Shown here one piece after another: positions 1 to 57,347 of a DNA stretch of 57,347 bases. The notes under the pieces are model-generated. The model had not been told where the DNA came from. It saw nothing but the letters and a program-made list of their open reading frames with translations, and did no database searches. Origin of the DNA: Polyangiaceae bacterium (lineage in GTDB: Bacteria > Myxococcota_A > Polyangia > Polyangiales > Polyangiaceae). Where the stretch lies: NCBI GenBank assembly GCA_023150915.1, contig JAKLKA010000034.1, positions 1 through 57,347 of the forward strand, written 5' to 3'. How positions within the stretch are numbered: position 1 is the first letter of the stretch; every line of letters begins with the position of its first letter. The position numbers and the translations under genes were made by a program.

Positions 1-1071
1 GGCGGCGGCACCGGGGGCAGCGTCGGGGGCGCGCCAGGCGGCGGCGGCGCACCCACCGGTGGCGGTGGCGCCCCAGGCGGCGGCGGCGTGGGCGGCGGCA
101 CCGGCGGGACCGGCGGCGGCACCGTCGGACCCGAGAACTGCACGAACGGCGTCGACGACAACGGGGACGGCCAGGCTGACTGCGCCGATCCGAAGTGCCA
201 GCCCGGCTTCACGTGCACGGCGGCTGCGCCGTCGGGCTGGAGCGACATCGGCTATGTCGACGCCAAGCTCGGCACGACTTGCCCCGACGGGTTCTCACCC
301 GCCACCTCGCTCTACGATCAGACCACGCTCACCGCGCAGAAGGCCAGCTGTGCGTGCGGCTGCGGCACCCCGAACAACGTGCTGTGCCGCGCGCAGCTCC
401 AGTGCAACAGCGGAAGCTCGTGCAGCGGCGGTTCCGGGGTTTCGGTCTACGGCAACTGCTCGACGATCCCGACGCCCAGCCCCGGCGGAACCAATTCGTG
501 CAAGGTGAGCGAGCTCGCGGCCAGCAGCGGGCAGTGCGCCGCAAGCGTGAAGGCCACCGTCCCGCCCGTGGCCTGGAGCGCCTCGGCGCGCTCATGCACT
601 CAACCCACCGTGGGGGCGTGCAAGAACACGGGCGAGGTCTGCGTGCAGAAGCTGGCCGGGGCCAAGGGGCCGTGCGTCTCGCACCCCGGCGACGTCGCTT
701 GCCCGTCCCCGGGCCCGTACACCCAGAAGACCATCTACTTCGACGGCCAGGTGAACGACACGCGGGGCTGCTCGACCAGCGGTTGCACCTGCGGCACTCC
801 GGCCGGCGGAACGTGCGGCTGCACGTCGTCGACGTGCGGCGTGGCCGTGCTCGCGCCCAACAACTGCAGCGGCACCACTGCCCTTGCGCTGGTGCCGGTG
901 ACCGGGCAGTGCACCACGTTCTCCGACAGCGGGAACGGCGACACCAACTGGGGCGTGTTCCGCACCGGCACCGCCGTCACCAGCGCGGGCGCCTGCTCGC
1001 CGGGTGGCGGTGGCACGCCCACCGGCAGCGTGGCACCCAGCGGGCCGCTCACCGTGTGCTGCACGCCGTGA
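1..1071 (+). CDS. Cys-rich secreted/surface protein, 5' end missing
   Basis: The frame is open from the first base of the window, so the N-terminus lies upstream and 356 residues are visible. The first ~44 residues are a Gly/Thr/Ala-rich linker of the kind that follows the lipobox in many myxobacterial lipoproteins. At window residues ~47-66 comes the acidic Ca-binding-type motif NGVDDNGDGQADCADPKC, related to thrombospondin type 3 / MopE-like calcium motifs. The rest carries about 30 cysteines, which suggests an extracellular disulfide-stabilised protein. Substrate and function are unknown. It converges on the next gene; both stop codons sit inside a small inverted repeat (1071-1089). Confidence 0.8.
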   Translation, partial: GGGTGGSVGGAPGGGGAPTGGGGAPGGGGVGGGTGGTGGGTVGPENCTNGVDDNGDGQADCADPKCQPGFTCTAAAPSGWSDIGYVDAKLGTTCPDGFSPATSLYDQTTLTAQKASCACGCGTPNNVLCRAQLQCNSGSSCSGGSGVSVYGNCSTIPTPSPGGTNSCKVSELAASSGQCAASVKATVPPVAWSASARSCTQPTVGACKNTGEVCVQKLAGAKGPCVSHPGDVACPSPGPYTQKTIYFDGQVNDTRGCSTSGCTCGTPAGGTCGCTSSTCGVAVLAPNNCSGTTALALVPVTGQCTTFSDSGNGDTNWGVFRTGTAVTSAGACSPGGGGTPTGSVAPSGPLTVCCTP

Positions 1072-1087
1072 GCGGCACGAGAAGCCG

Positions 1088-2209
1088 CTAGTCCTTCGCG
1101 CGCAAGAACCCCAAGAGGTCGGGGTTGCTGCCATCGAGCTTCCAGATCCAGGCGTCCAGGTAATAGTGGGTGATCTGGGGGACGCTGAGCAGCGCGACCC
1201 AGACCGAGAGCGCGGCGCCTTCGAAGCGCAGGGTCTCGACCGACAAGAGCTTGGGCAAATAGACACGCCACACCACGCCGTCCCAGAGCGTCTCTTCCAA
1301 GATCGCGATGCCCAAAAGCACGGCATAGAAGGCGAGCCAGCGGCCCTTCTGGAACATGGCGCGCACCACCGGGCCGGTGGCTTCTGGGTGCTTCTGGAAG
1401 CGGTGCCGCGCGCGGTGCCAGACGATGGCCAAAAACTGCGGGCCGTGGAACAAATTCAAGAACGCAGCCGAGACGAAGGGGTGGTTGCTAAGGCTGATGC
1501 CGACGACCCAGCTCACCCAGCTGCACACCATCCACAGCACTTTTCCGACGTTGAGCTGACCACCGGTGGCGATCACGTGCGCCTGCCGCAGCAGCCAGGC
1601 AGCGCCGAACACACCCATGGCCAGGGTGATCTCGCTCTTGAAGGCCGAGTCGAGGCGGAAGATGAAGGACTCGCCGGCGTTGAACCAGTCGAACTGCCGT
1701 TTGGGCGAGGCATGCCAGAGCAGCACCGGCCCAATGGCACCGACCCAGAGCGTCCAGCGGTCCAGGTAATAGTCGAGGCGGTTCTTCTCGCCGGCACGCG
1801 ACTTGTAGAGCGCGATGAACCCCCACTGCTGCTGCACGAAGTGGAAGATGGCCACATACGCCAACAGCGACCAGAACAGCGCGGCCGAGTGGCTGTGCAC
1901 GCGGTAGGCGACGAAGAAGCTCAAGAGCGGCGTGAGCCCCAAGAGCAGGCGCCGCTTCGCCAGCACCTCGCGGTCGAAGTAGGTGAGATAAATGGTGGCC
2001 CAGACGTGGGTCACGTCGAAGGCGACGATCACGATCAGGAAGGCCCAAAGGGGCAGCGCCCCTTGCCAGGCCTCGCGCACGGTGAGCAGCGACGCCAGCG
2101 CCGCCACCATCGGCAACGCCAGCATGGCGACATCGAATTTCTGCGAAACCAACCAGCGCAGAGCCCGTGACGGGTCCGGCGCAGCGAGTGCGGTTGCTTC
2201 CGGGGTCAT
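1088..2209 (-). CDS. Polytopic membrane protein of unknown function
   Basis: A 373-residue protein with roughly eight to ten hydrophobic segments spread over its length. A conserved-looking stretch DVTHVWATIYLTYFD near residues 65-80 and several His residues (FHFVQQQWG, LFHGPQFL) may form an intramembrane site, but I do not recognise the family. I chose ATG 2209 because it overlaps the stop of the upstream glucosidase gene as ATGA (2206-2209), the usual sign of translational coupling; the frame stays open further upstream but would then run antisense through that gene. The coupling suggests co-expression with the secreted glycosidase. Confidence 0.8.
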   Translation of the reverse strand: MTPEATALAAPDPSRALRWLVSQKFDVAMLALPMVAALASLLTVREAWQGALPLWAFLIVIVAFDVTHVWATIYLTYFDREVLAKRRLLLGLTPLLSFFVAYRVHSHSAALFWSLLAYVAIFHFVQQQWGFIALYKSRAGEKNRLDYYLDRWTLWVGAIGPVLLWHASPKRQFDWFNAGESFIFRLDSAFKSEITLAMGVFGAAWLLRQAHVIATGGQLNVGKVLWMVCSWVSWVVGISLSNHPFVSAAFLNLFHGPQFLAIVWHRARHRFQKHPEATGPVVRAMFQKGRWLAFYAVLLGIAILEETLWDGVVWRVYLPKLLSVETLRFEGAALSVWVALLSVPQITHYYLDAWIWKLDGSNPDLLGFLRAKD

Positions 2210-3852
2210 GGCGCCGAGTATTTGGTGCAGGGCCCTTCTTCGGGCGGGGTGCCTTCGACGGTCATCGGGCCTTTGCCACCGTGCTTGCGTCGCAGCGCTC
2301 GGCTCAGCGTGCGCCCGGCGGTGATCTCGGAGAGCACGTCCGCGCCCAGCGTGGGCGTGCGCTCGTAGGTCTGGTAGTCGACGCTGAAGAGGCCGAAGCG
2401 CGGCTCGAAGCCCTCGGCCCACTCGAAGTTGTCGAACAGGGACCAGTGGTAGTAGCCGCGCACGTCCACGCCCGCGTCCCGGGCGGCCTGGATGTGCTCG
2501 AGGGCGCGCACGATGTTCTCGGCCCGACGCTCGCCGACCAAGGTACCGATGCCGCCCTCGCTGACCACCAGCGGCAGCCCGGGGTAACGCTTGCCGAAGG
2601 CACCGAGCACCGTCTCGAGCCCCGGTGCATGGTGCTCGTACCCCATGGTCGGCACGCAATAGCTGCGATCGATGGGTGCGATGCACGAGCCGAAGTCGAA
2701 GCCCGAGAAGCAAGGGGTGAGCTTCAGCACCGGCAGCAGCCCGCCGCTGCCGGTGACGCCCGCGCGGAAGTAGTATTGCAAGCCCAACCAGTCGAGCTTG
2801 CCTTTGAAGTCGGGCCGGCTCTCTTCCAGCTTGCCGTCCAGATCGTTGTCGAACGCGCCCTCGATCAGCGCATCGACCAGCAGGTAGTGGAAGAAGAGCT
2901 GCAGGCGATCCCGCGCGGCCAAGTCTTCGGGATCTTCGCTCGGCTGGTTCTCGCGGGCGGGCACCCAATCCGCGACTGCCAGCGAAAACCCGACGCTGGC
3001 CGCTTCGCCGTCGCCGTCGGCATCGTGGGTGTCCGCCTTCTTCAGCGCGTCGTAGGCCGCCACGTGGCCCGAAAGGTAGTCGCGCACCACCGGCACGAAC
3101 TTCTCGGTCAAGGCCATCAGGTACGACTTGCCAGGCGGAAACATGCCCACACCGTGGGAGGCCACGAGATAGTTGATGGGCTCGTTGACCGTGCCAAAGT
3201 CGTCGACCCGATCACCGAACCGCTGCCCGATCAGCTGGGCGTGCTCCGCGAGCTCTTCGATCACCAGCGGGCCCCCCTGCGGGTGCCCGAAGCCGCACAG
3301 GTTGTCGTCCGTGGGCCCCTTGGCGCACTCGAGGTCGCGCGGGTCGTCCACCCACACGGGGTTCGAGAAGTGGTGCAGGGTTATCATCGGGCGGATCCCC
3401 TTGGCGATCAGCGTGTCGATGAACTTCCCGTACTGCGCCAGGGCGGCTTCGTCGATCTGGTCGCGCTTCGGCTCGACGCGGGCCCACTCGATGCTGAAGC
3501 GATACGAGTCGAGGCCGAGGCTCTCGATCAGCGCGACGTCGTCGAGCATCTTGGTCCAGCCCTTCGATGCGTCGCCGACGAAGGTGTGCTCGCCAAGCCC
3601 GCCCTGTGCCTTCGACTGCGTGAACAGGTACCAATCGGTGTTCGGGTTCTGATCTTCGATCTGCGTGGCGGCGCTGGCCGCGCCGAAGCGGAAGCTGCCC
3701 TTGCCGGCCTCGGTGCTCAGGCTCCCCGCAGCCGGGAACGCGATGTCGCTGCCGCCCTGGGCCGCCGGGTCCTCGCTGCCGCAACCCCCGCAGGCCAGGC
3801 CCAGGGCCAAACTTGCTCCAATCGCCAACCTGCACACCTGAACACCCGCCAT
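2206..3852 (-). CDS. Glycoside hydrolase family 1 (beta-glucosidase-like) lipoprotein
   Basis: A 548-residue GH1 enzyme with a signal sequence and a Cys near residue 21 (LGLACGGC), so probably a lipid-anchored or periplasmic enzyme. The (beta/alpha)8 barrel starts at about residue 50 (FRFGAASAATQIE). The acid/base Glu is E224 in TVNEP. The nucleophile is E432 in VVSEGGIG, where GH1 enzymes normally show I/V-T-E-N-G, so the Asn after the nucleophile is replaced. GYYHWSLFDNFEWAEGF near residue 475 is the typical GH1 aglycone/glycone-binding segment. It should hydrolyse beta-linked glucosides or related sugars outside the cytoplasm. It is the first gene of a pair with the downstream membrane protein (4-nt overlap). 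GH1 membership is secure; the substrate is not. Confidence 0.93.
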   Translation of the reverse strand: MAGVQVCRLAIGASLALGLACGGCGSEDPAAQGGSDIAFPAAGSLSTEAGKGSFRFGAASAATQIEDQNPNTDWYLFTQSKAQGGLGEHTFVGDASKGWTKMLDDVALIESLGLDSYRFSIEWARVEPKRDQIDEAALAQYGKFIDTLIAKGIRPMITLHHFSNPVWVDDPRDLECAKGPTDDNLCGFGHPQGGPLVIEELAEHAQLIGQRFGDRVDDFGTVNEPINYLVASHGVGMFPPGKSYLMALTEKFVPVVRDYLSGHVAAYDALKKADTHDADGDGEAASVGFSLAVADWVPARENQPSEDPEDLAARDRLQLFFHYLLVDALIEGAFDNDLDGKLEESRPDFKGKLDWLGLQYYFRAGVTGSGGLLPVLKLTPCFSGFDFGSCIAPIDRSYCVPTMGYEHHAPGLETVLGAFGKRYPGLPLVVSEGGIGTLVGERRAENIVRALEHIQAARDAGVDVRGYYHWSLFDNFEWAEGFEPRFGLFSVDYQTYERTPTLGADVLSEITAGRTLSRALRRKHGGKGPMTVEGTPPEEGPCTKYSAP

Positions 3853-3940
3853 GCTGGCCAGTTCTTTACCGCAGTTTTGCGGCTTTGGCCTGTCCGATGC
3901 CCTTTACGGCCCCGCGCGGAAGTGACAAACCTCAGGCGAG

Positions 3941-5527
3941 GTGGATCCCAAGACCGCGCTCGCGCCTGGCGTCGTCATCGCAGATCGGTTCCGCGTCGAC
4001 GAGACCATCACCTTCGAGGGTGCGGCGCCCGCTTTTCTGGCGACGGATCTCGAGACCGAGGGCCGGCTTCTGGTCTTCGAGACCACCCTGGCCGAGGCCG
4101 ACGCGCTGCGGCCGGGGGTCGCGGTGTCGCACCCGCACCTGGCCACGGTGGCCGGGCTGGTCGCCCACGGCGAGCGCGACGTGCTCCTGGCCCAGCACGA
4201 GCCCGGGCTCTCGCTCCCGGCGTTCACCGAGGGCAATACGTCCCTGTCCAAGGTCGACGCGGTGCGCTTCGCCCTGCGGATCTTCGACGCGGTTCAGGCC
4301 TTGCACCAGGCGGGCTCGGCCCACGGCTTCTTGCGCCCGGCCAGCATCGTCATGGAGCCGGAAGATCGTCCGCGCCCCGTGGTGGCGTTTGCCCCGGCTC
4401 CGCTGCAAGCATCGGCCTATCGCTCCCCCGAGCGGGGAGAGGGCGGCGCCCCATCCATCGCCGACGACGCTTGGGCGGCAGGCGCGCTCTTGTATCGCAT
4501 GCTGCTCGGCGCCGACCCACCCGCGAAGGGGCTGAGCACCGAAGACGACCTCGCCAGCGCGGGCGTGGACGATCCCTTGTTGCGGACCGCGCTCTTCCAC
4601 GCGCTGTGCGCCGACCCGTCTCGCCGCAGCGACACCTTGCAGCCCCTGCGGCGAGAGCTCGCGCGCTGGTTCTCGGACCACGCCGGCGATGGGTCGAGCC
4701 ACTCGAGCACGATGGGGCGCCCGCCGCCGCCACTGCCGGCGAACATCACCGGCCCGAGCGCCAGCCGGCCCCCGCCGCCGCCGATCTCGGGCGCTCCGCC
4801 GATCTCGCGCTCGACGGCCACCGAGCTCACCCCGCGCAAGAAGAAGTCCGGACCGCTGGTCTTCGCCGCCGTGGCCGCGGTGCTGGGCCTGGGCGCGGCC
4901 TGGGGCGTCTCGGCCTGGCGGTCGCGGCCGAAGGTCACGGTGATCACCACCTCGGCACCCCAGGAGGCGCCCGCGCCGACCGCGCCTTCGGCGGTCAGCT
5001 TGGGTGAGGTGGCCGTCACGGGCGAGAGCGAGGGCGACGGTGGCGCCGACCGCTCACTGTCCTGCGTCGCGGCGAACTTCCCGAAGGACACGTTCAAGAA
5101 GGCGCCTGATCTGCGCTGGCTGTGCGCAGAGTCGGACCCTCGGGCCGGCGGCGAGAAGCTGCGCGTGGCGGTGGTTCAGGGTGCCGCCGGCGGCGCGCCT
5201 TCGGAGGCGCAGCAGCTCTTCTCGAAGCTCGGGTGGCACGAGATGACCGCCTTCGGCGTGATCCACGCGAGCTGCTGCAACGAGCAACAACCCTTGAGCC
5301 TGCCCGAGCCGAGCCCGGGGTGCGAGCCGCTGGTCAAGGCCATCGACGGCATCGCCAAGGCCGTGACCGCCAAGCAGCCGATCGACGAAGCGCTGGCCGC
5401 GTTCGGCAAGGCGGCTCGCTGTGAAGCCGACGCGAAGAAGGCCGCGCAATACCGGCGCACGCAGGCCCCGCAGCCGAGCGAAGACGCGGCGCTCAAGGAT
5501 CTGCTGAAGAGCGTCTCTGCCCCCTGA
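3941..5527 (+). CDS. Membrane-anchored pseudokinase (degenerate Hanks-type kinase)
   Basis: A 528-residue protein from GTG 3941, preceded by AGGCGAG. Residues ~10-250 follow the Ser/Thr kinase fold (FRVDETITFEGAAPAFLATD, then SPHLATVAGLV, LALRIFDAVQALHQAGSAHGFLRPASIV, YRSPE, DDAWAAGALLYRMLLG). The catalytic residues are gone: the VAIK Lys is Thr (VFETT), HRDLKPxN reads HGFLRPAS (128-135), and DFG reads AFA. A Pro-rich linker (~265-300) leads to one transmembrane helix (~304-327). A C-terminal ~200-residue domain with Cys residues, including a CC pair, follows and probably lies outside the membrane. It likely binds or scaffolds rather than phosphorylates. The small membrane protein gene starts 15 nt downstream, so the two are probably co-transcribed. 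Confidence 0.85.
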   Translation: MDPKTALAPGVVIADRFRVDETITFEGAAPAFLATDLETEGRLLVFETTLAEADALRPGVAVSHPHLATVAGLVAHGERDVLLAQHEPGLSLPAFTEGNTSLSKVDAVRFALRIFDAVQALHQAGSAHGFLRPASIVMEPEDRPRPVVAFAPAPLQASAYRSPERGEGGAPSIADDAWAAGALLYRMLLGADPPAKGLSTEDDLASAGVDDPLLRTALFHALCADPSRRSDTLQPLRRELARWFSDHAGDGSSHSSTMGRPPPPLPANITGPSASRPPPPPISGAPPISRSTATELTPRKKKSGPLVFAAVAAVLGLGAAWGVSAWRSRPKVTVITTSAPQEAPAPTAPSAVSLGEVAVTGESEGDGGADRSLSCVAANFPKDTFKKAPDLRWLCAESDPRAGGEKLRVAVVQGAAGGAPSEAQQLFSKLGWHEMTAFGVIHASCCNEQQPLSLPEPSPGCEPLVKAIDGIAKAVTAKQPIDEALAAFGKAARCEADAKKAAQYRRTQAPQPSEDAALKDLLKSVSAP

Positions 5528-5542
5528 CGCGCGGCCCGAGCC

Positions 5543-5833
5543 ATGGCGGTCCTGTTGGTCAGCATCGAGCTGGCACTGGGGATCCTGGTGCCGTGGTGGA
5601 TCGTGCGTCGCGATCTGAAGAAGCTGGAAGGCGAGCGCCTGGCCCGAGCCTGGAACGACGCGAGCTTCTGGAGCGCGATCGTGCTGTTCGGGCCCCTCTC
5701 GCTGCCGTTTCACTTCACCAAGACGCGACGGTCGCTGCTCGGCTTCGTGCTCGGGCTCGTCTGGATGGTGGCCGCGTTTCTGGCGATCGGGCTCTTGGGT
5801 TCGGGGCTCGCGCTGCTGTTTGGCGTGGAGTGA
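5543..5833 (+). CDS. Small two/three-helix membrane protein
   Basis: A 96-residue protein with a hydrophobic N-terminal helix (LLVSIELALGILVPWWIV), a basic/amphipathic middle (RRDLKKLEGERLARAW) and two further hydrophobic stretches. I do not recognise the family. It starts 15 nt after the pseudokinase stop, so it is probably in the same transcript and may be its membrane partner (inference). Confidence 0.7.
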   Translation: MAVLLVSIELALGILVPWWIVRRDLKKLEGERLARAWNDASFWSAIVLFGPLSLPFHFTKTRRSLLGFVLGLVWMVAAFLAIGLLGSGLALLFGVE

Positions 5834-5857
5834 GTGCCAACGCGTGCGGCGCGAGTG

Positions 5858-7105
5858 CTACGACCCCTGGCAGGGAACCTGGATGTCGACCTTGCCGTTC
5901 GGATCGGCCTGAATCGTGGTGCACGAGGTGGGGCAGAGCTCGATGGTCTTCGGGCTCGCGTTGTTGTCGTAGAACCACCCGGCGCCGCTGCACGCCGTCT
6001 TGTCGTTGGCCTTGGGCAGGGGTGAGCCCGAGCCCGAGCCCGGCGTATAGATCACCTTGACCTTGCCCGGGTCGATCAGCCCGCCATCGGCCTTCGGCAT
6101 GGCAAAGGTGCAGCCGATGAGCTTGCCCTGGATGTTCTTCATCGCCGCCAAGAACTGCGCAGAACCGCCGGCCGTCCCGACGTTGAAGGCCTGCCCGCCG
6201 CCCGCCGTGGCCCACGAGTTCAGGTTGGTCGACATGGTCGTGTCGGGGTCGATGCCGATCACGAAGGTGCGAACCGACGGGCTGCCGGTGAACCCTGCCG
6301 CCACCGCCGCTTGCACGCCCGCCGCCGTCTCGCCGGTGCAGCCGGCCGCCCCGGGCAGGCCGTCGGTGGCCAAGACGATGGCAACGGTGTGCGACGGGTT
6401 GGCAGTCTTGTGCGCCTTCGCGAAGGTCACGGCGCCCTTCGCCGCCGACTCGGTGGGCGTGCCCACGCCCAGCACCGGTGCGTTGGCGTTCATGGTGCTC
6501 TGCAGCGTGAGCGCATGCCCCGTGGCCGAGCCGGGGAGTGGGGCCATGGCCACCAGTGGCGTGGAGTAGCTGGCAGGCTGACACGCGCTCTTGGTCGGGT
6601 GCGCGAACATGGTCAGCGCGATGCCCATGCCGGCCGTGCTCGCGCTCTGGAAGAACGCATTCAGCGCGTCGCGCACCGGCGGCCAGCGCAGCGGACCGAG
6701 CGACGGATTGACCATCGAGCCGGAGCGGTCGAGCACCACGTACAGATCCAGCGGCACCGGCTCGGCCTTGATGGTGACCGCCGCGCACGCTTCACCGCCG
6801 CTGTCGTCTTCGGCGGGGCCGTCGTAGCTGAAGCTCACGTCCGCCAGACCGGCGTCGGCGCCGCTGCCGCCGCTGCCACCGCCGGCGGCGCTTCCGGCTG
6901 CGCCGCCGCCACCGGCTTGACCACCGCCACCCGCAGCGCCGCCGCCACCCGCGACGCCGCCAGCGGCGCTGCCGCCACCGGAGCCGGTGATGGCACCACT
7001 GCCGCCGCCACCCGCGGTGCCACCGCCGTCACCACCGGCGCTGCACGCCGCGAACCCCGCCGTCGCCACGCCGACCAAACCCATCGTGAGCCACCGACGC
7101 GCCAT
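5858..7105 (-). CDS. VWA-domain lipoprotein
   Basis: A 415-residue protein. The signal peptide ends at lipobox-like FAAC (C21). A Gly/Ala/Ser-rich linker of about 75 residues follows, then a von Willebrand factor A domain whose MIDAS motif DRSGSM starts at D126 (VVLDRSGSM). A second conserved acidic VWA strand is seen in AIVLATDGLPG, then TFVIGIDPDT. The C-terminal part holds paired Cys residues (CSGAGWF, LCPTSCTT). It should be an outer-leaflet metal-dependent binding protein. The neighbouring minus-strand gene upstream is another Gly-linker lipoprotein, 39 nt away. Confidence 0.88.
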   Translation of the reverse strand: MARRWLTMGLVGVATAGFAACSAGGDGGGTAGGGGSGAITGSGGGSAAGGVAGGGGAAGGGGQAGGGGAAGSAAGGGSGGSGADAGLADVSFSYDGPAEDDSGGEACAAVTIKAEPVPLDLYVVLDRSGSMVNPSLGPLRWPPVRDALNAFFQSASTAGMGIALTMFAHPTKSACQPASYSTPLVAMAPLPGSATGHALTLQSTMNANAPVLGVGTPTESAAKGAVTFAKAHKTANPSHTVAIVLATDGLPGAAGCTGETAAGVQAAVAAGFTGSPSVRTFVIGIDPDTTMSTNLNSWATAGGGQAFNVGTAGGSAQFLAAMKNIQGKLIGCTFAMPKADGGLIDPGKVKVIYTPGSGSGSPLPKANDKTACSGAGWFYDNNASPKTIELCPTSCTTIQADPNGKVDIQVPCQGS

Positions 7106-7144
7106 GCAGGCATTTTCGCATGGCGCCGGGCCCGCGCCAACTGC

Positions 7145-7813
7145 TCACGGGCCGACGATGGTGATCCGGCAGTGCCCATCGGGCCCACAATAGGGCAGCG
7201 ACGGCTTCGGGTAGGGCGGTGGAGCACACGGCGGACAGGCGCCGCCGTTCGGCTCGCACACCTGGGCCTCGAGGTTCGCGTTCTTGTTGTAGGTGATCAG
7301 CGAGTCCGGGCCCATGGGGCTGCAGCTCTCGCAGCAACCGCTGCCCCAGCGCAGGCGGCAGTCGCCGTCCGACGTGCAGGCAGAGAGCTCGTCCGTGCGC
7401 AGATCCAGCGCGGTGCACTGCCCGGTCCGACACAGCGCCAGGTAGTTCGGGTTGTCGTACGACATGCACCCCGGGCACGCGATGTCGCCCTGGCAGAGCT
7501 GGGACTCGAGCTGCTGCAGCTTGCTGCCGTTCACCGCCTGCCAGCCGCTCAGCGGCGCGTTCGGATCGCAATAGCCGCCGCAGCAATTCTTGGCGAAGAG
7601 CGTGCACGTCCCGGGCGAGTCGCAGGCCGTCAGCCCCGTCACGTTGCCCGTGCCGCCGGTGGCCGTGCCGCCGGTGCCCGAGCCGCCGCTTCCGCCCGTG
7701 CTGGATCCACCCGTCGCACTCCCGCCGGTCCCTTTCCCATCGGTCGCCGTCGAGCCACCGCACGCGACTGCCACCGCCCAAGAGCCGATGACCAAGATGA
7801 ATGCGCCTCGCAT
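7145..7813 (-). CDS. Cys-rich lipoprotein with Gly/Thr linker
   Basis: A 222-residue protein with a signal peptide and C18 as the likely lipidated Cys (AVAVAC). A GGSATGGSSTGGSGG-type linker follows, then about 130 residues with some 20 Cys (NCCGGYCD, IACPGC, GCCESC, ACPPC). No catalytic signature is recognised; the spacing fits a disulfide-rich extracellular domain. Its position directly upstream of the VWA lipoprotein on the same strand suggests one transcript. Confidence 0.8.
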   Translation of the reverse strand: MRGAFILVIGSWAVAVACGGSTATDGKGTGGSATGGSSTGGSGGSGTGGTATGGTGNVTGLTACDSPGTCTLFAKNCCGGYCDPNAPLSGWQAVNGSKLQQLESQLCQGDIACPGCMSYDNPNYLALCRTGQCTALDLRTDELSACTSDGDCRLRWGSGCCESCSPMGPDSLITYNKNANLEAQVCEPNGGACPPCAPPPYPKPSLPYCGPDGHCRITIVGP

Positions 7814-7879
7814 CTCGTGATCTTATGCGGCGTTCGCGAACGCGTGCAGGCTTTCTTCGGAAGACCAGCCGCCAAGTCG

Positions 7880-9040
7880 TCAAATCAGCTCGCGCACGCG
7901 GCCCCCGGCGGCCAGCACCCGCGCGATCTGCAGCAGGGTGCTCGCCTCGCGCCCCAGGGCCAGGGGCGATGGGCGACCCGCGCCGGTGTGCCCGTAGAGC
8001 CCCGTCAAGAGCAGCCGCGAGGGCACGCGACCGCGCGCGGCTGCGTGGAGCTTCTCGGCTTCGCCCCAGGGGATGACGTCGTCGTCGCGCCCGTGGCACA
8101 CCACGACGGGACACTGGATGCGGCCGAGCGCCGACCGCGGGCTGGCAAACGTCGCGGCTTGCCCGGCCCGTTCGAGCGCCGACTCGATCAGGGCCGCGCC
8201 GCCTTCGCGCACACCGCAGCCGATCAAGAACAGCTCGCGCGCTTCGGGTGCGACGCGCGGGGCCAGCTGCTCGGCGAACGGCCCGAGTCGCCCGGGCGCC
8301 TTGAGCTCCATCCGGCCCCACGTGCGATACGTCATCTCGCGCCAGGCCTCGGCGAGTGGCACGTGGTGCTCGATGGGAACGTCGAGCCAAGGCAGCACGT
8401 TCAGGAACAGCGCAGGCTGGTTCAGCGGATCGTGCGCGAGCTGCTGGTCGCCTCCGGGGCGACGCATCACGCCGTCCACGCAGAAGCGGATCGCGGCGTC
8501 GAAGTCCGCATAGCCCCCGAAGGCGATCACCGCGTCCGCCAGCTCGGGCACGCGCGCGGCGACCTCGAGCGCAGGCCAGGAACCGAACGAGATGCTGAAC
8601 AACGTGAACCGCTCGCCGGGCGCCATGCGGCGGCCCAGCTCACGCGCCACGAGCTCGAGATCGTCCACCGCGCTCGGGTGCACGACCAGCTCGGCATAGG
8701 TCGGGAGCGTGGGGACCACGACCCGAAACCCGGCGTGGGCCAGCACCCGGCAGAAGCGCTCGAACCGGGGGTCTTCGGGGCCGTCGAAGTGCAGGCCCGG
8801 CACCACCAAGAACGTGCCTACGGTCGGGCCGGCCGAGCGGAGCTCGTGCACCTCGAGCTGGGTGGTCGCGCCGGGTGGGCGGCGCGCGCCAGCCTTTCGA
8901 CCGCGCCTGCCGGGAACGTCGCCCGCCCGAAGCAGCCAGCGACCGCGGCGGACGCCCCGGGGCATGGCGCGGGGCGGGGCCCACGGACCGAGCCACTCGA
9001 GCAGCAGCGCCAGGGCCCGGAGCTGGTCCACCTGCATCAC
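7880..9040 (-). CDS. Alpha/beta-hydrolase fold protein
   Basis: A 386-residue protein without a signal peptide; the first ~60 residues are basic and poorly conserved-looking. The core has the alpha/beta-hydrolase order: oxyanion strand TFLVVPGLHF, nucleophile S151 in FSISFGS (the usual G-x-S-x-G with its first Gly replaced by Ser), acid D321 in CHGRDDDVIP and base H351 in LYGHTGAG. All three triad residues are present, so it is probably an active esterase or peptidase-like hydrolase of unknown substrate. An ATG or GTG downstream of residue 1 could be the true start given the atypical N-terminus. Confidence 0.8.
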   Translation of the reverse strand: MMQVDQLRALALLLEWLGPWAPPRAMPRGVRRGRWLLRAGDVPGRRGRKAGARRPPGATTQLEVHELRSAGPTVGTFLVVPGLHFDGPEDPRFERFCRVLAHAGFRVVVPTLPTYAELVVHPSAVDDLELVARELGRRMAPGERFTLFSISFGSWPALEVAARVPELADAVIAFGGYADFDAAIRFCVDGVMRRPGGDQQLAHDPLNQPALFLNVLPWLDVPIEHHVPLAEAWREMTYRTWGRMELKAPGRLGPFAEQLAPRVAPEARELFLIGCGVREGGAALIESALERAGQAATFASPRSALGRIQCPVVVCHGRDDDVIPWGEAEKLHAAARGRVPSRLLLTGLYGHTGAGRPSPLALGREASTLLQIARVLAAGGRVRELI

Positions 9041-9220
9041 TGTCGGGGAATATCACCCGGCGAAACGGGAGTCATTCTGACGACATCGCGGCCGGGCTTG
9101 CGGCGCGGCGGTTTTGGCGTGAAGAGGCCGCCCGGTCGGCGCGTCCAAGGGGTAAGGGCCCCATCGCTCGGGCGTCCCGCCAAGTCGGCCAGGCCGACCC
9201 CAACGCATGAGGGAGCATCC

Positions 9221-9736
9221 ATGCGCACGTTCAAAGCCACGATCCTCGCTGCCATCGTTTCGATCCCACTCGTGTCCGCCGCCGGGCAAGAGCCCCCGAG
9301 CTCTCTCGAGCCGGTGCGCACCGGCAAGGTGGCCTTCAGCCACGACGCCCGCCGGGTGATCGCGTGCACCGCCAAGGTCGAGCAGAACAAGACGACGTGC
9401 GTGCCGAGCCGCCAGGTCGCAGACGCCGCGACCAGCCTCACCTTGCGCCCCGTCGCCAGCGGCGACGTCAGCGCCAAAGACGCGCGCGAGCCCGTCCAGC
9501 TCAAGCTGGCGAAGGAAGCGGGGCAGGTCCAGAAGCTCGACCTCGCGGTCGGCGTCTGGGAGATCGAGTGGCCCGGCCGCAACGACAAGGACCGCTTCTT
9601 CGTCGCCGACCACGACGAGTTCTCGGTGAAGCTGTCCACCGAGATCGGTGGCTGCACCAAGAAGAAGAACGAGTGCCGGCTCAAGACCGACCGCACTCGG
9701 CTCGAGGTCAGCATTCCCGAGCGCTGCCGGCGCTGA
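9221..9736 (+). CDS. Small secreted protein, unknown
   Basis: A 171-residue protein starting at ATG 9221 behind a GAGGGAG ribosome-binding site. A clear signal peptide (KATILAAIVSIPLVSA) is followed by a beta-rich domain (KVAFSHDARRVIACTAKV, VGVWEIEWPGRNDKDRFFVADHDEFSV) with four Cys residues that could pair. No family recognised. The downstream lipoprotein gene begins 34 nt later in the same direction. Confidence 0.75.
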   Translation: MRTFKATILAAIVSIPLVSAAGQEPPSSLEPVRTGKVAFSHDARRVIACTAKVEQNKTTCVPSRQVADAATSLTLRPVASGDVSAKDAREPVQLKLAKEAGQVQKLDLAVGVWEIEWPGRNDKDRFFVADHDEFSVKLSTEIGGCTKKKNECRLKTDRTRLEVSIPERCRR

Positions 9737-9770
9737 ACGCCACCCCCGCATAGAAAGCAAAGCACCGACC

Positions 9771-10709
9771 ATGAAGCATGCCTCCGCACTGGGTCCGATC
9801 GCTGTCCTTGCCTCGATGCTCGCGCTCGGCGCGTGCTCGGCCTCTGAAGGCGGGGGCGGCGCCGGCGGCGCAGACGCTGCCGCCGGCACGGGCGGTACCG
9901 GCGGAACGGCCGCCACGGGCGGCGTGGGCGGCAGCTCGGGCGGCTCGGGTGGCACCGGCGGAAGCACGGGCGGCACCGGCGGAAGCACCGGTGGCACCGG
10001 CGGAAGCACCGGCGGCACCGGCGGCACCGACGGGGGCACGGGGGATGCGGGTGGCGACGCCGGCCCCACGTCGACGGTCAGCGGGAGCATCGTCGGGCTG
10101 ATCAGCTCGACCACGCCGGTGAGCGGCATGAAGGTCTGCGTCTACCAGACGCCTTCCATCCCGTGCGTGACCACCGGCTCGACCGGCAACTATCAGCTGA
10201 TGGGCGTGCCGGCCAACGCCGAGGTGCTGCTCGAGTACACCAAGACCGGGTACCTGAGCTCACTGGTAACGGTGAAGACCGTGGTCGGCCCGATGAGCAT
10301 CGGCCAGTTCCAGGCTCCGACCACCAGCGAGGCCGACACCTTCGCGACGATGGTGGGCACCACCATCGACACGACCAAGGGGCAGATCTTGATCACCGCC
10401 TTCCAGGGCGCGCCGGGCAGCTACACCGGGCAAGACAACGTCACCGCGACCGTCACGCCGAAGTCCGGCACCGGCCCGTTCTACCTCACGTCGAGCATGC
10501 TGCCGAGCACCAGCCTGACCACGACCAGCACCGCGGGCATCGGCCTGTTCGCCAACGTGAGCCCCGGCGACGTCGAGGTCACGCTCACGCATCTCAGCAA
10601 GAGCTGCCAGCGGATGGGCACCTCGTGGTCGGGCACGACGCCGACCGCATCTAAGGTGAAGGTCGTCGCGGGCTATCTCACGGCCGGCGCCGGGCTCGAG
10701 TGCCCCTGA
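9771..10709 (+). CDS. Lipoprotein with Gly-rich linker and carboxypeptidase-regulatory-like domain
   Basis: A 312-residue protein. Signal peptide with lipobox LGAC (C19), then about 75 residues of Gly/Ser/Thr repeats built on the 7-residue unit GGTGGST. From about residue 100 a beta-sandwich follows (VSGSIVGLISSTTPVSGMKVCVY, GNYQLMGVPANAEVLLEYTKTGYLSS) that has the pattern of carboxypeptidase regulatory-like / CarboxypepD_reg domains: small extracellular binding or spacer modules. Longer upstream frames lack a signal peptide, hence start ATG 9771. The stop codon is overlapped by the 11-bp repeat array at 10708. Confidence 0.85.
   Translation: MKHASALGPIAVLASMLALGACSASEGGGGAGGADAAAGTGGTGGTAATGGVGGSSGGSGGTGGSTGGTGGSTGGTGGSTGGTGGTDGGTGDAGGDAGPTSTVSGSIVGLISSTTPVSGMKVCVYQTPSIPCVTTGSTGNYQLMGVPANAEVLLEYTKTGYLSSLVTVKTVVGPMSIGQFQAPTTSEADTFATMVGTTIDTTKGQILITAFQGAPGSYTGQDNVTATVTPKSGTGPFYLTSSMLPSTSLTTTSTAGIGLFANVSPGDVEVTLTHLSKSCQRMGTSWSGTTPTASKVKVVAGYLTAGAGLECP
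9948..10028 (+). repeat. 21-bp coding minisatellite (GGTGGST units)
   Basis: Nearly four in-frame copies of a 21-bp unit starting at 9948, 9969, 9990 and 10011, differing only at synonymous third bases. It encodes the linker of the lipoprotein at 9771-10709, so linker length could change by slippage in 7-residue steps. Confidence 0.85.
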
Positions 10710-10762
10710 GCCGACCTCGAGTCGTCTCTGAGTCGTCCTTGAGTCACCCCTGAGTCGTCTCA
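10708..10762 (+). repeat. Five 11-bp phased direct repeats upstream of moxR
   Basis: Units start at 10708, 10719, 10730, 10741 and 10752, exactly 11 bp apart: gagccgacctc, gagtcgtctct, gagtcgtcctt, gagtcacccct, gagtcgtctca. Each has a 7-bp GAGTCGT-like core and a 4-bp variable spacer, which is the geometry of OmpR/PhoB-family operators. The array begins in the stop codon of the previous gene and ends 54 bp before moxR. The last unit is followed by ACGACT, giving the short inverted repeat AGTCGT-ctc-ACGACT (10753-10767) that could also act as a weak hairpin. Confidence 0.8.
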
Positions 10763-10816
10763 CGACTTTCTCGCGCTCGCGGGTCGAGGTATAGCCTCGG
10801 GGCCCGCGAGGAAGAC

Positions 10817-11803
<987 letters not shown>

Positions 11804-11826
11804 CCCTGCAGGGAAGAAGGCGGGAC

Positions 11827-12258
11827 GTGCGGGACTTCGCTCATCAGACGACGGTCCGGGCGGACGTGCGGGAGGCCGGCGACCTGCTGAGCTACCCGCG
11901 TTTCCGGGAAGGGCGCTTCGAGCTCGCGACTGCGAGCGAGCGGGCGACGCTCATGACCACGATGCTGACCGACGTTGCTACCGCGTTGTGGTCGCGTTGT
12001 CTCGAGCTGGACCCGGGCGCGACCAGGCGAGTCCTCAGACCCAACGGGTTCACCTCGGCGCGCTTCGTGATCGTCTTCGAGGCGCGCGACTTCGAGGTCG
12101 AAGTTCAGCGTGAGGCCCGGCGCCCGTGGTTGCTGCTCATCCCCGGGTACGCGGAGCTGCCAAGTTCCTATCGTGTCACGCTGCACGTTCGCGCGGCGAC
12201 ACGCGACGTCGCCGAGTCGCTGCTCCAGGTTGTTGGATCCCTCGTGCAGTCAGGTTGA
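11827..12258 (+). CDS. Hypothetical protein downstream of moxR
   Basis: A 143-residue protein from GTG 11827, preceded by a purine-rich GGGAAGAAGG 7 nt upstream and only 23 nt after the moxR stop. No signal peptide or membrane segment. The C-terminal half looks like a compact alpha/beta domain (RFVIVFEARDFEVEVQREARRPWLLLIPGY, YRVTLHVRAATRDVAESLLQVV). No family recognised. Its 5' part is duplicated at 13108-13236, which supports GTG 11827 as the start because both copies keep the same frame from that codon. Confidence 0.65.
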   Translation: MRDFAHQTTVRADVREAGDLLSYPRFREGRFELATASERATLMTTMLTDVATALWSRCLELDPGATRRVLRPNGFTSARFVIVFEARDFEVEVQREARRPWLLLIPGYAELPSSYRVTLHVRAATRDVAESLLQVVGSLVQSG

Positions 12259-12318
12259 GGCCCGAGGCTCCTCCAACGAGGCGCTGCGGTTCACGCTCAA
12301 TTCGCCGTCGCGAGGCGT

Positions 12319-12684
12319 TCACCCTTTGAGCGCCTCGCGCACCCTTGCTACCGCTTCCCCGGGCGCCCCCAGCACGAGCTCAGCCTCGAGCCGGAGCACC
12401 CGGTACCCGAGCCGCCGGAGCGCCCGCTCCCGCCGCGCGTCAGCCACGCGACGCGTGCGGTGATATCCACCGTCGACCTCGAGCACGAGGCGAGCGGCGG
12501 GGACCAAGAAGTCGACCACGAAGTTTCCGAGCACCACTTGGCGGCGCACCGAAACGCCGAGCTTTCCGCACCGAACCATTTCCCACAGCGCGGCCTCCGA
12601 GCGGGTCGGCTGATCCCGCATGGCGGCGGCGCGTTCCGCGAGGACTTGCTGGCGACGAAGCTGAGCGATGGGGCGAGCGGACAT
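12319..12684 (-). CDS. DUF559 endonuclease-like protein
   Basis: A 121-residue protein from ATG 12684, which follows a strong GGAGGA ribosome-binding site; the frame is open further upstream but without one. It has the DUF559 pattern: TRSEAALWEMVR, LGVSVRRQVVLGNFVVDFLVPAARLVLEVDGGYH, then RRLGYRVLRLEAELVL. The D...E-V-D core (VDF...LEVDG) is that of the very-short-patch-repair/PD-(D/E)XK nuclease superfamily. Such genes are common, multicopy and often sit among repeats in myxobacterial genomes; DNA cleavage has not been shown for most. It lies between the two copies of the moxR-tail repeat, in opposite orientation to them. Confidence 0.88.
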   Translation of the reverse strand: MSARPIAQLRRQQVLAERAAAMRDQPTRSEAALWEMVRCGKLGVSVRRQVVLGNFVVDFLVPAARLVLEVDGGYHRTRRVADARRERALRRLGYRVLRLEAELVLGAPGEAVARVREALKG

Positions 12685-13006
12685 GGTTCCTCCGAGGCCC
12701 GGCGTGGTGGGCGGGCTTCGCGACCCAGGGCGCACGATCTGTGACACGCCGCCCCCTGGGCCTTCGGCTCACGCGAGCGCGCGCCGCCGCGGCGTTCCGC
12801 TTCTCGTCGCCGAGCGGCGTGGCGCAGAGCGTGCGCCAAGAAGCGGAGCCCGACCACTGCGCCGGGCCGAGGTGCCAGGCGTTCGCTCGTCCCACGCGAG
12901 CGTCGCCGTTGCAGTATCGCGAAGACGCCCGTCTTCCCCGCTCGGGCGAAGCCCGAGCTTGGGGAAGACCGACGCCGCGAAGCGGCGGCGAGTTGGGGCA
13001 GGAAGA
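12685..13006. other. Intergenic stretch between DUF559 gene and moxR fragment
   Basis: The 322 bases hold no convincing gene. 12685-12930 shows nothing recognisable apart from the DUF559 promoter region; 12931-12988 contains two GAA-loop palindromes and 12990-13006 the start of a repeat shared with 19236. Confidence 0.6.
12931..12988. repeat. Paired GAA-loop palindromes (REP-like element)
   Basis: Hairpin 1 (12931-12969): arms GTCTTCCCCGCTCGGGC and GCCCGAGC-tt-GGGGAAGAC around a GAA loop, perfect but for a 2-nt bulge. Hairpin 2 (12972-12988): a GC-only stem (GCCGC/GCGGC core) around another GAA loop. Two stacked palindromes with the same loop, in intergenic DNA next to a duplicated fragment, resemble a REP or non-autonomous mobile element rather than a terminator (no T-run). 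Confidence 0.7.
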
Positions 13007-13010
13007 GAGG
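12990..13010 (+). repeat. 21-bp perfect direct repeat, copy A
   Basis: The 21 bases beginning GAGTTGGGGCAGGAAGAGAG are identical at 19236-19256. Copy A lies between the palindromes and the truncated moxR tail, overlapping the tail by four bases. Confidence 0.85.
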
Positions 13011-13078
13011 CCGAGGCGGAAGAGGTGACGGCAGAGCAGATCGTCAAGCGCGTGTTCGAGGTGGTCGAGGTTCCCTAG
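13007..13078 (+). pseudogene. moxR 3'-end fragment
   Basis: Twenty-three codons plus stop identical in protein sequence to the MoxR C-terminus (AEEVTAEQIVKRVFEVVEVP). There is no ATPase domain upstream in this copy; the matching sequence stops at 13007 inside the 21-bp repeat. Confidence 0.85.
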
Positions 13079-13236
13079 CCCGAGCCCTGCGGGGAGGAGG
13101 GCGGCACGTGCGGGACTTCGCTGATCAGACGACCGTCCGGGCGGACGTACGGGAGGCCGGCGACCTGCCGAGCTTCCCGCGCTTTCGGGAAGGGCGCTTC
13201 GAGCTCGCGACCGCGAGCGAGCGGGCGCCGCTCATG
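13007..13236 (+). repeat. Direct repeat, copy 2 (decayed)
   Basis: A 230-bp copy of 11732-11955 in the same orientation, about 1.05 kb downstream. Differences are scattered and mostly silent or conservative, with a 6-bp insertion after the moxR stop codon, so the copy is not recent. Confidence 0.9.
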
Positions 13237-13275
13237 CGGGCGCAGCGACGCAGCACCGAGTTTCGGGTAGGGTAG
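13108..13275 (+). pseudogene. Truncated copy of the moxR-downstream gene
   Basis: From GTG 13108 it encodes about 43 residues matching the N-terminus of the 143-residue protein at 11827 (VRDFADQTTVRADVREAGDL), then diverges and stops at 13273-13275. It is a 55-codon remnant; expression as a short peptide is possible but not supported. Confidence 0.75.
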
Positions 13276-13319
13276 GCGCGTGATGGGCAGCCTTGCCGCT
13301 TCCCCAACTGAGAGCGAAC

Positions 13320-13952
13320 GTGAGCTCCGACTCCGGCGCAAGTGACGACATCTCGCTGCTTCGTGCGTGGCACGGTGGGGATCGCAGCGCCGGACAGGCG
13401 CTGATCCGCCGCTATCACGAGCCCGTCACGCGCTTCTTCCGGACGAAGGCCTTCAAGCATGCAGAGGATCTGGCGCAACGCACGTTTCTCGGGCTCGCCG
13501 AAGGCGCGGACCGATTCAGTGGAGAATCTAGCGTGCGCGCGTTCCTGTTCGGGATCGCGCGGAACGTTCTGTTCGAGTTCTATCGGAGCAAGAAGAAGCA
13601 CGGTCCCGCTGCCCCGGACTTCGCCGTGGAATCCGTCGTGGACCTCTCGCCCGGCGTGTCCACGCAAGTCGCAGCTCGGTCGGAGATGCGCGTGCTATTG
13701 CAGGCGCTGCAGCGCCTTCCGGCGGACCTACAGACTCTGCTCGAGCTTCACTACTGGGAAAGCTTGAGCGTCGACGAACTCGCGTCGGTCTTCGAGATCC
13801 CCACCGGAACGGTCAAGAGCCGCCTGCACCGCGCGCGGGGGATGCTCCACGAGGAGATGGAACGTGTCGAAGCGAGCCCCGCCCTGCTCCAGAGCACACA
13901 GACGATCTACGCGGCTTGGCTGGGTCGCAAGGCGGGGCACGCCGACGGTTGA
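13320..13952 (+). CDS. ECF-type RNA polymerase sigma factor
   Basis: A 210-residue sigma-70-family factor with region 2 (LIRRYHEPVTRFFRTKAFKHAEDLAQRTFLGLAEG, FLFGIARNVLFEFYR) and region 4 (LQRLPADLQTLLELHYWESLSVDELASVFEIPTGTVKSRLHRARGML), joined by an acidic linker. Start GTG 13320 follows GAGAG; a TTG at 13293 is in frame but overlaps less likely sequence. No anti-sigma gene is adjacent: the next gene is convergent, and upstream lies the decayed repeat. The C-terminal ~30 residues (SPALLQSTQTIYAAWLGRK) extend past region 4. Its regulon is unknown. Confidence 0.93.
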   Translation: MSSDSGASDDISLLRAWHGGDRSAGQALIRRYHEPVTRFFRTKAFKHAEDLAQRTFLGLAEGADRFSGESSVRAFLFGIARNVLFEFYRSKKKHGPAAPDFAVESVVDLSPGVSTQVAARSEMRVLLQALQRLPADLQTLLELHYWESLSVDELASVFEIPTGTVKSRLHRARGMLHEEMERVEASPALLQSTQTIYAAWLGRKAGHADG

Positions 13953-13981
13953 TGGGGCTTCGCCACGTGGATTCGGGACGG

Positions 13982-15199
13982 TCAAGTGCCATCGGTGCGC
14001 TCGACCTTCCGCTTTCGCGCCACTACCACGTCGGCCAGGCGCCGCTCGATTTGGTCCACCGCATCATCGAGGCCGACGTCGGTGTTGATCTGGAAGGCGA
14101 CCGCGATGCGGTGATCGCGGTAGTAGCGCAAGCTCGAGACGTAGCCCGGGATGCTGCCGCCGTGCCCATAGCTGAGGCCGAGCGGCGTGTGCTGGTGGAT
14201 CGCCACGCCGGCGCCGTAGCGGACGCCCGAGCTCGCGCCGCCCACAGGCACCGACTTCAATAACTCGTCGAGGTAGGGTCCGGAGAATGCACGCCCTTCG
14301 TAGAGCGCACGGCCCCAGACCGCGAGATCCCGCGAGGTGCTGACCAGACCGCCGCCAGTCCACTCCACGGCTGGATTCCACTTCATGACGCCCGGCGCGC
14401 TCGTGGTCTTGACGGGCAGACCGAGCGGACTGTCTTTCGCGGTGTATCCGCCCGCCAGCCCCGGAAGGGCACGCCGGTCGGACGGCTTCGTGGCAGTGAG
14501 ACCGAGTGGTTCGAGCAAGCGCTGCTGCAGCTCCTCGTAGTAGGACCGCCGAGCGACCTGCTCGATGATCAGGCCGACCAAGATGTAGCCCGTATCGGAA
14601 TACGACCAGCCACCTCCTGCGGGAAAGCGCGCCGGCTCGTCGAGCACGTATTCGACGAGCGCTTCCGGCGGAAACGGATTGCCGGGCTCGTTCCACCTCT
14701 TGGCTACGGCGCGTGCGAAACGCGGGGTGTGCACGTGGTCGGGCAAGCCGGAACTGTGAGTCAGCAGCTGCCGCAAGGTGATCGAGTCGTGATTGGGCAG
14801 GCGCGCCAGCCAGGGGCGATCCGACAGCCATCTCTCGATCGGCGCGTCGAGGTCGAGCGCGCCGTCCTGGGCGAGCGCCAGGGCCGTGGCGGCGACGAAG
14901 CTCTTCCCGATGCTGGCCGCGAGCATCCGAGTGCGCGGCGTCATCGGCGTGCGGCTCTCGACGTCGGCGAGCCCCGAAGCGGCGACGCCCACGGTTCCGT
15001 CAGCTAGAACGTACGCGGCGGTCGCGCCGGGAAAGCTCAGTTCGGCTCGAGTGCGGTCGAGCTCGGCCTGAAAGCGCTTCTCGAGGGCGGTGGGCGCCGT
15101 CGTGGGGGTGGTCGTCGGCGCTGTCGCGGGCCCGGTCGTGGATCGGCACGCGACACAGCCGAGAGCGAACAGCATGAGGATTGCGCCGACGCGACTCAT
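13982..15199 (-). CDS. Beta-lactamase-fold serine hydrolase (class C/PBP-like) lipoprotein
   Basis: A 405-residue protein with a lipoprotein-type signal (LMLFALGCVAC) and a Thr/Pro linker. It has the catalytic motifs of the class C beta-lactamase/DD-peptidase superfamily: S96-x-x-K99 (SIGK), Y200-S-D (in place of YxN) and H346-G-G (HGGSIPG, in place of KTG). These proteins are usually esterases, D-aminopeptidases or DD-carboxypeptidase-like enzymes rather than true beta-lactamases. ATG 15199 shares its A with the last base of the upstream stop codon (TGATG) and follows GGAGGTG. It is the third gene of a coupled operon with the CPBP protease and an outer-membrane protein. Confidence 0.92.
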   Translation of the reverse strand: MSRVGAILMLFALGCVACRSTTGPATAPTTTPTTAPTALEKRFQAELDRTRAELSFPGATAAYVLADGTVGVAASGLADVESRTPMTPRTRMLAASIGKSFVAATALALAQDGALDLDAPIERWLSDRPWLARLPNHDSITLRQLLTHSSGLPDHVHTPRFARAVAKRWNEPGNPFPPEALVEYVLDEPARFPAGGGWSYSDTGYILVGLIIEQVARRSYYEELQQRLLEPLGLTATKPSDRRALPGLAGGYTAKDSPLGLPVKTTSAPGVMKWNPAVEWTGGGLVSTSRDLAVWGRALYEGRAFSGPYLDELLKSVPVGGASSGVRYGAGVAIHQHTPLGLSYGHGGSIPGYVSSLRYYRDHRIAVAFQINTDVGLDDAVDQIERRLADVVVARKRKVERTDGT

Positions 15200-16053
15200 C
15201 ACAGCACCTCCGTGACAGCCGTGCCGCGATCGAATAGGACGTCGCGCTTCCACCACACGACGACGATGGCCACGGCGATCCAGAGCAGGTTGTCCCAAGG
15301 CTGCGCATCGGGGAACAGGGGGTTCATCATCTGGAAGTGGTAGAGGTACGCGACGAGCAGGCTGCCCCGTGCGGCGTTGAAGAACGGCGTGAGGATGACG
15401 TAGATGGCGATGACGGCGCCGAAGTACGGGGCAAACGACCAACTGCTCATGGGCGCGCCGCTCAGGAAGAACGCCGGGACGTGCCAGACGGCGATGAGGG
15501 TGCCGAGAATCAGACCCGCCCAGATCGGCGCGAACCGGCGTTGCAGGATCGGCAGCGCGACTCCGCGCCAGCCGAACTCCTCGATGGGGCCGAGAAACAA
15601 TGCGAGCAGGAGCGCGGACGCGATCTGGTATCCGCCCGAAACGGGCAATGGGTCGCTGATCGATCCTTTGATGGCGGCACCCGTGTAGACGACTGTGGGA
15701 ATGCCCAGAGCGAGGAAAGCCCACCAGCCAAGCGGGGCGCGCCAGAGGGTGAGGCGCCGGAAGAAGCGGCCCAGACCCTGGAGCCCGTAGTGCCGCCAAA
15801 CCAGGAACACACCGGCGAGGCCGGGCGAGTACACGGCGAGGATGTAGAGCGGGTTCGAGATGGTGAGTTCGCCGAAGATGGCAGTGACCTGGTCGTAGAA
15901 GAGGATCAAGATGGCGGCGATGCTCCAGGTCAGACCGAAGGACATCGCGAGCAGCCGGAGCAGGGTCTTGTCGCTCATTGGAGTTTCTCGGGCGGCTTCC
16001 TCGTCGGGTTGCGACTCGTGTCGTACTCGCGAGGTCACGTGTAGGGTTTTCAT
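15199..16053 (-). CDS. CPBP-family intramembrane metalloprotease
   Basis: A 284-residue polytopic protein with about eight helices. The CPBP (CAAX protease and bacteriocin-processing, Abi) motifs are present: E158-E159 in IEEFGWRG, His in VWHVPAFF, and a third-motif His/Asn in HFQMMN. The family comprises glutamate-type intramembrane proteases that process prenylated proteins or signal peptides, or give self-immunity to bacteriocins. ATG 16053 overlaps the upstream stop (ATGA, 16050-16053); an internal ATG at residue 26 (MSDKTLLRLL) is a plausible alternative. Coupling to both neighbours indicates one functional unit at the envelope. Confidence 0.9.
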   Translation of the reverse strand: MKTLHVTSRVRHESQPDEEAARETPMSDKTLLRLLAMSFGLTWSIAAILILFYDQVTAIFGELTISNPLYILAVYSPGLAGVFLVWRHYGLQGLGRFFRRLTLWRAPLGWWAFLALGIPTVVYTGAAIKGSISDPLPVSGGYQIASALLLALFLGPIEEFGWRGVALPILQRRFAPIWAGLILGTLIAVWHVPAFFLSGAPMSSWSFAPYFGAVIAIYVILTPFFNAARGSLLVAYLYHFQMMNPLFPDAQPWDNLLWIAVAIVVVWWKRDVLFDRGTAVTEVL

Positions 16054-17102
16054 GGCGTCTCCTTGTTCGTTCCCGCCGTGCGTTTCTGCTGCGGCGCTGC
16101 GTCTTCGTCGCCGCCGTCAGGCAGCCGCCAGGTCAAGCCCACCCGCGCGAAGAACGCGTTGGGCAGCGTTTGCGTCCCGCCAGCGACACGGTCGTTGTCC
16201 GCGTTCAGCTGCTCGAAGCGGCGATAGAACGTGCGCGCGGCGTACACAGTCAGCCAGAGGGAGTCGAAGGTCCGCACGCCGAACGTCGCGCCTGCCGTCG
16301 CAACCGAGTACCCGACGTGATCGACGCACTGCGCCTGGTCGGATTGTGCTTCGTTCTGGGGGGTTGCGGGATCGTCCGCCTCGGCTTTGCACGGCCAAGA
16401 GCCGCGGATTGCGGAGTCGCTGATCGCGTACGAGCTGCCATCGACGTCGGCGCGGAGCCCGATCTCGAAGCGGTCACCGAGCGCCAGCTTGGCCTCGGCC
16501 TGCAAGGGCAGCAGGGCTTCGACCTTCACCTGCGGGGTCGGCTCCCACTGTGCATGGAGCACGGGAAGGGGCAGGAAGGAGCCGAACTCGAACATGGCGG
16601 CCGCACCGCCACCCAGCACGAACTGGTCGGAAAACTGGTAGCTCGCGAGCCCCAGACCCTGCATGCGCAGAGCTCGGCTCTGTACCGAGCCCAGGTCACT
16701 CGCAAGCGCAGGCTTGGCTTGAAAGAGCAGCATCCAGTCACTAGACAGGAGCTGGATCAGCGTGAGCGGAAGCTCAAAAGCGTGTAGGTCGAGCGCGCGC
16801 TCCGCAGGCGACTCGTGGGAAAAGGAGAGCTTGTCGAGCCGGTAGCCGATGCCGGCAGCGAGCAGCGTGGAGTCGCTCAGCGCCAGGGGCAGGTTCAATG
16901 CGACGGAATACGTGGAAACCTGCACGTCATCCGCGTCCGACCAGGGCGCACTCCCCACGGGTCGGTCGCCGCCAAGCGCGGTCGGCGGCACGTACTCGCT
17001 GCGCAGCTCCAACAGGTCGAGCGGCTGCGCCTCGGCGGCGGCGGGCGCGGCCACGAAGGCGAGGAAGGCGAAGAGCCCCGAAAGTCGCGTGCGATGTCTC
17101 AT
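16050..17102 (-). CDS. Putative outer-membrane beta-barrel protein
   Basis: A 350-residue protein with a Sec signal peptide (GLFAFLAFVAAPAAAEA) followed by alternating amphipathic strands (VSTYSVALNLPLALSDSTLLAAGIGYRLDKL, FALGDRFEIGLRADVDGSSYAI, LWLTVYAARTFYRRFEQL). The C-terminal strand ARVGLTWRLP precedes a charged tail. The layout resembles the DUF6268-type barrel proteins of Gram-negative bacteria. It is the first gene of the operon with the CPBP protease and the serine hydrolase. Confidence 0.75.
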   Translation of the reverse strand: MRHRTRLSGLFAFLAFVAAPAAAEAQPLDLLELRSEYVPPTALGGDRPVGSAPWSDADDVQVSTYSVALNLPLALSDSTLLAAGIGYRLDKLSFSHESPAERALDLHAFELPLTLIQLLSSDWMLLFQAKPALASDLGSVQSRALRMQGLGLASYQFSDQFVLGGGAAAMFEFGSFLPLPVLHAQWEPTPQVKVEALLPLQAEAKLALGDRFEIGLRADVDGSSYAISDSAIRGSWPCKAEADDPATPQNEAQSDQAQCVDHVGYSVATAGATFGVRTFDSLWLTVYAARTFYRRFEQLNADNDRVAGGTQTLPNAFFARVGLTWRLPDGGDEDAAPQQKRTAGTNKETP

Positions 17103-17254
17103 GAGAGCGCAGTGACCACGGGGCCAGTTTGGTTCACGAGAAAATGCGAGCGGCGCCTGAGCTCGGCGGAAATTCCGCTATTTGACGGGAAAAGTGGGCT
17201 TCCGGCGTCTTGCCGTCCCCCGTCGGCCATCGGTCGCTGCGCGCTCGACCGCTG

Positions 17255-19087
17255 TTAGCTGCTGGACGTGGCTGCCCGTCGGGCACTCGTGGGCGGCGGA
17301 TGCACGGCGCTCCACCAGCTTCGCAGCTGCGCGTCATCCCACGCGTCTTTGACGTCGACTCGTTCGAGCGTCGTCAGCAACTCGTCCGCCGACTGCGGGC
17401 GGTCCGCCGGACTCTTGGCGAGCATGCTCGCGACCAGCACCTCCAGAGCTCGTGGCACGGCCTGTTCGCCGAACAGGGGCGACGGCGGCGCCTTGTGCAC
17501 ATGGCAAGAAAGAAGTCCCACGACGGTCTTTTCCTCGAAGAGATGCCGGCCCGTCAGCAGGAAGTACGCCACACAGCCCAGGGCGTAGATGTCAGCCCGA
17601 TGATCGACGTCATCGGGCGCAAGGATCATCTCTGGCGCCATGAAGGCCGGCGTCCCTACCACATCGTTGTCGCGGGTGAGCGCCGGCGCGTCTTCTCGAT
17701 CTGCTCGGGCGACCTCAGTGACCAGTCCGAAGTCGAGCACCTTGGCGATGTCGAGCTCCGTTGCCTGGCGACAGAGAAAGATGTTGGCGGGTTTGACGTC
17801 TCGGTGGATCAGTCCTGCACTGTGTGCCTCTGCCAGTGAGAGGCACACTTGCCGCAGGATCCGGACGACGCGCCACGCTGGCTGGGGACCATCGCGCTCC
17901 ACGAGAACTTTGAGGTCCATGCCGTCGAGAAGCTCCATCACGTAGAAGAAGTCGCCTGCGTCCGTGCGCCCAAAATCGTAGAGTTCCACGGTGTGCGCAG
18001 AACGCAGGTAGGCCGTTGCGCGCGCTTCTTGCTCGAAGCGTCGCAGCGCGCTCGCGGCCCGTGCGGGGGCGACGTCCAGCCGATCCGCCTTGATGATCTT
18101 GAGGGCCACGGGGCGAGCCAGCATCTTGTGTTGGGCCAACCAGACCTCGCCCATGCCGCCATGCCCCAACTCCTCCACCAGCAAGTAGCTGCCGAGATCT
18201 CGCGAACGGCGCCGCTCGCTGCGCAAGGCGTCGTCGATGCGATGAATGCCAATGGAAGTGAAAACACTCAGGACGACGCTCAGCGGTACGTTGGCGAACG
18301 TCTCGGCCGAAAGGATCGCAAAGTAGTCGAGCGCGCTCACCCTGGACCAGACGAACGGCAAGGCAAGCAACGGTAACGCAAGGGAGAGCGCGAGCAGGAA
18401 GTGCTTCTTGGGTGATCCTGGCACGAACGGGGGGAAGAGCACCATGAAGACGCAGGTCCAGGTCAGCCCGTCTACCAAGCTCGGTCCTTCCGCGCTGGCT
18501 TCACCGGACCACTGGAAGAAGTGCAGGCTCTCGAGGGTCTGATGGATCCCAACCGCAAACACCAAGACGAAGGCGAGTCGTGCCACGGTTTCGAGCGGGA
18601 CGCTGGCTTTCCGAGCGGCGCGGTACACCCACCACGCGAGGACCGCCATGACCACATTCTTCAGACGGGCGGGGCTAGTCAGCCCGGGGGCTCCCAACGC
18701 GACACGCAAGCCGAGATCGAGGGGGACCGCGACGGAGTACGCCACCCCCGCGAGTGCTGCGAGAGCGGCAACCCGACCGCGGATGCTCGCCTCGAGCACC
18801 GGATCGCTCTCGACGGACGATGCCCCTACCTCGCCTTCGCGCCGCAGAAGTGTGGTGACCTTCGCGGCGCCCTCGCGCGTCGGGCTCGAATCACGACCCC
18901 GAAACCCGCGCCCCAGCGGACCGAGCTTGGCCAACCCCTTCAGGGGGCCGAGCTGAGTCGGAGCACTCCCGAGGACCGCCGCTTCGAGCTTTGCCAGTGC
19001 CAGCTCTCGCTCGGCGCTGGATTCGAATGCTGCAGGTGGCTCAGCGTCCTCGATGCCGTCGGGCAGGGCTCCAGTCGGCTCCGGCAT
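17255..19087 (-). CDS. Ser/Thr protein kinase with N-terminal membrane domain
   Basis: A 610-residue protein from ATG 19087; ATG 19117 or GTG 19126 would add 10-13 residues. Residues ~1-100 are cytoplasmic and low complexity. Residues ~110-290 form about six hydrophobic helices (AALAALAGVAYSVAVPL, ARLAFVLVFAVGIHQTLE, FVWSRVSALDYFAILSAE). Then comes a complete Hanks-type kinase: G-loop ELGHGGMGEVW, VALKIIK, LIHRDVKPANIF, VLDFGLV, GTPAFMAPE. All catalytic residues are present, so it should be active. No PASTA or sensor domain is seen beyond the membrane part, so signal sensing probably occurs in the membrane. It is monocistronic here. Confidence 0.93.
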   Translation of the reverse strand: MPEPTGALPDGIEDAEPPAAFESSAERELALAKLEAAVLGSAPTQLGPLKGLAKLGPLGRGFRGRDSSPTREGAAKVTTLLRREGEVGASSVESDPVLEASIRGRVAALAALAGVAYSVAVPLDLGLRVALGAPGLTSPARLKNVVMAVLAWWVYRAARKASVPLETVARLAFVLVFAVGIHQTLESLHFFQWSGEASAEGPSLVDGLTWTCVFMVLFPPFVPGSPKKHFLLALSLALPLLALPFVWSRVSALDYFAILSAETFANVPLSVVLSVFTSIGIHRIDDALRSERRRSRDLGSYLLVEELGHGGMGEVWLAQHKMLARPVALKIIKADRLDVAPARAASALRRFEQEARATAYLRSAHTVELYDFGRTDAGDFFYVMELLDGMDLKVLVERDGPQPAWRVVRILRQVCLSLAEAHSAGLIHRDVKPANIFLCRQATELDIAKVLDFGLVTEVARADREDAPALTRDNDVVGTPAFMAPEMILAPDDVDHRADIYALGCVAYFLLTGRHLFEEKTVVGLLSCHVHKAPPSPLFGEQAVPRALEVLVASMLAKSPADRPQSADELLTTLERVDVKDAWDDAQLRSWWSAVHPPPTSARRAATSSS

Positions 19088-19408
19088 GGCCGGGATGATA
19101 CAGCATGGCGCAGGCATTCCCGGCACAGCGATCGTCTTGGGCTCTTGCGCCGACGAGCCTCACTCAAACAGCACCATCTGGCGCCCGGCCACGGCGTGGA
19201 AGCTCGTGCCCAGGAACGGTAAGACCCCCCTCCAGGAGTTGGGGCAGGAAGAGAGGAGGTGGAGGTTCCCAGAGCTCGCCGAGCTCCGGCCGCCGCCGTC
19301 GATACTCGACGCCGGCCGCGCCCGACGTGACCTCCGAGACCCGCAACACGCTCCACAGCGGCCCTGCCGTCCTTGGGCTCGGACGGCCCCCGCGCTATCG
19401 TGTCTCGC
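19088..19408. other. Divergent intergenic region with repeat, hairpin and possible gene remnant
   Basis: About 320 bp between the kinase and the zinc-ribbon gene. It holds copy B of the 21-bp repeat (19236-19256), a hairpin 19292-19316 (arms GCCGCCGTCGA/TCGACGCCGGC, loop TAC, one mismatch), and on the minus strand 19160-19230 a stretch reading like a protein C-terminus (VLPFLGTSFHAVAGRQMVLFE then stop). No intact gene is supported. Confidence 0.5.
19236..19256 (+). repeat. 21-bp perfect direct repeat, copy B
   Basis: Identical to 12990-13010, same orientation, 6.2 kb apart. It lies next to the possible truncated reading frame at 19160-19230. Confidence 0.85.
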
Positions 19409-19945
19409 ATGCGGTGCGGTCATTGCGGCTCGAACCTGTCCGCCGAGGACCTCACCCGGAGCAACTGCAAGTACTGCGGCACGGTGCTCCCGCACCGCGC
19501 CAGAGCCGCCGAGAGGGCAGCCGCCGTGGAGCAGATCTTCGCGGACGCGAACCAGAACGGGATCCCCGACGTCGTGGAGGGGGTGTTCGGGGGGGTCGGC
19601 AACATTGGTCCGGGCGTCATGGGAAACGCTGCCGTGCAGACCGTGGTGAGCACCACCGCTGCCGTCACCTCTTCGAGCGCGAGCGTCGTCGTCGTGAACG
19701 GCGTCGTCCAGCCGGGAGGCGAGCTTCCGATCGAGGTCCAGACGGCTCTCGCGAACGCCGGCGTGTCGATCGCCGGCGTCGCACCCGCGCCCGTACGAAA
19801 GCTCGTCGCCCCGGTCGTGGAGGACGTCGCCGCCGCGCCGCGCGCGAGATTCGCGCTCTGGCTCGTGGTCGGCCTCAGCGTCATCGCAGTCGCCGCGCTC
19901 GTCGTGGTCGTGCTCGTGCTCGCAGGGGCGGCGGGCGGCTCCTGA
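19409..19945 (+). CDS. Zinc-ribbon protein with C-terminal membrane anchor
   Basis: A 178-residue protein from ATG 19409. A zinc ribbon is at the extreme N-terminus: C3-x2-C6 (CGHC) and C20-x2-C23 (CKYC). A short acidic stretch DANQNGIPDVVEG follows, then a Val/Ser/Thr-rich middle and one C-terminal transmembrane helix (WLVVGLSVIAVAALVVVVLVLAGAA). The order suggests a tail-anchored cytoplasmic protein with its ribbon free. I do not recognise the family. Confidence 0.72.
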   Translation: MRCGHCGSNLSAEDLTRSNCKYCGTVLPHRARAAERAAAVEQIFADANQNGIPDVVEGVFGGVGNIGPGVMGNAAVQTVVSTTAAVTSSSASVVVVNGVVQPGGELPIEVQTALANAGVSIAGVAPAPVRKLVAPVVEDVAAAPRARFALWLVVGLSVIAVAALVVVVLVLAGAAGGS

Positions 19946-20072
19946 GAAACCGCGCAGGCTGCGCTGGCTCGCCGCCGCCGGGCTCGACGGATCGGCAGTG
20001 AGCGCCGCGGCTTTCGCCGGATGGTCGATCATGGCGCTCGAAGCAGCGCTGACCGGCACGCGCTGCTCGCGC

Positions 20073-22022
20073 CTACGGCTGCTTCGGCTTGGCGCCCGGC
20101 TTCTTCGCGATCGGCGGCTTCTTGATCGCGCCGCGCCCGGTGCCCATGGCTGCAGCGCCGCCGCGCCCCCGCATGCCGAGGCCACCGATCGAACCGAGCC
20201 CGATCCCCTCGCCGCGACCGCCGCCGCCAATCCCGGTGCCACGCAGGCCCAACCCCCCGAGGCCGCCCGTGCCCAGCACCGCGCTGGTGTCGCCGATCAG
20301 GCCCCCGAGGGCAGAGTCGGCGAAGAGCCCGCTCTCGCGCGCGTGGGAGAGATCGATCCGCGCGTGGATGCTCGAGGGCGCGCGCGCCAGAAGCTTGGGG
20401 CCCATGGTCCGGAGGCACTCGCTCACCTCGGGGGGCGCGTCGCCCGAGACGCTCACGCTCACCGAACCGTCGTCCTTCACCACGGCGTCGAGCTCGGCCA
20501 GCGATTTGCCGCCCCGCTCGGGCAGTCGCCAGTGGCTCGGCTCGAGGCACAAGCGCACCAGCGAGGCCACGTTGCGCTTCGCGTCCGCCTTCGCGTCGTC
20601 TGCCAGCGCCGCGCGTTCGTCGAACTCGGGCGCCGCTTTCTTCTGGGCGAATAGCCCGAGCAACCCGAACGAGCTCTGCCGGGGTCGCGCCGCCTTCTTC
20701 TGCGCTTCGAGCTCGGCGACGCGCGCGACGTCGTGCGTGCGCTTCGCGAGCGCGATGAGCACGTCGAAGGCGTCGGCCGCGCCCTTGGGGCTGAGCGTCA
20801 CCGCCCGCTCCGCGAGGCGGGATGCCCCCCGGTCGTCGTGGCGGTGGGCGGCGCGGAGCGACAGCTCCGAGAGGATGAGGGCGCGGGTTTCTGCGCCGGC
20901 CGCCAGCTCCTCGACGTCGATGCCGAGCCGCTCGACGATGTCCGCCGCGATCCGCGTCTCGGGCTCGCGCACGTAGGTCACCGCGAAGGGCCGCGCCGAG
21001 GTGAGCACGCGGTCGAGCTCGGCCAGCGCCAGCGTCAGCGCCTCGCGGAAGCGACCGGCACGGTACTCGGCGACGAGCATGGCCTCGCGGAGCTGGAGGC
21101 GCGACACCGGTTCCTTCGACGCTTCGGGCTGAGCCAGGGCGCGGGCAAACGCCCGGGCCGCATCGACGTGGCGCCCCTGGGCGCCCAGCAAGATGCCGTG
21201 GCGCACGTGAAGCTCGAAGCCGAGGTCGGCGGGTGCGTGGGCGAGCAACGCTTCGGTCTCGACCAGCGCCTCCGCGCTCTCTCCCCCCTGCCAGCGGTGA
21301 AGCATCAGCGAGTAGCGCGCCAGCCGTCCGAGGTCCGTGCCGGCGGGCGCCAGGTCCCGCGCGCGCTCGAGCGGGGCAATCGCCAGCGCAGACTGGCGAT
21401 CCGCGTCGGCGTAGAGCTCACCGTAGACGAGCGAAGCTTCCGCGGGGTGATTCATGACCACGATGTCCGACTGCCGATTCGACTCGTCGTGCAGGCGCGC
21501 GACCGCCAGCGCCAAGGCTGCGGTCGGCGCCTTCTCGAGCTGCTTCTCGAAGGCAGCGACGGCCTTCTCGTGAGCGGCCTGGATGCGCTCACTCTGCTTT
21601 TCGAACACAGCGCGCACCCGCCGCTCTTTGGCTTCGGACGGGGCGCACTTGTCGGCCTCACAGCTCAGCGCCTGGAAGTACGCCTCGTGCACGGGCTCGG
21701 CGGCTTTCGCCAGCTGGGCAGTGGCAGCCAGCGCCTGCTCGAACCGCGCGCGCCACGGGGCCGCAAGCTCCTGGGCGACCCGTTGATCGTCGAAGGGGCG
21801 AGCCGCGATTGGACCGACGCGGACTTCGACCCAGCGCGCCCAAGGCGTGAGCGTGGCGTTCGTCGCGGGCAGAGCCTTGGGCTCGGGGGGCGGAGCAGGC
21901 TCTTTGCGCTCCGCGGCCGGGGCCGCGACCGCCGTGCGGGGGGCCGGCGCGCGGGGCGAAGCCGCGGCGCCCGCACAACCCGCCGACAGAAGCAGCAGCC
22001 CTAGCGACCCAGTTCGGCGCAT
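20073..22022 (-). CDS. Large lipoprotein with helical repeats and Gly-rich C-terminal tail
   Basis: A 649-residue protein with lipobox SAGC (C16), a Pro/Ala linker, and then ~450 residues of Ala/Glu/Leu-rich helix pairs typical of TPR-like solenoids (ALAVARLHDESNRQSD, HVRHGILLGAQGRHVDAARAFARAL). From about residue 510 a small domain with two Cys (RLCLEPSHWRLPERG... VSECLRTM) resembles the TonB-like/AgmX C-terminal fold. The last ~75 residues are Gly/Leu/Ile/Arg-rich (GTGGLGGLGLRGTGIGGGG, GIGLGSIGGLG), a pattern seen in myxobacterial gliding- and cell-envelope proteins. Probably periplasmic and part of a protein complex. Confidence 0.78.
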   Translation of the reverse strand: MRRTGSLGLLLLSAGCAGAAASPRAPAPRTAVAAPAAERKEPAPPPEPKALPATNATLTPWARWVEVRVGPIAARPFDDQRVAQELAAPWRARFEQALAATAQLAKAAEPVHEAYFQALSCEADKCAPSEAKERRVRAVFEKQSERIQAAHEKAVAAFEKQLEKAPTAALALAVARLHDESNRQSDIVVMNHPAEASLVYGELYADADRQSALAIAPLERARDLAPAGTDLGRLARYSLMLHRWQGGESAEALVETEALLAHAPADLGFELHVRHGILLGAQGRHVDAARAFARALAQPEASKEPVSRLQLREAMLVAEYRAGRFREALTLALAELDRVLTSARPFAVTYVREPETRIAADIVERLGIDVEELAAGAETRALILSELSLRAAHRHDDRGASRLAERAVTLSPKGAADAFDVLIALAKRTHDVARVAELEAQKKAARPRQSSFGLLGLFAQKKAAPEFDERAALADDAKADAKRNVASLVRLCLEPSHWRLPERGGKSLAELDAVVKDDGSVSVSVSGDAPPEVSECLRTMGPKLLARAPSSIHARIDLSHARESGLFADSALGGLIGDTSAVLGTGGLGGLGLRGTGIGGGGRGEGIGLGSIGGLGMRGRGGAAAMGTGRGAIKKPPIAKKPGAKPKQP

Positions 22023-22069
22023 GTGCCTCGTACGCTTCGGCGGCAGGACGCCTTCCCAATCCCGCCGGC

Positions 22070-22417
22070 GTGAGGCTCACTTCACCGGCGGCGGCGCGAT
22101 GTGCTCCAGGTTCGAGCCCCCGGGACCCGGATGCCGACGGGGTCTCACTGCACCGGCGTCTCGCCCTCGCCCTGGTGCTCGAGTGCCTGCTCCGTTCGCG
22201 CATCGATGCGCCCGGCGAAGGCGTCCCGCTCGCGGATCTGTTCGCCGCCGGCTGGCCCGGCGATCGCGCGGACGCCCACTCTGCCGCGATGCGCGTCCAT
22301 CAGGCCATCGCCACGCTGCGCAAGCTGGGTCTTCGCTCGGCGCTTTTGCGCAAGCAAGACGGCTATCTGCTCGACCCGAGCGTTCCGGTCGCGCGCGTGC
22401 AGAAGCCGGACGCGTGA
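22070..22417 (+). CDS. Stand-alone winged-helix-like domain protein
   Basis: A 115-residue protein from GTG 22070 (start uncertain, no clear ribosome-binding site). The body VSLHRRLALALVLECLLRSR ... PLADLFAAGWPGDRADAHSAAMRVHQAIATLRKLGL ... LLRKQDGYLLDP is a pattern I know as a C-terminal OmpR-type winged helix of large myxobacterial regulators and kinases. Here it stands alone, so it is either a small DNA-binding protein or the remnant of a bigger one. Confidence 0.6.
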   Translation: MRLTSPAAARCAPGSSPRDPDADGVSLHRRLALALVLECLLRSRIDAPGEGVPLADLFAAGWPGDRADAHSAAMRVHQAIATLRKLGLRSALLRKQDGYLLDPSVPVARVQKPDA

Positions 22418-22545
22418 GGGTTTCGGTGTTCGCCGCCGAGTCCGGCGGTGGTCCGCGCTCCCGGCCGCTGGCGCGTCACGAAGGAGCCGCGCGCCCCACG
22501 CGACCCCGAGTTGCTGCCTCGCAGCGCTGCGCTTACCCTTGGGAA

Positions 22546-23337
22546 ATGAACGCCTACGCGCGCGCGGCCAGCGCCTCGCTCCTGGTCTCGGTTTTGTGGT
22601 GGCAGGCGAGCTGCGGCCCCAGCGACGACGCGACGGCGGGCCCCGGCGGCAACGTCGTCGGCAAGCAGGACGCTTCCACGGGGGGACAGCCCGGATCGGG
22701 AGGAAGCGGCAGCGGCGCGGGAACCGGCGGCTCGCTGCTGGTCGACTCCGGACCGCCCAGCGACGGCCCCGCTCCGGACGGCAAGCCGGCGGCGGTGAAC
22801 CTCATTCCGAACGGCGACTTCACTCAAGGCAACACGCTGTTCGGATCCGACTACGCCTTCGCCACCAAGAACACCGCAGAGGGGCAGTACACCGTTGGCA
22901 CGAACGCGCAGGCGTTCAACGGCCTGCTCGTCACCGCGGGTGATCACACCGCGGGCAACGGGCTGATGTTCATCGGCAACGGCAAGGCCACGCCCGATCG
23001 GGTCTGGCACACCACGGCGTCGATCGCGGTGCAGCCGAACACGAATTACTACTTCGAGGCGTTCGTGATGAACCTGTGCTGCGCCTCGGGCCTGGGCAAC
23101 GGCGTCGACCCGGTCGGGCCGAGCGAGCTCTCGTTCTACGCAAACAAGCAGCTCCTGGGCACGCGCACGTCGTCGAAGCTCGGCGTCTGGGAGGGCCTGA
23201 CCACGAGCTGGAATTCCGGTTCAGCCACCTCGGTTTCCCTCGAGCTCGTGAACGCCAACACCGTGGCCGCGGGCAACGACTTCGCGGTCGACGACATCTA
23301 CTTGGGGATCGTGTCGACCGTTCAACCGCCGAAATGA
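22546..23337 (+). CDS. Lipoprotein with carbohydrate-binding-like beta-sandwich
   Basis: A 263-residue protein, ATG 22546 behind GGGAA. Lipobox-like QASC (C23), Gly/Ser linker with GGQPGSGGSGSG, then from about residue 85 a jelly-roll domain: NLIPNGDFTQGNTLF, VWHTTASIAVQPNTNYYFEAFVMN, SATSVSLELVNANTVAAGNDFAVDDIYLG. This start and end pattern is typical of CBM4/9-like and other galactose-binding-like domains. Ligand unknown; probably an exported binding protein. Confidence 0.8.
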   Translation: MNAYARAASASLLVSVLWWQASCGPSDDATAGPGGNVVGKQDASTGGQPGSGGSGSGAGTGGSLLVDSGPPSDGPAPDGKPAAVNLIPNGDFTQGNTLFGSDYAFATKNTAEGQYTVGTNAQAFNGLLVTAGDHTAGNGLMFIGNGKATPDRVWHTTASIAVQPNTNYYFEAFVMNLCCASGLGNGVDPVGPSELSFYANKQLLGTRTSSKLGVWEGLTTSWNSGSATSVSLELVNANTVAAGNDFAVDDIYLGIVSTVQPPK

Positions 23338-23402
23338 GGACGCGAAACCACGTTTTACATTTGGCATGACCAGTCAGCGCGACCGAGCCAGCCGCAAGTA
23401 GG

Positions 23403-23426
23403 AAAGAACGCTGTCGCGTGTTCTTT
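23403..23426. terminator. Candidate bidirectional terminator
   Basis: Between convergent genes: arms AAAGAAC (23403-23409) and GTTCTTT (23420-23426) around a 10-nt GC-rich loop with further GC pairing. An A-run on one side and a T-run on the other suit termination on both strands. Confidence 0.45.
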
Positions 23427-23454
23427 GGGCCGCCCGCTGCCCCGACCGATCCCC

Positions 23455-25152
23455 TCACCCCCCCAGCGCATCGAGAAAGGCGTGCACGGCGGCTTGCTCG
23501 AGATGGACGAGCACGACCACGAAATCTCCGGGCAGCGCCGCGTCGAAGACCGAGCGCAGGGCCTCGACCTCGGAGCTCACGGTTGCAACCGCCGCGAGCG
23601 GGAAGCCCAGCGCGGTGAGTGCGTGCTCGAACATTGCAGGCACCTCGCCGGGCGCTCGGCCTCGCAGGTAACCGGTCAGATCGCGCAGCAGCACGCGATG
23701 GGGCTGGGCTGCGCGAATCGCGCTCGCGACCTCGGCGATGTCGTGCTCGCTGCGATCGCCGGCGGCGCCCGCGACCACGATCAAGCGGCCGGGGCGATCG
23801 CGAAGAAGCTTGGCCGAGAGCTGCAGCACGCCGCGGATGCCCTCGGGATTGTGGCCGAAATCGAGCAACACGCGCACTCCGCTCCGCTCCAAGAGCTGGC
23901 CCCTCCGCGGATTGTCCGAGGGCTGGAAGGTGGTGAGGGCGCGAGCGATGGCGTCTTGCCCGATCCCGAGCGCCCGGGCCATGGCCACGCACGCGACGAC
24001 GTTCTCCACGTTGTAGCCCGCGGCGCCGCCGAAGGTGAGCGGCACGGCGGCGACATCGACGACGAGCTCCGCGCCGTCCAGGATCTTCCCGCCCTCCGCA
24101 GAGACCGTGCGTACGCCGCGAGCGCGTGCCCCTGCCATCACGGCACGTGCGGCGGGGTCGTCGCGATCGAGGTTGGCGAAGAAGACCACCGCTCGGTCCA
24201 AGCTCGACGCGAGCGCGACCAGCTTTTCGTCGTGAGCGTTCAGCACCACGGTGCCCGCCGGGCGCACGGCGTCGGCCACCACAGCCTTCACGCGCGTCAT
24301 GGCCGCCAGATCGTCGACGCCGTAGCTGCCAAGGTGGTCGTCGCTGACGTTGGTGATCAGTGCCGCGTCACAGCTCTCGACGGCCAGGCCGCGCCGGAGG
24401 ATGCCTCCGCGGGCCGTCTCGAGCACCGCGAAGTCGACGCCCGGGTCGCGGAGCACGATGCGCGCGGCTGCGGGTCCGGTCCAGTCGCCGCTCTGGACGA
24501 CCTTGGCTCCGATCGAGATCTCGTCGCTCGACGCGGCTCCGACGCGAAAGCCTGCCTCGCGCACCATGCGCGCCAGGAGGCGCGTGGAGGTCGTCTTGCC
24601 GTTGGTCCCGGTCACTAACATAACCGGGATCGCACCCAAGTCTTGCCAGGGCACGTCGGCCACGTCGGGGAGCGCGGCGCGCGGCCAGCACGCGGACCGC
24701 GACCCCTCGCCAATGCTGACCTGCTCGTCGTCCCAGAGTAGCGGAAGCGTTCGGCGCCTGGCCTCCGCCTGCAACGCCACGAGGCGCGGGCTCCGGTCGC
24801 GCTGGATCATCGCGCCGATCTCGCTCTGTTTCGGCTCGAGGGTGAGCGCCTGCCGCCCCGCCAGAAGCTCCGCGGCCGAGAGCGCCGCCCATTCGCTGAT
24901 CTCGGCGCACGCCAGCATCACGTCGATGGGGGCTTCGTACCCGATGACCGCTCCGCCTCGATGGATTTGTGACCTCAGCGCGACCTCGACGGAAAGGCCA
25001 AGCGCCGCCCGCATGCGAGAAAGCTCCCGCGAGTACGCATCGAGCACCGCGCCCGGGGACTCCGTGGCACCGAGCGCGACCTCCACGATCACCAGAGGCG
25101 CGCGCGAGAGCAGGTTCGGTCCAGTCAACCGGCGAGCGTCGAGCAGCTCCAT
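23455..25152 (-). CDS. CphA-like Mur-ligase protein lacking the ATP-grasp domain
   Basis: A 565-residue protein starting 11 nt after the cphA stop. Its N-terminus (MELLDARRLTGPNLLSRAPL) mirrors that of the adjacent CphA (MELLERRVYRGPSLYAHFPV). Residues 145-157 (VSIGEGSRSACWP) align with the IQFGHGKYQKR segment that precedes the ATP-grasp domain in CphA (198-208). Only ~25 residues later the Mur-ligase P-loop GTNGKTT begins (G182, K186), against G500 in CphA, so the ATP-grasp module is missing. The Mur part is complete: DEISIGAKVVQSGDWTGPAAARIVLRDP, VLETARGGILR, DDHLG, LLDFGHNPEGI, VVAGAAGDRS. It should form an amide bond by ATP-driven acyl phosphate chemistry, perhaps adding Arg or another amino acid to a beta-Asp end. 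This is not the CphA2 layout, which keeps ATP-grasp. Confidence 0.9.
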   Translation of the reverse strand: MELLDARRLTGPNLLSRAPLVIVEVALGATESPGAVLDAYSRELSRMRAALGLSVEVALRSQIHRGGAVIGYEAPIDVMLACAEISEWAALSAAELLAGRQALTLEPKQSEIGAMIQRDRSPRLVALQAEARRRTLPLLWDDEQVSIGEGSRSACWPRAALPDVADVPWQDLGAIPVMLVTGTNGKTTSTRLLARMVREAGFRVGAASSDEISIGAKVVQSGDWTGPAAARIVLRDPGVDFAVLETARGGILRRGLAVESCDAALITNVSDDHLGSYGVDDLAAMTRVKAVVADAVRPAGTVVLNAHDEKLVALASSLDRAVVFFANLDRDDPAARAVMAGARARGVRTVSAEGGKILDGAELVVDVAAVPLTFGGAAGYNVENVVACVAMARALGIGQDAIARALTTFQPSDNPRRGQLLERSGVRVLLDFGHNPEGIRGVLQLSAKLLRDRPGRLIVVAGAAGDRSEHDIAEVASAIRAAQPHRVLLRDLTGYLRGRAPGEVPAMFEHALTALGFPLAAVATVSSEVEALRSVFDAALPGDFVVVLVHLEQAAVHAFLDALGG

Positions 25153-25163
25153 GGCAGCGCCCT

Positions 25164-27986
25164 TCAGTCTTCTTGTTCGCGCGCCAGGCGCACACCGCGC
25201 TCGTCCTGGATCAGCTGAGCGCCCTCGATCAGATCACGTTCCCGTTCGAGGCCCGGGGCGCTGGCGCCGGGCACCGGGCCAGGGCTCGGGTCCGTGCTCG
25301 GCCCGGGCGCGGGCGGCGGGCTCGACCGCTCGGTGGATTCCGGCTTGAAGTAGATGACCTGCTTCCAGCTGCGCGAGATCATGTCGGCGAACACGACCAA
25401 CAGGTCACCGCGCTTGCTACGCTCGAGCGCGGCCGCGATGGCCGCCTGCTCGTCGGGGATGACCTCGATCTGCTCCGCGGGATAGCCGGCGAGCAGCAGC
25501 TCTTCCTGCATCATCAGCGGAACCTCGTCCGGCGCCCTGCCACGGAGATCGTCGTCCCGCCTCAAGATCAGGTGATCGAAGGCCTTGCCCGCGATCCGCG
25601 CCATGGCGCGAATGTCCTCGTCGCGACGATCACCGGGCCCCGCGAGCACGCAGATGCGGCGGCCGCTGCACTCGAGCTTCGACGCCAGGTCGGCCATCAC
25701 CTGCACCGCCGCCGGGTTGTGTGCATAGTCGAGGATCACCTTGAACGGCAGATCGTTGAACACGTTGGTGCGCCCCGGTACCTGGAAATACGAGGTGTCG
25801 AAGGTGCGCAGCCCCTGGCGGATGTTCTCGATCTTCACCCCCATGGCGTAGGCCATGACCGCGGCGAACATCGCGTTCTGGACGTTGTGGAGCGCCTTGC
25901 CCTCGAACGTCGCCGGGATCAGGTGGGTCCAGAGCAGGGGCAAATGCGCGCCCTTGTCGTAGAGCGTGATCATCTGACCGTTGATGCCCTCTTCGAGCAC
26001 GACCGCGAGCCCGCCGGCGCGCAGGTGCTGGCGGACCAGCTCGTGGCGCGGGTTCATCGTGACGTAGGCGATGCGCGCGGCGTGGGTGTGGTCGGCCATG
26101 CGCAGGCAGAGACGATCGTCGGCGTTCAGCACGGCGCAGTCGCGCGTGACCTCGACCACGATGCGCTTCACCTCTGCGAGCTGCTCGAGCGTGGTGACGC
26201 CCTTCGAGTCGAGGTGATCGGCCGTGACGTTCAGCACCGCGCCGACGTTGCAGCTGCGATAGCCCATGCCCGCGCGCAGCAGGCCACCGCGTGCCGTCTC
26301 GAGCACCGCGAGATCGACCGACGGATCCCTGAGCACCATCTGAGCCGAGCGGGGACCGGTCATGTCGCCCGCAACCGTGCGCTCGCCGTCGATGTAGACG
26401 CCGTCGGTGGTCGCCAGGCCGACCGTGTGCCCGTTCATCTTCTGGATGTGCGCCAGCATCCTCGCGGTGGTCGTCTTGCCGTTCGTGCCCGTGACGGCCG
26501 CGATGGGGATGCGAGAGGGCGCGCCCGGCGGAAACAGCGTGTCCATCACCGGCCCGGCCACGTCGCGCGACTTGCCCTCGGTGGGAGCGACGTGCATGCG
26601 GAACCCGGGTGCCGCATTGACCTCGCAGATCCCACCGCCGACCTCGCGATAGCTCTCGCTGACGTCCGGGGTGATGAAGTCGACCCCGCACACGTCCAGG
26701 CCGATGGCCTTGGCAGCGCGAATGACCATCTCGCGGTTGTCCGGGTGAACGACGTCCGTGAGATCGATGGCAGTGCCTCCGGTCGAGAGATTGCCGGTGC
26801 CCCGCAAGAAGAAGGTCTCGCCGCGGGGAAGCACCGTGTCCCTGGTGACGCCCTTGGCCTCCATCAGGCGCTCGGCCTGCGCGTCGAGCTCGATCCGCGT
26901 CAGAACCTTCTCGTGGCCGATGCCGCGGCGCGGATCGGCGTTCACCAGCTCGACCAGCGCCGCGATGCTGTGCTCGCCGTCGCCGACGACGTGGCCGGGA
27001 ACGCGCTTCGCCACCGCGACCAGCTCGCCCCCCACCACCAGCATGCGGTGATCGAACCCCGAGAGGAACGACTCGACGACGATGCTGCGGGCGTGCTCGC
27101 GCGCCTTCTCGAAGGCGGCGCGCACCTCGGCTTCAGTGCCCAGGTCGAGAGACACACCGCGCCCGTGGTTCGCGTCCAGGGGCTTGACCACGACGGGGTA
27201 GCCCAGGCGACGGGCGGCCCGGACGGCGCCGTCGGCGCTTCGCACCAGCTCCTGGCGCGGAACCGGCAGGCCGAGGTCACCGAGGATGCGGTTCGTCTCT
27301 TCCTTGTCGGAGGCGATGGAGACCGCGATGTGACGCGTCTCGCTGGTGACGGTGGCCTGGATCCGCTTCTGGTACTTGCCGTGCCCGAACTGGATCAGGC
27401 TGTAGTCGTTGAGCCGCATCCAGGGGATGTCGCGCGCCTCTGCGGCACGCACCAGCGCGCCCGTGGACGGGCCGAGCTGGCGCCGCTGCGCGAAAGCGAT
27501 GAGCTCGACCAGCTCTTTCTCGAAGTCGAAGGCTGGTTCTTCGGGGGCCTGGCTGGGTGCTCGCAGCTCTTCCGGGAGCAGGTGGTGGAGCAGCTTCAGC
27601 GCGAGCTCCCCGGCGGCCTCGGCCACGCGCTCTTCCTCGTATTCGTAGACGACGTGGTACCGGCCCGGCGTGCCCTCGCTGCGCGTCTTGCCGAACACGA
27701 CCTTCGCGCCCGTGAGCTGTTGCAGCTCGATGGCCACGTGCTCGAGCACGTGACCGAGCCAGGTTCCTCCGTCTTCGGTCAGCCGCCGGACGAAACCGCC
27801 TTCGGTACCGAAGGAACAGGTGTGGCTGGAGAGCGTTGGGATGGCCGCGAGCAGCCCCTGGTTGAAGCCGGGGATCTTCGCGCTGGGCCACGCTTCGAGC
27901 ACGCCGAGATCCACCGTCAGGCGAACGACCGGGAAGTGCGCATACAGGCTGGGGCCGCGGTAGACGCGGCGCTCGAGAAGTTCCAT
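25164..27986 (-). CDS. cphA: Cyanophycin synthetase
   Basis: A 940-residue three-domain enzyme that makes multi-L-arginyl-poly-L-aspartate from Asp, Arg and ATP without a ribosome. N-terminal domain ~1-160; ATP-grasp domain ~205-470 (adds Asp: YPVVVKPLDANHGRGV, GVDFITPD, ICEVNAAPGFRMH); Mur-ligase domain ~490-890 (adds Arg: GTNGKTT 500-506, MTGPRSAQMVLRDPSVDLAVLETARGG, DYAHNPAAV, LAGPGDRRDEDI). Length is slightly above the usual ~870-900 because of a Pro-rich C-terminal tail (SSPPPAPGPSTDPSPGP). Eight nucleotides separate it from cphB. Expected to be cytoplasmic and associated with insoluble granules. Confidence 0.96.
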   Translation of the reverse strand: MELLERRVYRGPSLYAHFPVVRLTVDLGVLEAWPSAKIPGFNQGLLAAIPTLSSHTCSFGTEGGFVRRLTEDGGTWLGHVLEHVAIELQQLTGAKVVFGKTRSEGTPGRYHVVYEYEEERVAEAAGELALKLLHHLLPEELRAPSQAPEEPAFDFEKELVELIAFAQRRQLGPSTGALVRAAEARDIPWMRLNDYSLIQFGHGKYQKRIQATVTSETRHIAVSIASDKEETNRILGDLGLPVPRQELVRSADGAVRAARRLGYPVVVKPLDANHGRGVSLDLGTEAEVRAAFEKAREHARSIVVESFLSGFDHRMLVVGGELVAVAKRVPGHVVGDGEHSIAALVELVNADPRRGIGHEKVLTRIELDAQAERLMEAKGVTRDTVLPRGETFFLRGTGNLSTGGTAIDLTDVVHPDNREMVIRAAKAIGLDVCGVDFITPDVSESYREVGGGICEVNAAPGFRMHVAPTEGKSRDVAGPVMDTLFPPGAPSRIPIAAVTGTNGKTTTARMLAHIQKMNGHTVGLATTDGVYIDGERTVAGDMTGPRSAQMVLRDPSVDLAVLETARGGLLRAGMGYRSCNVGAVLNVTADHLDSKGVTTLEQLAEVKRIVVEVTRDCAVLNADDRLCLRMADHTHAARIAYVTMNPRHELVRQHLRAGGLAVVLEEGINGQMITLYDKGAHLPLLWTHLIPATFEGKALHNVQNAMFAAVMAYAMGVKIENIRQGLRTFDTSYFQVPGRTNVFNDLPFKVILDYAHNPAAVQVMADLASKLECSGRRICVLAGPGDRRDEDIRAMARIAGKAFDHLILRRDDDLRGRAPDEVPLMMQEELLLAGYPAEQIEVIPDEQAAIAAALERSKRGDLLVVFADMISRSWKQVIYFKPESTERSSPPPAPGPSTDPSPGPVPGASAPGLERERDLIEGAQLIQDERGVRLAREQED

Positions 27987-27994
27987 CGGAGTCC

Positions 27995-28822
27995 TCAGTC
28001 AGCGCGCGGCGACGCGCGCCGGGTTTCGAGATCGAAGGTGCCCCCTTCGATCAACACGTGCAGCCGAACGTTCGTCATACACACGGGATGGCCCTGCTTC
28101 GCCTCGGCTATGGACGAGTGTCCGAGCTCGGAGGCGTCGATGATGGTGAGCGCGCCCGTCCCCACCACGGTGAGGTTGCGCTCGTGGTCGATGAACGCGG
28201 CGGTGTCCTCGTCGAGACCGATCCCCACGGCGAAGGGATTGTAGGCCAGCGCCGTGAGCAGGCGGCCCAGCCGATCGCGCTGGCGAAAGTGCTGATCGAT
28301 CACGAAGCGGTTCGTGAGACCGAAGCCCGGCACGAGCGCCACGGCACCAGCGTGGGGGGAGTGACCCTCCGCGCCGAAGGCGATCATGTGCTCGCTCAGG
28401 ATGGCAGCCCCGGCGCTGGTGCCAGCGACGGCGACGCCGCGGGCGTTCGCGCGGCGAATGGCCTGCGCCACCGGCGTCCCGCCTAGAATGGTCGTCAGCC
28501 GCAGCTGATTGCCGCCGGTGACGAAGATGCCGTCCGCCGCCTCGATGTAGTCGAGCCACTCGCGCTTGGCCGCGTCGTCACGCGAAGCCAGGGGAAGGGC
28601 CTTGGCCTCGTCCGCGCCCAGCTTGCGGAACAAGCGCTCGTAGCGGCGCCCCGTGTCCTCGAGCTTCGAGGCGGTGGGGATGATCACGATGCGCGAGCCC
28701 TCACCGCCCGAGACGTCCAGGAACCGGCGCAGGATGCTGGCCACGCCTTCCTTGTCTTCCGCGCCGCCGATGGGGACGATGTAGCCCCGCTTGTCGTCAC
28801 CCTCGATCTTCGCTGGGCTCAT
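27995..28822 (-). CDS. cphB: Cyanophycinase
   Basis: A 275-residue serine exopeptidase of family S51 that releases beta-Asp-Arg dipeptides from cyanophycin. The nucleophile is S136 in the elbow GTSAGAA; GYIVPIGGAEDKE at the N-terminus, FVTGGNQLRLT and GIGLDEDTAAFI are family signatures. Length is normal (~270). ATG 28822 overlaps the stop of the upstream dipeptidase gene (28819-28822). Without a signal peptide it acts in the cytoplasm on stored polymer. Confidence 0.95.
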   Translation of the reverse strand: MSPAKIEGDDKRGYIVPIGGAEDKEGVASILRRFLDVSGGEGSRIVIIPTASKLEDTGRRYERLFRKLGADEAKALPLASRDDAAKREWLDYIEAADGIFVTGGNQLRLTTILGGTPVAQAIRRANARGVAVAGTSAGAAILSEHMIAFGAEGHSPHAGAVALVPGFGLTNRFVIDQHFRQRDRLGRLLTALAYNPFAVGIGLDEDTAAFIDHERNLTVVGTGALTIIDASELGHSSIAEAKQGHPVCMTNVRLHVLIEGGTFDLETRRASPRAD

Positions 28823-30012
28823 CTGACTCTTCTCGCTGGTGGCCCCTCGAATGTACCGAAAGCAATCGGCTCGCCGGAGCGAACCAGGAACCGTCCGCGG
28901 GCCATCACCTCGCGTATGCGATGGCTGTCGTCAAGGACAACGAGATCGGCGTCCGAGCCGACGAAAATCCGGCCCTTGCGCGCGAGGCGCAGGGCGTCGG
29001 CGACGTTCGCGGTGAACACCGGCAGCACCCGCTCGAGCGCCTGGCCGCTCTCGAGCAGGGCTGCCAGGGTCTCGGCCAGGGCGCCGGGGGAGCCGACGTC
29101 CATGGCCGCCACGCGGCCGTCGGCATCGAACGTCGGCAGGCATCCGCCACCATCGGAGCTCACCGTCAGCCGCGCGTGCGGCGCGCCCGACTCGCAGTAC
29201 GCAGCGATGGCGTCGGCGGCCGAGAGCGCGTCTTCCCCCTCGGCCACGGGGAACGCGGTAACGTCGATGCACGAGCCCCGCCGCGCCAGCTCGAGCGCTT
29301 CAGCAAACAAGCCCCGCTTCCGGTTGACGTGCGTCGGGTAGAGCACGCGCGCGGGGAGCTCCGTGTCGCCCAGCAGGCGGCGGACGGGCTCGAGCCCGCG
29401 CGGGCCGTCACCCAGGTGCAAGTGCAACACGCCGGCCTTTCCGCTCATCAGCCCGGCGACGTGACAGTCCGCGGCCAGGCGCGCCAGCTCGTCCAGTGTG
29501 GGCTGGGACGAGCGGTGATCGCTGATCGCGACCTCGCCGGCGCCGATGATCGGATCGACGAAGACGATGTCCGACCGCACGCTGCCGGTCAGCGTCACGG
29601 GGGGAACCTGATAGCCCCCGGTCCAGCACCAGGCCGACAGCCCCAGCTCGCGCAGGGCGAGCGTCGATGCCACGAGCCCAGCGACCGATCGCGTCGTGCA
29701 GTCCGTGCCGAGCACGCCGACCACACTCGTGACGCCCCCTCGCGTGAGCTGGGTGAGCGCGACCTCCGGGACCCGCGAGGCCGGCCCCGACTCCCCACCA
29801 CCACCGGTGACGTGCACGTGCGCGTCGATCAGACCGGGGATCACCCGCGCCCCGCCCAGATCGACGACCTCACACAGGCTGGGATCGATCGCGGGCGGCT
29901 CGACCTGGACAGCCAAGATGCGCCCGCCACCCACCAGCACGTGGCACGGGCCGCGCGGCTCGGGGGCGAACAGCCGGGCATTCCTGAGCAGCGTGAGAGG
30001 CAACGACGCCAC
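28819..30012 (-). CDS. iadA: Isoaspartyl dipeptidase (beta-aspartyl-peptidase)
   Basis: A 397-residue amidohydrolase-fold enzyme. Metal site H65-x-H67 in LIDAHVHVTGGGGE, the GKAGVLHLHLGDG segment, YPTHVNR, and SSDGGG near residue 265 match IadA. It splits beta-Asp dipeptides; in this operon the natural substrate would be beta-Asp-Arg from CphB, giving free Asp and Arg. I chose GTG 30012 (preceded by GAAGG) because it gives the normal family length; the frame is open about 118 codons further upstream, but that part is antisense to the MFS gene and lacks family features. First gene of the cyanophycin operon. Confidence 0.92.
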   Translation of the reverse strand: MASLPLTLLRNARLFAPEPRGPCHVLVGGGRILAVQVEPPAIDPSLCEVVDLGGARVIPGLIDAHVHVTGGGGESGPASRVPEVALTQLTRGGVTSVVGVLGTDCTTRSVAGLVASTLALRELGLSAWCWTGGYQVPPVTLTGSVRSDIVFVDPIIGAGEVAISDHRSSQPTLDELARLAADCHVAGLMSGKAGVLHLHLGDGPRGLEPVRRLLGDTELPARVLYPTHVNRKRGLFAEALELARRGSCIDVTAFPVAEGEDALSAADAIAAYCESGAPHARLTVSSDGGGCLPTFDADGRVAAMDVGSPGALAETLAALLESGQALERVLPVFTANVADALRLARKGRIFVGSDADLVVLDDSHRIREVMARGRFLVRSGEPIAFGTFEGPPARRVR

Positions 30013-30082
30013 GCTGCCTTCTAGATCACCGCCGGCGTTTCGGCGACAGTATTCGCGACGGCCCCTGCTAGGCTCGCGCACC

Positions 30083-31309
30083 TTGGCCCGACAGAGCCGG
30101 CGCTCCGCCGCGATGCCGTTCGTGATGATCGCGGTGCTGATCGACATGGTGTCGATCGGCCTGATCGTGCCCGTGCTCCCGCTCTTGGTGGGCTCTTTCA
30201 CCTCTTCGCCGGCTGAGCAGTCGTTCTGGTACGGCGTGGTCGCCCTGGCGTTCGGCAGCGCCAACTTCTTTGCGTCGCCGCTGCTGGGCGCGCTGTCGGA
30301 TGCGCACGGGCGTAGACCGGTGATGCTGCTCGGCTTCGGGGCGCTTGCGCTCACCTTCTTCGCCACTGCCTTCGCGACCGAGCTCTGGATGCTGATCGTG
30401 GCGCGCGCGATCGGCGGCGCGATGCAGGCGAACGTCTCGGTCGCGCACGCCTACGTGGCCGACATCACGCCCCCAGAGGACCGGGCACGGCGCTTCGGGA
30501 TGCTGGGCGCGATGTTCGGGATCGGGTTCATCCTGGGCCCCGTGCTCGGAGGGTTCCTCGGGGCGATCCGCTTGCAGCTTCCGTTTCTGGTCGCCGGCAC
30601 CCTCGCCATCGCCAACCTGGCCTACGGAGTGCTCGTCGTGCCCGAGTCCTTGGCACGCGACGACCGGCGGGCGTTCACCTGGAACAACGTGACCCCGCTC
30701 GGATCGCTCAGGGCACTGGCTCGGCTCGAGGGCGTGGGCGGCCTGGTCACGGTGATCGCGTGCAGCGGCCTCGCACAGTTCGTGACCTACACGACCTGGG
30801 TGCTGTACTCGAAGTTCAAGTTCGGCTGGGGCCCGCGTGAAAACGGCTGGGCGCTCGCCGCCTTCGGCCTTGCCTCGGTGATCGGTCAGGGCTTCCTGCT
30901 CGGGCGCCTCTTGAAGGTCTTCTCTCCGCGGCGACTGGCGCTGTTCGGCCTGGTGTCGTCGACGCTGGCCTACGCTGCCTTCGGCGCAGTCACCGAAGGC
31001 TGGATGCTCTTCGTGGTGATCGCGCTGAACCTACTCGGGACCACCGTGGCGGCAAACATGCAGAGCATCGTCTCCGGCGCCGCGAGCGCTCAGAACCAGG
31101 GCCAGACCATGGGCGCGGTGAGCTCTCTGAACAGTCTGACGGCTGTCTTCGCCCCCGCGCTGGCGGGTCCACTGATGGCGATGGTCTCGCACTACCCGCG
31201 CGGGGACGTGCGCATGGGCGCGCCGTTCTTCTTCTGCGCGCTGCTCCAGGGCGCTGCGTTCGTGCTGGCGGCGCGGCACTTCCGCCGGGAGCTTGCGGCG
31301 GAGCGCTAG
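30083..31309 (+). CDS. MFS transporter, TetA-like
   Basis: A 408-residue transporter with 12 predicted helices. Signature loop 2-3 motif [16 protein letters not shown] and the TetA-type continuation [54 protein letters not shown] identify the drug:H+ antiporter-1 (TCR/Tet) group. Start taken as TTG 30083 so that charged residues precede helix 1; ATG 30113 ([11 protein letters not shown]) is the alternative. Divergent from the cyanophycin operon with only ~70 bp between starts, so promoters overlap. Substrate unknown. Confidence 0.9.
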
Positions 31310-31346
31310 TCCTGCGATCGTGCTGGTCGTGATGGGGTCAGAACGG

Positions 31347-32006
31347 ATGCGCTCCACGATCGCCGCTCTGTTCTGCTCTGCGCTGGTGACGTTCCCCACG
31401 GCCGCTGTTCGGGCACAGCCGCCGGGCACGGCTGAAGACCCGAGCGCCCGGACTCACGACGGTTTCTATCTTCGGCTGAGCCTCGGCGGTGGCGCGCTCC
31501 GCGCGAAGTTCCAGGGCGGCGACACCGCCCCGGACGCCGATGCGGACGGGGGCGCCGCAATGCTCGACGTCTTGCTCGGGGGAACGCCGGCGCCGGGCCT
31601 GGTGGTCGGCGGCGGCTACCAGTTCGAGATGGCGCAAGACGCCGACTACGAGCTCGGGACGAGCACCGGCTCGTCGGGGACCCTCGCCCGGGGAGTGATC
31701 GGACCGTTCGTCGAGTGGTTCCCTGATCGCCACGGCGGCTTCAGCGTCGGCCTGCTCGCCGGGTATTCCCTCTTGCAGCTTCGCACCCCGACCATCCGCA
31801 TCTTCGGCACCGAATTCGGAGGAGACATTCGCTCCCTCGGCGTCGGTGGCAACCTCTGGGTGGGCTACGCGCACTGGCTGGCGAACCAGTGGTCCCTGGG
31901 TCTCGCGGCGCGCGCCGGGCTGTCGACCACCAAGAACACCGAAGATTCCAGTCAAAGCGGCTCGGTAACCAGCTGGGGCGTGCTCATCTCGGCGGTTCAC
32001 CACTGA
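31347..32006 (+). CDS. Outer-membrane beta-barrel-like protein, tandem copy 1
   Basis: A 219-residue protein with a Sec signal (STIAALFCSALVTFPTAAVRA) and alternating strands (FYLRLSLGGGALRAKF, LVVGGGYQFEM, FSVGLLAGYSLLQL, NLWVGYAHWLANQWSLGLAARAGLS). Start ATG 31347 gives a clean signal peptide; ATG 31332 is the alternative. It resembles the next gene in layout and in the paired motifs GFYLRL/GVYVRL and EWFPDRHGGFSVGL/DFYPDPRGGLHFEL, so the two are paralogues. Confidence 0.75.
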   Translation: MRSTIAALFCSALVTFPTAAVRAQPPGTAEDPSARTHDGFYLRLSLGGGALRAKFQGGDTAPDADADGGAAMLDVLLGGTPAPGLVVGGGYQFEMAQDADYELGTSTGSSGTLARGVIGPFVEWFPDRHGGFSVGLLAGYSLLQLRTPTIRIFGTEFGGDIRSLGVGGNLWVGYAHWLANQWSLGLAARAGLSTTKNTEDSSQSGSVTSWGVLISAVHH

Positions 32007-32031
32007 CGCCTCGCTGAGTTACGCTGCGAAG

Positions 32032-32706
32032 ATGAGCTCGACTCGGGGGTCAGCCGCGTTGGTCGGTCTCGCGGTGCTGCTCCTGGCGGCGCACGCGGGC
32101 GCCGCCGACCCGCCGCGGCAGCCCGGGGAGTACTTCCACGACGGCGTGTACGTGCGCCTCGGCGCCGGCGTCGGCGTGGTTCGCGACAGCGTCCGCATGC
32201 GGCAGACCGGGGCTTTCGGGTTCGAGCAAGAAGGGACCGTGACCGGCTTCGGGCAAGCCAACGAGCTCGCAGTGGGCGGTGCCCTCGCCCCGGGGTTGAT
32301 CCTGGCGGGCGGGTTCTTCCTCAACGCTGCCTACGGTGTCAGCGCGGACTTCGGCGACGTGGACACGGTCGTGTCCGACGGCTACGCCGTGGTGACCTTC
32401 GGACCGATGGTGGACTTCTACCCGGACCCGCGCGGAGGCCTGCACTTCGAACTGGGCTTCGGGCTCGGCGCCACCAGCGGGGTGGCGCCGAAGTCCCTCG
32501 ACGATCCAGGCGGCGCGAGCGGGTACGGCGTGGCGATCGGCGCGGGCTACGAGTGGTGGATCGCCAAGCAATGGGCGATGGGCGCGCTCCTTCGCCTGCA
32601 GCACGTCCAGGCCGAAGACAACATCGTGACGCTGCTCGGCCCCGAGTTCGACGCCGACCACTCTGCCAACGCCCTCGGCTTGATGTTCACCGCCACGTTC
32701 AACTGA
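32032..32706 (+). CDS. Outer-membrane beta-barrel-like protein, tandem copy 2
   Basis: A 224-residue protein with signal peptide (VGLAVLLLAAHAGAA) and repeated amphipathic strands ending in NALGLMFTATFN, a terminal-aromatic-type barrel end. Paralogue of the gene 25 nt upstream. Its 3' end overlaps a minus-strand 41-codon frame by 8 nt. Confidence 0.75.
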   Translation: MSSTRGSAALVGLAVLLLAAHAGAADPPRQPGEYFHDGVYVRLGAGVGVVRDSVRMRQTGAFGFEQEGTVTGFGQANELAVGGALAPGLILAGGFFLNAAYGVSADFGDVDTVVSDGYAVVTFGPMVDFYPDPRGGLHFELGFGLGATSGVAPKSLDDPGGASGYGVAIGAGYEWWIAKQWAMGALLRLQHVQAEDNIVTLLGPEFDADHSANALGLMFTATFN

Positions 32707-32824
32707 GGTGCTCTGTCGGCTCGGGCCCCTTGCGCGCCACGTCGGCCAGGTGGTCGCGGTCGAGCATCTCCCAGACCTCGCGCTGCTGCTCAGGCGTCAT
32801 GACAACATCTGTCTGTTCTCGCAT
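32699..32824 (-). CDS. Small 41-residue protein divergent from AAA gene
   Basis: Reads MREQTDVVMTPEQQREVWEM, then LDRDHLADVARKGPEPTEHL-S. The ATG is preceded at once by GGTGGGAGG, a near-perfect ribosome-binding site, but with only ~1 nt spacing; the in-frame ATG at 32800 is the alternative. Soluble, charged, helical first half. It is divergent from the AAA ATPase gene and shares the AT-rich palindromic gap with it, a layout typical of small regulators or antitoxin-like partners. No family recognised and expression is unproven. Confidence 0.45.
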   Translation of the reverse strand: MREQTDVVMTPEQQREVWEMLDRDHLADVARKGPEPTEHLS

Positions 32825-32838
32825 CCTCCCACCCCAAG

Positions 32839-32872
32839 TTGACGGTTTTCTTTATCATGATAAAAGAAAGTT
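32839..32872 (+). promoter_or_regulatory. AT-rich operator/promoter with 14-bp palindrome
   Basis: TTTATCATGATAAA (32851-32864) is a perfect palindrome within a ~35-bp AT-rich island, striking in this GC-rich window. A TTGACG at 32839 followed after 16 bp by TAAAAG could be a sigma-70-like promoter; the palindrome would lie between the two boxes and could repress it. The downstream ATG is at 32873, so the leader would be nearly absent. Confidence 0.55.
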
Positions 32873-34036
32873 ATGATATCTCGCCGAGTGCCCCTCGAAG
32901 CACTGCCCCGGCAATCGTTCTTCCTCTGGGGGCCTCGTCAGGTTGGGAAGAGCACCTGGCTTCGTCAGATGTACCCCGCGGCCACCTGGGTCGATCTGCT
33001 CGAGACCGACCAGCTGCTCGAGCTCCGCACTCGCCCGGCGCTGCTTCGAGAGCGTCTGTATCGCCTCGAACCGGGTTCCCTGGTGGTCATCGACGAAGTG
33101 CAGAAGGCCCCCGAGCTCCTGGACGAGGTGCATGGGTTGATCGAGAAGCAGCGCCTGGTGTTTGCGCTCTCCGGCTCCAGCGCACGCAAGGTGCGCCGGG
33201 GACACGCCAACCTCCTCGGCGGCCGCGCGCTGCGGCTCGAGATGTTCGGGCTGGTTTCGGCGGAGCTCGGTGACGCTTTCGACCTCGAGCGCGCGCTCAA
33301 CCGAGGGTACCTCCCGAGGCACTACCTGGCCGACGAGACCGACGCGAGCGCGCCCGGCCGGCTGCTGCGCTCCTACGTACAGGACTACTTGAAGGAGGAG
33401 ATCTTGGCGGAAGCGTTGATCCGCAACCTCCCCGCGTTCAGCGCGTTTCTCGCGGCCGCTGCCCTCAGCGACGGCGACATGGTGAACTCCGCCAACATCG
33501 CCCGCGACTGCGGAGTGTCCGCGCCGTCAGTGCGCGAGTACTTTCAGATCCTGGTCGACACCTTGCTCGGCAGGTGGGTCCCGGCATTCACGAAGCGGCC
33601 CAAGCGCCGCGTGATTCAGGCACCGAAGTTCTACTTCACGGACGTCGGGGTGGTGAACCACCTCTCGCGGCGCGGGCGCCTCGAGCCAGGCTCAGAGCTC
33701 TTCGGGAAGGCGTTCGAGAACTGGCTCAGTCACGAGCTCCACGCCTACCGCGAGTACTCTGGCTCCGAGCTCGACATCGCCTACTGGCGCCTGCCAAGTG
33801 GGATAGAGGTGGACTTCCTGCTGACGCCCGCATGGGTCGCCATCGAGGCGAAGGCCGTGGCCAAGGCGACGTCGGAGCACTTGCGCGGGCTGCGCGAGCT
33901 CGCGGTGGACCAGCGCTCGGTGCGACGACGCATCCTCGTGTGTCTGGAGAAGCGTGCGCGCCGCACGGACGACGGCATCGAGATCCTTCCTCACGCCCAG
34001 TTCGCTCGGGCGCTCTGGCGAGGCGAGGTCGCGTGA
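32873..34036 (+). CDS. AAA ATPase with DUF4143 nuclease-like C-terminus
   Basis: A 387-residue protein of the AAA_14/DUF4143 family. Walker A GPRQVGKST (20-28, K26), Walker B SLVVIDEVQK (D74, E75), then ALSGSSARKVRRGHANLLGGRA, a winged-helix-like middle (NSANIARDCGVSAPSVREYFQILVDTLL), and at ~315-335 GIEVDFLLTPAWVAIEAKA, which has the D...E-x-K core of PD-(D/E)XK folds. These proteins are widespread in mobile or accessory DNA; their function is unsettled. The AT-rich promoter and the absence of partners suggest acquisition. Confidence 0.9.
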   Translation: MISRRVPLEALPRQSFFLWGPRQVGKSTWLRQMYPAATWVDLLETDQLLELRTRPALLRERLYRLEPGSLVVIDEVQKAPELLDEVHGLIEKQRLVFALSGSSARKVRRGHANLLGGRALRLEMFGLVSAELGDAFDLERALNRGYLPRHYLADETDASAPGRLLRSYVQDYLKEEILAEALIRNLPAFSAFLAAAALSDGDMVNSANIARDCGVSAPSVREYFQILVDTLLGRWVPAFTKRPKRRVIQAPKFYFTDVGVVNHLSRRGRLEPGSELFGKAFENWLSHELHAYREYSGSELDIAYWRLPSGIEVDFLLTPAWVAIEAKAVAKATSEHLRGLRELAVDQRSVRRRILVCLEKRARRTDDGIEILPHAQFARALWRGEVA

Positions 34037-34090
34037 GTGGGTTCGATGCCGGCCTTCTCCACCCCCCCGATGTTCACGTAAGATGAAACG

Positions 34091-35158
34091 ATGCGGCGGC
34101 ACCTCATCCTCGCCTGCGCGTTGGTCCTGACGGCCTGCCCCGAACGACCGAACGGGGCGGCTCCCGATGCGACGCCGGTGGCGAGCTCCACGGTCGCGCC
34201 TGCACCCGCCGCGCCTTCCCTCACCCCGGTGGCGCCGGCGCCGAGCGGTCCCACTCACTTCGCGGTCAGCGCGGCGCCCGCGCCCAACACCGCGTGCAAG
34301 CCGCTCCCCAAGGGCGGCCCGCGAACCGCGAGCGCGCTCGCCGGCGCGCTGCGCCGGCTGTCGTGCGAGCCTGCGCTCTTCATGCTGAGCAGCGCTGCGC
34401 TGAAGAAAGAGCTCGCCTTGCCCGAAGACCACAAGGTCGAGCTCAGCGGCCCGAGCACGGTGAGCCTCGAGTTCCCCAAGGGTCGCGCGGCGGATCTCGC
34501 GGCCGCGATGGGCGTCCCGGCGCCCGTGGCGGCGCGTTCGAAGACGGGCGCGTGGAGCTGGCGCATCTGGAACCTGGCGGCAGGCAAAGGCGGGAAGCTC
34601 GACCTCTGGGGGCCGGGCGCGCCGATCATTGGCGTGGACGTCGACGGGGCAGTCGGCGACGCCATCGAGCGCGTGCCCCTTGGTGACACGAAGCTCGAGG
34701 GCTTCGCGAGCGTGACGATGCCCGAGGCCGCGCTGCCCGTCCGAGACGACGCGCCCGCCGTCGCCATGCTGCTCGCGGGGCTCGAGCGCCTGGCTCAGGA
34801 CAAGAGCCAAGTCGCGCGCGATCCAAAAGAGGCTGCGCGCTTCGCCGGCCTCGACGACGAGCGCTTCCGTGTGTCCCGGCGATCGATACACGGCGCAACC
34901 GTCGTAAGCGGACTGGATTTGTGGACCGCGCGCACGCGCATCGCAGCCGGCGCCGTGATCCAGGGCCTCGGGCTCTCGGGCAAGATCGAGCACAGCCGCG
35001 CGCGCGACTCGGACGAGCACCTACTCTTCGCGGGCTCGGGCAGCGAGCACGGCTGGCGTGGGCTCAAGCTGACGCTACGCTTCGCCGCGCGCAACGGGGC
35101 CGCGGCGCCCGACCCCTACGGCGGACACGTGCTGTCGGGTGTGACCGTGATGCCGTGA
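34091..35158 (+). CDS. Lipoprotein of unknown function
   Basis: A 355-residue protein with a textbook lipobox LTAC (C16) and a Pro/Ala/Ser linker to ~residue 60. A globular domain follows with a Cys pair (TACKPLP, LSCEP) and no recognised motif; strands such as TVSLEFPKG, GAWSWRIWNLAAG, APIIGVDVDGAV suggest alpha/beta structure. Convergent with the next gene (13-nt gap). Confidence 0.75.
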   Translation: MRRHLILACALVLTACPERPNGAAPDATPVASSTVAPAPAAPSLTPVAPAPSGPTHFAVSAAPAPNTACKPLPKGGPRTASALAGALRRLSCEPALFMLSSAALKKELALPEDHKVELSGPSTVSLEFPKGRAADLAAAMGVPAPVAARSKTGAWSWRIWNLAAGKGGKLDLWGPGAPIIGVDVDGAVGDAIERVPLGDTKLEGFASVTMPEAALPVRDDAPAVAMLLAGLERLAQDKSQVARDPKEAARFAGLDDERFRVSRRSIHGATVVSGLDLWTARTRIAAGAVIQGLGLSGKIEHSRARDSDEHLLFAGSGSEHGWRGLKLTLRFAARNGAAAPDPYGGHVLSGVTVMP

Positions 35159-35171
35159 GTCGTCGGCTTGT

Positions 35172-35528
35172 TCAGTCGCAGCCCTCGGCGACGGGGCTGG
35201 GCGCGGCCGAGCAAGAGCGTCGATCGATGAACTGGCAGCAGTGCGGCGCGTGGCCTGGGCAATCTGCCCACACGAACAGCAACGCAGAGAGCACCAGGGT
35301 TCCGCCTCCCACGACCATCGCGGGCGTGCCGGGGTGGGTCACGTCCGCGACGTCTTCCTCGGGGACCGCGACCTTGCGATCGCCGGTGCTTTGCACCCAG
35401 AGATGGCCGGCGTGGCGCCCGAGCAGCTTCCCTTGGACCTCGTCGCCCCGCTTGCGCGTCACGGTCGCGTTCGTCCCGCACCCCGCGAGCACGAGACCCA
35501 ACGCCGCCGCCCTGACGACCGCACCCAT
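35172..35528 (-). CDS. Small lipoprotein with one C-terminal membrane helix
   Basis: A 118-residue protein from ATG 35528 (an upstream in-frame ATG at 35546 would add six residues). Lipobox LAGC (C17), then a beta-rich segment (GDEVQGKLLGRHAGHLWVQSTGDRKVAVPEEDVADV) resembling small SH3-like or PRC-barrel-like modules of myxobacterial lipoproteins, then a hydrophobic helix and a Cys-rich end (CPGHAPHCCQFIDRRSC). Confidence 0.72.
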   Translation of the reverse strand: MGAVVRAAALGLVLAGCGTNATVTRKRGDEVQGKLLGRHAGHLWVQSTGDRKVAVPEEDVADVTHPGTPAMVVGGGTLVLSALLFVWADCPGHAPHCCQFIDRRSCSAAPSPVAEGCD

Positions 35529-35573
35529 CCCGATCCAGTGTCCCACGCGCGTCGGCTGTCGCCAACCTCGGGA

Positions 35574-36236
35574 TCAGCGCCGCGCCGCCGGCACTGCCAC
35601 GGGCGTGACCGCCTTCGTCGCGACATCGAGATCGAATACCGTGGGCGCGCGCTCGCACTCCCACGTGGTCACGTTCGAAAACCAGGTGTCCCCGACCTGC
35701 CACGCGCCACCGTCTTCGTGGATGTGGCCGAACAGGTGGAGCCGGGGTTTCACCGCTGCGACGCGAGCCAAGAGATCTGCGCAGCCCTCGCGGCGCGCGG
35801 TCGCCGTGAGGTCGCCGATGCCGCTCGGCGGACCGTGGGTCACGAGCACGTCCAGGCTCTCGGGCATCCGCGCCCACTTCTCGGCCAGGGCCTGGCCCCG
35901 CGGAAGGTTGAAGGCCCAGCTGCAGAACTCGGGCTGCCAGGGGCTCCCCCAGAAGCGCACGCCGCCGATCTTTAGCGCCTCGTCTTCGAGGTAGTCGACG
36001 CCCTTCGCGACGAGGCAGAGCGCCGCGGGGCGGTCCCGCACGAAAGCCCAGTCGTGGTTCCCCGCGATGACGACCTTGTGCCGATGTGGCAGCTCGGCGA
36101 TCCAGTCGAGCGCGATGGCCAGCTCGCGAACGTGGCCGCTCTGGCAGAGGTCGCCGGCGTGAACGAAGACGTCACCGTCGGGCACGCGAAGCTCGCGATG
36201 GTAGAGGTGTGTGTCGGCAACAGCGACGATCCGCAT
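35574..36236 (-). CDS. Calcineurin-like metallophosphoesterase
   Basis: A 220-residue cytoplasmic enzyme with all five metal-binding motifs in order: D8-T-H10, G28-D29, G59-N-H61-D62, VTHGPP and GHIHE. The short, cap-less form resembles bacterial enzymes acting on cyclic nucleotides or phosphodiesters. Thirteen nucleotides upstream lies the stop of the DUF1345 gene, so the two are probably co-transcribed. Confidence 0.92.
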   Translation of the reverse strand: MRIVAVADTHLYHRELRVPDGDVFVHAGDLCQSGHVRELAIALDWIAELPHRHKVVIAGNHDWAFVRDRPAALCLVAKGVDYLEDEALKIGGVRFWGSPWQPEFCSWAFNLPRGQALAEKWARMPESLDVLVTHGPPSGIGDLTATARREGCADLLARVAAVKPRLHLFGHIHEDGGAWQVGDTWFSNVTTWECERAPTVFDLDVATKAVTPVAVPAARR

Positions 36237-36249
36237 CCGTGGGTCTTCC

Positions 36250-36954
36250 TCAGTGCGAGCCGGCCAAGAGCGAGAACATCAAGTTCAGCGCCAGCGCCAG
36301 GATGGTCGTGTTGTAGACGAACGAGAGCAGGGCGTGCCCCAAGGCGGTGCGGCGAATGCGCGAGCTCTGGATGGTGACGTCCGACACCTGAAAGGCCATG
36401 CCCAGCGTGAACGAGAAGTAGGCGAAATCGATCTCGGACGGAGGGCGCCCGCCAGGGAACACCAGACCTTGAGCCAGCCCGTGCCGGTAATAGAGGTGCG
36501 CGTAGCGCAGCGTGTACGCGGTGTGAGTCACCAGCCAAGAGAGCGCCACGGCGAGCAGCGCCAGCACGGTCCACAGTGGAGCTTCTTGCGGCGAAAAGCG
36601 CCGAGCCTCGCGCAGCACCACGGCGCCGGCGAACAGGCTGAATGCGCTCGACGCAAGCGCGATCAGGAACACCAACATCCGGCCGGGGTCTTCGGCGGCA
36701 GCGTGCTCGGCAGTCGCCGTCGAGTCACGCCGCAAGATCCCCCACCAGTTGACGCCCACCAGGGTCGCGGCCGCGACGTCCCACCCGACCACCGCGCGGA
36801 TCCCCACAGCAACGTGACTGGGCGCGAGGAGGGTCGCCACCACCCCGAGCGTGACGGCGAGCACGAGCCGCCCGATGGCGCTGCGCGGATCCCAGAGGGG
36901 CTGCGGGCGCTGCGACGGTGGTGCGCTCGAGAAGGGGGGGTCGTCGTCCACCAA
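36250..36954 (-). CDS. DUF1345 membrane protein
   Basis: A 234-residue protein with about five helices. The DUF1345 signature is clear in the C-terminal third: YRHGLAQGLVFPGGRPPSEIDFAYFSFTLGMAFQVSDVTIQS, then HALLSFVYNTTILALALN. Function of the family is unknown. First gene of a likely pair with the metallophosphoesterase. Confidence 0.88.
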   Translation of the reverse strand: MVDDDPPFSSAPPSQRPQPLWDPRSAIGRLVLAVTLGVVATLLAPSHVAVGIRAVVGWDVAAATLVGVNWWGILRRDSTATAEHAAAEDPGRMLVFLIALASSAFSLFAGAVVLREARRFSPQEAPLWTVLALLAVALSWLVTHTAYTLRYAHLYYRHGLAQGLVFPGGRPPSEIDFAYFSFTLGMAFQVSDVTIQSSRIRRTALGHALLSFVYNTTILALALNLMFSLLAGSH

Positions 36955-37025
36955 TCACCGTGGGAAAAGCCCGAATGAGAGTGGCACGTCGCACGCGACG
37001 GCACAACGACCCCGCGTGAGCGCGG

Positions 37026-39143
37026 CTACTTCGCGCCGCGCTCGAACGGGCCGAGCGCCAGCGCCAGCATGCGCGCGCTCGGTCGCCGCTCTGGGCTCGC
37101 ACAGAGCGCGGCCAGCACCAGCTCGCGCACCGGCTCGGGGATCGCGTCGCCGTCGATCGCTGGCACCGGCGGCACCGGCACCCCTGCCATGGCCAAGAGC
37201 GCGGGCGGGCGCTCGAACGGATGCTTGCCGCAGAGCAGCTCGAAGGCGATCAGGCCGAAGGCATACACGTCCGACGCCATGTCGGCGCCGTGACCGCGGC
37301 CGAGCTCGGGGGCCATGTAGAGGGGCGTTCCGATCAGCGCCCCCGCCCGGGTCAGCGGCTCGTCTCGCTCACTACCGTGACCGGGGGAACGCTGGGCGAG
37401 CTTCAGGGTCTCACGCCGGGCGTGTGCCGAAGCATCCAGGGTCACGTCGAGCGGCGCGCTCTGCTCCCGGGCGATGCCAAAGTCAGCCAGCCTGGGGGTT
37501 TTGCGCTCGTCCAGCAAGACGTTCGCGGGCTTCAGATCCCGGTGAACGATGGATGCCGAATGCAGGGCTTCGAGCCCGCGAGCGAGACCCGCGAGCACGG
37601 GCAGCGCCCAGGGGACGTCGCCGAAGCGGTGTCGCTGGTCCTCGAGGCTGCCGCCCCGCACGATCTCCATCACCAGAAACGGAACGCCGCTCGGAAGCAA
37701 GTCGATGTCGACGATGCCCACCACGTTCGGGTGGTGCAACCGCGCTGCGATCTCGGCCTCTCGAGCGAAGCGCGCCAGGCTCGCGGGGCCTGCGTCGGTG
37801 GACATCACCTTGAGCGCCAGACGCTCGCCGTCCGAGCTTCGTTCGACTTCGTAGACGGCGCCCATTGCCCCCGCACCCAGCTGGCGAACGACCTCATACC
37901 GTCCGAGGGTGGCACCCGACGACAGCTCGGTCACCGCAACATTCGGCGCCCCATCGCCACGCAAGAGCGCGCGACCGAGCTCGCGCGAGCGTTGCCCGAT
38001 CTGGTGCCGCAACTCGCCCGAGAGCCCTTGGATCTGGCGCTGCTTGCCCTCTAGCTCCTCCACCCGCCGTTCCAGCTCGACGTTGCTGCGCTCGAGGGCC
38101 AGGCTGCGCTCGTCGAACCGCAGCTGGGCGATGGACGCCAGCGCCGCCGCGAACAGCAAGAGGCCAATCGGCGCCGTGTTGAACTCGAAGTGGAACGGGA
38201 GACCGAGGCCCCAGAACAGGTCGGGGGCTGCGAACAGCAGCAGCGCCACCATTCCGACCAAGAAGCGTCGCGCCGAGCGTTCACCGGACCGCGCGCGCGG
38301 AAGCACGTGCACCGCCCCCAGCGGAAGCAGCGTGAGCGCGAAGACTTGTGATGCGACGAAGCTGGTGCGAATGCCCGCAATCCGCGCCACGTCCAGAAGC
38401 ACGGCGAACGCGGCCACCGCCAGCGTGAGCCACGACGCCCAGGCGAAGAGCCGGCGCTTCGTGTCGCCGAAGACAGCAACGATGTAGCGCCCCAGCGCGA
38501 CCGAATACACGAACGCGAACAGGTCCCGAAGCCAGCTGACCGGCATCGGGTAGACCAGCAAGAGGTTGCGAAAACCAGGGCTCTGCGCCAGGCACACCCA
38601 GCCGGTGGTCAAGAGGAAGAGCGAGAGCCAGCCAAAGGCTGCACGGCCGCGACGAACGGCCACGGACACCCCGGCGAAAAGGGCGCCGAGCAAGAGCGCG
38701 CAGCCCACTGCAAACTGCACGATGTCGAGCAAAAGCCAGCGTGTCACCAGCTCTCGTTGACACCCGATCAGCACGCGCCCCTGCGGGCGATCGACCCGGC
38801 CCTCGAGGGTGAGACGCACGCTGACAGGGGTTCCGGCGGGTAGCGGCAACAAACCATAGGGGCGGCGCCTCACGGCCACGGGCAGGCCCGCCAGCTCGGC
38901 CCGGCTCAGGGCGGTGGCGTTGGTGAGCAGCACCGCCGGATCGGCGCACGGCTCGCGGCCAGAGGACTCGAACCAGACTTCGACGACCCGATTGGCGCGC
39001 GCACCGACGATCTTCGACATCGAGTCCGCCGTCCGGGTCTCGCCGCCGTCCACGCGGTACGAGAGCTCGCGAACCTCTGCGCTCGGGTTCGCCGACGCAC
39101 AGCCAGCGATTGAGAGAAGCGCAACGATCAGCCAAGCCCTCAT
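37026..39143 (-). CDS. Receptor-type Ser/Thr kinase with multi-span sensor
   Basis: A 705-residue protein. An N-terminal signal/lipobox-like segment (LLSIAGC, C15) is followed by a ~110-residue exported domain, seven hydrophobic helices (~130-350) arranged as in 7TMR-DISM receptors, and a coiled coil (SLALERSNVELERRVEELEGKQRQIQGL). A complete kinase then begins at ~410: QLGAGAMGAVYEV, LALKVMS, IVHRDLKPANVLL, LADFGIA, GTPLYMAPE. In most bacteria this sensor type feeds histidine kinases or cyclases; here it is joined to a Ser/Thr kinase through the coiled coil, which probably transmits the signal. Catalytic residues are intact. Confidence 0.92.
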   Translation of the reverse strand: MRAWLIVALLSIAGCASANPSAEVRELSYRVDGGETRTADSMSKIVGARANRVVEVWFESSGREPCADPAVLLTNATALSRAELAGLPVAVRRRPYGLLPLPAGTPVSVRLTLEGRVDRPQGRVLIGCQRELVTRWLLLDIVQFAVGCALLLGALFAGVSVAVRRGRAAFGWLSLFLLTTGWVCLAQSPGFRNLLLVYPMPVSWLRDLFAFVYSVALGRYIVAVFGDTKRRLFAWASWLTLAVAAFAVLLDVARIAGIRTSFVASQVFALTLLPLGAVHVLPRARSGERSARRFLVGMVALLLFAAPDLFWGLGLPFHFEFNTAPIGLLLFAAALASIAQLRFDERSLALERSNVELERRVEELEGKQRQIQGLSGELRHQIGQRSRELGRALLRGDGAPNVAVTELSSGATLGRYEVVRQLGAGAMGAVYEVERSSDGERLALKVMSTDAGPASLARFAREAEIAARLHHPNVVGIVDIDLLPSGVPFLVMEIVRGGSLEDQRHRFGDVPWALPVLAGLARGLEALHSASIVHRDLKPANVLLDERKTPRLADFGIAREQSAPLDVTLDASAHARRETLKLAQRSPGHGSERDEPLTRAGALIGTPLYMAPELGRGHGADMASDVYAFGLIAFELLCGKHPFERPPALLAMAGVPVPPVPAIDGDAIPEPVRELVLAALCASPERRPSARMLALALGPFERGAK

Positions 39144-39253
39144 GCGCGGGGTCGAGGGTAGTCCGAATCACGGGCCACCGCAGCCATGGCGAAAGGCGTC
39201 GAGGCGCAGGTGCAGCGCCCTTCTCGACCCCGGCCGGTGTAGCGTACCGCCCC

Positions 39254-40177
39254 ATGCCAAACGGCCGCCATCTGCTGATCACCAGCTCGACCTACGCTTA
39301 TCTGGAGCCGCGCTTTCTGGCAGCGGGTGATTTCGAGCGCGGGGAGGTCGTGCGCAAGGCCTTCCCCGACGGGGAGTGCTATCGGCGGCTCGCCTGCGAC
39401 GTGTGGGGTCGCGACGTGGTGCTGCTGGGCGGCACGCCGACCGACCTCGACTGGCTCGAGGTCTATGACCTTGGCTGCGCCATCTCGCGCGCGGGGGCGC
39501 GCTCACTGTCGATCGTGATGCCCTACTTCGGCTACTCGACGATGGAGCGCGCCGTGCTTCCCGGCGAGGTGGTCACGGCCAAGACCCGCGCCCGCTTGAT
39601 CTCGGCCATCCCGCCCTGCGAGGCGGGCACGCGCGTGTTCCTGTTCGACCTGCACACCGACGGCATCGAGTTCTACTTCGGCGATGCGCACGTCACGCAC
39701 CACGTCTACGGCGCGCCGCTGGTGACTCAGGCCGTCGAGACGGCGCTGCAAGGCCGCGACTACGTGCTGGGCGCCACCGACGCGGGTCGCGCCAAGTGGG
39801 TGCAGAGCCTGGCGCACACCTTGGATGTGGAGCCCGCCTTCGTCTACAAGCGCCGTGACTCGGCCTCGGGCAACCTGGCGGTCACGGGCGTGAACGCCGA
39901 CGTGCGCGGGCGTGAGGTGATGATCTACGACGACATGATCCGTACGGGTGGCTCGCTGCTTCAGGCCGCGCGCGCCTACCTCGAGGCCGGCGCGACGCGC
40001 GTGCACGCCATCGCCAGCCACCTGGTCTTGCCCGGCGACTCTCTGGACAAGTTGCGCGCCTCGGGCGAGCTGGACATCATCACCGGCACCGACTCGCACC
40101 CGTCGAGCCAGAAGCTGCCGGGGGACTGCGTGGTTTCGGTGGCAGAGCTTCTGGTCAGCGCCGTGGGGCGCTCTTGA
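39254..40177 (+). CDS. PRPP-synthetase-like phosphoribosyltransferase-fold protein
   Basis: A 307-residue member of the ribose-phosphate pyrophosphokinase family. The PRPP loop VMIYDDMIRTGGS (222-234), the ribose/Mg motif FDLHTDGIEFYF (131-142) and the catalytic-loop Lys-Arg (VYKRRDS, 198-203) are present. The ATP-adenine motif PYFGYxRQDR is changed to PYFGYSTMER (residues 91-100), losing the Arg-Gln-Asp triplet, so nucleotide use may differ. Start ATG 39254; an in-frame upstream extension has no support. Confidence 0.88.
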   Translation: MPNGRHLLITSSTYAYLEPRFLAAGDFERGEVVRKAFPDGECYRRLACDVWGRDVVLLGGTPTDLDWLEVYDLGCAISRAGARSLSIVMPYFGYSTMERAVLPGEVVTAKTRARLISAIPPCEAGTRVFLFDLHTDGIEFYFGDAHVTHHVYGAPLVTQAVETALQGRDYVLGATDAGRAKWVQSLAHTLDVEPAFVYKRRDSASGNLAVTGVNADVRGREVMIYDDMIRTGGSLLQAARAYLEAGATRVHAIASHLVLPGDSLDKLRASGELDIITGTDSHPSSQKLPGDCVVSVAELLVSAVGRS

Positions 40178-40202
40178 GCAGGCCGCCTGAGCCGCCCGCG
40201 AC

Positions 40203-41402
40203 TCAGCCGTGGCTCATCAGCGCGACCATCAGCGTGTCGTTGGTGCCGTCCATGATGGTCAAGAGGTGCGCGTCGCGCATGTACTTCTCGAGCTTGTAGT
40301 CCTTGGTGATGCCGTAGCCGCCGAGGATCTGGACCATCTCGGCGGTGTGCTTCACGGCAAGCCGAGTCGCCAGGATCTTCGCGGTCACGCTGGTCTTCAT
40401 GTCCCCCGGAAAGCTGGTGGTCGCGTGCCAGCTGCCTTTCCACAAGAGCGCGCGGCACGACTCGATCGCCGCCTGGATCTCGAACAGCTTCTTGGCCACG
40501 AGCTGGTGCTTCACGATGGGCTGCCCCCACTGCACGCGCTCGCGGGCATAGGCCAGCGCCTCTTCGTAGGCGGCACGCATCAGCCCGACGGCAAGGTACC
40601 CGGTCGCGAGGTTCCCAACGGTCATGATCGCGTGGTGCAGCATCGGGTACATGTCGCTCGGCGCGAAGATCATCTGGTCGTCGGGCAACGCGGCAGCATC
40701 GAAGGCAATCGCAGCCTGGTTCAGCGCCCTCAGACCCAGCCGATCTTCCGCCGGGCCGCGCGTGACCCCGGCAGCGGTCCCGTCGATTACGAACAAACCC
40801 GAGCCGCGCAGGCCCTTGGCTGCATCCACGCAGGCGAAGACGGCCAGCGCCCAGGCCACGCCACCGTTGGAAACGAAGGCCGACTTCGCACCGTTCAGCT
40901 CGTACACGCTGCCGTGCAGGGTCGCGGTGGTTGCGTGATGAACGCGCAGATCGTCGTAGTTCTTTCCGTCAGAGCCGATCTGCGGCTCGCTGCTGCCCCA
41001 GCCGGTGATCTTGGACCCGGTGACGTCCTCGCAGAACGGGGTCACGTACTTGTCGACCAGGCGCCGGCTCTGCGGCGCAAGAAACATGATCAGGGCCGGG
41101 ACCACCGAACCCGCGACCAGGCTCGCGGTGAAACCCACGCCGTAGCGGGCGAGCTCTTCCCACACCAGGCCGACGGTCTGCGGGTCGAGGCCGAGGCCGC
41201 CAACCCGCTCGGGAAGCGTCATCCGGTTGAACCCGAGCTGGAAGGCACCGGACATGGCCTTCCGGTACTCGGCGCTCGAGAACGCCAGCTCGGCCGGCAT
41301 TCGGTCGACGGCCAACTCTGCCGGCTCGAGCACGCTGCGTCCAAAGTCACGCGCCATGCCGACGATGCGCGTCTGTGTCTCCGAAAGCGCGAAATCGATC
41401 AT
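40203..41402 (-). CDS. Acyl-CoA dehydrogenase family protein
   Basis: A 399-residue FAD enzyme: N-terminal helical domain (MIDFALSETQTRIVGMARDFG), middle beta domain with ITGWGSSEPQIGSD and KSAFVSNGG, C-terminal helices with RVQWGQPIVKHQLVAKKLFEIQ and ILGGYGITKDYKLEKYMRDA. The catalytic-base position near the C-terminus reads MDGTND (D385) where short/medium-chain enzymes have EGTNE. Starts 9 nt after the stop of the acetoacetate-decarboxylase-like gene, so the two form an operon. Confidence 0.92.
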   Translation of the reverse strand: MIDFALSETQTRIVGMARDFGRSVLEPAELAVDRMPAELAFSSAEYRKAMSGAFQLGFNRMTLPERVGGLGLDPQTVGLVWEELARYGVGFTASLVAGSVVPALIMFLAPQSRRLVDKYVTPFCEDVTGSKITGWGSSEPQIGSDGKNYDDLRVHHATTATLHGSVYELNGAKSAFVSNGGVAWALAVFACVDAAKGLRGSGLFVIDGTAAGVTRGPAEDRLGLRALNQAAIAFDAAALPDDQMIFAPSDMYPMLHHAIMTVGNLATGYLAVGLMRAAYEEALAYARERVQWGQPIVKHQLVAKKLFEIQAAIESCRALLWKGSWHATTSFPGDMKTSVTAKILATRLAVKHTAEMVQILGGYGITKDYKLEKYMRDAHLLTIMDGTNDTLMVALMSHG

Positions 41403-41411
41403 GGGCGTGGC

Positions 41412-42176
41412 CTACCCCGAGAAGAAGTCGGTCATCTTGAAGTAGTGCGGCAAGAAGCTGCCGGCGTCGACCTCGGCCAGGATCTTCCCGGGCAGCATGC
41501 GATTGTGGCTGTCGATCTGGAATGCCATCAGCACCGAAGCGTTCTGGAGGTCGGCCCAGGGGTCGGCCTGAGACGCCGTGAGCTTCAGCTCCGCAGTGCC
41601 GAGCGCGATGGACTTGGGTCGGATCTCGGTCCGTTGCTCGGCCAGAAGCACTGGCCCGTCGAAGCCCGGCTCGAGATCGATGCGTGGCGACGCTTTGAAC
41701 AGGTACGTCGGACCCATCGGGGGAAGCGCGTCCAGGGTCCCGACCTTCTTCATGCTGATCTCGACGAAGCGAACGCCCAGGCGCTCCACCCAGCCGTGGG
41801 CGCCTTCGGCATTCGACTCGAAGTGGATGCGCGCCGCTTTCTTCGGGAAACCGAAGATGTCTCGCCCGTTGTGCAGCCGGTTCGGCTCGCTGTCGATCGG
41901 CATCGACAGGCAGTAGGACCCGGGCGTGCCCTGGTACTTGCAGCGCACGAACAAGCCCGCCTCGCGGTAGCCGGGCCCGAGGTTGGTTGCGCCGTACTCG
42001 GCGATGAAGATCAATCCGCCGGGCAGGTCGGCCTGCTCCAGGGGCGGCGGCAAGAGCGCGCGCGTCTGCTCGTCGCCTGCCGTGAACATGACCCCGAGCA
42101 TTTTCGCATCGGGGAACTCGCGAACCTTCAGCGCGTAGTACCGGTCGAGCTCGGATTGGGTCTGGACGAATCCCAC
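41412..42176 (-). CDS. Acetoacetate decarboxylase family protein
   Basis: A 254-residue protein from GTG 42176 with GGAGG 11 nt upstream. It has the ADC-like beta-cone features: MLGVMFTAGDEQTRALLPPPLEQ, YREAGLFVRCKYQGTPGSYCLSMPID, NRLHNGRDIFGFPKKAARIHFE. The GRDIFGFPKK segment carries the Lys region used for Schiff-base chemistry in true acetoacetate decarboxylases; many homologues act on other beta-keto or aldol substrates. First gene of the pair with the acyl-CoA dehydrogenase, which suggests a branched or unusual acyl degradation step. Confidence 0.85.
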   Translation of the reverse strand: MGFVQTQSELDRYYALKVREFPDAKMLGVMFTAGDEQTRALLPPPLEQADLPGGLIFIAEYGATNLGPGYREAGLFVRCKYQGTPGSYCLSMPIDSEPNRLHNGRDIFGFPKKAARIHFESNAEGAHGWVERLGVRFVEISMKKVGTLDALPPMGPTYLFKASPRIDLEPGFDGPVLLAEQRTEIRPKSIALGTAELKLTASQADPWADLQNASVLMAFQIDSHNRMLPGKILAEVDAGSFLPHYFKMTDFFSG

Positions 42177-42271
42177 AGTGGTTGGCCTCCGGCCCCCCCC
42201 GAGCAAAGTCCGTGGCAGGTTACTCTCGCCCGACCCCGCCGTCGACGCAGTTGAGCCGGGCCGACGACCGG

Positions 42272-43315
42272 TCATCGCCCGAGATAGAGCCCCCGATCGG
42301 AGCGCTCGCCACCCTCTTTCTCGGCGCCGCGATCGCCGTTGATGGGCTTGTCGTGCCAGAACTCCCAGTGGCGCTGGCCGTAGTGCCACGACCCCATCGA
42401 GAGCCGGGTATCCGTGACGCGGACCACGCCGAAGCTCCACTGCTCGTGCTTGGTCGACCCCACGTTGTAGACGTCGATTCCTTCCCATCGGTATCGACCC
42501 GAGCCGTGGTAGTGGCCGTGGAACAACGCGATCACGTTGTAGCCGAACACCACGCGCGCCAGATCGGCCGAGTAGCGCCCGTCCCCGAACCAGTTGCCGG
42601 TCGAGTACGGGCCGCGCAGTGGAAAGTGGAAGTACACGACGACCGGGCGCTCCTTGCCCACTGCGGACAAGTTCCGCTCCAGGAAGGACAGCCCCGCTTC
42701 GTCCGGGGCTTCGCCCAGGCACACCACCCGCAGGTCGTCCCAGTCGAAGGCGTAGCGCGTGCCGCCGTGGCGCTCGCGGATCCGGTCGAGGGTGAACCAG
42801 CTGTGGTGCTTGTCGTGGTTGCCGTAGGTCTCGAACACCGGCCAGCGAAGCTGCCCATCGCCACCGCGCAGGCCGTACCAGCGGACGAAGTGGCTCCATT
42901 GCCAGGGCTCGCCGTTCTCGGTCAGGTCCCCGGCGATCAGCACTCCGCGGGGGGTGCCGATGGTGCCGCCGATCGGAGCCGGGAAAGGCTGCCCGGGCAA
43001 CGCATTCATGGCGTCGATCTGGCGCGCGTTGTTCCGGTCGCTCTCGGCGGGCTCCTTGACGGGGTCACGCGCCCCGCCGTCACCGCCCCTCTCGGAAGCC
43101 TCGAACCCGACGTGGGTGTCGGCGGCCACCATGAAGGTGACGTCGAGACCGCCTCGCCGGCGAGAGTGCGTGACGATCGGTGGGGCAGCAGCACTGGGTT
43201 CAGCTCCAAGCGCGCGCCGCGGCGCGCTCGACCGCGAACGCGCGAACAGCGCCACCGCAGCCACGACCACCACCGCGGCAGCGGCGACGCCGGCTGGACG
43301 GAGCAATCGCTTCAC
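42272..43315 (-). CDS. Membrane-anchored metallophosphoesterase
   Basis: A 347-residue protein from GTG 43315 (TTG 43351 is an alternative). N-terminal signal anchor (VAAAAVVVVAAVALFA), then a calcineurin-like domain: AADTHVGF, LIAGDLTENGEPWQW, TYGNHDKHH, VYFHFPLRGPYS, FHGHYHGSG. All metal motifs are present. The domain is close to cap-less exported phosphoesterases. Substrate unknown. Confidence 0.88.
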   Translation of the reverse strand: MKRLLRPAGVAAAAVVVVAAVALFARSRSSAPRRALGAEPSAAAPPIVTHSRRRGGLDVTFMVAADTHVGFEASERGGDGGARDPVKEPAESDRNNARQIDAMNALPGQPFPAPIGGTIGTPRGVLIAGDLTENGEPWQWSHFVRWYGLRGGDGQLRWPVFETYGNHDKHHSWFTLDRIRERHGGTRYAFDWDDLRVVCLGEAPDEAGLSFLERNLSAVGKERPVVVYFHFPLRGPYSTGNWFGDGRYSADLARVVFGYNVIALFHGHYHGSGRYRWEGIDVYNVGSTKHEQWSFGVVRVTDTRLSMGSWHYGQRHWEFWHDKPINGDRGAEKEGGERSDRGLYLGR

Positions 43316-43454
43316 GGAAGGGAGGATGGTCCCCGAAGGCGCTGCCGGCAACCGGCCTTCGCCCTCGCGCGTTCATCGCGTTCCCTATGGGCGCGAGTTG
43401 TTCTAGCCTCTGACCGCCCGCCGCGAGGCGCGCGCGAGACAAGGGGACTTTGAC

Positions 43455-44147
43455 ATGTTCATTCGTGAGCTGAGCTGGAAACTCGTGGGTGTGGCGGCGA
43501 GCGTGGCCGGAGCTCTATTCGTCGCGACGACGGGCGCGTGTGGCCCGATGAACCCACCGCCGAATCAGGCGGGGCAGTATGGGACGCCTGGCTCGAGCGG
43601 AGACCCGCCCGCGGCGCCCGCGGCCGTCTCGGGGTCCGTGTCGATCAACGGCAAGACGCTGAGCGCCGCGGAGCTCCAGAATCTGAGCGCGACCATCGGC
43701 GGGACTCCGGCCGCGGGCGACTACTGGTACGACGGCGTCGCAGGACTCTACGGCCTGGCCGGGCACGGAACCGGCGGCGTGATCAAGGCAGGGCTCGCTT
43801 TCCCACCCGTCGCGCGCGATGCGTCGCGCGGCACCGCGGGGATACTGGTCAACGGCCGCGAGCTCACGGGCTCGGAGGCTGCCTACTTGATCCGAGTGCT
43901 GGGCGGGAATCCCCAGACCCCGGAGCAGTATCGAGGAAGCTACTCCCTCGATGCCTCGGGCAACCTGGTGCGCAGCGACGGTCGTGCGATGGGCAACATC
44001 GTTCAGGCGAGCCGCGCTGCCGCTGGGCCGAGCAACAACTGGTCGTCGGGGAACGCCTCGGGCGGCGGCAACTCGAGCTGCAACTGGGTGTCGTTCAAGA
44101 ACGAGAGCGGCAGCACCTATAGCAGCGTGACGTCGGGCTGCGACTGA
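43455..44147 (+). CDS. Exported protein with two related repeats
   Basis: A 230-residue protein, ATG 43455 behind AAGGGG. Signal peptide with Cys 29 (VATTGAC). Two homologous units follow: SINGKTLSAAELQNLSATIGGTPAAGDYWYDGVAGLYG and GILVNGRELTGSEAAYLIRVLGGNPQTPEQYRGSYSLDASGNL. The first ends in the (G/P)xYWYD pattern common in myxobacterial exported proteins of unknown function. The C-terminal ~45 residues are Ser/Asn/Gly-rich with two Cys. Confidence 0.78.
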   Translation: MFIRELSWKLVGVAASVAGALFVATTGACGPMNPPPNQAGQYGTPGSSGDPPAAPAAVSGSVSINGKTLSAAELQNLSATIGGTPAAGDYWYDGVAGLYGLAGHGTGGVIKAGLAFPPVARDASRGTAGILVNGRELTGSEAAYLIRVLGGNPQTPEQYRGSYSLDASGNLVRSDGRAMGNIVQASRAAAGPSNNWSSGNASGGGNSSCNWVSFKNESGSTYSSVTSGCD

Positions 44148-44236
44148 CCCTCGCGCTCGATCGGTTCGCGCCGCGCCACCGCCCGCATCCAGAAGAAAAA
44201 ACTCAACTCGCGCCCGCCAAGTCCCGAAGCACGGGC

Positions 44237-44449
44237 ATGTCCCTGAAAAACCGACTGAGGCAGAAACATGGCGCGGCGCAGCACGACGAGAGGGCCGAGG
44301 ATTGGCCCATTGGGAAGGGCGTTCAGATCGTGGTCGACCTGTCGGGCGGGCATCGCGCCTTCCCCTACGACGACTGTCCGATCTGTCGCGCGCTGCGCGA
44401 GTCTGGCGAAGAAGTCATCACGCTCAGCATGGATCCCTTCGAGAACTGA
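44237..44449 (+). CDS. Small protein with CPIC motif
   Basis: A 70-residue soluble protein. Its centre reads HRAFPYDDCPICRALRESGEEV: the CxxC could bind a metal with other ligands or act in thiol redox. No partner Cys pair is present, so a dimer would be needed for a classic zinc site. Ribosome-binding site weak. Convergent with the CocE gene (15-nt gap). Confidence 0.6.
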   Translation: MSLKNRLRQKHGAAQHDERAEDWPIGKGVQIVVDLSGGHRAFPYDDCPICRALRESGEEVITLSMDPFEN

Positions 44450-44464
44450 ACGCCGCGTGCTCGC

Positions 44465-46738
44465 TCACGGGGTGGGCTGGTTGACGTGCTCGACCAGCGC
44501 ACGACACTGCTGGCCTCGCAGCGAAGGACACGGCGGCAGCGGTGTGGGCACGCTCATGCCGGGCACGACGGACAGCACCACACTGCTCGGCTTTTCGGCC
44601 GAGTGCCCGACGTCGTAGAGGGCCTGACCCGGGAACTTCTTCAGGTTGAAGCGCCAGTCGGCGCGGCTGTCTCCCGGGGTGTCGACCCAGATCTTGATGC
44701 GCGAGCCCTTTCGAAAGGCGTGGCTCATGGCGGCGATCCCAACGCGGGCCTCGGTCCAGCTGCCGGGGACCAGCATCTTCTCGTCCTTCTCGCGGAAGGT
44801 GTGCTCGGGCCAGAGCTCGGTCGACTTCGGATCGAGGGCGCGGTGGCTGGCGCGAAGCCAGCCGCTCTGCACGTACATCTCTTGACCGTCGGGGCGCACT
44901 TCGCTGAGGTTCACCTCGAGGTCGGCGTCGTCCACGCTGGCCCTCAGCCAAAGATCGACGCTGCCGGGTCCGATCACCACCAGATCTTGCTCGAGCGGGG
45001 CGCTGGTGAACGCCACGGCCTTGCCCGTCTCGAGGGGGGGCCAGGCATAGGCGGGCAGCGGGTCCCAGACGTTGCCACCCTTGGCCAAGATGCCGCGCTG
45101 ACCGGCATCGGGGTCGAGGAAAAAGCGCGAGGAGCCGGTGGCCGCCGAGGGCGGATCGCTCCCCAGCGTGCCGTCGGGCTGGAAGTAGAAGCGCTTCGGC
45201 TGCACGGTCGGCACGGGCCAGGCCGGGAAGGTGGCCTCCCAGCTGGTCTGCGGAGCGCCCAGCGGTTCGGTGGCGCCCGCCTCGAGCAGCACCCGCACGC
45301 GGGGCTCTTTCTCGTAGGCCGCCAACGCGGCAGCGTGGCTCTTGAAGTCCGCGAATCGCTCTTTGGGAAACGACAGCTCGACCTTGAAGATCTCGTTGAA
45401 CAGCTGCGGCGCCATCACCCGCGCGAAGCCTTCGACGCTGGGCACGCGCTTGGCGACGTACAGGTCCAAGAAGTACTTCCATTCGATCAACGTCTGCGGA
45501 CCGAACGCATCCGGGTGGACGCCGTTGTAGACGGTGAAGCGCGTCAGCGGAGACTTCGCGAATCGATCGAGAAGTGTGAAGAAGAAGGGACCGGTCTGCT
45601 CGTCTTGCCACGCGCCGGCCAGGAACACCGGCACGTCGATCTCACCCACGAACTTGGTCGGGTTGAGCGGCCCCGCTACCTCGTCGGTGTAGTACGGGTT
45701 GTCGTAAGCCTTCTGGATCACGTCGACGCGTTGCCCGTGCAAGAGCTGGTTTTCTTCACAGATCTCGTCGCCCGCGTCGACCCGCGCCTGCTCCCAGCCC
45801 TGGCCGTAGGGGCGTGCCTTGTCGAGCACGTGGTCGATCCAAGAGATGGCGAAGCCGTCGTTGAGGATTCCCCCTGGGACCAGGGTGGTGACGGTGTTGC
45901 CGATCACCGAAAGCGGGGTGATCGCAGCCAGGCTCGGCGGGTGCGTCTTGGCCACGAACAGCTGCGAGATCCCCGGGTAAGACAGGCCGGTCATGCCGAC
46001 GCGGTGGCCGAGCACCCAGTCTTGCGCCGCCACCGTCTCGATCACGTCGTAGCCGTCGGTGAGCTGAAGGGGCTCGAAGAAGTCGTACGCCCCGCCCGAG
46101 CAGCCGGTGCCGCGCATGTTCACCCCGACGGTGGCATAGCCCAGCACCGCGGCGATCAGCGCGCTCGCATCGGCAGGCGCGTCGCACAAGACCGGCACCG
46201 ACCCGCACAGCGACTCATAGTCGCCCAGGGGCTCGCCGGGTTTCGAGGGATCGTATCCGCTGTAGTTCACCACCGTGGGATAGGGACCGTCTTCCGCCGG
46301 GCCGGGCAGCGTGACGTAGATCGAAAGGCGGGTGCCGTCGCGCGTGGTGATGTAACCGGAACCCGCGACCAGCTTCTGGGACTCGTAGAAGTCGGCAGTG
46401 GGCGGCGGCGTGTCGCCACCGAACACGTCCACCGCCGGGCTGGTCTCGTCGCCGCTTTGCACGCGATAGCCCTGGCCCGGGGCGACGCCGCGGAACACCA
46501 GGCTGCCGAGGTCGTCGGCGGTGCCGCTCGCCTGCTGGTTGCCGGTGCCGTCGAGGAGCTGCAGCTTCGCGCCCGGGTCGGCCCGCGTCACGTAGACTTG
46601 TTCGAGAGTGCCCCGGACTTCGAAGCTTGCCGTGCCGCCGGTGCCGAGTGCGTTCGGGGCGAACCGCTCGTCGTGCCCGCACCCCGAGAGCGTAGAGACC
46701 AAGAACAGCCATGAAGCCGCGCGCCGCATCGGCGGCAT
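44465..46738 (-). CDS. CocE/NonD-family hydrolase (X-Pro dipeptidyl-peptidase-like) lipoprotein
   Basis: A 757-residue exported protein from ATG 46738; a second ATG nine bases later is equally possible. Lipobox LSGC (C20). An extra ~85-residue beta domain (FEVRGTLEQVYVTRADPGAKLQLLDG) precedes the catalytic domain starting at YITTRDGTRLSIYVTLPG. Nucleophile S253 in GMTGLSYPG; the C-terminal jelly-roll (VVIGPGSVDLWLRASVDDADLEVNLSEVRPDG, GSRIKIWVDTPG) is the X-Pro dipeptidyl-peptidase C-terminal domain. Such enzymes hydrolyse esters, acyl-amino bonds or N-terminal dipeptides. Lipid anchoring suggests extracellular scavenging. Confidence 0.92.
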   Translation of the reverse strand: MPPMRRAASWLFLVSTLSGCGHDERFAPNALGTGGTASFEVRGTLEQVYVTRADPGAKLQLLDGTGNQQASGTADDLGSLVFRGVAPGQGYRVQSGDETSPAVDVFGGDTPPPTADFYESQKLVAGSGYITTRDGTRLSIYVTLPGPAEDGPYPTVVNYSGYDPSKPGEPLGDYESLCGSVPVLCDAPADASALIAAVLGYATVGVNMRGTGCSGGAYDFFEPLQLTDGYDVIETVAAQDWVLGHRVGMTGLSYPGISQLFVAKTHPPSLAAITPLSVIGNTVTTLVPGGILNDGFAISWIDHVLDKARPYGQGWEQARVDAGDEICEENQLLHGQRVDVIQKAYDNPYYTDEVAGPLNPTKFVGEIDVPVFLAGAWQDEQTGPFFFTLLDRFAKSPLTRFTVYNGVHPDAFGPQTLIEWKYFLDLYVAKRVPSVEGFARVMAPQLFNEIFKVELSFPKERFADFKSHAAALAAYEKEPRVRVLLEAGATEPLGAPQTSWEATFPAWPVPTVQPKRFYFQPDGTLGSDPPSAATGSSRFFLDPDAGQRGILAKGGNVWDPLPAYAWPPLETGKAVAFTSAPLEQDLVVIGPGSVDLWLRASVDDADLEVNLSEVRPDGQEMYVQSGWLRASHRALDPKSTELWPEHTFREKDEKMLVPGSWTEARVGIAAMSHAFRKGSRIKIWVDTPGDSRADWRFNLKKFPGQALYDVGHSAEKPSSVVLSVVPGMSVPTPLPPCPSLRGQQCRALVEHVNQPTP

Positions 46739-46819
46739 TCTGCCGGTTGGGCCGCGGGGGCGCAAAGCCCGGCAGATTGCTTTGCAGATTTCCCCGATCG
46801 CGCTATCAGAACGCGAGCG

Positions 46820-47125
46820 GTGCCCACAATCACCTTCACGCGCCCCCACTGCCTCGACCCGCGCAACGCTCGGGAAACGGCAGAGTCCATCGCGCGGCGC
46901 TTCGAAGAGCGCTTCGAGGTCTCGTGGCGCTGGGAGGGCGACGCGCTGCACCTGACGGCGGACCGCGGCAAGGCCCGCGGCGCTTCGGGCAGCGTGTTCA
47001 TCGGCGAGCGTTTCATCGACGTGACCCTGCACCTGCCGCTCCACCTGCGTCCGCTTCAGTCGCTGGTGCGTTCCGAGCTCGCACGCCGACTCGAGCGCGA
47101 GCTCGGGCCGGCGCCCAGCTATTGA
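46820..47125 (+). CDS. Polyhydroxyalkanoic acid system family protein
   Basis: A 101-residue protein from GTG 46820. The sequence ITFTRPHCLDPRNARETAESIARRFEERFEVSWRWEGDALHLTA followed by GSVFIGERFIDVTLHLPLHLRPLQSLVRSELARRLERELG matches the small granule-region protein family named polyhydroxyalkanoic acid system protein. Its role at PHA granules is not settled. No pha genes adjoin it here. Divergent from the CocE gene with 81 bp between starts. Confidence 0.82.
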   Translation: MPTITFTRPHCLDPRNARETAESIARRFEERFEVSWRWEGDALHLTADRGKARGASGSVFIGERFIDVTLHLPLHLRPLQSLVRSELARRLERELGPAPSY

Positions 47126-47149
47126 ATCAGCGCGCGCGGGCGCGGGCGG

Positions 47150-47647
47150 TCACTCGTCCTCGAACTCGATCACGTGTCGCAAAAACAGCTCCGAGAGCAG
47201 CCCCAGGCTCTCGAGGGCGGGCATGCCAGCGCGCTCGATGATGATCGAGAGCGAGGTCAGGCCGTCCACCAGCTCGAGCAATCGCGGGGCTCGCTCGTCC
47301 GTGAGGAGATGGCCCAGCTCGTGGGGCTCGACGGAAAGCTGGGGAATGCGCCCCAGATCGCCGATCCGAGACAGATACAGCTTGCGCAGCTCGGTGTGGC
47401 ACATCTCGCGGCACTGGACCGCGTCGTGGTGACCCGGCTCGCGCGCCAAGATGCTCTCGGCGACCAGCAGCGCGCCGGCATAGTCGTCGTGTTTCAGGCG
47501 ATCGTACATCACGTGCACGCGCCCCCCCTCGATGTCGTCCTCGGAGACGTAGCTGATGCGCTCCTCGGGATCCTGGTGCTCGGTGACGATCGTCTGCGGC
47601 AGCGGCGGCGGAGTCGCGCGGCGCTGAGGGCGATCGGAGGTGTTCAT
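47150..47647 (-). CDS. TPR-like/helical myxobacterial protein
   Basis: A 165-residue soluble protein. After a ~35-residue acidic/Pro tail comes a TPR-like pair (VHVMYDRLKHDDYAGALLVAESILAREPGHHDAV) and then a second module: YLSRIGDLGRIPQLSVEPHELGHLLTDERAPRLLELVDGLTSLSIIIERAGMPALESLGLLSELFLRHVI. That second pattern, with its DxRAxxLL-xxVDG core, recurs in Myxococcota regulators, where it looks like a winged-helix-type interaction domain. Specific role unknown. Confidence 0.72.
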   Translation of the reverse strand: MNTSDRPQRRATPPPLPQTIVTEHQDPEERISYVSEDDIEGGRVHVMYDRLKHDDYAGALLVAESILAREPGHHDAVQCREMCHTELRKLYLSRIGDLGRIPQLSVEPHELGHLLTDERAPRLLELVDGLTSLSIIIERAGMPALESLGLLSELFLRHVIEFEDE

Positions 47648-47695
47648 CGTCGCCTACCTGCAGCCGTGCGCGCTCCGCGACAAGGGGGTTTCGGC

Positions 47696-48742
47696 TCAGG
47701 GCAAGCTGAGCACCGCCAGCTCGCTCCGCCAGAGGCTGCCGAGATAGAGGCGGCCGTCGTGCTCGAGGGCGCTGGTGATGGGCGAGAACGACTCGGGCGT
47801 GGCATCTTGGAGACTCCGAGCGATGGCGCCCCGGTCGTCGAGCTCGAGCACGATGCCGTGACGCACGGCCGCCGGCTGAAGCCGCTCGGGGAGCCGGGCC
47901 ACGACCTTGCGCAGGAACGGCTTGCCCGCCATGGCGTCGAACTCGGCGTTGCGGGGGGCGAACAGCGCGAGCCAGAACCGATCGCCGCGGGGCGCGCGCG
48001 TGATGTTGTCGGGCAGGCCGGGCAGGTTGTCGGCGAAGACTTCGCTCTGCCCTTTGCGTTCGCCGGTGAGCCAGACGCGGGTCACTCGGTACGCCCAGGT
48101 CTCGTTCACCAGCACGTACGACCCGTCGGCGGCGAGCGCCACACCGTTGGCGAAGTACAACCCGGCCTGGACCAGCTCGGTGCGCCCATCCGGGCGATAC
48201 GCCAGCAGCCTGCCGCTCGGGCGGTGCTCGAACAGGTCGTTGCGGAACTCGTGAACCCCAAACCGATGCGACGCGTCGGTGAAATAGATCGTGCCGTCGG
48301 CGGCGATGTCCAGGTCGTCGACGAAGCGGAACGGCAACCCGCCCTGCTCGGTGCTGAGCACGCGGATCGACCCATCCGGAGGCACCGCCAGCAGGCCCTT
48401 GGCCGCGTCGCAGACGATCAACCGACCCGCCGCGTCGAACTGCATGCCCAGCGGGCGCCCGCCGGTGTTGGCGAGCGTCACCGCGCTGCCGTCTCGGGCA
48501 ACGCGCACGATCCGGCCGTCCTTCAGACCGGCGAAGATCCTGCCTTCGCGGTCGATGGCGATGCCCTCGGGCCCGGGCAGGTCGCGCCCGAACCGCTCGG
48601 CCTTGGCCAGCGCGTCGTTGGGCGGAAGGCTCGGCGCCGGGGGCGGCGACCAGGCCACGGGATCGAAGGGGACGGGCCAGGCGGCAAGGTAGCCCCCACA
48701 CCCCACGACCACCGCGCCCAGAGCGAGCCACCCGCGCTTCAC
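47696..48742 (-). CDS. SMP-30/strictosidine-synthase-like beta-propeller
   Basis: A 348-residue protein from GTG 48742 (ATG 48820 is possible but would overlap the divergent gene's start). N-terminal membrane anchor (GWLALGAVVVGCGGYLAAW). A six-bladed propeller of the strictosidine synthase/SMP-30 type follows: GPEGIAIDREGRIFAGLKDGRIVRV, RPLGMQFDAAGRLIVCDAAKGLL, FVDDLDIAADGTIYFTDAS, NGVALAADGSYVLVNETWAYRVTRVWL, GLPDNITRAPRGDRFWLAL. Probably a lactonase/esterase facing the periplasm; substrate unknown. Confidence 0.88.
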   Translation of the reverse strand: MKRGWLALGAVVVGCGGYLAAWPVPFDPVAWSPPPAPSLPPNDALAKAERFGRDLPGPEGIAIDREGRIFAGLKDGRIVRVARDGSAVTLANTGGRPLGMQFDAAGRLIVCDAAKGLLAVPPDGSIRVLSTEQGGLPFRFVDDLDIAADGTIYFTDASHRFGVHEFRNDLFEHRPSGRLLAYRPDGRTELVQAGLYFANGVALAADGSYVLVNETWAYRVTRVWLTGERKGQSEVFADNLPGLPDNITRAPRGDRFWLALFAPRNAEFDAMAGKPFLRKVVARLPERLQPAAVRHGIVLELDDRGAIARSLQDATPESFSPITSALEHDGRLYLGSLWRSELAVLSLP

Positions 48743-48818
48743 CGCGGGAACAGTCGCGTTCGGCACCGACCCTGTCAATTCCCCACCCGTTTCTCGGGCT
48801 CGCGTCCACTCAGCCGCC

Positions 48819-50501
48819 ATGGGTGCGACGCGTCGGAGCTTCTGGGCGGCAGCGGTAGTGCTTTCGGTGGGTTGCGCGGCCGCAACGGCCGAGACCGGCT
48901 CGGACCCAGCGGGCGGGGGCGGCAGCAGCGCAGCCGGCGGCACCGCCAGCGGAGGAAGCCCGAGCGGGGGCGGTCCAGGGCTCAGCATCGACGCGGGCGG
49001 GGATGGGCCCGGCGAGGCGTCGGTGTTCGCCGGCGACCCCAAGACCTGCGCCGAGGCGGCGGCCAGCAAGAGCTACGTCGGCTGTGACTTCTGGCCAACG
49101 GTGACCGCCAACTCGGTCTGGCCAATCTTCGACTTCACGGCAGTGGTCGCGAACACCCAGAAGGCCGCGGCCACGATCCAGATCGAGCGGGGTGGGGTCG
49201 TGGTGGCGACGGGAACCGTGCCGCCCGGTGGGCTCTCGAAATTCCACTTGCCCTGGGTCGACGAGCTCAAAGGGCCGGCCGTCAACGAGTGCGGGCTCTT
49301 GAACGACACGCTGCAGCAGAGCGTGCGCGTGAAGGAAGGCGCGTATCACCTGACCAGCGACCTGCCGGTGACCGTCTACCAGTTCAGCGCGCTCGAGTAC
49401 AAAGGCCAGGGCGGCCCGCCGGGCAAAGACTGGAGCTCGTGCCCGGCGAGCAAGTGCCCGGGAGGGTTGAACGGATGCCTGTCGTACTCGAACGATGCAT
49501 CACTCCTCTTGCCGAGCACGGTGTTCACGGGCAACTACCGCATCCCGGGGATGAAGGGCTGGGCCCTGGGCAAGGTGCCCCCCTACTTCACCGTGACCGG
49601 AACCAAAGACGGAACGACGGTGAAGGTGAAGGTCGGTGGCAATGGCGCCACCGCGAGCGGCGGCGGCGTGGTCGCGGTCAATGCGGGCAGCACGCTGGAG
49701 TTTCAAATTGGGCGCGGCGAGGTGGTGCAGGTGGTAGGAACCCACAGCACGGATCTGAGCGGATCACTGGTGCAAGCGTCGGCGCCCGTGCAGGTCATCA
49801 CCGGAATGGCATGCGTGTACCTGCCGCAGAACCAGAAGGCCTGTGATCACATCGAAGAGAGCGTGTTCCCGGTGGAGACCTGGGGGAAGCACTACTTCGT
49901 GACCACCCCGACGGGTCCGAACGGCGACACGCCCGGGCACATCGTTCGCCTCTACGGAAACGTCGACGGCACCCAGCTCAGCTACTTCCCCGCAAAGCCG
50001 AAGGGCGCGCCGGACGTGATTGGCGCCGGCGAGATGGTGGATCTCGACATCGTGACGACCAGCTTCGAAGTGTCGGCCAACCACGAGTTCGCCGTGGCCT
50101 CGTTCCAGCTCGGCGCCACCATGGTCGACCCAAGCGCCGCCTACGACAAGCAGAAGGGTGACCCGTCCGCGAGCGTGTTCACCGCCGTGGAGCAGTTCCG
50201 GAAGAAGTACGTTTTCCTGGCACCCGACGACTACGACGTCAGCTACGCCGACATCGTGCTGCCCACCGGAGCCAGCCTGGTCCTCGACGGCACGGCGATC
50301 TCACCCGCCTTGGGCTCCATCGCAAACGGCTACGGCATCGCCCGTGTGAAGCTTGGCCCCGGCGAGAACGGCACCCACGTGCTCGAGAGCAACGAGCCGG
50401 TGGGGCTCCAGGTGATCGGCTACGGGCTGCAGACCAGCTATCAGTACCCGGGTGGGTCGAACCTGCTCTTGATCGCGCCGCCGCCGCCGCCCATCAAGTG
50501 A
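48819..50501 (+). CDS. IgGFc-binding-type surface protein
   Basis: A 560-residue exported protein: signal peptide with Cys 19, Gly/Ser linker to ~residue 75, then a long all-beta region. The block from ~residue 340, VEQ-type ESVFPVETWGKHYFVTTP, HIVRLYGNVDGTQLSYFP, VDLDIVTTSFEVSANHEFAVASFQLGATMVDPS, is the IgGFc-binding N-terminal domain pattern. Such proteins are abundant on myxobacterial surfaces; immunoglobulin binding is not implied. Its 3' end overlaps the next, convergent gene by 8 nt. Confidence 0.85.
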   Translation: MGATRRSFWAAAVVLSVGCAAATAETGSDPAGGGGSSAAGGTASGGSPSGGGPGLSIDAGGDGPGEASVFAGDPKTCAEAAASKSYVGCDFWPTVTANSVWPIFDFTAVVANTQKAAATIQIERGGVVVATGTVPPGGLSKFHLPWVDELKGPAVNECGLLNDTLQQSVRVKEGAYHLTSDLPVTVYQFSALEYKGQGGPPGKDWSSCPASKCPGGLNGCLSYSNDASLLLPSTVFTGNYRIPGMKGWALGKVPPYFTVTGTKDGTTVKVKVGGNGATASGGGVVAVNAGSTLEFQIGRGEVVQVVGTHSTDLSGSLVQASAPVQVITGMACVYLPQNQKACDHIEESVFPVETWGKHYFVTTPTGPNGDTPGHIVRLYGNVDGTQLSYFPAKPKGAPDVIGAGEMVDLDIVTTSFEVSANHEFAVASFQLGATMVDPSAAYDKQKGDPSASVFTAVEQFRKKYVFLAPDDYDVSYADIVLPTGASLVLDGTAISPALGSIANGYGIARVKLGPGENGTHVLESNEPVGLQVIGYGLQTSYQYPGGSNLLLIAPPPPPIK

Positions 50502-51957
50502 GCCCGCGTCGCAGCCACCCGAGGGCGCCCAGCAGGGCGAAGACGAGCAGCCCCGCCGTCCGCTCGGAGTGTGGTCCGGGCGTGCGGCAGCCGCAGCCGT
50601 CGTCATCTGCGTCGGTGGTGCCACCCGTGGTCGGGTTTCCACCCCCGCCGCCAGCGCTCGAGCCACCGCTGCCGGCGTTCGCCGAGCCCGCCGCGCCGCC
50701 GGTGCCACTGCTTCCGCCGGTGCCCCCGGTCCCGGCGGGCCCCGCCGACTCGATCACCAGCTCGGGGTGGGTTCCGGCGTGCTCGCGCGAGTTGTAGCCG
50801 CAGCCGTCGCCGTCGGTGGACGTGATCGCGAACGAAACCAGGCCGTCGCCCTTCACCGCAGACGTCACGTCGAAGAAGTACACGCCGTCGATCTGAACCT
50901 TGGGCAGGCTGGCGATCACCTGCGCGCCGTGCGCGGGCTTGTTCTGGTGGGTGGTCCCGGGCTCGGTCCAGCTGTCGTCGGCCACGGCGCGGATGTCGCC
51001 CCCGCCGCCGGCGTTCATGGCCTTGAGATAGAGCTTCGCGCTCTTGACCTGGCCGACGCCCTTCACGTTGAAGCGCAGGAAGATGATGCGACCGATGCCG
51101 CCCGAGCCGTCGCCCCCCGCGCGGAGCTCGGTGTCGGTGCCATGGCTGGCGCCCGGGTTCAGCGAGTCGGTGTAGGTGTCGGCGATGGGCTCGAAGCTCG
51201 CCGTAGCGGGCCCGCCGCCGGCGCCGCCGCTGCCACCCGCACCGCCGCTGCCCCCGCTTCCACCTGCCCCTGCATCCGGCACGGTGGCGCTGGTGCCCCA
51301 GACCTTCAGGTTCTTGTAGATCACGTCCTTCTGCGGGCCGTAGGTGCCACCCGGTGCGTCGTCCGTCCCGATGAACACATGGCGAAAGCGCAACGCCGTG
51401 CCGTGCGAGTGGGTGACCAGTTGCTCGCTGTCGAGCCACGCCGTGATGTCCCCAGTCGCCTTCCACTCCACCTTCACGGTGTACGTCTTGGTCGAATCGA
51501 CGAACCCGAGGGGCTTCTTGATGCGCGTCTCGTGCCGGCCGCTGGGCGGCGGGTCGAAGCCCGCGGTGCTCGACAGGAACTTGAACAGGTTGTCGTAGCT
51601 CGCTCCGGTCCGGATGTTGAAGAAGCCCTTCTTGGGTGAGTCGGCATCGGACTGGTGCGGTGAGCCGTAGCCGGCTTGATACATGTTGACGATCTGCTGC
51701 TTGTCGAACTGATGTTGCGGGCTGTCGCTGTTCGGATTCCAGTTGGAGAGCTCGATGCTCATGCCGCCTTCTGTGAGCTCGGTGCCCAGGTCCCAGGTGA
51801 TCTGCTGCCCCGCCTGCCAGCCTCCGCCGCTGACGAACGTGCCGCCGTTCTGCTGGCCGGTGGTCGAACCGTTCAGTGGGTCCGAGAGCACGTCGGCGGC
51901 GTGCGCGGCTCGAGGCGCGGACAGGGCAAGGGCAAGGAACACCAGAGGGCGGCGCAT
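50494..51957 (-). CDS. Secreted CBM96/DNRLRE-domain protein with MYXO-CTERM-like tail
   Basis: A 487-residue protein. Sec signal (LVFLALALSAPRAAHA), a concanavalin-like N-terminal domain (~20-235: WDLGTELTEGGMSIELSNWN, YTVKVEWKATGDITAWLDSEQL), a GSGGSGGAGGSGGAGG linker, then a CBM96/DNRLRE domain (~265-420): ASFEPIADTYTDSLNPGASHG, IIFLRFNVKGVGQVKSAKLYL, YFFDVTSAVKGDGLVSFAIT, GTHPELVIE. A second Gly/Ser linker leads to DDDGCGCRTPG, one helix and RRGLT: the Cys-helix-Arg layout of MYXO-CTERM sorting signals. Probably a lipid-modified or sorted polysaccharide-binding protein or polysaccharide lyase-like enzyme. Confidence 0.87.
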   Translation of the reverse strand: MRRPLVFLALALSAPRAAHAADVLSDPLNGSTTGQQNGGTFVSGGGWQAGQQITWDLGTELTEGGMSIELSNWNPNSDSPQHQFDKQQIVNMYQAGYGSPHQSDADSPKKGFFNIRTGASYDNLFKFLSSTAGFDPPPSGRHETRIKKPLGFVDSTKTYTVKVEWKATGDITAWLDSEQLVTHSHGTALRFRHVFIGTDDAPGGTYGPQKDVIYKNLKVWGTSATVPDAGAGGSGGSGGAGGSGGAGGGPATASFEPIADTYTDSLNPGASHGTDTELRAGGDGSGGIGRIIFLRFNVKGVGQVKSAKLYLKAMNAGGGGDIRAVADDSWTEPGTTHQNKPAHGAQVIASLPKVQIDGVYFFDVTSAVKGDGLVSFAITSTDGDGCGYNSREHAGTHPELVIESAGPAGTGGTGGSSGTGGAAGSANAGSGGSSAGGGGGNPTTGGTTDADDDGCGCRTPGPHSERTAGLLVFALLGALGWLRRGLT

Positions 51958-52011
51958 GCTCCAAGGGTACGCGACCTGTACGCGCTGACCAATCGCGCGT
52001 ATCTTCGTCGG

Positions 52012-53040
52012 GTGGTGCGGTGCAGCGTGGCGTGCTGGTGCCTGGTCGGGCTGCACGCCTGCACGCCCCAGCCTGCGCCGCGCCCCGCGACGGTCCCCGT
52101 TCCGCCCGCGCCGACGACCCCGGCCAGCGCGTCGGTAGCGTCGCCACCGGCCGCACGCGAGATCGCAGGCACCGTCACCACGCTGGCCACCGGCATGACC
52201 AACCCCGGCGAGCTGGTCGTCGACGAGGGCCACGTCTGGCTCTGCTCGTTCACTTCGCTGGTCCGCCTGGAGAAACACCGTGCCGCTCCGGCGCTGACCA
52301 TCGACGTCGGCGGCCACCCGATCGACATCGCGGATCGGGGACCCAGTCTGGCAGTGTCCGTGCACCAGCCGCCGAACGGCTGGCTACTGGTCGAGGTGGA
52401 CAAGCGCACGCTGACTGCGCGCACCTTGACCACGGGCCTCGAGGCGCAGCACATCGCGCTGACGGGGTCGGAGGTGGTGGCGGCCGACGCCACCGGCCGC
52501 ATCGCAGCGGTGGGCGTCGGCCAGCGCGAGGTCGCCAGCGGCCAGGGCTACGTGAGCGACATCGTCGCCGGCGCGGGCAAGCTGTGTTGGGCGTCGGGGG
52601 GCGACCTGGGGGCCGCCATGATGGCGGGCAAACCCCTCCCCGGTTCGGTGACCTGCGCGGATCCGTCGGGGGCGAACGCCGCGGTGCTGGCCCGGCCGGT
52701 CTTGCCCGTCGCCGTGGCGCTGACGCCGTCGTTTCTGGCGTATGCCGATTTCGAAGGCGTGCACACCCTTCGGGGCGCGGGTCCGCCTGTGCGACTCCAC
52801 GAGAGCGCCGGAACGCTCTTCGCCGTCACCGCCCTCGCGGCCGACGAGCGCGATGTGGTCTTCGGTCTGGGCTCGGCCACCGGCGACGCACCCGGCAAGC
52901 TGATGCGGCTCTCGCCGAGCGACGTCGGCGCGCGTGAGCTCGCCCGCTTCAGCGGCGCCGCGACGGCGCTGGGGATGGACGAGCGCGCGGTGTACGTGAG
53001 CAACATGCAGGCTGGTTCGGTCGCCCGCGTCGCGCGGTGA
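52012..53040 (+). CDS. Lipoprotein with beta-propeller-like repeats
   Basis: A 342-residue protein from tandem GTG codons at 52012/52015. Lipobox LHAC (C17), Pro/Ala linker, then repeating ~45-residue strands (GELVVDEGHVWLCSFTSLVRLEKH, IDIADRGPSLAVSV, DVVFGLGSATGDAPGKLMRLSPSDV, ALGMDERAVYVSNMQAGSVARVAR) typical of six- or seven-bladed propellers. No catalytic motif. Only 54 bp separate it from the divergent CBM96 gene. Confidence 0.75.
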   Translation: MVRCSVACWCLVGLHACTPQPAPRPATVPVPPAPTTPASASVASPPAAREIAGTVTTLATGMTNPGELVVDEGHVWLCSFTSLVRLEKHRAAPALTIDVGGHPIDIADRGPSLAVSVHQPPNGWLLVEVDKRTLTARTLTTGLEAQHIALTGSEVVAADATGRIAAVGVGQREVASGQGYVSDIVAGAGKLCWASGGDLGAAMMAGKPLPGSVTCADPSGANAAVLARPVLPVAVALTPSFLAYADFEGVHTLRGAGPPVRLHESAGTLFAVTALAADERDVVFGLGSATGDAPGKLMRLSPSDVGARELARFSGAATALGMDERAVYVSNMQAGSVARVAR

Positions 53041-53269
53041 GCGGTGCTGCGCCGCGCGTGACGGCCCAGGCCGATCAGTGCGCTGGCGTCGATCGGCGTC
53101 GATCCCGAGCGCCTCGTTCGGTCGGCCAGGAGTCGAACCGCCTGGACGGCGCGGTGTCCACGCGGCTGGACACTCCGGCGCACCAGGCGGGAAACCAGCG
53201 GAGAAATTCAGTGTCCGGCCCCTGGCACGCGGCGTGCTCTTCCCCCTCGCGAGGATAGAGGAGACGGTC

Positions 53270-53773
53270 ATGAAGATCTCGACGATGGCGGTGGTCGTGG
53301 CGTGGGCGTGGGTGGCGGCGGGATGCACGGTGAACGCGAGCCCTGTCGGAGACGATCAGGCGGCGGAAACCCCGGATGGCAAGCCCGAACCGGGCGACCC
53401 GGCGTCGTCCCCGGCCTGCGAGCGGCTCGACGATCTGGGCCTGGCTGCCGCGGGTGAGCCGCTGAAGCTCGGCAATCCGGAGGCGCTCGACGGCGTGTGC
53501 GTGAGCATCGAAGCGGGTGCCTTGAGCGCGGTCGCCGGAATCCAATGCCGCTGGGTCGAGCCCCGAGGGTTCTCGATCGCCGGGTGCGCAGACTGGTACG
53601 ACTGTGGCGGTTGCATCGTGCAACTGCGACATGACGCGAAGCTCGACGCTTGGACGCTCGAGGGCGTGTCGCCCGAGCGCGCCTGCGCTGCACTGGACGC
53701 GAAGTATTTCCTGATGCCGGGGCCGAGCTGCTCGGCGCACGAAGGGCCGGTTCCCCCGCTGACGCCGAGGTAG
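53270..53773 (+). CDS. Small Cys-rich lipoprotein
   Basis: A 167-residue protein, ATG 53270 behind AGAGGAG. Lipobox-like AAGC (C19), acidic Pro/Gly linker, then a compact domain with about eight Cys (GVCVSIE, QCRWVEP, GCADWYDCGGCIVQL, ACAALDA). Function unknown. The upstream gap 53041-53269 holds no gene. DUF58 starts 36 nt after its stop. Confidence 0.72.
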   Translation: MKISTMAVVVAWAWVAAGCTVNASPVGDDQAAETPDGKPEPGDPASSPACERLDDLGLAAAGEPLKLGNPEALDGVCVSIEAGALSAVAGIQCRWVEPRGFSIAGCADWYDCGGCIVQLRHDAKLDAWTLEGVSPERACAALDAKYFLMPGPSCSAHEGPVPPLTPR

Positions 53774-53809
53774 CCCCTGCGTCGGCTCCAGGCTAGCCTC
53801 CGGGCCGAG

Positions 53810-54691
53810 ATGATCCCCAAAGAGCTGATCAAGGCTCTGCGCAAGATCGAGATCACGACCAACCGGCTCGCCACCGAGCAGCTGTCGGGCAACTACACCT
53901 CGGTGTTCAAGGGCCAGGGCCTCGCGTTCCGCGAGGTGCGGCAGTACCAGCCCGGGGACGACGTACGCAGCATCGACTGGAACGTCAGCGCGCGCATGAA
54001 CGAGACCTACGTGAAGGTCTTCGTCGAAGAGCGCGAGATGACCGTCATGCTGGTAGTCGACCTGTCCGCCAGCGAGAGCTTCGGCACGCGCCGTTCGAGC
54101 AAGGCGGCCCTGGCGGCCGAGGTCGCGGCGCTCTGCGCCTTTTCGGCCATCAAGCACAACGACCGCGTGGGGCTGATCCTGTCCACCGACCAGGTCGAGA
54201 AGATCGTGCCGCCGATGAAGGGGCAGAAGCACGTGATGCGCGTGGTGCGCGAGATCCTGGGTGCCAAGCCCGAGCGCACCGGCACCGATCTCACGGTCGC
54301 CCTCGAGACCTTGTACAACGTGGCGCGTCGTCGCAGCGTGGCCTTCGTGCTCTCGGACTTCTTCACCAGCGGTTACGAGCGCACGCTAGCCCTGGCCGCC
54401 GCCCGCCACGACGTGATCCCCTGCATGCTGGTCGACCCGCGCGACGAAGAGCTGCCCGACGTGGGGCTGGCCACCTTCGAGGACCTGGAGAGCGGCGAGA
54501 GCATGCTGGTCGACACCTCGAGCCCCCGCGTGCGCGCGCACTATGCCCACCACATGCGAGCCTTGCGCGCCGAGCACGTGAAGATCTTCCGCAAGCTGGG
54601 CCTCGACCACGTCCTGATCCGGACCGATCAGCCCTACGTGAAGCCGCTGCGGGACCTGTTCGCGCGGCGGGCGCGGCGCCTGCGGCGGTGA
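53810..54691 (+). CDS. DUF58-family protein
   Basis: A 293-residue protein with the DUF58 core: TNRLATEQLSGNYTSVFKGQGLAFREVRQYQPGDDVRSIDWNVSARMNETYVKVFVEEREM, then a VWA-like domain with MIDAS-type DLSASES and later TGTDLTVAL. Unlike longer DUF58 proteins it has no N-terminal membrane helices. DUF58 proteins work with MoxR ATPases and are normally encoded beside them; here the only moxR in view ends at 11803, 42 kb away on the same strand. Confidence 0.92.
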   Translation: MIPKELIKALRKIEITTNRLATEQLSGNYTSVFKGQGLAFREVRQYQPGDDVRSIDWNVSARMNETYVKVFVEEREMTVMLVVDLSASESFGTRRSSKAALAAEVAALCAFSAIKHNDRVGLILSTDQVEKIVPPMKGQKHVMRVVREILGAKPERTGTDLTVALETLYNVARRRSVAFVLSDFFTSGYERTLALAAARHDVIPCMLVDPRDEELPDVGLATFEDLESGESMLVDTSSPRVRAHYAHHMRALRAEHVKIFRKLGLDHVLIRTDQPYVKPLRDLFARRARRLRR

Positions 54692-54810
54692 GGCGGCGGG
54701 CAAGCCTCGAGTGCGTGACCGCGTGGAGCGGCAAGCATCGGGGATGACTTCGGCGCGAAGCGTGTGCCGCGTCGCCGGTGCCACGCACGTCCCACGACGG
54801 TTGCGTGCGA

Positions 54811-54837
54811 CGCGTTGTGCCGTGCCGGCACAACGCG
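54811..54837. repeat. 11-bp perfect inverted repeat
   Basis: Arms CGCGTTGTGCC and GGCACAACGCG around the loop GTGCC, in the gap between the DUF58 gene and the long exported protein. No T-run follows. It could be an operator for the downstream gene or a weak terminator after DUF58. Confidence 0.6.
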
Positions 54838-54884
54838 CTCGGGTGCGAGCATGCTCGGATCGCAGCGCACCGCGCTGTGCTATC

Positions 54885-57347
54885 GTGGCCGCAGCACGGA
54901 GGGACCGCGATGAACCCAAGCTCGCTCGCTCGCTCGCAAGATTCGCGCCAAGCGCTTCGATCCTCGTGATGTCGGCGTCTTGCACGCACGACCCGCTGGC
55001 AAAGCAAGACATCGATCAGGGGCCAGGGGTCGTGGTTCCGCCCAAGGTGGTCGCCGATCCGGCGGTTCCCGGCGGCAAGCGGTCGACCCTGTTCATGAGC
55101 AACGCGTCCGTCGGCTCGCTGCGAAACGAGCTCAGCACGGTGCTCGACGTCGGAACGAGCTTCGATGCGAACGCACTCATCATCTTGAATCCGACTGCGG
55201 CGACGCTGCCTCCGAAAGGTTGCACCGCCGGGCCACAGCGGGCTTGCCTGAGGTTGGTGCGCGGCGGCAACTCTGACCTGGCGCAGCTCTCGGCGAACAT
55301 CCTCCCTGGCGCGAGCACGGTGAGCTACGACCCGAATCGGGTCACGATCCCTCCGTTCACTGGAAGCTTGCTCACGTCAGGGCTGGAGCTGGTGGGCATC
55401 GACCTGACGGACCTGGATTCACAGGGAAACGTCGTTCTCGACAGCTGGACCATCCGTGCGGCAGCGCTGTTCCCGTGGAACGACACCGAGCTCGGGCTCC
55501 GGCTCGCTCCGACCGAAACCTACTTCGGCAGCCGGGTCGGGAAGATGGGCGTGTGGATGCCCGCGACGCTCACGCCCAACTTCGCGTTGACCGCGCAGAA
55601 CGACTGCCACCTCGGGGGCAGCCCGGGCTACCCGCAGTTTCCAGGCAGCCTCGGCCCGGAAACCTGCGCCGAGATCATGACCGGCCTGAACGACTCACTC
55701 GGCGACATCTCCGAATACATCCCTGGCACGGAGCCGACCGACTTCCACTGCAACGACTTCAGGCTATACACGACCATCCGGCGCATCCGGCTGTGGCTGG
55801 GGCTCGTGCCGCGAGTCATTCCGGGCTGCGTTCCAAGCCAGTTCAATTCCCAGAACGACTGGATGGAGAACGTCCCCGGCGGCCATCGCTACCGCCAGGG
55901 GTGCCTGGCAGTAGACTTCGCGCTCGACGCGGACGCGAGCGCTTCGACCGAGGGCTCGACCGCGGACATCAAGGTTTCGGCGAACATCGACGACTGCTCG
56001 GACGTCGTGAAATTCGCCTGCGACCACGTTGTGAACTGCCCTCACAAGGCCAGCGAGATCGCCGCGAAGCAGATCCCGTCGAAGGTGGTCCCGATGCTGC
56101 GCAAGCAGCTCGCGACCCAGCTCGCGCCGCTGTTCTCGTACGCAGGCGGAGCCAGCTCGCCGTACAACAAGCCTGCACCGGGGTCAGCCTGCGACGCGCT
56201 GAGCAGCCCGGCGTGCCGTGCGGCGATTCGGAACCATCATCTGCCGGCTTCGCTCACCCGCCTGGCGTACGGCTGGTTCGCAAACGCCTTCGCCTCGTTC
56301 GACTCGACGCCCAGCTACCAGTTCCCGGTGGTCGGCGTCGAGGTGCCGTGCATGTCCGGGTTCGACGTGGTCGAGCAGCCCTCCGGGGAGCTGGCCTGCG
56401 TGCGGTGTCAGAAGAACTGCTCGTACGACAAGAAGCTCGGGCAATGCCTCCCTGACTCGCCAAAGCCCGGCGGAGGAGTCCAATTCTGCGACGCGCAGTG
56501 GTCGCTTCCCCAGGTTCTCAACCTGCACTACGCGACGGACCACGACGCGGACGGCATCGCGACGAACAAGGACAACTGCCCGGACACGCCGAACCCTTCG
56601 CAGTCGGACAAGGACGGCGACGGGCTGGGTGACACCTGCGATCTTTGCCCGTGCACCGAAGGTCCGGATGTGGACGGGGACGGCGTGTGCGCGGTGGCCT
56701 GCAACGGCCCCGGCGACAACTGCCCGAGCGTCGCGAACCCGAACCAAGAGAACTGCAACCTGGACGCGGAAGTGGCGCGCAGCGCCGAGACCCTGGGTGA
56801 TGCCTGCGATCCGGTGCCCTGCCCACGCTTCACGCCGGTCTTCAACAAGGCCAGCGTGGTCGGGGAGCACAAGGGGCCCCTCTACACCGACGTGAAGGTG
56901 AAGCAGTCGCTCGACCACATCACGTTCGAACCCATCGGGTCACGCTCCAAGACGGCAACGACGCTGACCGAGGTGCCGGTGGAAGTGGCGCAGACGCACT
57001 ACCGGTACTGCGTGGACAATGGCAACGTCGGCGCCGAGTGCTTCCTCGGTACCGCCATCCACGACTCCTGGCTGAACAAGGCTTCGAGCGCAGCGCTAGA
57101 GGACACTTTCACGCTCTGGCACCGCGTCACCATGAACGGACTGGGCCTCGGCGTCCCGGAGGGTGCCCAGACGTACCAGGACGGAGCCAAGTTCTCGCGA
57201 ACCTGGAGCTTCGGCGCCGATTTCAAGGCGTGGAAGGCGAGCGCCTGGGGCGCGCCCTGGATCCCCGATCTGGTCGCGGCGGCTGCCCCATCGAACACCG
57301 ACGCCTTCTTCTCGTTCCAAGGCCGGTTCTGGGTCCACGCCGCCACC
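54885..57347 (+). CDS. Large exported TSP3-repeat protein, 3' end missing
   Basis: The frame is open without a stop to the last base, so at least 793 residues (from ATG 54969) are encoded and the C-terminus lies outside. GTG 54885 is an alternative start that adds a basic, signal-like segment (LARSLARFAPSASILVMSASC) ending in a possible lipidated Cys; I use it because the ATG start leaves no hydrophobic core. The visible part has a Cys-containing N-terminal domain (~30-470), then from ~520 thrombospondin type 3 calcium motifs: DHDADGIATNKDNCPDTPNPSQ, DKDGDGLGDTCD, DVDGDGVCAV, DNCPSVANPNQENC. Likely a surface adhesion or matrix protein. Confidence 0.82.
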   Translation, partial: MAAARRDRDEPKLARSLARFAPSASILVMSASCTHDPLAKQDIDQGPGVVVPPKVVADPAVPGGKRSTLFMSNASVGSLRNELSTVLDVGTSFDANALIILNPTAATLPPKGCTAGPQRACLRLVRGGNSDLAQLSANILPGASTVSYDPNRVTIPPFTGSLLTSGLELVGIDLTDLDSQGNVVLDSWTIRAAALFPWNDTELGLRLAPTETYFGSRVGKMGVWMPATLTPNFALTAQNDCHLGGSPGYPQFPGSLGPETCAEIMTGLNDSLGDISEYIPGTEPTDFHCNDFRLYTTIRRIRLWLGLVPRVIPGCVPSQFNSQNDWMENVPGGHRYRQGCLAVDFALDADASASTEGSTADIKVSANIDDCSDVVKFACDHVVNCPHKASEIAAKQIPSKVVPMLRKQLATQLAPLFSYAGGASSPYNKPAPGSACDALSSPACRAAIRNHHLPASLTRLAYGWFANAFASFDSTPSYQFPVVGVEVPCMSGFDVVEQPSGELACVRCQKNCSYDKKLGQCLPDSPKPGGGVQFCDAQWSLPQVLNLHYATDHDADGIATNKDNCPDTPNPSQSDKDGDGLGDTCDLCPCTEGPDVDGDGVCAVACNGPGDNCPSVANPNQENCNLDAEVARSAETLGDACDPVPCPRFTPVFNKASVVGEHKGPLYTDVKVKQSLDHITFEPIGSRSKTATTLTEVPVEVAQTHYRYCVDNGNVGAECFLGTAIHDSWLNKASSAALEDTFTLWHRVTMNGLGLGVPEGAQTYQDGAKFSRTWSFGADFKAWKASAWGAPWIPDLVAAAAPSNTDAFFSFQGRFWVHAAT

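Follow-up and report, generated by a model that had tools for sequence, protein, structure and literature searches.

Why does an operon for cyanophycin, a nitrogen-storage polymer of bacteria, end in a second, shorter relative of the full-length synthetase that it already encodes? The question is raised by a stretch of 57,347 nucleotides from a Polyangiaceae bacterium (assembly GCA_023150915.1, contig JAKLKA010000034.1), hereafter the window, in which four genes follow one another in the same direction in the order iadA-cphB-cphA1-partner. The final gene of the run, here called the partner, is the one singled out by the original prediction; its open reading frame is real and lies on the minus strand.

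28819..29997 (start approximate; the mechanical open reading frame extends to 30366), minus strand: iadA, isoaspartyl dipeptidase IadA (TIGR01975, 406.1 bits, cut-off 331.25)
27995..28822, minus strand: cphB, cyanophycinase CphB, 275 aa (TIGR02069, 262 bits, cut-off 126.6)
25164..27986, minus strand: cphA1, full CphA1, 940 aa (TIGR02068, 1144 bits, cut-off 850)
23455..25152, minus strand: partner gene, ligase-only CphA paralogue of 565 aa, with an N-like domain, a pre-ATP-grasp remnant and a Mur ligase domain

The genes are tightly packed: iadA and cphB overlap by 4 nt, and the ATG of the partner lies 11 nt past the cphA1 stop and is preceded by an AAGGG-like ribosome site. The operon thus comprises cyanophycin synthesis, both degradation steps and the partner. 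Divergent from iadA, on the plus strand of the window (29615-31306), lies an MFS transporter of the Tet-efflux type, which scores under the family cut-offs.

The architecture of the partner can be read in three parts.

24838..25152, minus strand: N-like CphA domain in a shorter form, residues 1-105, lacking the HxxEH zinc site (hhalign E=5e-5 on its own)
24685..24789, minus strand: remnant of the pre-ATP-grasp segment, residues ~122-156 (hhalign E=2.5e-5 against CphA1 columns 141-194)
23507..24639, minus strand: Mur ligase domain, M core plus lid, residues 172-548 (TIGR02068 positions 476-853, 339.9 bits, under the CphA1 cut-off of 850; Pfam Mur_ligase_M and Mur_ligase_C)

Mur_ligase_M (63.1 bits, cut-off 24) and Mur_ligase_C (48.3 bits, cut-off 28.4) are the sole Pfam families found; at E<=1 the search returned neither an ATP-grasp family nor PF18921, the CphA N domain. 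The N-terminal homology becomes visible in profile-profile comparison (hhalign), where approximately the first 150 residues are collinear with CphA1 columns 1-194 (E=8.6e-8; the reversed control gave 0.098 and 20 shuffles all gave 0.11 or worse). The pre-ATP-grasp segment has its own control, with 10 shuffles all at 0.029 or worse; the value for residues 1-105 has no shuffles of its own. The match to CphA1 picks up again at column 453, which leaves columns ~195-452 absent from the partner. It had been proposed that the protein lost exactly the ATP-grasp domain while keeping the segments on either side. The retention of the CphA N-terminal and pre-ATP-grasp segments is borne out by these alignments, and the ATP-grasp domain is indeed missing between homologous flanks, but "exactly" needs a slight correction: the N part is also ~40-50 residues shorter than that of CphA1, and its zinc motif is gone. 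HxxEH occurs in the first 150 residues of none of 59 short proteins (55 partners and 4 other short paralogues); Cx18-23HxxEH is present in 114 of the 135 distinct N segments of CphA1. In CphA1, this zinc-protease motif of the N domain gives rise to primers, and its Cx19HxxEH form, found in 83% of CphA1s, is common but not universal (PMC9262961).

Structure prediction, the check named for a hidden ATP-grasp domain, turned up none. An AlphaFold model built from 51 sequences (mean pLDDT 96.0, pTM 0.94) contains no such domain, and its alignment to CphA1 skips the G domain. The best Foldseek chain is CphA1 7lg5_A (E=1.6e-39), and VIA-align matches 541-545 of the 565 residues to four solved CphA1 chains, spanning residues 1-871 of CphA1 (Z 36.3-39.0). 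Against eight CphA1 chains Z ranges from 29 to 40; the top row by Z is 7wae_C, at 40.3 with 402 residues matched. A CphA1 G-domain model likewise gave zero matches to the protein, and together with the Pfam search and the AlphaFold model and alignment this rules out a hidden ATP-grasp domain. Sequence and model together show a CphA paralogue in which the N and M parts and a Mur-type active site are retained, and from which both ATP-grasp, the domain that lengthens the backbone, and the N-domain protease motif are missing.

Is that active site intact? Two of its elements lie as follows.

24592..24609, minus strand: P-loop GTNGKT, residues 182-187, within TGTNGKTT (181-188); K186 corresponds by motif to K499 of TeCphA1
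24334..24339, minus strand: predicted catalytic D272-H273, corresponding by motif to D585-H586 of SuCphA1 (D in 54/55 partners, H in 55/55)

The P-loop is where it had been placed, at residue 182. In TeCphA1, K499, T500, T522, E558, R731 and H748 contact ATP or Mg, and K499A impairs the enzyme (PMC9427784); in SuCphA1, the double substitution D585A H586A abolishes M-domain activity (PMC9262961). Partner residues were matched by motif and spacing to K499, T500, E558, R731 and H748 of TeCphA1 and to D585/H586 of SuCphA1. Eleven positions (K186, T187, E245, H273, K289, N384, R417, D431, H434, G465 and R467) are invariant in all 55 partners, D272 and D466 are kept in 54, and residue 209, the equivalent of TeCphA1 T522, is S or T in 55/55. 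On these grounds we strongly infer ligase chemistry for the partner. One apparent motif proved misleading: DNPRRG (residues 413-418) resembles the DNPR motif of MurE by coincidence of position and aligns with the PGR motif before D..HN.

The acceptor side points to the same substrate as CphA1. A cyanophycin analogue at the CphA1 M site sits between the N domain and the M core (PMC9427784), and these are precisely the two parts that the partner keeps. The partner and CphA1 also have in common the motifs GD.[TS]GP..A and ETARGG..R. Both presumably face the acceptor, as in MurE.

A search for proteins with N and Mur ligase parts and no ATP-grasp domain yielded 55 distinct partners (52 from Myxococcota, 2 from Acidobacteriota and 1 from Lysobacter), with four other short paralogues set aside. 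Fifty of the 55 start directly downstream of a CphA1 gene on the same strand, with gaps of 49 nt or less in 48 of the 50, including 14 overlaps (starts picked by script). The remaining five comprise one whose CphA1 is cut by a contig end (L049), two without an adjoining CphA1 (L185, L186) and two from one genus (g12; L029, L144), which are convergent to cphB and not downstream of a detected cphA1. With architecture, catalytic residues and adjacency all conserved, the idea of a ligase-only partner of full CphA1 is supported. In 58 partner loci, many of which run into a contig end, cphB (34), iadA (23) and an MFS transporter (18) recur as neighbours in addition to cphA1, and this survey gave no clue to the substrate beyond these three.

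A full-length match to the partner (49-100% identity) is present in 8 of 59 related genomes, that of the window included. In a scan of the phylum (377 genomes), 87 have a CphA-family match at E<=1e-40, and in 51 of these the match reaches the N region of the partner. Among named genomes, the best 80 of 414 loci include full-length matches in four: two Acidobacteriota, Lysobacter sp. Root916 and Plesiocystis pacifica. In the family to which this Lysobacter belongs, 26 of 119 genomes have a CphA-family match, and 24 of the 26 have both CphA1 and partner. In the phylum of one of the Acidobacteriota genomes there is a match in 19 of 199 and a partner in 7 of the 19 (one partial, one in two pieces). 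Plasmids carry the pair as well: among 22 plasmid records with a match, four reach a query coverage of 80% or more (two from Ruegeria, one from Shinella and one named Roseateles, marked UNVERIFIED), and all four have the order cyanophycinase, cphA and "Mur ligase family protein", the only annotation the partner receives. On the two Ruegeria plasmids (L211 and L212, ~3000-5700), genes for a saccharopine dehydrogenase-like protein and an aldehyde dehydrogenase precede the cyanophycinase-cphA-partner run, a possible link to lysine metabolism.

The trees indicate an old paralogue family rather than a copy of the adjoining cphA1 that recently lost a segment. In an M-domain tree, 33 partners form one clade (SH-aLRT 98), and all 54 CphA1s used form a separate clade (97) together with a short protein from Duganella. 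In a second tree, 20 partners again form one clade (98), joined by an actinobacterial ligase-only family (97.7) whose place in the first tree is unresolved; here the CphA1s are not one clade when left free, and constraining them to monophyly is not rejected (p-AU 0.581). In a tree of the G and M domains of 101 CphA1s, a single clade (70 rows, support 100) takes in all 52 that have a partner in their locus. This clade has 69 distinct rows: 52 with the partner, two whose partner is on a different contig or cut short, ten without it and five, at contig ends, that could not be judged. One genome outside this clade (G301) has an unlinked partner (L186). The simplest history is that one CphA1 lineage gained the partner, that the pair spread to several phyla and that a few lineages lost the partner. 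The trees themselves are indecisive as to whether ATP-grasp was lost or gained, with a long outgroup branch (1.4-1.5) and with CphA1s and partners in separate clades in the M-domain tree; loss, not gain, is suggested by the remnant of the pre-ATP-grasp segment. Selection is purifying, with dN/dS of 0.27 and 0.26 for the partner against two close relatives, compared with 0.10 and 0.10 for cphA1; three other partner pairs gave 0.09, 0.13 and 0.42.

If ATP site and acceptor side are those of CphA1, what about the incoming amine? In S. aureus MurE, Asp-406 in the DNPA motif and Glu-460, which lies on a later loop, hold the amino group of the lysine (PMC3829189). The donor pocket of the partner was placed by alignment to MurE (a MurE-like protein of the window's genome), with an uncertainty of one or two residues; the donor loops could be read in 53 of 55 partners and 109 of 118 CphA1s. 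Three elements stand out.

23749..23760, minus strand: GDR plus S468, the first donor-side element; the residue after GDR is R in CphA1 and S/T in partners
23656..23685, minus strand: loop R-D-L-T-G-Y-L-R-G-R on the donor side, residues 490-499, which the alignment places close to the MurE DNPR motif
23503..23505, minus strand: H550, at a position close to the C-terminal end of the M domain where CphA1 has a conserved acid (H in 49/55 partners; D/E in 52/54 CphA1)

R follows GDR in 103 of 109 CphA1 loops, and S or T follows it in 45 of 53 partner loops. The spacing from GDR to RGR is 32 in all but one of the 53 partner loops, as against 30 in 101/109 CphA1 loops, and a Y or H stands two before RGR in 49/53 partners. 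Four before RGR, D or E is found in 107/109 CphA1s versus 11/53 partners, and an acid is present among three donor-loop positions in 108/109 versus 20/53. The first R of RGR is kept in 51/55 partners; R254, invariant in partners, is present in 6/54 CphA1s. At the level of sequence, the predicted donor pocket has been rebuilt, with a longer loop and a His in place of a conserved acid. Two broader formulations did not survive. Relative to CphA1-CphA1 pairs, the lid taken whole shows no more divergence than the core does (ratio 0.777 against 0.786), and the differences are confined to specific elements. A simple loss of the acid from the donor loop is weakened by a D or E six before RGR in 44/53 partners; the longer loop may shift the acid into the same place, and the donor may still be basic. 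A changed donor is suggested by the conserved remodelling of those elements that align with the loops through which MurE binds its amino acid; that the donor is something other than a basic amino acid is a guess from sequence.

Taken together, these features would make the partner a ligase dedicated to cyanophycin side chains, encoded in the operon and acting in trans. It would bind ATP, phosphorylate the free beta-carboxylate of the C-terminal Asp on a cyanophycin chain, i.e., the acceptor of the CphA1 M domain, and then join an amine to this carboxylate, adding no Asp itself. With less weight, the incoming amine would not be Arg, or not only Arg, and the outcome would be a cyanophycin that is side-chain-edited, completed or end-capped. 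We favour this reading, in which a separate side-chain ligase works in trans on the chain end used by the CphA1 M domain, perhaps with another amine donor, at a little under an even chance. The original prediction that the protein could add Arg or a different amino acid to beta-Asp chains agrees with the acceptor and ATP motifs that it retains. The changed donor-side loops favour a different one but do not prove it. Capping or repair of polymer ends, which the prediction also named, is conceivable. The more specific version, in which a non-Arg amino acid or amine, possibly non-basic, is coupled to the chain-end beta-carboxylate to give a mixed or capped polymer and not textbook Asp-Arg in many Myxococcota, some Acidobacteriota, relatives of Lysobacter and some Alphaproteobacteria, is put forward tentatively and is rather unlikely.

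The partner might instead catalyse the same reaction as the CphA1 M domain, adding Arg to bare chain ends and so raising rate or fidelity as a repair or finishing ligase. This is possible, if somewhat unlikely. The acceptor and ATP motifs and the operon are the same as for CphA1, an intact CphA1 adjoins, and the acid six before RGR would suit a basic donor; however, donor-side residues conserved in CphA1 are changed in a way that is itself conserved (loop length, the Y/H and His550), which would be needless in a pure duplicate. Another possibility is a ligase whose substrate is a free beta-aspartyl dipeptide or some other small beta-carboxylate, and which might for instance turn CphB and IadA products back into beta-Asp peptides. 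It would make sense of the degradative genes in this operon and at many other partner loci, but such an enzyme would have no need for the N-like part, which is kept and which in CphA1 binds the polymer together with the M core; we consider it improbable.

The remaining explanations deny the partner an activity of its own. Strict adjacency to cphA1 and the faster evolution of the partner would suit a catalytically silent subunit or regulator of CphA1, yet the P-loop Lys, E245, H273, K289, R417, D431 and H434 are all without exception among the 55 partners, which makes this very improbable. The resemblance to CphA1 minus one segment could also suggest a truncated or decaying copy without function. 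This is scarcely credible for a protein with 55 orthologues without active-site loss, a single clade in both trees and purifying selection, and a pseudogene or truncated copy of cphA1 is ruled out by the conservation, the tree clades and the dN/dS values.

Older literature exists on second cphA genes in proteobacteria. In the literature searched, with most subscription journals outside its coverage, no description of a CphA relative without ATP-grasp and no account of the partner was found, in keeping with its having been called undescribed. Cyanophycin is presented as the product of one enzyme, CphA1 or CphA2 (PMC10206079), and for Lysobacter capsici the available portion of one report describes a two-gene cyanophycinase-synthetase cluster and names no third gene (PMC4742617). 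Given that the pairing recurs in several phyla, the partner may represent an overlooked step in cyanophycin synthesis. If a conserved second ligase does act in the cyanophycin operons of at least three phyla, then the polymer or its synthesis differs there, and the partner would provide a natural ligase-only module for producing side-chain-modified cyanophycin.

How does the partner compare with known systems? With MurE and the pseudomurein ligase pMurE it has in common the Mur ligase fold and ATP site; its N-terminal part is CphA-like. Peptidoglycan MurE identity is ruled out by scores far under the NCBIfam cut-offs (TIGR01085, 87.3 versus 257.3 bits; PRK00139.1-4, 90.8 versus 373). A Mur-type amide ligase acting on a polymer is also found in PgsB, the poly-gamma-glutamate synthase, to whose model the partner scores 17.7 bits (cut-off 222.7).

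Other reduced or duplicated CphA relatives exist. On a Deinococcus deserti plasmid, one (L214, 6990-9194) is largely missing its G or M part, and on a plasmid of Deinococcus KNUC1210 (L215, 6510-9180) the G or M part of another is interrupted and split over two annotated genes. A convergent short paralogue in Duganella (L098, 7331-9433) has no N-domain match, retains a G fragment and is closest to its own CphA1. In the second tree the short, G-poor proteins of D. deserti and Duganella pair with full CphA1s and not with partners, and they look like independent cases. One Myxococcota family (f30) has tandem CphA-like pairs with a G domain (L188-L190, L198, L199), one copy per pair having a weak N-domain match. 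Closer to the partner are three actinobacterial ligase-only paralogues (L091, L093, L108), which also have no G domain and in all three cases have the Y-LRGR loop and the C-terminal His; unlike the partner they are convergent to cphA1, and a pre-ATP-grasp remnant is not clearly seen in these three sequences. Two of them have a long C-terminal extension, and in one order 9 of 119 genomes, counting the query genome, have a match.

CphA2, the cyanobacterial beta-Asp-Arg polymerase, is likewise a CphA relative specialised to one active site, in its case the ATP-grasp G domain, with M lost; the partner has no G and has kept M. Re-ligation of beta-Asp-Arg dipeptides, which had also been suggested, is less likely for a protein from which that domain is absent. 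CphA2 polymerises these dipeptides with a single active site (PMC10206079). The partner is like CphA1 (TIGR02068; PDB 7LG5, 7LGQ, 7WAE) in its N-M arrangement, Mur-type active site and operon context, and differs from it in having neither the ATP-grasp G domain nor the HxxEH zinc motif and in its different donor-side loops.
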